NCBI GenBank assembly: GCA_029780855.1
Contig: JAKOXV010000012.1
Location: 1 to 35,621, forward strand
Origin: a bacterium
GTDB taxonomy: Bacteria; Patescibacteriota; Saccharimonadia; Saccharimonadales; JAUPVS01
Direction of reading: 5' to 3'
Length of the DNA: 35,621 bases
This document shows positions 1 to 35,621 of this stretch, piece by piece; the stretch's first letter is position 1; the number at the start of each line of letters is the position of its first letter. The translations under genes were made by a program, and so were the position numbers. The notes beneath the pieces were generated by a model that saw nothing but the letters and a program-made list of their open reading frames with translations, was not told the DNA's origin and did not search any database.

Positions 1-1
1 A

Positions 2-58
2 AAGACGGTGATTACCGAAGATAAAAAAGCTATTACCGGCCACGATACTGCCGCCTAG
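2..58 (+). CDS. C-terminal end of an upstream CDS (partial), ...KTVITEDKKAITGHDTAA*
   Basis: Open frame from the window edge to TAG at 56-58; only 18 codons visible. Confidence 0.3.
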   Translation, partial: KTVITEDKKAITGHDTAA

Positions 59-105
59 CACGTTTCAGTAGCAGTCTGGTATAGTGCTACCAAAGGAGTA
101 GTGTC

Positions 106-789
106 ATGACAGAACTGTTACGAGTACGCAATAGTAAGAGTGAAGAGGAGTTTGAAGTTGCTGATGTCGAGCCAACGGCGACTGCGCAACGATTCAAAAA
201 AATCTCTGACAAGATTTGGTCACAAAAACCTACACATAACATCTTGGCTTCTCATGGCTTAGAAACTGTCGTAGATCCTCTGGTGGCGCGCGATTTGCTT
301 AATGGTGCTCTCGCAGAAATCGACACTGCGTTGGTACTGTCAGGAGCAGATAAGCAGGTTCCATTACCAGGGAGATGGAGAGGTGATGAGCTGACTGTGC
401 TCGCGAGTGAGCTAGATCGCCCCCAGAATGTGGGTGTCATTACCTATAATTGGGATGAACGGAACAAGTGGCGATCCATTGAACGCGACGGCGAAGCGAT
501 GATTGTGGAGGTATTGGATGGAAACTACTATCGGGCCTTAGATGTGAGCCTGTACTTTAGGGATGCGGCTGCTGCACCATTTGTGCTGACCTATGAAATC
601 GGTAGGGTACAAGAACGTCAGGATCAGCCTACCTGGATCAGTATGAATCTTTGGCATAGTAACTACGCCGAGACGGGCTACGAAGGTAGTCAGTTGGCTT
701 ACGAATCATTAACACTTGCTCAAGAAGACGGCATCCTTGATGTTATCCAGACAATTGGTGGCATCGCAATCGATTCTAAAAAAAGCTAA
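106..789 (+). CDS. hypothetical protein
   Basis: 227 aa ORF with AAAGGAG ribosome binding site just upstream; no family recognised. Confidence 0.75.
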   Translation: MTELLRVRNSKSEEEFEVADVEPTATAQRFKKISDKIWSQKPTHNILASHGLETVVDPLVARDLLNGALAEIDTALVLSGADKQVPLPGRWRGDELTVLASELDRPQNVGVITYNWDERNKWRSIERDGEAMIVEVLDGNYYRALDVSLYFRDAAAAPFVLTYEIGRVQERQDQPTWISMNLWHSNYAETGYEGSQLAYESLTLAQEDGILDVIQTIGGIAIDSKKS

Positions 790-800
790 TTCACGGAGGG

Positions 801-1433
801 TTACACTTGTTTTTGGACGACGTAATCCATCCATACCTTACCGAAATCATCGGTGAGATCTTCGTGGTAGGTAATGTCAAAGCCGCTGCCTTGTATTGCT
901 TCCTCAAATTCCGGCTGGGTCCAACGCTTGCGGAATCTATGCGCAGTGGCGGTGTAATCAATTTTTTGCTCAAAACCCTCGCTTGATGTGAGTGACTTTG
1001 TGGTGCTTAGGAATGCAAACCCTCCAGGGCGTAAGATTCGAGCAGTCTTTGTGAGACCTTGCAGCGCCACATCCTTAGGAAACAAGTGTATAAAGGCGTA
1101 GAGGCAGACGGCGTCAAAAGATTGTTCAGGGTAGGGCTCTGTAAAAAAATCACCCTGTGTTATTGGAGTGGCCGGATTTCTCTGTTGCGCATAGGCAATC
1201 ATGGCGGGGGAAAGTTCTATGCCTTCTGGGTTCATCCCGTGGTCTCTGAAAATCTCAAGGGTGTAGCCCACTGCACAACCAACGTCTAATATCCTAGATC
1301 CTGGTTCAAGCTCTCTAGTGAGTAACGACAGGGCGTACTCTGTCACTGGTCGTAGTGCCTGTACGCGCTGTTCGTACTCGTCCGCTAAAAGGTCATAAGT
1401 CTTGGTGTGTACCTCCGGTAGAGTCTCGTGCAT
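801..1433 (-). CDS. class I SAM-dependent methyltransferase
   Basis: Motif I ILDVGCAVGYTLEIF and overall class I methyltransferase layout (ILRPGGFAFLSTT). Confidence 0.85.
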   Translation of the reverse strand: MHETLPEVHTKTYDLLADEYEQRVQALRPVTEYALSLLTRELEPGSRILDVGCAVGYTLEIFRDHGMNPEGIELSPAMIAYAQQRNPATPITQGDFFTEPYPEQSFDAVCLYAFIHLFPKDVALQGLTKTARILRPGGFAFLSTTKSLTSSEGFEQKIDYTATAHRFRKRWTQPEFEEAIQGSGFDITYHEDLTDDFGKVWMDYVVQKQV

Positions 1434-1450
1434 ACACAGAGTATAACACC

Positions 1451-1855
1451 TTAGAGCTTGTGGAATGCGCGGTAGGAGACGGCAGCAACGGAATCAAAAT
1501 TATTCAGCACCTCAGCGGTAACAACAATAAGTTGTTCGCGCTCGATTGTTGCGTGGGATATGCCTTTGAGTAATTTGTTCAATACGGTGCCGGTCAGTGC
1601 GCTCGCATCGTTTAGTGCCGTATCTCGGTGCCTGAGGGCATCGTACAGGCTGATAAACAGCTTTTCTTGTACAAACGGCTGTATGTGCCCGTTTTTATCT
1701 AAAAATGCCCAGGAGCCGCTAAAATCGGCTAATTCATGAGTCGTAAATATATTTCCGCAGTTCTTACAGAGGCGGCGGCGCCATATAGCGTTGGTGCGCT
1801 TTTGGGGACGAGAGTTAGTTACTTCGGTGTCGCCACCACAATAGATGCATTTCAT
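1451..1855 (-). CDS. nrdR: transcriptional repressor NrdR (zinc ribbon + ATP-cone)
   Basis: MKCIYCGG...RRRLCKNCGNIFTTHE zinc ribbon followed by an ATP-cone-like region; start set to the MKC methionine. Confidence 0.85.
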   Translation of the reverse strand: MKCIYCGGDTEVTNSRPQKRTNAIWRRRLCKNCGNIFTTHELADFSGSWAFLDKNGHIQPFVQEKLFISLYDALRHRDTALNDASALTGTVLNKLLKGISHATIEREQLIVVTAEVLNNFDSVAAVSYRAFHKL

Positions 1856-1883
1856 GGCTCTATTGTCGCGTATGTGTAAAACC

Positions 1884-1901
1884 ATGTCAACATGTTGACA
1901 T
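1884..1901. promoter_or_regulatory. 18-bp perfect palindrome ATGTCAACATGTTGACAT overlapping the -35 of the nrdR promoter
   Basis: Minus strand reads TTGACA-17 nt-GACAAT, with the TTGACA being the palindrome's right half. Confidence 0.6.
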
Positions 1902-1949
1902 TACCCTGTATAAATCTGCAGTGGAAAACCCCTGGGAAAAGTGGGGAAA

Positions 1950-1995
1950 ACAAAAGAACCACCGCTTTAACAGGGGTGGTTCTTGCTGTGTATCT
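1950..1995 (-). terminator. Rho-independent terminator
   Basis: Minus: AAGAACCACCCCTGTTAAAGCGGTGGTTCTTTTGTTTT. Confidence 0.65.
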
Positions 1996-2185
1996 ACCTT
2001 ATTTTGCTAAAACAGGTCGATTGCGTCGTATGCGCCCAGCGGGTTTTGTAACCATTTCTTCGTAAAATAGTGTAAACCCTTCGAGTGAACTCGATTTTTG
2101 GCTACTCACACAGTTGCCTCGTTTAACGGAACTACGTTATCAGCGCAGAGTTTATGTGTCAAGTTTCTGTTACAATAGAGCGCAT

Positions 2186-3268
2186 ATGTCGACCCCTGTA
2201 TTTCAAGTAATTCGTAGTAAAAATTATAAGCGGAGCGGTTTGCTGCATACTAGAGCTGGTTCTGTACAGACTCCAACTTTTATGCCGGATGGTACCAGGG
2301 GCGCCGTTAAAAGCCTTACCCCGGATCAAGTTGTTTCAACAGGGGTAGAAGTAGTGTTGAGCAACACGTATCATTTACACCTGCAGCCAGGTGAGCAAAC
2401 CATTAAAAAACTCGGTGGATTACATACATTCGCCAATAGAAAAGGTCCTATTCTTACTGATTCGGGTGGATTCCAGGTATTTTCTCTTGCCCATATAAAT
2501 AAGATTACCGAGGAAGGGGTAACGTTTAAGGATCCACGAACGGGCGATATCGTTACGTTGACCCCTGAAAAATCCATTCAGATCCAGTTTGATCTTGGGT
2601 CGGATATGATGGTGGCTTTTGATGACGTAACGGCGTTGGATGAAACAGGTAGGATGCGCACCCTCGAAGCGTTTGAGCGAACACATCGCTGGCTGGAGCG
2701 CAGCCTGGCTGAGTTCCAAAGGTTAACAAAAGGAATGAAAGAACGTGAACGACCCCTGTTGTTTGGCGTTGTTCAGGGAGGTCTGGATAAAGATTTACGG
2801 AAGAAAAGCTTGGGGATAGTACAGTCATTACCGGTAGATGGCATAGCCATAGGAGGATTATCTGTAGGTGAGTCACGTAAAGAAATGCACGAAATGTTAG
2901 AGTATTTGGCGCCCCTGTATGACGATTCTACTCGACCACGATTTTTGCTTGGGGTTGGCGATCCGATAGATCTTCGTTTTGCTGTTGAGCATGGGATAGA
3001 CATGTTGGACTGTGTGCTTCCTACCCGTAACGCTCGTCATGCAACCGCTTGGATAACGGGGGACAAAAAGGTCCACCTTACAAACGAAAAATTTAAAGAA
3101 GATACAGAGGTGATTGATCCCGCTTGTGATTGTACGACGTGCGAATCGGGATACAGCAGAGGGTTTCTGCGTCATCAATTTAAGGTAGGCGAACCGCTTG
3201 CCGGTACTCTGGTAAGTATTCATAACATCCGATACTTACAGCGGATTTGCGAAGAATATCGAAGTTAA
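2186..3268 (+). CDS. tgt: tRNA-guanine transglycosylase
   Basis: LTPDQVVSTGVEVVLSNTYHLHLQPG, ILTDSGGFQVFSL, LFGVVQGG, C-terminal Cys-rich zinc site CDCTTCESGYSRGFLRHQF. Start set at MSTPVFQ. Confidence 0.95.
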   Translation: MSTPVFQVIRSKNYKRSGLLHTRAGSVQTPTFMPDGTRGAVKSLTPDQVVSTGVEVVLSNTYHLHLQPGEQTIKKLGGLHTFANRKGPILTDSGGFQVFSLAHINKITEEGVTFKDPRTGDIVTLTPEKSIQIQFDLGSDMMVAFDDVTALDETGRMRTLEAFERTHRWLERSLAEFQRLTKGMKERERPLLFGVVQGGLDKDLRKKSLGIVQSLPVDGIAIGGLSVGESRKEMHEMLEYLAPLYDDSTRPRFLLGVGDPIDLRFAVEHGIDMLDCVLPTRNARHATAWITGDKKVHLTNEKFKEDTEVIDPACDCTTCESGYSRGFLRHQFKVGEPLAGTLVSIHNIRYLQRICEEYRS

Positions 3269-3280
3269 ATTTCGGTGTAT

Positions 3281-3442
3281 CTATTCGGAATCAGGAAGGC
3301 CTTCGTCTGGCTGCGTATCAGTTGCGGGATGTTGTTTTCGGGGAGTGGCCGAAGAAATCCCTCGTATAGCAATCGTCTTCCATACTCCATCAGGGGTCTC
3401 TACTTCACTATATTGATCTGGGTACTCTGGATACTTATCCAT
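3281..3442 (-). CDS. small hypothetical protein, 53 aa (MDKYPEYPDQYSEVETPDGVWKTIAIRGISSATPRKQHPATDTQPDEGLPDSE)
   Basis: Translated by hand; AGGAGTG precedes ATG; below the 60 aa cutoff of the supplied track. Confidence 0.55.
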   Translation of the reverse strand: MDKYPEYPDQYSEVETPDGVWKTIAIRGISSATPRKQHPATDTQPDEGLPDSE

Positions 3443-3460
3443 ATTACACTCCTAGATTAC

Positions 3461-3537
3461 TGGTGGGCGGTATAGGATTCGAACCTATCACCTCAACAAC
3501 GTCAATGTTGCGCTCTAGCCAAATGAGCTAACCGCCC
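3461..3537 (-). tRNA. tRNA-Val (GAC), CCA encoded
   Basis: GGGCGGTTAGCTC...TTGACGT anticodon loop...GGTTCGAATCC...ACCGCCCACCA cloverleaf. Confidence 0.95.
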
Positions 3538-3690
3538 TCGAACAGAGAAATAATAGCAGAAAAAGGGCGTATATAAAACTATGTCATATATGATATAAAA
3601 CTGTGAAGTTGAGATATCCCCAGGTAGTGGTGTAGGAATAACAATACTAAAGTACTAGCCTTATAATACTATTACTACTATAATCTCTGA

Positions 3691-3775
3691 TTACGAGGTG
3701 AGTTTTGCCGGGTGCTTTGCCAGACAAAACAGGGAACGAATCGAGTGTTATGCGAGAACACTCGATTCTTTTTTT
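3691..3775 (+). ncRNA. candidate small RNA upstream of thrS
   Basis: TATAAT elements at 3662-3667 and 3679-3684, then an inverted repeat GTTTTG/CAAAAC and a perfect 12-bp terminator with T7; no + strand gene upstream to be terminated. Confidence 0.5.
3738..3775 (+). terminator. Rho-independent terminator
   Basis: GAATCGAGTGTT-ATGCGAG-AACACTCGATTC-TTTTTTT. Confidence 0.9.
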
Positions 3776-3819
3776 GCCCTGGTATAACAGAGGTGGTATG
3801 ATACTAGCAAATGGGAGCA

Positions 3820-5673
3820 CACATGACAGAAAAAACAGATCAGTTACACGCTATGAGACATAGTCTGGCGCATATATTAGCGTTATCCGTAAAGCGTATC
3901 TGGCCGCATGCAAAGTTTGGCGTTGGTCCGGTAGTTGAGAATGGGTTTTATTATGATATAGACCTCGGCGATACGAAGCTGTCAGAGGAAGATTTTCCCA
4001 AGATTGAGGCCGAGATGAGGAAGATTATTAAGGAGGATCAACCCTTTGAAAAAAGCACAAAACCTCTTAATGAAGCTATAAAATGGACTGAAGCATGGGA
4101 GCAGCCTTACAAAAAAGAACTATTAAACGATCTCGCGAGAGCTGGTACCACAGTTGCCAAGGATTTAGACAAAAACGAATTAGGTACCATTACTGAAGGT
4201 GATAGCAAGGTGGACAGCGTGTCGTTCTATACCAACGGCGACTTTACTGACCTGTGCCGGGGTCCACACGTTGCCTCTACCGGCAAAGTTGGTGCCTTTA
4301 AACTGCTGCGCGTATCTGGTGCGTACTGGCGTGGCAAAGAGGATAATCCACAGATGCAGCGAGTCTACGGGGTTGCGTTCGCATCAGAGCAAGAACTTGA
4401 GGCCTACCTAAAGATGCTTGAAGAGGCCAAAGCTCGTGACCACCGCAAGATTGGCCAAGAAATGGATCTCTTTACGTTTTCTGACCTAGTGGGGCCAGGA
4501 TTGCCACTTTGGACACCTCGCGGAACGGTTATGCGTGAGGCGCTTGATGGCTTTGTGCAAGAAATGCGCAAAGAATATGGGTATGAAGCGGTCGCTATTC
4601 CGCATATCACCAAAAAAGACCTGTATGAAAAGAGTGGGCACTGGGCCAAGTTTGCCGATGAACTCTTCCGGATCAAGACGCGGGAGGGTCATGAATTTGC
4701 TATGAAGCCCATGAACTGCCCGCATCACACCCAAATCTATGCTTCACACCAGCGAAGTTATCGCGACTTGCCCATTCGTTACCGAGAAACAACCATGGTC
4801 TACCGTGATGAACAGACCGGTGAACTGGGCGGTTTGAGTAGGGTACGGAGCATTACGCAGGATGATGCGCATGTATTTTGCCGTTATCCGCAGATTAAAC
4901 AAGAAGCGCTAAAGATATGGGATATGATTGAGCGATTCTATACGACGCTCGGGATGGATTTACGCTTGCGCTTGAGCGTTCACGACCCTGAAGCTCAAGA
5001 CGCCTATATGGGTGATCCGAAGACATGGGATAAGGTAGAGAACCAGCTCAAAGAACTGGCCGAAGAAAAAGTAGGCAAGGATTACGAGTACGGTGTGGGA
5101 GAGGCAGCTTTTTATGGGCCCAAGCTCGATTTTATGGCTAAGGACGCACTGGGCCGTGAACACCAGGTAGCAACAATCCAGCTAGATTTTAACCAGCCCG
5201 AAGGGTTTGACCTGACTTGTGTGAATGAAAAGGGCGAGCACGAACGAATTGTGATGATTCACTGCGCAATTACTGGCTCTTTGGAGCGTTCTTTGAGCAT
5301 TATAATCGAGCACTATGGCGGCAAATTCCCAGTGTGGCTTGCTCCAGAACAGATACGCATCGCAACCTTGAACCAAGAAGATGCTATTGTTGCGTTTGCT
5401 GAAAATCTGGCCAAACAGGCTAAAGAAATGGGTTTGCGGGTAACCGTTGATAATGCGCAAGAATCGGTTGGTAAGAAAATCCGCGAAGCAGAAGTGATGA
5501 AGGTTCCGTACACAGTTGTTATTGGCGGCAAAGAGGTAGAGACCAAGGAAGTAAATCCGCGAATCCGTCAGGATATGGAAGTGCCTCATGAACGGCAACC
5601 TATCGGGACAGAAGAATTTCTCAAGAGTGTGGCAAACGAAGCTAGGTCTCGCGTTAGCAAATCATCACTGTAG
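3820..5673 (+). CDS. thrS: threonyl-tRNA synthetase
   Basis: MRHSLAHILALSVKRIWP, KPMNCPHHTQIYASHQRSYRDLPIRYRE, class II aaRS motifs. Confidence 0.97.
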   Translation, partial: HMTEKTDQLHAMRHSLAHILALSVKRIWPHAKFGVGPVVENGFYYDIDLGDTKLSEEDFPKIEAEMRKIIKEDQPFEKSTKPLNEAIKWTEAWEQPYKKELLNDLARAGTTVAKDLDKNELGTITEGDSKVDSVSFYTNGDFTDLCRGPHVASTGKVGAFKLLRVSGAYWRGKEDNPQMQRVYGVAFASEQELEAYLKMLEEAKARDHRKIGQEMDLFTFSDLVGPGLPLWTPRGTVMREALDGFVQEMRKEYGYEAVAIPHITKKDLYEKSGHWAKFADELFRIKTREGHEFAMKPMNCPHHTQIYASHQRSYRDLPIRYRETTMVYRDEQTGELGGLSRVRSITQDDAHVFCRYPQIKQEALKIWDMIERFYTTLGMDLRLRLSVHDPEAQDAYMGDPKTWDKVENQLKELAEEKVGKDYEYGVGEAAFYGPKLDFMAKDALGREHQVATIQLDFNQPEGFDLTCVNEKGEHERIVMIHCAITGSLERSLSIIIEHYGGKFPVWLAPEQIRIATLNQEDAIVAFAENLAKQAKEMGLRVTVDNAQESVGKKIREAEVMKVPYTVVIGGKEVETKEVNPRIRQDMEVPHERQPIGTEEFLKSVANEARSRVSKSSL

Positions 5674-5680
5674 GAAGTAC

Positions 5681-5977
5681 ATGAAGACATTTAACGAACT
5701 GGTGTCCGAAACGGTTCGGGTTATCCCGTACGGTAAGGTAATGACCTACGGCCAGATTGCTGCAATTTGCGGACAGCCGCGAGCGGCAAGGATAGTGGGC
5801 GGGATAGCGCACTGGGGGAACCCCGAACTTCCATGGCAAAGAGTGGTTAAAAAGGATGGTAGCTTGGCCGAAGGATATCCGGGAGGCGTTAGAGCCCATC
5901 AAGCTCATCTAGAAGCGGAAGGCGTGAAGTTCACTGGCAACAAAGTTACGATGGAGCAGTTTCAATGGCGACCGTAG
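5681..5977 (+). CDS. alkyltransferase-like (ATL) protein, MGMT DNA-binding fold with Trp at the usual Cys position
   Basis: VIPYGKVMTYGQIAAICGQPRAARIVGGIAH...LPWQRVVKKDG: PWQR replaces PCHR. Confidence 0.85.
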   Translation: MKTFNELVSETVRVIPYGKVMTYGQIAAICGQPRAARIVGGIAHWGNPELPWQRVVKKDGSLAEGYPGGVRAHQAHLEAEGVKFTGNKVTMEQFQWRP

Positions 5978-6843
5978 AACCGCTCGTTGTCATTGTGGGC
6001 GAGACTGGTTCGGGTAAATCAGCTCTAGCACTCAAGGTGGCCGAGCGCTGGAATGGTGAAATTATTGCAGCAGATTCAAGAACGCTATACAGAGGTATGG
6101 ACATTGGTACTGCTAAGCCCAGCCTAGCAGAGCGCAGAAAAGTGCCACATCATCTGATAGACGCGGTGAATCCTGATGAATCGTTTAGTGTTGCGGACTT
6201 TCAGTGGATGGCCAATCAAACTATAGAACAGGTTATCGAACGTGGGCATTTGCCGATTATTGTTGGCGGTACAGGTCTGTATGTAGATGCGTTGCTATAT
6301 AACTATACCTTTAGGGAAAAGCCCGACCCGGCGCATAGGGAAGTACTAAGCGCTATGACTGTACAGGAGTTGCAGGAGGCAGTAATGGACAGGGGTTTGC
6401 CTATGCCGCAGAACGCCAATAATCCACGGAACCTCATACGGACTATAGAGTCGGAAGGGAAGGCTGGTATGCGCCAAAAATTGCGAGATAATACGATCGT
6501 AATCGGTCTACGTCTTGAGCAACACGTTTTACGCAAGAAAATCGAAACAAGAGTTGACCAGATGTTTGCTCAAGGATTGAAGGAAGAGGTAAAAAAAGTA
6601 GTCGATACGTACGGGTGGGGCTGCGAAGCACTTAAGGGAATTGGGTATCGCGAATTTGAGGGATATTTTACAGGTGATAAAACGCTTCCAGACGTCCGTA
6701 AGGAAATAGTAAAAGATACGCTGGGCTACGCCAAAAGACAGCGTACATGGTTCAAGCGTAATGCAGATATTATCTGGTGTGATAGTCCTGAACAATGTTT
6801 GCAAACGATCGAAAGCTTTTTGAACAAGCATCTGCTACAATAG
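5965..6843 (+). CDS. miaA: tRNA dimethylallyltransferase
   Basis: GETGSGKSALALKVAERWNGEIIAADSRTLYRGMDIGTAKPS; overlaps the ATL stop. Confidence 0.95.
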   Translation: MATVEPLVVIVGETGSGKSALALKVAERWNGEIIAADSRTLYRGMDIGTAKPSLAERRKVPHHLIDAVNPDESFSVADFQWMANQTIEQVIERGHLPIIVGGTGLYVDALLYNYTFREKPDPAHREVLSAMTVQELQEAVMDRGLPMPQNANNPRNLIRTIESEGKAGMRQKLRDNTIVIGLRLEQHVLRKKIETRVDQMFAQGLKEEVKKVVDTYGWGCEALKGIGYREFEGYFTGDKTLPDVRKEIVKDTLGYAKRQRTWFKRNADIIWCDSPEQCLQTIESFLNKHLLQ

Positions 6844-6847
6844 GTTT

Positions 6848-7468
6848 GTGATAGAGCAATTATTTGGGAGTAAAACAAGAGTAAAGTTGCTGCAACTGTT
6901 CTACAGCAACCCCAACCGTTCATTTTATGTGCGTGAAATTACTCGTAAAATCGACGAACAAATTAACTCAGTTCGTCGAGAACTAGCTAATCTTTTGAGT
7001 ATTGGCATTATTTCTTCTGACAATACCAATAACCGACTCTACTATGAAGTCAACCAGAAGTATGAGTACTACAAGCCTCTAGCAGCCATATTTGGCAACG
7101 AAAAACTAGCCGCTAGTACGGACACCGCCGTATCGGTTGATGGAGATGCAAAAGCCATAAAGAGCCTGGGGAATGTGGAGGTTGCGATTTTAACTGGCCA
7201 GTTTACGCGTGATGAACGCCCCGGTGTAGATTTCATTTTGGTAGGTGATGTCAATCAGACCAAACTCAATAAGTTTATTGAAGAATGGGAATCGAGAGAA
7301 GGGAAGGATATTCGATACGCTGTTATGCCGGCCGGAGAATTTGAGTATCGTCGCCAGGTAAATGACCGATTTTTGACCACCGTGCTAGAGTCAAAAATAC
7401 AAGTGATGATTGATAAGCACGACACTTTGACAGAGAAAAAACCGGAAAAAGTAAGTAAGGAGAAATAA
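6848..7468 (+). CDS. winged-helix DNA-binding protein (GTG start)
   Basis: LFGSKTRVKLLQLFYSNPNRSFYVREITRKIDEQINSVRRELANL helix-turn-helix pattern. Confidence 0.7.
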   Translation: MIEQLFGSKTRVKLLQLFYSNPNRSFYVREITRKIDEQINSVRRELANLLSIGIISSDNTNNRLYYEVNQKYEYYKPLAAIFGNEKLAASTDTAVSVDGDAKAIKSLGNVEVAILTGQFTRDERPGVDFILVGDVNQTKLNKFIEEWESREGKDIRYAVMPAGEFEYRRQVNDRFLTTVLESKIQVMIDKHDTLTEKKPEKVSKEK

Positions 7469-8094
7469 TGGATATCCAGTTCTTTGGTGCCAATTGTATT
7501 AGATTGGCTGGGAAAAAAGCCAGCATCATAATTGACGACAACCTCGGTGACGTGGGTCTAAAATCGGTGACTAAGCCGGGGGAAATTGCGCTGTTTACCA
7601 ATGGTCATGGTGAACCGGACGTGGACGTCAAAATCGTCATAGACTATCCAGGCGAGTACGAAGTATCTGACGTATCTGTTAGGGGTATTGCTGCTCGCGG
7701 TCATATTGATGAAGAAGGCAAGAAATCGTCTGTAATTTACCGGATTATAACCGACGATATCAGGATCGCGGTTGTGGGGCACATCTATCCGGATCTTACC
7801 GAAAAGCAACTGGAGGCGATTGGTACGGTAGACGTTTTAATCATACCGGTTGGTGGTAATGGTTATACGCTTGATGGGATCGGAGCACTTAAGCTCATCC
7901 GAAAGATTGAGCCCAAGCTGATCATTCCAACTCACTATGCAGACAGTAAGATTAACTATGCGGTGCCACAAACTGACCTTGAGACTGTTCTCAAGAACAT
8001 GTCTATGGAGCCAAAGGAGCGAGTAGAGAAGTTAAAACTTAAGCCTGCGGATATAGCTGATACAACACAGTTGATTGTACTCGAGCGCTCATAG
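7468..8094 (+). CDS. metallo-beta-lactamase-fold (UlaG-like) protein
   Basis: MDIQFFGANCIRLAGKKASIIIDDN..., IPTHYAD; start overlaps the upstream stop. Confidence 0.75.
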   Translation: MDIQFFGANCIRLAGKKASIIIDDNLGDVGLKSVTKPGEIALFTNGHGEPDVDVKIVIDYPGEYEVSDVSVRGIAARGHIDEEGKKSSVIYRIITDDIRIAVVGHIYPDLTEKQLEAIGTVDVLIIPVGGNGYTLDGIGALKLIRKIEPKLIIPTHYADSKINYAVPQTDLETVLKNMSMEPKERVEKLKLKPADIADTTQLIVLERS

Positions 8095-8111
8095 TAGGCT
8101 GCTACATCTCA

Positions 8112-8154
8112 GTAATAAAATACCTCGCATTATATGTGCGAGGTATTTTATTAC
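8112..8154. terminator. bidirectional terminator between convergent genes
   Basis: 18-bp perfect inverted repeat GTAATAAAATACCTCGCA/TGCGAGGTATTTTATTAC. Confidence 0.85.
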
Positions 8155-8170
8155 GTAGCGTATAGAAAGA

Positions 8171-8365
8171 TTATTTAGCGATAACGCCGTTTTTCTTAAG
8201 AGTGCGAATAGCTTGGGTACTGACTTTCATCTTAACCTTCTTGCCATCAACAACAACAGTCTTAGTCTGGAGATTAGGTTTCCAAACCTTCTTAGTGTGG
8301 CGCTGTGAAAAGCTCACGTTGCTGCCAAACTGCTTGCCTTTACCGGTTATTTCACATTTCTGCAT
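8171..8365 (-). CDS. rpmB: 50S ribosomal protein L28
   Basis: MQKCEITGKGKQFGSNVSFSQRHTKKVWKPNLQ. Confidence 0.93.
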   Translation of the reverse strand: MQKCEITGKGKQFGSNVSFSQRHTKKVWKPNLQTKTVVVDGKKVKMKVSTQAIRTLKKNGVIAK

Positions 8366-8433
8366 AGGGGTACATTGTACCGTGTTTCATCTGTTAGGTC
8401 AATACACAGATTGGACTGCTATAATGAAGCGGT

Positions 8434-9057
8434 ATGTTAGGAAATCTTGACGCTTCAGCAATCGTAGTCGTGTTTGTGACTCTGGTTATTTCAATTACTA
8501 TTCACGAAGCGATGCATGCGTTTGCTGGATACTGGCTAGGTGACGATACCGCTAAGCTGGAGGGTAGGCTGTCGCTGAATCCTCTTAGGCACATCGACCC
8601 CTATACCACGTTAATTTTGCCAATTGTTACGCTTGTCGTTTTCAAGGTGCCACTGTTGGCTGCAAAACCAGTTCCATTCAATCCTAACAGGGTAAAATAC
8701 GAAGAGTACGGCGCTGCACTCGTAGGATTGGCGGGGCCATTTAGTAACTTGGTGATGGCAGTAGTAGGTGCTGGTTTGGTGCAAATGCTTAATGGGAATG
8801 TGGCATTAGGCATCGTCAACGCGCTTGTCATTTTTGTACAAGTGAACGTAGCACTGTTTGTATTTAATATGATCCCAATTCCACCGCTCGATGGTTCGCG
8901 TGCTTTGTATGCAGTGGCACCCGAACCGGTACAAGATTTCATGGCTTCTTTGGAGCGGTACGGTGTACTCCTGATTTTTGGGCTCGTACTATTGATTCCA
9001 GGCTTTGGTGTGCTCTTGGTTAACCTCAACACTAAATTATTAAACATTCTCTTGTAA
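8434..9057 (+). CDS. site-2 protease family (M50) membrane metallopeptidase
   Basis: HEAMH zinc motif, multiple TM helices, NMIPIPPLDGSR. Confidence 0.88.
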   Translation: MLGNLDASAIVVVFVTLVISITIHEAMHAFAGYWLGDDTAKLEGRLSLNPLRHIDPYTTLILPIVTLVVFKVPLLAAKPVPFNPNRVKYEEYGAALVGLAGPFSNLVMAVVGAGLVQMLNGNVALGIVNALVIFVQVNVALFVFNMIPIPPLDGSRALYAVAPEPVQDFMASLERYGVLLIFGLVLLIPGFGVLLVNLNTKLLNILL

Positions 9058-9081
9058 GCTGCTTGCACAAGACGATATAAT
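9052..9081 (+). promoter_or_regulatory. sigma70-like promoter of the candidate ncRNA
   Basis: TTGTAA - 18 nt - TATAAT; -35 overlaps the stop of the M50 gene. Confidence 0.6.
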
Positions 9082-9087
9082 AGAGGT

Positions 9088-9264
9088 GGCTGGGGAAGGC
9101 GAAAGCCGAAGGCCAACCATATGATTATCTGAATAACTAATCATAGGGAGCTCAACATTTGGGTCGGCCGGGGGTCGACACGTGAGAGCACCCACTTGCG
9201 TACACGCAGGTGATCATGTTGGCTCCAGCTACGTAAAAACTCGAGCGAGAAGCTCGAGTTTTTG
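9088..9264 (+). ncRNA. candidate structured ncRNA, ~177 nt, unassigned
   Basis: Promoter, closing stem GGCUGGGG/CUCCAGCU, inner stems UAUGAUUA/UAAUCAUA and GAGCUCAACAU/AUGUUGGCUC, then a terminator; no + strand ORF downstream. Confidence 0.65.
9235..9264. terminator. bidirectional Rho-independent terminator
   Basis: AAAAACTCGAGC-GAGAA-GCTCGAGTTTTT. Confidence 0.85.
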
Positions 9265-9267
9265 CTT

Positions 9268-9343
9268 TGGTCGGGGTGACAGGACTTGAACCTGCGACCT
9301 CACGGCCCCCAGCCGTACGCGCTACCAACTGCGCTACACCCCG
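9268..9343 (-). tRNA. tRNA-Pro (GGG), CCA encoded
   Basis: CGGGGTGTAGCGCAGTTGGTAGCGC...CTGGGGG anticodon loop...GGTTCAAGTCC...CACCCCGACCA. Confidence 0.95.
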
Positions 9344-9367
9344 ATAACAGGGGTATTTTAGCGTAAA

Positions 9368-10396
9368 TTAGTAAATTAGCATAGAGTCGCCGTAAGAGAG
9401 GAAGTTATATTCTTTGGCGATAGCTTCTTCATATGCATGCCTGAGGTTTTCCCAGCCGGCAAAGGCCGCAGCGAGCATGAGGACAGTTGTGCGGGGGGCG
9501 TGGAAATTCGTGAGTAGCATATCAACGACCTTGAACTGATAGCCTGGGTACATAAAAATGTCTGCTTCACCGGAAAGGGCGGATGGATCGTGCTGAAGTA
9601 TTTCTTGAGCGGCATATTCGAGAGTCCGGGTGACAGTAGTGCCAACTGCGCAGATACGATGGCCGGAGTGCCGGGCTTCTTTTATGGCAACTACGGTAGT
9701 TTGCGGAATCTCATAGTACTCACTGTGCATTTCATGATCCTCGACTTTATCAGAGCGGATGGGTAGGAAAGTGCCAAGTCCGACGTGCAGGGTTAGATAC
9801 ACAACTTTTACGCCCTTGGCCTTGAGCTTATCTTGCAGCTGATCGGTAAAGTTGAGTGATGCTGTCGGAGCGGCCACCGAACCAGCCTTTTTAGCGAATA
9901 CCGTTTGGTATCGTTCTATGTCTTTTTCGGTTGCTTGCCGTTTCATATATGGAGGCAGAGGAACGGTACCGGTGTGATCGGCGAGCGCAAGAAGATCTTC
10001 GCCAGACTCAATTTCGGCAATGCCGTTTGATAGTATCTTGCGTATGTACACTTTCGTTCCCTTAACATCTAGGGTCTCGCCCTCATGAAGCTTTCCGCGG
10101 TACAAGCAGTTTCTAATATTGTGCGACGGAGCATGTCCGTGGGTTTCGATGAGTAGAAGTTCGCGTTGTCTGCCGGCAGAATTTGTGCCGATCAGCCTTG
10201 CCTTGATAACTTTGGTGTTATTGAGAACAACTACGTCGCCGGCATCGAGATATTCAGCCACGCCTTGATAGCTTCGGTGCTGGATGGTGCCGGATTGTTT
10301 ATGTAAAACCAGTAGTCGAGATTGCCCGCGCACTTCTGGAGGGAATTGCGCTATTCGCTCCTCGGGCAGGGAGTAGTCGTAGTCACTTATCTTCAT
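9368..10396 (-). CDS. queA: S-adenosylmethionine:tRNA ribosyltransferase-isomerase
   Basis: MKISDYDYSLPEERIAQFPPEVRGQSRLLVL, VVLNNTKVIKARL, LHVGLGTFLPI. Confidence 0.95.
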   Translation of the reverse strand: MKISDYDYSLPEERIAQFPPEVRGQSRLLVLHKQSGTIQHRSYQGVAEYLDAGDVVVLNNTKVIKARLIGTNSAGRQRELLLIETHGHAPSHNIRNCLYRGKLHEGETLDVKGTKVYIRKILSNGIAEIESGEDLLALADHTGTVPLPPYMKRQATEKDIERYQTVFAKKAGSVAAPTASLNFTDQLQDKLKAKGVKVVYLTLHVGLGTFLPIRSDKVEDHEMHSEYYEIPQTTVVAIKEARHSGHRICAVGTTVTRTLEYAAQEILQHDPSALSGEADIFMYPGYQFKVVDMLLTNFHAPRTTVLMLAAAFAGWENLRHAYEEAIAKEYNFLSYGDSMLIY

Positions 10397-10449
10397 CAAA
10401 ACCATTCTATAGGATGGCGTTCCTTAGTCCAAATGGTAGAATAGGATAG

Positions 10450-11190
10450 ATGAAGCAATTGAGACTAAAACAAAAACACATCCAGGATATTAGTCGTGGT
10501 AAAGTTTCTGCTTTATTACTAGCTGATGAGGGGCAGAGTATAACGGTACATGACAAACTCGAGCTCATAAACGATGACACAAATGAAGCGGTGGGTACTT
10601 TGGAAGTAAAGGAAGTAGTTATTCGCCAACTGAAGGACTTTGAGAAACAGGATGACGTGCTGGTGCACTTTGTTACTCAACAAGGTTTTAATCCTACGGT
10701 AGCCACAAAGCGTATCAATTTTGCGTTTCATCCTCACGCTAAGACAACGCCGGTGGAACGAAATGATGTTAATTTGTATACAAATCTATCAGAGGTAAAG
10801 ATGTATGCCGATGGTGGATCACGGGGAAATCCGGGACCGTCAGCTTCAGGATGGGTGCTGTTTGATATAGACGGAAGCGTGCTTAAAGAGGGCGGGAAGT
10901 ACCTAGGCATCACCACCAACAACCAGGCGGAATACCAGGCACTTAAATTCGGTTTGGAAGACGCCAAAAAAATGCAGGTAAAACGTGTACAGGTTTATAT
11001 GGATAGCCTACTAGTGATCAATCAAATGAAGGGTATCTTTAAGGTCAAAAACCGAGATTTGTGGCCAATTTATGAAGCAATCAGAGAGTTGGCTAAGAGT
11101 TTCCAGAAGGTGACATTCACGCATGTGCCCAGGGAGCTCAATAAGGAAGCCGACCGTATGGTCAACGAGACGCTCGACGCTAATCAGTAG
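10450..11190 (+). CDS. RNase HI domain with an N-terminal ~110 aa ASCH/PUA-like domain
   Basis: C-terminal YADGGSRGNPGPSASGWVL...NNQAEYQAL...MDSLLVINQMKG is RNase HI; N-terminal MKQLRLKQKHIQDISRGKVSALLL... resembles ASCH-type domains. Confidence 0.85.
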   Translation: MKQLRLKQKHIQDISRGKVSALLLADEGQSITVHDKLELINDDTNEAVGTLEVKEVVIRQLKDFEKQDDVLVHFVTQQGFNPTVATKRINFAFHPHAKTTPVERNDVNLYTNLSEVKMYADGGSRGNPGPSASGWVLFDIDGSVLKEGGKYLGITTNNQAEYQALKFGLEDAKKMQVKRVQVYMDSLLVINQMKGIFKVKNRDLWPIYEAIRELAKSFQKVTFTHVPRELNKEADRMVNETLDANQ

Positions 11191-11220
11191 CGTTTTAACA
11201 ACTATGATGATATAATTTGT

Positions 11221-11570
11221 TGGCCAGATTATCGGCTAATCGCTCTGATGTTCAGGGAGGAAAGTCCGGGCAGCGTAGGGAAAGACAGTTGCTAACGGCA
11301 ACCAGGGGAAACCCTAGGGAAAGTGCCACAGAAACGAAACTGCCCCCTATGGGGTAAAGGTGAAACGAGTGGGGTAAGAGCCCACAGTCTTGGCCGGCGA
11401 CGGTCGAGAGAGGTAAACCCTGTCTGCTGCAAGGAGATGGATCCCCTCCGCCAATTGGTGGATGGTTTCCCGCCAGGATTCGTCATATAAAACCGCTTGA
11501 TTCCGCTGGCAACGGTGGAACTAGATAGATGATTAGCTAAAACAGAACCCGGCTTACGGATAGTCTGACA
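11221..11570 (+). ncRNA. rnpB: RNase P RNA
   Basis: GGAGGAAAGTCCGGGC near the 5' end, ACAGAACCCGGCTTA near the 3' end, P1 pairing GCCAGATTATC/GATAGTCTGAC, TATAAT at 11211. Confidence 0.93.
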
Positions 11571-11579
11571 CTAAAAATA

Positions 11580-11617
11580 TGAAAACACCGCCCTATTCGG
11601 ACGGTGTTTTCTTTTTG
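11580..11617. terminator. bidirectional terminator between rnpB and rplT
   Basis: GAAAACACCG...CGGTGTTTTCTTTTT. Confidence 0.8.
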
Positions 11618-11628
11618 ATGGTAAACAA

Positions 11629-11979
11629 TTATTTGGCTTTTTGAGCAGTCTCGACTACTGATTTGAACGCAGCTGGTTCGTTGACGGCTAACTCACTCAA
11701 TACCTTTCGGTCCAAGCTGATGTTGGCCTTCTTTAGCGCGGCAATTAGGCGACTATAGGTAGTGCCGTTCTGACGTGCACCGGCGTTAATTCGAGCATTC
11801 CAAAGTGCCCGCATGGTTCGCTTGCGGTTTCGTCGGTCACGGTAGGAATATACCAGTGACTTAGTAATTGCTTGCTTACCGCGCTTAATGCTAGAGCGGT
11901 GTGACCGCTGCATACCTTTGGTTGCTTTGCGGATTTTCTGGTGTTTGCGATGACTTGCAACGCCTCTTTTAACTCGCAT
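11629..11979 (-). CDS. rplT: 50S ribosomal protein L20
   Basis: MRVKRGVASHRKHQKIRKATKG...YSYRDRRNRKR. Confidence 0.96.
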   Translation of the reverse strand: MRVKRGVASHRKHQKIRKATKGMQRSHRSSIKRGKQAITKSLVYSYRDRRNRKRTMRALWNARINAGARQNGTTYSRLIAALKKANISLDRKVLSELAVNEPAAFKSVVETAQKAK

Positions 11980-11983
11980 TCTC

Positions 11984-12178
11984 TTAGACTCCTAGATTTC
12001 TCTTAATGCTCTTGGTGGCTCGGCCGGTGAAGGTCTCGAGACCGCTGATCCGGCGTTTGCGCGCAGCAGACTTCTTCTCTAGAAGGTGGCTACCATGCGT
12101 GTGGCCGCGACGGACTTTACCGTTCTTGGTGATACGTATACGGTCTTTAGTGCCGCTATGCGTCTTTAGTTTTGGCAT
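11984..12178 (-). CDS. rpmI: 50S ribosomal protein L35
   Basis: MPKLKTHSGTKDRIRITKNGKVRRGH; located in the infC-rpmI-rplT order. Confidence 0.93.
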   Translation of the reverse strand: MPKLKTHSGTKDRIRITKNGKVRRGHTHGSHLLEKKSAARKRRISGLETFTGRATKSIKRNLGV

Positions 12179-12686
12179 GAGGATTGCTCCTTATTACAAA
12201 GTTTAATTGTTTACCTGATAACTGTGGTTGTTGATCTACGACGATTACATCTCCGAATCCGGCGATGACTTTATCGGCAAGGGTGAACCCGATGTCCTTG
12301 TGGGCGAGTTCTCGACCGCGGAAAAAGATGGTGATTTTGACCTTATTGCCAGCTTCTAGGAAACTGGTGACTTTCTTGAGTTTCACTCCGAGATCATGAT
12401 CACTGATCTTTAGCCCAAAGCGAATCTGCTTAACCTCCATGCTTTTAGCGTTACGCTTGCTCTTTTGTAGCTGCTTCGTTCGCTGGTAGTTGAATTTACC
12501 CCAGTCGATGATTTTTGCTACAGGCGGTTCGGCATTCGGTGAGATTTCTACAAGATCAAGATCTTGTTCACGTGCCATGTCCAGAGCTTCATTACGCGAT
12601 AAAACACCAAGCTGTTGGCCGTTTTGGTCAATCACGCGTAAGCGCGGGGCCCGAATACGTTCATTCAGGCGAGTCTGCTTGTCGAT
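12156..12686 (-). CDS. infC: translation initiation factor IF-3, proposed AUC start
   Basis: RLNERIRAPRLRVIDQNGQQLGV...DLVEISPNAEPPVAKIIDWGKFNYQ; AAGGAG followed 9 nt later by ATC in frame (IDKQTRLNERI). Confidence 0.9.
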   Translation of the reverse strand: MDKQTRLNERIRAPRLRVIDQNGQQLGVLSRNEALDMAREQDLDLVEISPNAEPPVAKIIDWGKFNYQRTKQLQKSKRNAKSMEVKQIRFGLKISDHDLGVKLKKVTSFLEAGNKVKITIFFRGRELAHKDIGFTLADKVIAGFGDVIVVDQQPQLSGKQLNFVIRSNPHAKTKDA

Positions 12687-12724
12687 ATTATCGTTCTCCT
12701 TAACCTTAGTATTTGGCTTGCAGC

Positions 12725-12753
12725 ATTGTAACAGATTAGCCAACAGGGGTCAA
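12725..12753 (-). promoter_or_regulatory. promoter of infC-rpmI-rplT
   Basis: Minus: TTGACC - 17 nt - TACAAT. Confidence 0.75.
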
Positions 12754-12812
12754 TAAACTTACGATTTTCTATTCTAAAACGTAAGCAAAAACAGGGGTGA
12801 TGGAAGTGTGTG

Positions 12813-14333
12813 CTAGACGTTCACCGGCTGCCTGCGGTACTGTAGCGCCTCTGAAATATGTGCTGTATCAATTACATCACTGTTATCCAAATCAGCGATG
12901 GTGCGGGCAACCTTTATTGTTCTCATGTAGCTTCTCGCCGATATGCCGAGTCTTTCGGCTGCAGTATTAAGTAGCGCTTGGGCTGGTTCGGTGAGGCCGG
13001 CTTTAGCTTTTATGTCACGGTTGTTCATGTCCCCGTTCAGTTTGCGCTGCTTGCCAAAGCGGGCTGCTTGGCTGGTTCTGGCCTTAGAAACACGTGTTCT
13101 AATGACAGTGCTCGGTTCTTCTGATTGCTTGTCGGAAAGTAGGCGTGCATGTTCAATTTCTTCGACTTCAACGTATAGGTCAATCCTGTCAAGAATAGGA
13201 CCAGACAGTTTCCGTTGATATCGAATGATCTGATATGGAAGGCATTGGCAGGTACGGCTGGTTCCGTAGTAGCCACAAGGGCAGGGGTTAGCCGTGGCAA
13301 CGAGCAAGAAGTTTGCTGGGTATTCGATGCTTTCTTTGGCTCGGGCAACGGTGATTATACGGTCTTCAAGAGGCTGCCGGAGAGCTTCAATTGCTGAACG
13401 GTTAAACTCTGGGAATTCATCAAAAAATAAGATCCCCCGATGGGCCAAGCTAATTTCTCCCGGCCTGGGTGATTGCCCACCCCCGATAATTGCTATATCG
13501 CTTGCGCTATGGTGTGGTGAACGGAAAGGACGCTCCTCTACAATTTTCTCAAACTGTCTACTCGCTAGGCTATGTAAATGGGTAACTTCTAATATTTCTT
13601 CATGCGTAAGTAGTGGCAGGATTGAGGGAAGGGCACGGGCGAGCATGCTCTTACCGGTACCCGGAGCGCCATTCAGTAAGATATTGTGACCTCCCGCAGC
13701 TGCAATCTCCATGGCTCGCTTAGCCCGTTTCTGACCCACGATGTCTCTAAAATCAGAGTATTCCTTAAGGGATGTATCTACCTTGAATGATCCAACGTTC
13801 GTTTTGGTACCGTGGATTGGAGCACTGTTCGTAAGGTGTAGGTATATACTCCTAAGGTCTTTTACGGGGTAAATCATTAACCCGGGTACAAGTTTCGCTT
13901 GATCAAGGTTTGCCTCTGGAATGTAGAAGGTAGAAATACCGAGCTCACGTGCAGCAAGGAGCTTGCCTATGATCCCTCGGACAGGTCTTACGCCGCCATC
14001 CAATCCTAGTTCGCCCACAAACACACTTTTGGGTGTGGGCGAGATGTTGCACTGCCCATCAGCAAGCAGTATGGCTGTTGCGATAGCTAGGTCAAAGCCG
14101 GTTCCGTCTTTTGGTATGTCGCCTGGTGCTAAGTTTACGGTAATCCGTTTTTTGGGCATCTGTAGCTTTGAATTTGAAAAAGCGCCACGCAGGCGCTCTT
14201 TTGCTTCATCAACTGCTTTGCTAGCAAACCCGACGATTACTATTGCCGGGAGTCCGTTACTAATATGACACTCTATATCAACCAAAGTGCCCTTCAGGCC
14301 CGTTTCAATAATGCTCGCAACTGTTGCTCCCAT
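12813..14333 (-). CDS. comM: YifB/ComM family Mg-chelatase-like AAA ATPase
   Basis: GLPAIVIVGFASKAVDEAKERLRGAFSNS, LLNGAPGTGKSMLARALPSILP, FRSPHHSASDIAIIGGG, ATANPCPCGYYG. Confidence 0.93.
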   Translation of the reverse strand: MGATVASIIETGLKGTLVDIECHISNGLPAIVIVGFASKAVDEAKERLRGAFSNSKLQMPKKRITVNLAPGDIPKDGTGFDLAIATAILLADGQCNISPTPKSVFVGELGLDGGVRPVRGIIGKLLAARELGISTFYIPEANLDQAKLVPGLMIYPVKDLRSIYLHLTNSAPIHGTKTNVGSFKVDTSLKEYSDFRDIVGQKRAKRAMEIAAAGGHNILLNGAPGTGKSMLARALPSILPLLTHEEILEVTHLHSLASRQFEKIVEERPFRSPHHSASDIAIIGGGQSPRPGEISLAHRGILFFDEFPEFNRSAIEALRQPLEDRIITVARAKESIEYPANFLLVATANPCPCGYYGTSRTCQCLPYQIIRYQRKLSGPILDRIDLYVEVEEIEHARLLSDKQSEEPSTVIRTRVSKARTSQAARFGKQRKLNGDMNNRDIKAKAGLTEPAQALLNTAAERLGISARSYMRTIKVARTIADLDNSDVIDTAHISEALQYRRQPVNV

Positions 14334-14375
14334 TTGATCTTATTGTACCGTTAAGCACAACCGATTACTATCCCA

Positions 14376-14537
14376 GAAAACTAAAAAGCCCGCGGTTGAT
14401 GCACGAGCTTTTTAATAGGAGTTTTAGTGTATTGGTTTTTTGGTTTTAGTCGTTTATTTTTCTATGGAACAACGGCTTGCGAGAAGCCGTTGTTTTTGAT
14501 GCTTTTTGTTTTTGAGCACTTTTTTTATTCAAGTGCT
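14376..14537 (-). ncRNA. candidate small RNA with A-rich linkers
   Basis: Minus: TTGACA-17-TAAGAT promoter (14544-14572), hairpins AGCACTT/AAGTGCT and AACAACGGCTT/AAGCCGTTGTT, terminator AAAAAGCTCG...CGGGCTTTTT. Confidence 0.6.
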
Positions 14538-14543
14538 ACGCAT

Positions 14544-14572
14544 ATCTTATAAATTACCAAATAGACTGTCAA
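14544..14572 (-). promoter_or_regulatory. sigma70-like promoter
   Basis: TTGACA - 17 nt - TAAGAT on the minus strand. Confidence 0.7.
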
Positions 14573-14734
14573 CACGTTTATGATTATTTTTTTATCAAAC
14601 CTGTGTATAACTTTTCGCTGAAGGGTTGATTTTGATTGCGTTTAGGCTACTATCGGGCTGCTATGAGCTAGTCCTGGGATCTTACTTTCGTAAAATGACG
14701 GACTTTGTACGGGATGCGGGATACAATGGAGGGT

Positions 14735-15349
14735 ATGGATGTGTTCTTCGTCAGACATGGGCAGACCGATGCAAATATACATCGAACCCACCTTGGTGGT
14801 AATGATCCAATCAATGCTACCGGCCATTTTCAGGCCAAAAAAACTGCAGAGTACCTCAAAAGCCTAGAAAAACCCGATATTTTGGCTAGTTCAGAGTTTT
14901 TACGGGCTCAGCAGACCGCCAATATCATAAGTCAGGCCCTTAAAATGCCAATTACCACGTTTCCGGACCTTTACGAAACAAAGTTTGGCGTCTGGGACGG
15001 GAAGCCTCTGACAGAGGTGTTGCCTCTGTGACAACGTATAGAAACATCAGAAATTATGGACTTCTGCCCACCGGGTGGTGAGTCTTGGCGTGACATGGGA
15101 GAACGTATAGCGAGCGTTGTAGAGAGTCTGCGGGATGGCGGTAGTAAACGTGCCATTCTGGTTTCCCACGGAGCGCCAATTCGCTTTGGGATTGCCCAAT
15201 TGATGGACGCTTCGGGGCAAAATTGGGGTAGCTTTCAGGCGCAATTTGATAATGCTTCAGTATCATTGCTGCGGTATGATGCCGGTGCCTGGGAAGCGGT
15301 GTTCACGAACTATCTTCCATACCTAAATGCACGCCAAAAAACTTCGTAG
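14735..15349 (+). pseudogene. histidine phosphatase (phosphoglycerate mutase-like) interrupted by in-frame UGA at 15029-15031
   Basis: MDVFFVRHGQTDANIHRT...LPL-UGA-QRIETSEIMDFCPPGGESW...ILVSHGAPIRFG; both parts are in the same frame. Confidence 0.7.
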
Positions 15350-15451
15350 TAAAAATATTTGTTACATTTATAACAACAGATATTTATGTGTTCATAAGAC
15401 GTAAAATAAAATATTAACAGATGTACGTTGTGTAAGTTACATTAATATTTA

Positions 15452-15480
15452 TTGACAAAAATAGAAATCTGTAGTAGCTT
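15452..15480 (+). promoter_or_regulatory. sigma70-like promoter
   Basis: TTGACA - 17 nt - TAGCTT. Confidence 0.55.
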
Positions 15481-15486
15481 AGTACG

Positions 15487-15687
15487 TGTAAGTTAGCAGA
15501 ACAAAAACTTACAAAACTCTTAAAAACTTGGGGGGAAATCGGCGCTCTTTGTTTGCCTAAAGCAAGCAAGAGCGGTCAGTCAAGCCGTAGACGGTAAGCG
15601 CTATAATAGTCTATTTTAATGAGCGCATTTACCGTCTTGGCTCTATGTTTATGCATAACACTATGTTGCCAACATAGTGTTTTTTTA
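15487..15687 (+). ncRNA. candidate structured small RNA, ~200 nt
   Basis: Hairpins GTAAGTT/AACTTAC, CGCTCTT.../...AAGAGCG (15543-15574), AGCC-GACGGTAA-GCGCT/AGCGC-ACCGTC-GGCT (15583-15642), then terminator AACACTATGTTG/CAACATAGTGTT-T6. Confidence 0.6.
15657..15687 (+). terminator. Rho-independent terminator
   Basis: AACACTATGTTGCCAACATAGTGTTTTTTT. Confidence 0.9.
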
Positions 15688-15702
15688 TGCTACTGTTTAT
15701 CC

Positions 15703-16056
15703 ATGAACACACATAAGGTTCGCTCGCTAGTTTTGTTGGTTATTGTGTATATCGCACTACTCGCTATGGTGTTTATGACTAACCCGCGCAAATTACCTAT
15801 CATTATCCTTATCGTGCCCTTTATCCTCGTGTTTGCTGCGGTTTTCCTTTCTGTTAACTTGGCTGTTCGCCGGTTCTTTCCAAGAGTGGTGCGTCCCCGA
15901 CGACTATTCATAGCTGGCTGTAGTGCCGGTCTTCCAACGCTTCTTTTAATACTAAGTTCTATCAACCAGTTAACGTGGCGAGATGCTTTTTTGCTTATCG
16001 TACTGGCCGTATTTCTGTTGTTTTATAGCTCGCGCTTAGAGTTCCTGAAAAAGTAA
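15703..16056 (+). CDS. small integral membrane protein, ~4 TM
   Basis: MNTHKVRSLVLLVIVYIALLAMVF...; start moved to 15703 because a terminator lies inside the longer track ORF. Confidence 0.65.
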   Translation: MNTHKVRSLVLLVIVYIALLAMVFMTNPRKLPIIILIVPFILVFAAVFLSVNLAVRRFFPRVVRPRRLFIAGCSAGLPTLLLILSSINQLTWRDAFLLIVLAVFLLFYSSRLEFLKK

Positions 16057-16114
16057 GCATAAAAAGAATCTCTCCTCTGTTGTTGGTAGGGTGCATCTGC
16101 TATAATTCAAACTA

Positions 16115-16540
16115 ATGGATCCAAACACACTTCCTACTCCCAATTTTAATTTGCCGCCGACCCCTAACCATGAGTCAGGCGGTGTGAACCCAAATATTGG
16201 TAATGAGAATGTTCCTTATAAGGCTGAAAATCAGAATATAGAACGATCGGCGAGCGAGGTAGCACCGTTACCACCCCCACTTTCTGCCGTGCCACCAGTT
16301 CCGTCCATAGCGGCTCCTAGTCCAGCCGTGCCAGCGCCAGCTCTGCCGACGCAGGCGCAGTTGGATGATCTTGCAGCCGATGATAATGACCTGATAGAGA
16401 AAGAGTGGGTAACTAAAGCTAAGGCGATAGTTGATAGCACTCGTACTAATCCACATGAACAAAACAAACAGATCAATAAAGTAAAGGCCGACTACATTAA
16501 GAAACGGTATAACAAGGACATTAAAGTAAGCGAAGAGTAA
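16115..16540 (+). CDS. proline-rich hypothetical protein
   Basis: 141 aa, Pro/Ala-rich first half, charged C-terminus; directly upstream of the ATPase gene. Confidence 0.7.
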   Translation: MDPNTLPTPNFNLPPTPNHESGGVNPNIGNENVPYKAENQNIERSASEVAPLPPPLSAVPPVPSIAAPSPAVPAPALPTQAQLDDLAADDNDLIEKEWVTKAKAIVDSTRTNPHEQNKQINKVKADYIKKRYNKDIKVSEE

Positions 16541-16546
16541 CGAAAA

Positions 16547-19500
16547 GTGACGACATTCCTGATTATCCTGTTTGTGCTCATTACCCTGGCTATCGTCGTG
16601 GGTCTTATCTTGTATTTTCACTCTCGCAAGCTACTAAGGGAGCAAAAGAATTACGAGCGTGGACTTAAGATGGTGCCGATGTTAATACATCTGCCTCCTA
16701 TGAGTGATGACGTTCAGGCTGGCGGTAGGGACTACCGTGAAATCATGGACGAGAACATCTCCCGGGCTCAGGTGCTCTACAACATTATTGCCAGTACTAT
16801 AGAGAAGAGTTTTCGGCGTAAGTTTTATGGCCAGCGACATTTTGCATTTGAGATTGTGGGCAGTAAGGGATTTGTGGATTTTTATGCAGCCGTTCCGGTA
16901 TCGATGGTTGATATCGTGCAGCAGGCTATCGTAAGTGCATACCCATCGGCGCGGTTAGAAGAAGTGACAGAGCACAATATCTTTAGTCCGGTAGGCAAAT
17001 TGAGCGGAACTATAGGTGGGGAACTGACGTTAAAAGAGAATTTTGCGTATCCCATAGAAACCTTTCAGGATCTCAAGCGTGATGCCATGCAATCGTTACT
17101 CAACGCACTTTCAACGCTTGAAAAAGAAGACGGTGCCGGTATCCAAATCCTACTGCGGCCTGCAGAATCGGGTTGGACCAAAAAAGCTCAGAGTACAGCC
17201 AGTAAAAAGCGAAAAGGTAAAGAGAATAAAAAAGGTACCGTCGCCATGGGTGACTGGGGCCGCCAGATTGCTACGGCTCTCGTGAAACCTCCGGAACAGA
17301 AAGAGGGACAGAAGGATGATAAGCCTCAGCTTTCTTCACACGAACAGACTGTACTTGATGCCATTGACCAAAAAACCGCCTATCCAGGTTTTGAGGTGCT
17401 CATTCGGGTGGTTGCATCATCAAACATTTCCCAGCGGTCACAGACGATCCTGCGTAATATCGTTGCTGCGTTTTCGCTGTTTGACGCACCGGGAAGAAAC
17501 GGCTTTAAGTACACGCCAGCTAAGGATATAGAAAGCTTTGTGACGGCTTATATCCTGAGATTTTTCCCACCAGAGCACAACCAGAATATTCTTAATTCTG
17601 TTGAGTTGGCGACAATCTTCCACTTTCCGGATCAAAAGAACATACCCACCACCCAGCTTGAACGCCAGGCTTCTAAGCAGGTAGATGGCCCACGAAACAT
17701 ATCTGAAGACGGCACGTTCCTTGGCTATAACGTCTTTCGTGGTGTAAAGAAACCGATTCGTTTGGATGAAAATGACAGGCGCCGACACATGTATCTTGTC
17801 GGCCAGACCGGTACTGGTAAATCTACCATGCTTGAAAATCTTGCGCTTCAGGACATGTTGAGCGGTAAGGGGTTTGCGTTTATTGATCCTCACGGTGACA
17901 CCGCAGAAAAGCTGCTTGCGATGGTTCCTAAAGAGCGCACTGAAGATGTTATTTACTTTAGTCCGGCAGACATGGAATTTCCACTCGGCCTAAACCTATT
18001 TGAGTATGATTCTCCAGATCAAAAAGACTTTTTGATCCAGGAGGCTATCAACATGCTTCAAAAACTGTACGATCCCAACAACCAGGGTATCGTGGGACCG
18101 CGTTACGAACACCTGTTCCGCAATGCGGCACTCACCGTCATGGCCGATCCGGACGGCGGTACGTTTGTAGACATTCCAAAACTCTTTAGTGACCGGGCGT
18201 ACGTTAACGAGCGGTTGAAACATGTCACTGATCAAAACGTTATTGATTTCTGGACCAAGGAAATGCCTGGCTCAGAGCGGTCAAATGAATTTGGTGAAGT
18301 AAAGAGTTGGTTTGTAAGTAAGTTCGGGGCATTTTTGAGCAATGAGATGATGCGAAATATCATCGGCCAAAGTAAAAGCTCGTTTAACCTCCGGCAGGTA
18401 ATGGATGAGGGCAAGATTTTACTCGTAAACCTAAGTAAAGGACGTACCGGTGATCTAAACTCTAAGCTGCTCGGTATGATATTTGTTATGAAGTTCCAGG
18501 CCGCTGCGATGAGCCGCGCTAATATAAAGAATGAAGATGATCGGAGAGACTTCTCTTTGTACGTCGATGAGTTCCAGAACTTCTCTACAGAGTCCTTTGC
18601 CACCATACTTTCGGAGGCTCGAAAGTATCGACTTAACCTTATCGTTGCAAACCAGTTCACTACACAGCTGACCGACGAGGTCAGGGAGGCCGTGTTTGGA
18701 AATATTGGCACGGTAATTTCGTTCCGAGTCGGAACAAACGATGCAGAGTTTTTGGCAAAACAGTTTGCGCCGGTTTTTGATTCTGACGACCTACAAAGAA
18801 TACCAAATGGTAATACGGTTGTGAGGATGTTAATTGGCGGTGTGCCGGCTCAGCCATTTAGCATGGCTACGTTGCCTCCGTTTGGTAAACCTAACCAAAG
18901 ACTCGCAGATGCTCTGAAACAGCTCTCAGCGGCCAAGTATGGACGTCCTAGGGCCAAGGTGGAAGCAGACATCTTTGAACGCATGCGTACCACCACACCA
19001 CCACCGGGGCCGGCGATGGGGACTCAGCCTCAGTTTGGTGGTCAGCGAATGCCGTCATCAATGCCTCCTGGCTATGGTCAGGCGCCCGCAGCACCTTTTG
19101 GACCAAATCCCTCTTCGCAACGCCCTCTACCACCTAAGCCAGGAACGGGTTCGTTTTTGGATGAATGGCTTGCGAAACGCAAGGGTAATGTCGTGCCACC
19201 GCGTCCGGTCACAGGCCCCCAAACACCAGCCGCAACCTTTGGGGGTGCTCAGCCGACCTCAAGTCAACCTTTGACCCCTAAACCGGCAGCCGGAAATGTG
19301 ACATTTACCCCATCGGCTCCAGTCCAAAATAAGCCACCCCAGCCGCCTACTACCGGACCAGAGAAATCCAAAGAAGCTGATGTAGGACACAACATATCTA
19401 GTGACGAACTACAAAGAGACGAAGTAAAAGATATTGCGAAGGGTCTGAAGGAGAACCTAAAGGTCCCCCAGAAGAGAGAAAAGATTATTCAGCCGCCTAA

Positions 19501-19672
19501 AGAGCCCCATGAAACTCCAGTAGCTCAGCTACCGCAAAAACACGAGGGTGAGATTCACCTAACACCCAAGCAAGAGCCCAAAGCAAGTACGCCTGTAACG
19601 GATCCAGACGACACGATCTACATAGACCAAGACGGTACACTCCATCTCAGAAAATCTGAAGAAGATAAGTAG
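16547..19672 (+). CDS. VirD4/TraD-like (type IV secretion, DUF87-type) membrane ATPase with disordered Pro-rich C-tail
   Basis: N-terminal TM helix; Walker A VGQTGTGKSTM; IDPHGDTAEKLL; Walker B FSLYVDEFQNF; Pro/Gln-rich tail after ~800 aa. Confidence 0.85.
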   Translation: MTTFLIILFVLITLAIVVGLILYFHSRKLLREQKNYERGLKMVPMLIHLPPMSDDVQAGGRDYREIMDENISRAQVLYNIIASTIEKSFRRKFYGQRHFAFEIVGSKGFVDFYAAVPVSMVDIVQQAIVSAYPSARLEEVTEHNIFSPVGKLSGTIGGELTLKENFAYPIETFQDLKRDAMQSLLNALSTLEKEDGAGIQILLRPAESGWTKKAQSTASKKRKGKENKKGTVAMGDWGRQIATALVKPPEQKEGQKDDKPQLSSHEQTVLDAIDQKTAYPGFEVLIRVVASSNISQRSQTILRNIVAAFSLFDAPGRNGFKYTPAKDIESFVTAYILRFFPPEHNQNILNSVELATIFHFPDQKNIPTTQLERQASKQVDGPRNISEDGTFLGYNVFRGVKKPIRLDENDRRRHMYLVGQTGTGKSTMLENLALQDMLSGKGFAFIDPHGDTAEKLLAMVPKERTEDVIYFSPADMEFPLGLNLFEYDSPDQKDFLIQEAINMLQKLYDPNNQGIVGPRYEHLFRNAALTVMADPDGGTFVDIPKLFSDRAYVNERLKHVTDQNVIDFWTKEMPGSERSNEFGEVKSWFVSKFGAFLSNEMMRNIIGQSKSSFNLRQVMDEGKILLVNLSKGRTGDLNSKLLGMIFVMKFQAAAMSRANIKNEDDRRDFSLYVDEFQNFSTESFATILSEARKYRLNLIVANQFTTQLTDEVREAVFGNIGTVISFRVGTNDAEFLAKQFAPVFDSDDLQRIPNGNTVVRMLIGGVPAQPFSMATLPPFGKPNQRLADALKQLSAAKYGRPRAKVEADIFERMRTTTPPPGPAMGTQPQFGGQRMPSSMPPGYGQAPAAPFGPNPSSQRPLPPKPGTGSFLDEWLAKRKGNVVPPRPVTGPQTPAATFGGAQPTSSQPLTPKPAAGNVTFTPSAPVQNKPPQPPTTGPEKSKEADVGHNISSDELQRDEVKDIAKGLKENLKVPQKREKIIQPPKEPHETPVAQLPQKHEGEIHLTPKQEPKASTPVTDPDDTIYIDQDGTLHLRKSEEDK

Positions 19673-19675
19673 CGA

Positions 19676-20236
19676 TTATTCAGCGCGCTTGCGTCTGAGG
19701 GAAAACCACACGAGCTCGATGGTCATGCCAATGGCAAAGCCGCCAATAAACAGCAAGAAAAAGAGTAGGTAATTGTATGCAAATCCATACCGTTTGGCAG
19801 CCCACAAAAAGGCGCTACTCCCAATAAAGGCAACGATGCTTCCCCCCAGAAGGCCAGACGGGCGGGCGACGGTTTTGGCTCCGGCACGGCTAACAGCATC
19901 AACTACCGGTTGGTGAATGACCCTGCTAAGTGTGCGTTCGTGTAGCGGTAGGGCCTTTCGAATGCGGGTCATGGTACGTTGGAAAGTCTGCGCCTTTAAC
20001 TCACGGCTTACATATAGGCTTGATGGTTCCTGTGGGGCTTTTTCACCTACGGTGTAGTCCTCACTTGCTACCGCTTCTTGTTCGGCGGTTTGTTCGAGTT
20101 CCGGGATCTGTTCCTGGTTATCGGCGGCACGCTCCGCTTTCTCTCGTAGTTCTTTCAGTTTTTCGGCTGCTTCGTGCGATTCATGAGCAGACGTTAGGTG
20201 TTCGTGGCTCTTTGGTAGGGGGTCTTTTTCACTCAT
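19676..20236 (-). CDS. hypothetical membrane protein, two C-terminal TM helices
   Basis: Charged N-terminus, hydrophobic segments near the C-terminus. Confidence 0.7.
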   Translation of the reverse strand: MSEKDPLPKSHEHLTSAHESHEAAEKLKELREKAERAADNQEQIPELEQTAEQEAVASEDYTVGEKAPQEPSSLYVSRELKAQTFQRTMTRIRKALPLHERTLSRVIHQPVVDAVSRAGAKTVARPSGLLGGSIVAFIGSSAFLWAAKRYGFAYNYLLFFLLFIGGFAIGMTIELVWFSLRRKRAE

Positions 20237-20241
20237 AATTT

Positions 20242-21864
20242 CTAAGCTCCTGAGGCGTAATCAGCCTTTACGATTTCTAATTCCTTGGCCATTAGGCGGG
20301 ATCGTGCAAAGAAGTACCCAACTACCGCCGTTAGAGCAAAGGCGATAAGCATGTTGGTTCCGGGACCGGTGTTTGGCAGGGCAGTAGCAACTTGCTCGGT
20401 TGTTTTAATGACTGTGGGAGGCAGTTTTATCGTCACCTTGTTTCCGTATACGTTTGTGAGGGTCATATCGTATGAACCGGGGTTGCTCGCTGATGCCGGC
20501 GTGTTCGGTATGGGGTTTTTGGTCTTTACGGTGAGGTGCTGGGTTAGCGTAGCCTTTGCATCAATATCTTTGGCCGGCCAACGAACTATATTGTTATCGT
20601 CTTTTTTACCGCCATGGTAATCAATCACGTCGGCGTATTCTAGTATGTCTCCGATACTTTCTTCTACCACGAATTTCTTTACCTTTTCTTTACCGGTATT
20701 CTTAACCGAAAGGTCATAGGTTATGGTGTCGCCAGCATTGGCCGTAGTGCCATCAGCTTTAGAGATGTTTTGCGTTTCGTTCTTGGCGGTCTTGCTTAGT
20801 ACCAGGCAAGCAGTGGTGTCGTTTTTGTCCTGTGATTCGGTGCAGGGCTTACATTCTGGGCTATCTGCAGGTAAGGCTGGATTGTACTCACATTTAGGTA
20901 TGACTGGCGGAGCGGTCTCCACGTATACATCCCGTACGCAATCACCGCTAGCATTGCCGCTGGCTTCTTTTGAAGAGCCGTCATATTTGACGATCAGTCG
21001 GAATTTGTAGTGACCCGGTTGGTCCACCTTGAAGGTTCTGAGTGTGCTGTCGGTGGCAGTAGAGTTTCCTGCACTCCCAAAAGGTACCCCCAGAGCCTTT
21101 TGTTGGCCGAGTACCCAGCCGTTTACGCCGTTGACGAATTCATAGTACATATCTACAAGTTCGCCGGGTGGTAAGTTTGTACCATTGGCTTGGCCGCGGA
21201 GGCCTATGACGCTGTTGAGGGGTACTTTGGAACCCGACGTAACGTTCATAATAAGGCTGGAACAAGCGATTGCCTTAACGGCTGGCGGAGGCGTTGGTGC
21301 AGCGTTGATATAAACCAAATTACCGCAAGAAAATAGCACCATGAAAACGCCTCGACTGCTTTGACCGACCACAGCCATACAGCCTTTGCCGTCGTTGTAG
21401 CAATGGGCGCCCCACGAGGTCATTGGTCGGGAGTAGATTGTGCCTACTCCACCGATGTAATGGGATTGTTCACCTGAAAATCCGTAAGGATAACGGCCAA
21501 CCGACCGCAGCTGGCCGCTATATTCCGAATAGTCCATGCGACGGACTGACCCGTTAGCAAGATCCTGACATGAGACGCCGAAGTAGTTTAGAACGGTTGC
21601 GTAGCCGTACGCATTGGTGTTACATCGTGATACTGCTTCGGCTTGGCTAGAGAATCCTCCGGGGATAATATCGTTTCCAGAAGCCGCCAGGCTAGGCTGA
21701 GGAGGAGCAACTACCGCAAAAACCTGTACGATAAGCGTTAGGGCCATGAATACAAAACCGAGCCGTCTAATCGAGCTTTCCTGGTGTAGGCGTTTGGCAT
21801 AAAACGCTACCTGATGGATAAGGCTAGGGTTGAAGGGTAGGTTTTTTAGCAGCCGATTTAACAT
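20242..21864 (-). CDS. secreted surface protein with DUF11-like domain and C-terminal LPNTG-TM-Arg anchor
   Basis: N-terminal hydrophobic segment, LSKTAKNETQNISKADGTTANAGDTITYDLSVKNTGKEKVKKFVVEE, C-terminal LPNTGPGTNMLIAFALTAVVGYFFARSR. Confidence 0.8.
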   Translation of the reverse strand: MLNRLLKNLPFNPSLIHQVAFYAKRLHQESSIRRLGFVFMALTLIVQVFAVVAPPQPSLAASGNDIIPGGFSSQAEAVSRCNTNAYGYATVLNYFGVSCQDLANGSVRRMDYSEYSGQLRSVGRYPYGFSGEQSHYIGGVGTIYSRPMTSWGAHCYNDGKGCMAVVGQSSRGVFMVLFSCGNLVYINAAPTPPPAVKAIACSSLIMNVTSGSKVPLNSVIGLRGQANGTNLPPGELVDMYYEFVNGVNGWVLGQQKALGVPFGSAGNSTATDSTLRTFKVDQPGHYKFRLIVKYDGSSKEASGNASGDCVRDVYVETAPPVIPKCEYNPALPADSPECKPCTESQDKNDTTACLVLSKTAKNETQNISKADGTTANAGDTITYDLSVKNTGKEKVKKFVVEESIGDILEYADVIDYHGGKKDDNNIVRWPAKDIDAKATLTQHLTVKTKNPIPNTPASASNPGSYDMTLTNVYGNKVTIKLPPTVIKTTEQVATALPNTGPGTNMLIAFALTAVVGYFFARSRLMAKELEIVKADYASGA

Positions 21865-21949
21865 TTTTTACTTTTCGTTTGATATTACGTTTATGCTTGT
21901 ACTTATTGAACCATAAAAGTATGTGTTCAAACAAGGGTCTTTACAGTAG

Positions 21950-23998
<2,049 letters not shown>

Positions 23999-23999
23999 G

Positions 24000-26594
24000 A
24001 TGGCAGACGAAAATACACCAATGGACAACTCTCAAGACAATACTCCAGAGGAATCGGTACTGGAACAGCAAACAGGTAATTCATTTGAGCAGGCCGGACA
24101 AATGGTTGATAGTGATCATTCCCGGCAAGTAGAATTACGCACCGTAGAAGATGTAATGGAAGATAGTTATCTGCGGTACTCGATGAGCGTCATCGTGGCT
24201 CGTGCATTACCTGATGTGCGCGATGGAATGAAGCCGGTACACCGCCGTATTTTGTATTCCATGGAGAAAAACGGCTGGAAACCGGGTAGTAAGTTTGTAA
24301 AAAGCGCTCGTATTACCGGTGATGTGATGGGTAAGTATCACCCGCATGGCGACGTAGCAATCTATGATGCAATGGTTCGTTTGGCGCAGGATTGGTCCAC
24401 TCGCTACCTGTTGGTTGATGGACAAGGTAACTTTGGTTCCATGGACGGTGATCCTCCAGCTGCACAGCGTTATACCGAAGCCCGTATGGCCAAAGCTGGT
24501 TCTGCGCTACTCGAAGACATCGATAAAGATACCGTTCCATTCCGTGACAACTATGACGGTAGCGAACAGGAACCAGAAGTTCTACCTGCAAAACTTCCAA
24601 ACTTACTTTTGAATGGCCAGATGGGTATTGCGGTAGGTATGGCTACCAATATTCCGCCACACAACCTTAATGAAATCGTAGATGCAATTGTACATATGAT
24701 TGATCATCCAGAAGCGAGCATCGATGATCTCATGGAATTCGTCAAAGGCCCAGATTTCCCGACGGGCGGTGTTATTTTTGGTAAAGATTCTATTCGCAAC
24801 GCCTTCGCTACCGGTAAAGGTGGTGTAGTAGTGCGGGGTGTGGCAGATGTTCAGGAAACCAAAAAAGGCCGACACCAGATTATCATTACGGAAATTCCCT
24901 ACGCCGTAAACAAGGAAACGGGTATCATTCTGAAGATCGCTGATCTGGTACACGATAAAAAAATATCAGGAATTAGCGATATTCGCGACGAGAGTGCTCG
25001 TGGTAGCGTACGAATCGTAATCGACCTTAAGAAAGACGCCTATCCTAAGAAGCTCCTCAATCAGCTCTACAAGTTGACACCGCTCCAGACGACCTTCCAC
25101 TACAACATGCTAGCCCTAATTGACGGTATACAGCCGCGCGTGCTGGGCTTGCAGGACATTCTGCAGGAGTACATCAAGCATCGTCAGACGGTGATTCGGC
25201 GACGCACCGAATACGAGCTCCGGAAGGCCAAGGATCGCGCACACATTCTAGAGGGGCTAAAGATTGCCCTCGATCATATTGATGAAGTGATTGCGACAAT
25301 TCGCGCCAGTCAAACAACCGACGAAGCGCAAGCAAACTTAATGGAGAAGTTTGCGCTCACTGAGATCCAGGCAAAAGCTATCCTCGCCATGCAGCTTCGT
25401 ACGCTTGCCGGGTTGGAGCGCAAGAAGATTGAAGATGAATTGGCCGAACTCCTGAAGCTCATCGGCGAGCTAGAAGCAATCCTTGCTGACGAGAAGAAAA
25501 TCCTTAAGATTATCAAGGATGAACTCAAAGAATTGCAAAAGCAGTTTGGTGACGAGCGTCGAACTAAAGTTATTCCACAAGAACTTGGCAAGATGAGCGA
25601 CGAAGATCTTGTACCGGACGAGCAAGTAGTTGTAACGCTGACTTCAGCAAACTACGTAAAGCGCAGCTCAATTGCCGAGTATCGACGACAGGGACGGGGC
25701 GGTAAAGGTAAGCGCGGAATGGCTACCCGAGAAGAAGACGTTATTGAGCACGTTGTAAACGCCAGCACGCATGATTTCTTGCTGTTCTTTACCAATAAGG
25801 GGCGTGTCTTTAGATTGAAGACGTATGAAGTTCCTGCAGCTTCTCTGAGCGCCAAGGGAATTGCGATTGTAAACCTGCTTCAACTACAACCAGAAGAAAA
25901 GGTTAGTGCGGTAATTAATATTAGTAAGCAGGCTACCTCTAACTCCAAACACATGATGATGTGTACGGTAAGGGGTGTGGTCAAGAAGACGCCTTTTGAG
26001 CAGTACCAGAACGTCAGAAGCAGCGGTCTGATTGCCATTAATTTGGATGACGGGGATGAACTACGCTGGATTCGTATGACCAGTGGCGAAGATGAGGTGA
26101 TTATCTCTACTTCTCTTGGTCAAGCTATCCGGTTCCACGAAAAGGACGCCCGTCCGATGGGCCGAGCCTCGAGAGGTGTGCGTGGTATTCGTTTGCGAGC
26201 CGGTGACCAGGTGATAGGTATGGACATTGTCCGTGAAGACACTAATATCTTTGTGATTAGTCAGTTCGGGTATGGTAAACGTACGAAGGTTTCTCAGTTC
26301 ACTGCACATGCTCGCGGTGGGGTTGGTATCCGTTCTGCGGTTGTCAATAAAAAGACTGGAAATCTGGTAGGTGTTAAGGCACTTTCGACGGAGAGCGATG
26401 AAGAGGTGATTATCATCTCTAAGAACGGCCAAACGATTCGTCTAGGTCTTAAGGATATACCAGCACTTGGACGAGCAACCCAAGGTGTAAGAATTATGCG
26501 CCTCAACGACAGTGATGAGGTGGTGTCTCTAGCACTCGTTAAAAAGAATGCTGAAGGCGAAGAAGAAGTTGTAGACGAAGCCACCGAAGGCTAA
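24000..26594 (+). CDS. gyrA: DNA gyrase subunit A
   Basis: [83 protein letters not shown] GyrA box. Confidence 0.97.
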
Positions 26595-26656
26595 TGCGAA
26601 CAAAAATGCTTAAGCAAATCGTTGCGTAAGTTACTACAAAAATATCCGCTTACCTC

Positions 26657-26685
26657 TTGACACTAAAGAGGTAAGCGAGTAGGAT
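26657..26685 (+). promoter_or_regulatory. 16S rRNA promoter overlapping a 12-bp perfect inverted repeat (26647-26677)
   Basis: TTGACA - 17 nt - TAGGAT; CGCTTACCTCTT-gacacta-AAGAGGTAAGCG. Confidence 0.7.
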
Positions 26686-26871
26686 TAGTAAAGCTTTTTG
26701 AGGTCCTTGCTATAAGTGTCTCTGAAAAAAGTACGTTAAAAATTGGTTTGTGCAAATCAACGTCAATTGATTTTGAATTGTTTTTTTAATCTGTTTTCGA
26801 ACAGATTTAGTAAGTCAGTAATTTCTGATTCGTAAGAGTCAGATGTTCGACTGATACAGAGACAAATTCTT

Positions 26872-28438
<1,567 letters not shown>

Positions 28439-28598
28439 CTAGGGAGATTTACCAAGCCGTGTAGCTCTATAGACTACATGAGCTATGGTCGATCCTCGGA
28501 CATCTGGGGTTTTGAAGCGTACCAGATATCCCATGAGGAAATAGCTTCTACCTTATATCGATTGACCGTTTGATTTGCACGAACCAGTTTTTTAACGA

Positions 28599-28635
28599 TA
28601 AAAGAGCCCATTTGCGAGAGGGCTCTTTTTAGTTT
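28599..28635. terminator. bidirectional terminator after 16S rRNA
   Basis: AAAAGAGCCC-atttgcgaga-GGGCTCTTTTT. Confidence 0.85.
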
Positions 28636-29126
28636 TAGGATGGATTATTGACGGTGCGTTGATAGAGAACTGCGTTATTTCGGATGCCCATTCTTTTAAA
28701 GCCCAGCTTCTCATAGTATGAACAGAGGCCGACATTTGTATCGGGGCAGTCCAGACGTACATATTTCCGACCATTTTCTCGTATTTGGTCGGCAGCCCAA
28801 CCTATAATTTTGGGTCCTAGCTGCTGACCCCTAAAATCACTGTGCACAATCAACCCATGTATATAGCCCGCCAAACCATCGTTCCCTTTGTCGCCCCACG
28901 CTGGTTTATCCTCCCATCGCAATACCACGCTGCCGGCGGGTATATCATTAACTTCAACCAGGTAACAACTACCACTCTCTACGCGTAGGGTTACCTCCTC
29001 AGGGGTATATGGTTCGTCGCCCCATGCGTTATCACCAAGTGAAAGCTTAAACTTTCTTGCGTCTTCTAAAAGAGATAGTAGAGTATCTGCGTCTGATTTT
29101 TTAACATGTCTAATTTGTAGTCCCAT
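28635..29126 (-). CDS. GNAT family N-acetyltransferase
   Basis: IHGLIVHSDFRGQQLGPKIIGWAADQIRENGRKYVRLDCPDTNVGLCSYYEKLGFKRMG. Confidence 0.88.
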   Translation of the reverse strand: MGLQIRHVKKSDADTLLSLLEDARKFKLSLGDNAWGDEPYTPEEVTLRVESGSCYLVEVNDIPAGSVVLRWEDKPAWGDKGNDGLAGYIHGLIVHSDFRGQQLGPKIIGWAADQIRENGRKYVRLDCPDTNVGLCSYYEKLGFKRMGIRNNAVLYQRTVNNPS

Positions 29127-29139
29127 ACTTCAAATATAA

Positions 29140-29163
29140 CAAAAAAACACCCGTGGGGGTGCT
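29140..29163 (-). terminator. terminator after tRNA-Ile
   Basis: Minus: GCACCCCCACGGGTGTTTTTTT. Confidence 0.7.
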
Positions 29164-29168
29164 TTTCT

Positions 29169-29245
29169 TGGTGGGCGATGAGGGACTCGAACCTCCGACC
29201 TCGTCATTATCAGTGACGCGCTCTAACCAGCTGAGCTAATCGCCC
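29169..29245 (-). tRNA. tRNA-Ile (GAT), CCA encoded
   Basis: GGGCGATTAGCTCAGCTGGTTAGAGC...CTGATAA...GGTTCGAGTCC...ATCGCCCACCA. Confidence 0.97.
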
Positions 29246-29252
29246 GTAATTT

Positions 29253-29329
29253 TGGTGGAGCAACGGGGACTCGAACCCCGGACCCCCTGCTTGCAAAGCA
29301 GGTGCTCTAGCCAACTGAGCTATTGCCCC
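29253..29329 (-). tRNA. tRNA-Ala (TGC), CCA encoded
   Basis: GGGGCAATAGCTCAGTTGGCTAGAGC...TTTGCAA...GGTTCGAGTCC...TTGCTCCACCA. Confidence 0.97.
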
Positions 29330-29358
29330 ATAAAAACTAGGCCAAAATTACTCGGGGT

Positions 29359-29387
29359 ATTCTACCGGAAACACTGGTGAATTACAA
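29359..29387 (-). promoter_or_regulatory. promoter of tRNA-Ala/tRNA-Ile
   Basis: Minus: TTGTAA - 17 nt - TAGAAT. Confidence 0.7.
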
Positions 29388-29430
29388 GAGTGGTGTATAC
29401 TGCAGATAGCTAAATTTACAGGAGTGAGAG

Positions 29431-29985
29431 ATGTTTCGAAGAGGTGAGCAACTTGAATCGCCAGTTGCATTGACCGATCAGGATACGGAATTGCTACATC
29501 AAGAGGTGTTGTTACGAATTGTAGTTGATGAGAACGGTGTGGAATATTTAGATGGGTTTCAGCTTCCTCCTGACAACGAAGAGGTATGGAATCCTCGAGT
29601 AATACGCGGTCAGGTGATGCGTGAAGAAACCGTTCGTGAACCGGAAACGGGGGCGCAAACGCAAGAATCTACTACAACCGATATATCGTTTGAGAGCCGC
29701 CTTACAAATAGCTTTGTGCGACACATTAACATCCGTTCAATTAGTCTCGGGCATCAACCGCTATTCATTACCTGGGAAGAAGCATCACAAGATGCTTCTC
29801 TGGCCAAAGAAGAAAGGGCAGAGCTTGAACGCTTGCGAACAAAGGAAGCCCGTGAACGCGTTGGGAGAGGTATGCGACTTGATGAAATGCTGGGTCCCGA
29901 TGAAGCAATGCGAGTTGCAAAAGAGCTTGGTTCACCACCGCAGTTCCAACGAACCAGGCGGCGCAACAGAACGCGTCTAGCTTAG
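29431..29985 (+). CDS. hypothetical protein
   Basis: 184 aa ORF preceded by AGGAGTGAGAG; no family recognised. Confidence 0.7.
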   Translation: MFRRGEQLESPVALTDQDTELLHQEVLLRIVVDENGVEYLDGFQLPPDNEEVWNPRVIRGQVMREETVREPETGAQTQESTTTDISFESRLTNSFVRHINIRSISLGHQPLFITWEEASQDASLAKEERAELERLRTKEARERVGRGMRLDEMLGPDEAMRVAKELGSPPQFQRTRRRNRTRLA

Positions 29986-32024
29986 GTTAACCGGCGACGC
30001 TGCAAAAATTCGTAGGCCTGATTTCCACCGAGTAGTAGTGAGCCGATAATGAATCCGGCAATCGGCAGAACCCAAGGGTTAGCTGGAGAGTTGCTTGTGT
30101 TAACAGGTGAACTCAGGCCACCTCCAGGTCCGCTGCTACTAGCTAGGATTGCACCGGCACCCTTTCGTGTAGTTTCTCCGTTTGTGCTGTCCTGTGCTGC
30201 TTGCTGGACGTCTGATGCGGTTATTGGTTTGCTGTATACGTAGTAAGTGATTCGTTTTGATGCGCTAACCTCAGGAGCAGTACTAAAGGAAAATACCGGT
30301 GCAGGAGCGGAACTGCTAGATTGTGCCTGTGCTAGCGGTAGGTTCCCGGCTTCAGTGTTAATGCCAAAGCTGCCCACCCAATTACCGAACACGTTTATGA
30401 AAAGAACGCCAAACCAGTCGCTAAAGCTCAAGTTGCTGTTAATGATATTCAAAAGATTCACACTGGCTGTTGCATTTCCCGTGCTGGCATTACCAGCGCT
30501 GGTATTATTACGAACACTCGCATCACCGGTCTGCGCAGCAACGTTAATGTTGTTGTTGATCTGGCTGTTGCTGGCGTTGTTCAGGTTGACATCACCGACA
30601 CCGGTCGTGGGTATGCCGTCATTGGTGGTTATTCCGCCCCCCAGTGCAGCGGCGGTCGCTCCCTGAGGAGCATCCATGATGACGCCTACCCAACGGCCGA
30701 GCACGTTCACAAACACCAGTAGGGAGTCCTTACCGATAACCTGACGTCCGGTCAGGTTAAGGATGGTCAGGTTAGTCAAAGAATCGCCAGTTGTAGCACT
30801 GCCTGCAGAAGTGTTGTGGTCAACGGTAGCCTGACCAGAGGTAGCGTTGGCGTTAACGTGGTTACTAATCGCCTGAGTATCGGTATTGGAGAGGTTGAGA
30901 CTGCTGCCACCAGTAGTACTCCCGCCGTTACTGGCTAATAATGCGTTCAGTACGTCCTGTGGCAGGAGAATGTCACCGTCTAGGTTACCGTAGATGTTAA
31001 TAACACCCATAAATGACTGGCCGCTACTGATCATCGAGTTGAGCATGTTGACGACATTAGCAACGGCATCTGCATTTCCTGTGGTAGCATTGCCACCGTT
31101 TGTATTGTTTTGAACGGTAGCGCTACCGCTCTGGGCAGCAAGGTCTATCGTGTTATCAATCAACCCATTAGCTTGATTGTTGATGGTTACGTCTCCGTTA
31201 GGATTGGGGTCGGATGGTGCTTGCTGCAGGACGCGCGGATCAATGTATAGGTCGCCGGTAACGTCGCCGGTGATATCACTGCTGAATGTCTGGAGGTTGC
31301 CGCCACCACTATTCCAATAGGATTGTAAAAGGTTTATCAGGTTAGCAATTGCTGCAGCATTACCGGTAGTTGAATCGCCGGCGTTAGTATTAGAGTCTAC
31401 AGTAGTATCGCCACTTACGGCCTTTGAGGTGATACGCGTGCTGATTGAAGCGTCGTAGAAATTGTCGAACACCCCTGTACTTTTGCTAGCAGTAGAGGAT
31501 TTGTTTTTGCTAGCAGGGACGCTATTTTGAATTATTGGATCCCCGGAGGTCGATGGATCTTCTGTGGCTGTTCCTAATCCGCTGAGCTTTGCGCCTGTTG
31601 TGGTTGTAGGTCCAGTCTTACTGATAGTACCGGTTGTTCCCTGAGTGCCGGTCGGGCTAGTTGGACCGGTTGGGCCAGTGGGTCCTTGGCTGGTAGTTTT
31701 GGGGTTGGGAACGTATGTACCAGTTGATTGATCATAGGCATATGCCTTGGTGTCCCACATTCCCGTATCTGGATTGTAGCTGTAATCTTGCTTTTGGAGT
31801 GGGGTAGTCTGGCCAGTGTTCGGATCCCAGCTGTACGTTCCATTCTCCCAGAGTCCCGTAGCTTCGTTGTAATGGTACGTTGAGTCGGGAGCCGAATTAG
31901 CAGAAGAAGTGCTGGTGTTAGTGGTTGCTGTTTGAGCGTGGACGGCGCCTTGCGAGAGAGCCACTATTGAAATTGTAATGATAAGCATCGTAAGACTGGC
32001 TGGTATAGACTGATTTTTTCTCAT
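29982..32024 (-). CDS. large secreted repeat protein with C-terminal TM anchor
   Basis: Signal peptide, YxYnPxTGxW repeats, GPT-rich linker, four ~110 aa repeats each carrying an NTxAGxAxTG motif, C-terminal TM + RRR; strong SD GGAGGGAG. Confidence 0.85.
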   Translation of the reverse strand: MRKNQSIPASLTMLIITISIVALSQGAVHAQTATTNTSTSSANSAPDSTYHYNEATGLWENGTYSWDPNTGQTTPLQKQDYSYNPDTGMWDTKAYAYDQSTGTYVPNPKTTSQGPTGPTGPTSPTGTQGTTGTISKTGPTTTTGAKLSGLGTATEDPSTSGDPIIQNSVPASKNKSSTASKSTGVFDNFYDASISTRITSKAVSGDTTVDSNTNAGDSTTGNAAAIANLINLLQSYWNSGGGNLQTFSSDITGDVTGDLYIDPRVLQQAPSDPNPNGDVTINNQANGLIDNTIDLAAQSGSATVQNNTNGGNATTGNADAVANVVNMLNSMISSGQSFMGVINIYGNLDGDILLPQDVLNALLASNGGSTTGGSSLNLSNTDTQAISNHVNANATSGQATVDHNTSAGSATTGDSLTNLTILNLTGRQVIGKDSLLVFVNVLGRWVGVIMDAPQGATAAALGGGITTNDGIPTTGVGDVNLNNASNSQINNNINVAAQTGDASVRNNTSAGNASTGNATASVNLLNIINSNLSFSDWFGVLFINVFGNWVGSFGINTEAGNLPLAQAQSSSSAPAPVFSFSTAPEVSASKRITYYVYSKPITASDVQQAAQDSTNGETTRKGAGAILASSSGPGGGLSSPVNTSNSPANPWVLPIAGFIIGSLLLGGNQAYEFLQRRRLT

Positions 32025-32030
32025 ACACAC

Positions 32031-32097
32031 TCCCTCCGTAGGATTATTTGTGGATAACGAGTTGGGGAAAAGGAGGGAATGGGCGGACAGACCCTCC
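32031..32097 (-). promoter_or_regulatory. candidate RNA switch: GGAGGG / CCCTCC / GGAGGG(RBS) leader
   Basis: Minus strand segments at 32097-32092, 32080-32072 and 32037-32031 can pair in two mutually exclusive ways. Confidence 0.45.
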
Positions 32098-32134
32098 GAT
32101 GTACTACCCCTAAGGAACTAATGCAGTATAGGTG

Positions 32135-32722
32135 CTAGTTCGTAACGTTAAGTGTTACTTGTGACGTGTTGACGTTCTGGGCGTCACCACTGGCAGCGCC
32201 GCCTGCAGTCGTGTTATTCGTAACGACAGCTGAACCGGTAGTAGCTGTTTGGTCTGAGGTATTACAAACTTGTAGGTTGGTATTATTACGAATATTGGTA
32301 ACGTCTGAGTTACGAGTCACTACGGCATTGTAAGAGCTTGGGCCGGTGGTGCTGATTGTAGCGCTGTTGGCAGAATTGTTGGCAGCAGAGTTATTTCCAG
32401 CAGTTGCAGCAACGGAGTTATTGACGCTAGCAGCTACGGACGTCAGGTTGTCGTTGTAGGACATACCAGTTGTTGCCGAACCAGCAGTCGTGTTGTTGGC
32501 TACCGTAACGTTACCGCTATGAGCCGCCTGTGAAGAATCGTTATTCACACGGGCAGTGGTGTTATTGTGTACATTTCGACGGGTCATGTTATGGAACGTT
32601 GCACGGTTGGTAGAGTTAGGACCAGTAGTATTGATACTACCGCTCTCGGCTGCAGCCAAACCGCCTGTCAATCCCATGACCATGACGATCGCTGATGTTA
32701 GTTGAATTATTCTTTTTCGCAT
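32135..32722 (-). CDS. secreted repeat protein sharing the NNTTAGxAxTG motif
   Basis: Signal peptide MRKRIIQLTSAIVMVMGLTGGLAAAES; SGNVTVANNTTAGSATTG and TGSAVVTNNTTAGGAASG. Confidence 0.85.
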   Translation of the reverse strand: MRKRIIQLTSAIVMVMGLTGGLAAAESGSINTTGPNSTNRATFHNMTRRNVHNNTTARVNNDSSQAAHSGNVTVANNTTAGSATTGMSYNDNLTSVAASVNNSVAATAGNNSAANNSANSATISTTGPSSYNAVVTRNSDVTNIRNNTNLQVCNTSDQTATTGSAVVTNNTTAGGAASGDAQNVNTSQVTLNVTN

Positions 32723-32811
32723 AAGACCCTCCCTTCGGATTGCTTGCTTAATATCAGTACCTGTTAGTTGTCCGACCCCACAAAGTAGTCCGCCCTACTA
32801 TATGAAGCCAG

Positions 32812-32955
32812 TTAGCCAACGGTACTATGAGAAATAAAAACATCCCCGAGTAGCCTGGGGATTTTGAAGATTGGAATAGCTCGAAGAAGGGAGACTGCAT
32901 GTGCAACTACCGGAATATCAGAATTTAATGCATACTCAAAAATAACCTGTTGCAT
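32812..32955 (-). CDS. possible small ORF (47 aa) in the leader of the repeat-protein gene
   Basis: GGGAGGGG RBS before ATG; but a terminator-like hairpin lies inside its 3' end. Confidence 0.3.
   Translation of the reverse strand: MQQVIFEYALNSDIPVVAHAVSLLRAIPIFKIPRLLGDVFISHSTVG
32836..32866 (-). terminator. terminator-like hairpin upstream of the repeat-protein gene
   Basis: Minus: AATCCCCAGGCTACTCGGGGATGTTTTTATTT. Confidence 0.55.
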
Positions 32956-33105
32956 AGGCCCCTCCCTTCTTGACCAAACACGCAGCTCAGTCGAATGAAA
33001 GTGTAAGCACAAAAAGCATTAGCGTCTGCAATATATTTCACAATATTTCTAGCAAATTGAACTTTACAGAGGTGGGGGTGTAGCAATTTTCGCATCAACA
33101 TAGGG

Positions 33106-33134
33106 TTGACTACCTCTGTTTTGGGTGCTAAAAT
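33106..33134 (+). promoter_or_regulatory. promoter of 23S rRNA
   Basis: TTGACT - 17 nt - TAAAAT, ~250 nt upstream of 23S; leader contains TGCTTGAG/CTCAAGCA arms and a boxA-like ACTTAACAATT. Confidence 0.7.
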
Positions 33135-33382
33135 GGTCAGGCTGCTTGAGTTTAGGCACGAGGAATCGCGCGATAAACCGCCAAGCTTCTAGCGTAAGCT
33201 CAAGCAAACAGCAATATCCGAAGGGTTTTTTGTGGGATTGCTTAGAGTTTTGAAACTTAACAATTGAATGTAAAGAAGAGAGATGTATAGATTATGTAAT
33301 ATGGACATAATCGAATGCAGAACAAACGGCATTAGTTATTGGTACCCACCAATAACTAGTCAAATGTACGAAATATCGTAAA

Positions 33383-35621
<2,239 letters not shown>

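Follow-up and report, generated by a model that had tools for sequence, protein, structure and literature searches.

Two adjacent genes in the window (the whole 35,621-nt stretch of Patescibacteria DNA analyzed here) encode a small protein, S, and a large protein, L, that share a repeat and are kept together as a gene pair among relatives. The repeat family has no database name and appears to be undescribed. We give about an even chance to the reading that S is the secreted subunit, and L the membrane-anchored base, of a Patescibacteria surface assembly, either a fiber or a coat. The observed basis for this reading is the homology of the repeats, the layout of signals and anchor, the order of the genes, the linkage to sortases in relatives, and the beta modules of L. 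Counting against an assembly are the poor model of S, the lack of a significant Foldseek match, the absence of a sortase and of the accessory gene X (described below) from the window cluster, and the occurrence of the cluster in only ∼12% of the class.

The S and L genes share a repeat

The two genes are adjacent and run in the same direction, and each is preceded by a Shine-Dalgarno-like sequence. As listed, the open reading frame (ORF) of L covers 29982 to 32030 on the minus strand (682 amino acids [aa]); the ATG at 32024, behind GGAGGGA, is the more likely start. A previous sequence-only reading of this DNA had described two neighboring ORFs with a shared repeat; both are where it placed them, and all six of the peptides that it quoted were found. 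The features of the two genes are as follows.

32135..32722, minus strand: S, small repeat protein, 195 aa, predicted to be secreted, anchorless, C-terminal VTN
32417..32641, minus strand: S repeat unit 1 (60 bits with the unit profile)
32138..32365, minus strand: S repeat unit 2 (70 bits with the unit profile)
29982..32024, minus strand: L, the large repeat protein (680 aa if begun at the ATG at 32024; a GTG at 32030 could also serve as the start)
31932..32024, minus strand: L predicted signal peptide, approximately aa 1 to 31 (read from the sequence; hydrophobic N-terminal stretch in 56 of 56 homologues)
31680..31892, minus strand: L N-terminal beta domain, rich in Tyr and Trp (YxYNxxTGxWxN), with a weak likeness to DUF3836 (pLDDT 84 to 93)
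31221..31472, minus strand: L repeat module 1 (AlphaFold model and unit profile)
30936..31187, minus strand: L repeat module 2, strand INIYGNLDGDI (AlphaFold model and unit profile)
30657..30896, minus strand: L repeat module 3, strand FVNVLGRWVG (AlphaFold model and unit profile)
30339..30587, minus strand: L repeat module 4, strand WFGVLFINVFGNWVGSFG (AlphaFold model and unit profile)
29988..30071, minus strand: L predicted C-terminal transmembrane helix and short basic tail (model helix 652 to 679; hydrophobicity in homologues)

A profile of the repeat unit, built from homologues with the window sequences left out, detected exactly six units in L and S, with scores from 21 to 70 bits. Four are in L (residues 165 to 225, 277 to 321, 374 to 415, and 477 to 522; 21 to 28 bits each), and two are in S (residues 28 to 102 and 120 to 195). 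Because the best of 1,000 composition-preserving shuffles scored 9.9 bits with this profile, the repeat is not a chance product of low complexity. Whole-protein profiles of L and S match each other (70 and 44 bits), and reversed and shuffled sequences scored below 0 with them. A unit of ∼110 aa had been proposed for L; the four units stand, and their spacing is 95 to 103 aa.

No family match was found when S and L of the window were compared with Pfam, NCBIfam, and PDB profiles, in agreement with the earlier suggestion that the repeat looks novel. Among the homologues of S and L, Pfam and NCBIfam gave only isolated hits to single members that were mutually inconsistent; these few hits look compositional. 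The curlin family did not appear in the Pfam scans of either protein, and S had no PDB profile match.

S consists of a signal-peptide-like stretch followed by the two repeat units and stops at VTN. Its repeat of ∼75 aa, which has an ISTTGPxSxN head, is longer than the core common to S and L. Residues Q65, Q158, G70, G86, G163, and G179 are invariant in an alignment of 45 S sequences, and the Asn positions of the repeat are nearly so. In L, a low-complexity stalk lies between the four modules and the C-terminal hydrophobic helix. Such a C-terminal hydrophobic segment is present in 53 of the 56 L homologues versus none of the 55 S homologues, which bears out the division into anchor and subunit that had been proposed from the window alone. 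A 184-aa ORF without a family match (29431 to 29985, plus strand) abuts the 3′ end of L.

Predicted structures

The AlphaFold2 model of L (53 sequences) has a mean pLDDT of 67.5, rising to 90 to 97 in the cores of the four modules. Each module has one strand of ∼19 residues plus others, and the C terminus is helical. The model of S (AlphaFold, 45 sequences) is poor, with a pLDDT of 48.8. When L was compared with the PDB and with viral models by Foldseek, nothing was found at an E value of ≤0.001. The sequence-only reading had suggested a beta-solenoid or fiber; the beta-rich modules that AlphaFold places in L agree with it in part, but a solenoid or fiber is not established by an unreliable S model and a Foldseek search without a significant match.

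DUF3836 structures were the top Foldseek matches for the N-terminal domain of L (E = 0.61), and the sequence signals were likewise weak: the PDB profile gave an E value of 0.013, and the Pfam score was 12.8 bits (E = 0.11) against a gathering threshold of 25. We take this as a lead and not as membership in the family.

Distribution and pairing of S and L

The window contig comes from an 872-kb genome (G000), the class relatives of which are mostly recorded as “Candidatus Saccharibacteria.” Among the 295 genomes of the class Saccharibacteria, 36 (from 29 of 129 genera) carry L; because this is only ∼12% of the class genomes, an epibiotic lifestyle does not in itself require the cluster. By profile, 37 of the 381 Patescibacteria genomes sampled have L, a few of these being weak repeat-only matches. 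In 35 of the 36 class genomes, S is the gene immediately upstream of L, with gaps of 12 to 160 bp (the exception is L046/L088). The same order holds for 55 of the 56 named Saccharibacterial loci that are untruncated, a set that overlaps strongly with the 36 genomes. S-type genes were present in 35 of the 36 L-bearing genomes versus 9 of the 259 others (P = 7 × 10^−36 by Fisher's test); the S profile also matches L, and the 35 were counted from gene order. The pair is kept among relatives, and neither of the outcomes that the sequence-only reading had named as fatal to its proposal (a well-characterized Pfam repeat, or predicted disorder without co-occurrence of the two genes elsewhere) was observed.

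The window genome also has a stand-alone S-like paralogue of ∼390 to 420 aa on contig C17 (L004, 4968 to 6239, plus strand). Some genomes without L contain open frames of 353 to 422 aa that match the S profile.

Gene X and the sortases

Ahead of S, 46 of the 56 untruncated named Saccharibacterial loci have one more gene, X. Its product combines a hydrophobic segment at the N terminus with a VNGQxxxVPxNGS motif and a Ser-rich tail, and 4 of 22 members weakly match Glucodextran_B. A search of the window genome gave no accepted X (best E = 0.018).

In the Microgenomates loci (L129 to L146), an S′ of ∼355 to 460 aa precedes an L′ of ∼630 to 780 aa, and the next genes are commonly those for a repeat protein, which has an LPxTG-like C terminus, and a sortase. 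Sortases are present at 13 of 18 Microgenomates loci and at 15 of 56 Saccharibacterial loci. All 15 of the latter adjoin a one-repeat S-like protein with an LPxT-like or degenerate C-terminal signal. Three Microgenomates sortases belong to PF04203 (E = 3 × 10^−26 to 7 × 10^−22), as do the eight Saccharibacterial locus sortases covered by the Pfam check. At L073, a GT2-type glycosyltransferase adjoins the sortase. Of the two sortases in the window genome, neither adjoins the S-L cluster or any repeat protein; the final 60 residues of L contain no convincing LPxTG-type motif, and S has no hydrophobic tail.

A leader RNA upstream of S

Two noncoding segments of the window are relevant here.

32756..32826, minus strand: window S leader, structured, with a long hairpin and an architecture like that of the relatives' leader (z = −4.05)
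32025..32134, minus strand: S-L intergenic gap, unstructured in the window (z = +0.5; mean z of homologues, −2.5)

The gaps of relatives are more structured than their dinucleotide shuffles (mean z = −2.4 for 41 X-S gaps and −2.5 for 50 S-L gaps). Upstream of S, 31 aligned sequences share a helix, P0 (GUGGUC with GAACAC, one mismatch), around a variable helix, P1. In this alignment 86.4% of the cells are paired, versus 70.4% after shuffling and ≤45% after sliding, and the covariation is 0.507 versus 0.232 for shuffled alignments, a value that no shuffle reached. Searched against 1.1 Mb, the covariance model recovered the 31 seeds and five nonseed loci (L078, L102, L109, L110, and L123; E = 6 × 10^−6 to 8 × 10^−4), each directly upstream of S; the only other matches to an E value of 0.01 were reverse-strand echoes of the same sites. 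Because the structure was derived from the 31-sequence alignment, the five nonseed loci are the more independent support. An additional crossing helix, P2 (CGGG/CCCG), seen by reading the sequences and in an ad hoc scan, may form a pseudoknot.

The conserved covarying leader is found upstream of S in the range L072 to L126. A different, GC-rich GGGCC hairpin occupies the main-group leader position upstream of S in L105, L112, L115, L116, and L120. The leader is not a known riboswitch by Rfam, which gave no match at the gathering threshold or up to an E value of 1. In the window, the best score with the leader model was 5.5 bits, which is no match; the window hairpin upstream of S is perhaps a diverged form of the leader RNA. 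The idea that an intrinsic terminator in the S-L gap raises S over L was not supported, with candidates in 6 of 52 gaps versus an average of 2.7, and at most 6, after shuffling.

Genomic setting

The S-L pair lies between the 16S and 23S rRNA genes. This interval of the window (28438 to 33379) spans 4.9 kb and contains protein genes together with tRNA-Ile and tRNA-Ala in antisense orientation. The cluster has the same 16S-23S position in G057, G106, G140, and G275 and on contigs L074 and L114, in several other families; it is ∼3 to 6 kb upstream of the 16S gene in G002, G006, G010, G023, and G035 and is unlinked to the rRNA locus in several other genomes. This pattern suggests that an old position has been inherited vertically. 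This setting, gene X, the sortase-linked relatives, and the S leader RNA had no part in the sequence-only reading.

Contig C13 of the window genome (L157) carries a complete 23S and 5S, only 75 to 88% identical to the window 23S; this contig is probably misbinned. Elsewhere in the window (20242 to 21864, minus strand) a 540-aa protein matches DUF11 and, weakly, an isopeptide-forming fimbrial domain, and so is possibly another surface protein.

Possible roles of S and L

If S and L do form a surface assembly, both would be exported by Sec, and the C-terminal helix of L would keep this protein in the membrane, with its four beta modules on display. S, with two bare repeat units and no anchor, would associate with itself and with L through the N/T/G/A-rich repeat and would be the more abundant part. 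A dedicated sortase probably attaches a third repeat protein, one with an LPxTG-like signal, in relatives. The assembly would most likely mediate host-cell contact or shield the surface. More tentatively, S and L may belong to a self-assembling fiber system that serves host attachment in both Saccharibacteria and Microgenomates. Its subunits would be soluble, membrane anchored, or linked to a sortase, and in Saccharibacteria the soluble one would be under its own structured leader RNA.

It is also conceivable, if doubtful, that no polymer forms. In this view L is a membrane-anchored adhesin, with modules that bind a ligand on the host, and the secreted S shares its fold and acts as a competitor, a cap, or a soluble receptor. 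Among L homologues the core is conserved and the N-terminal domain is variable, as would suit an adhesin, and the aromatic YNxxTGxW motif, present in 33 of 56, could bind glycans; however, the strict pairing of S with L and the recurrence of the repeat in sortase-linked one-unit proteins suggest homotypic association over ligand binding alone. We consider it unlikely that S and L make up a scaffold resembling a wall or an S-layer, with the role of stiffening or shielding the envelope and no relation to host contact. One repeat with three modes of anchoring (transmembrane L, sorting-signal protein, and soluble S) and the glycosyltransferase at L073 would fit such a scaffold, but occurrence in 36 of 295 genomes is unusually patchy for one. 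Very improbable is the view that the repeats are disordered low-complexity tails, alike only through convergent N/T/G/A composition: the biased composition and the low-confidence S model fit it, but the shuffle and reversal scores, the invariant Gln and Gly positions, and the confident beta modules, which already contradict it for L, do not.

Comparison with known systems

The attachment of ultrasmall epibionts to their hosts is poorly understood beyond type IV pili, which are a surface structure for host binding in Saccharibacteria (PMC12206443). S and L differ from these pili in having no Pfam or NCBIfam pilin match, in their architecture, and in being sporadic and not near universal. X, S, L, the sorting-signal repeat protein, and the sortase make up a defined, conserved, and testable gene set, and the regulation of the S-L cluster could be approached through the covarying leader RNA found in relatives.

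Sortases are reported to be enriched in the CPR as fam000526 (PMC6744442). The sortases of relatives lie beside proteins with C-terminal LPxTG-like signals, as in Gram-positive sortase-anchored proteins and pili. Unlike those systems, S and L have no clear sorting signal or pilin domain, and the sortases of the window genome are away from the cluster. The hints of DUF3836 (Bacteroides; PDB 4r03 and 4r8o) in the N-terminal Tyr/Trp domain of L are weak and concordant, all below significance, and limited to ∼70 residues of L.

The functional amyloid FapC/FapB of Pseudomonas (9nqd; PMC12392863) also has secreted imperfect repeats with conserved Asn, Gln, and Gly; in FapC, stacked repeats are held by conserved Asn and Gln (PMC12392863). 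In that system, as with S and L, there is more than one repeat protein, and each monomer has a few repeats, which build a beta fold in Fap and are predicted to do so in L. Unlike Fap, the S-L pair has a different repeat and a transmembrane-anchored partner; S has no PDB profile match, the Foldseek search of L gave no significant match (FapC, 9nqd, was at noise level, with an E value of 0.61 and a probability of 0.01), and no Fap accessory genes were recognized among the few S-L neighbors scanned. The likeness of S and L to FapC is best regarded as an analogy of design and not as homology.
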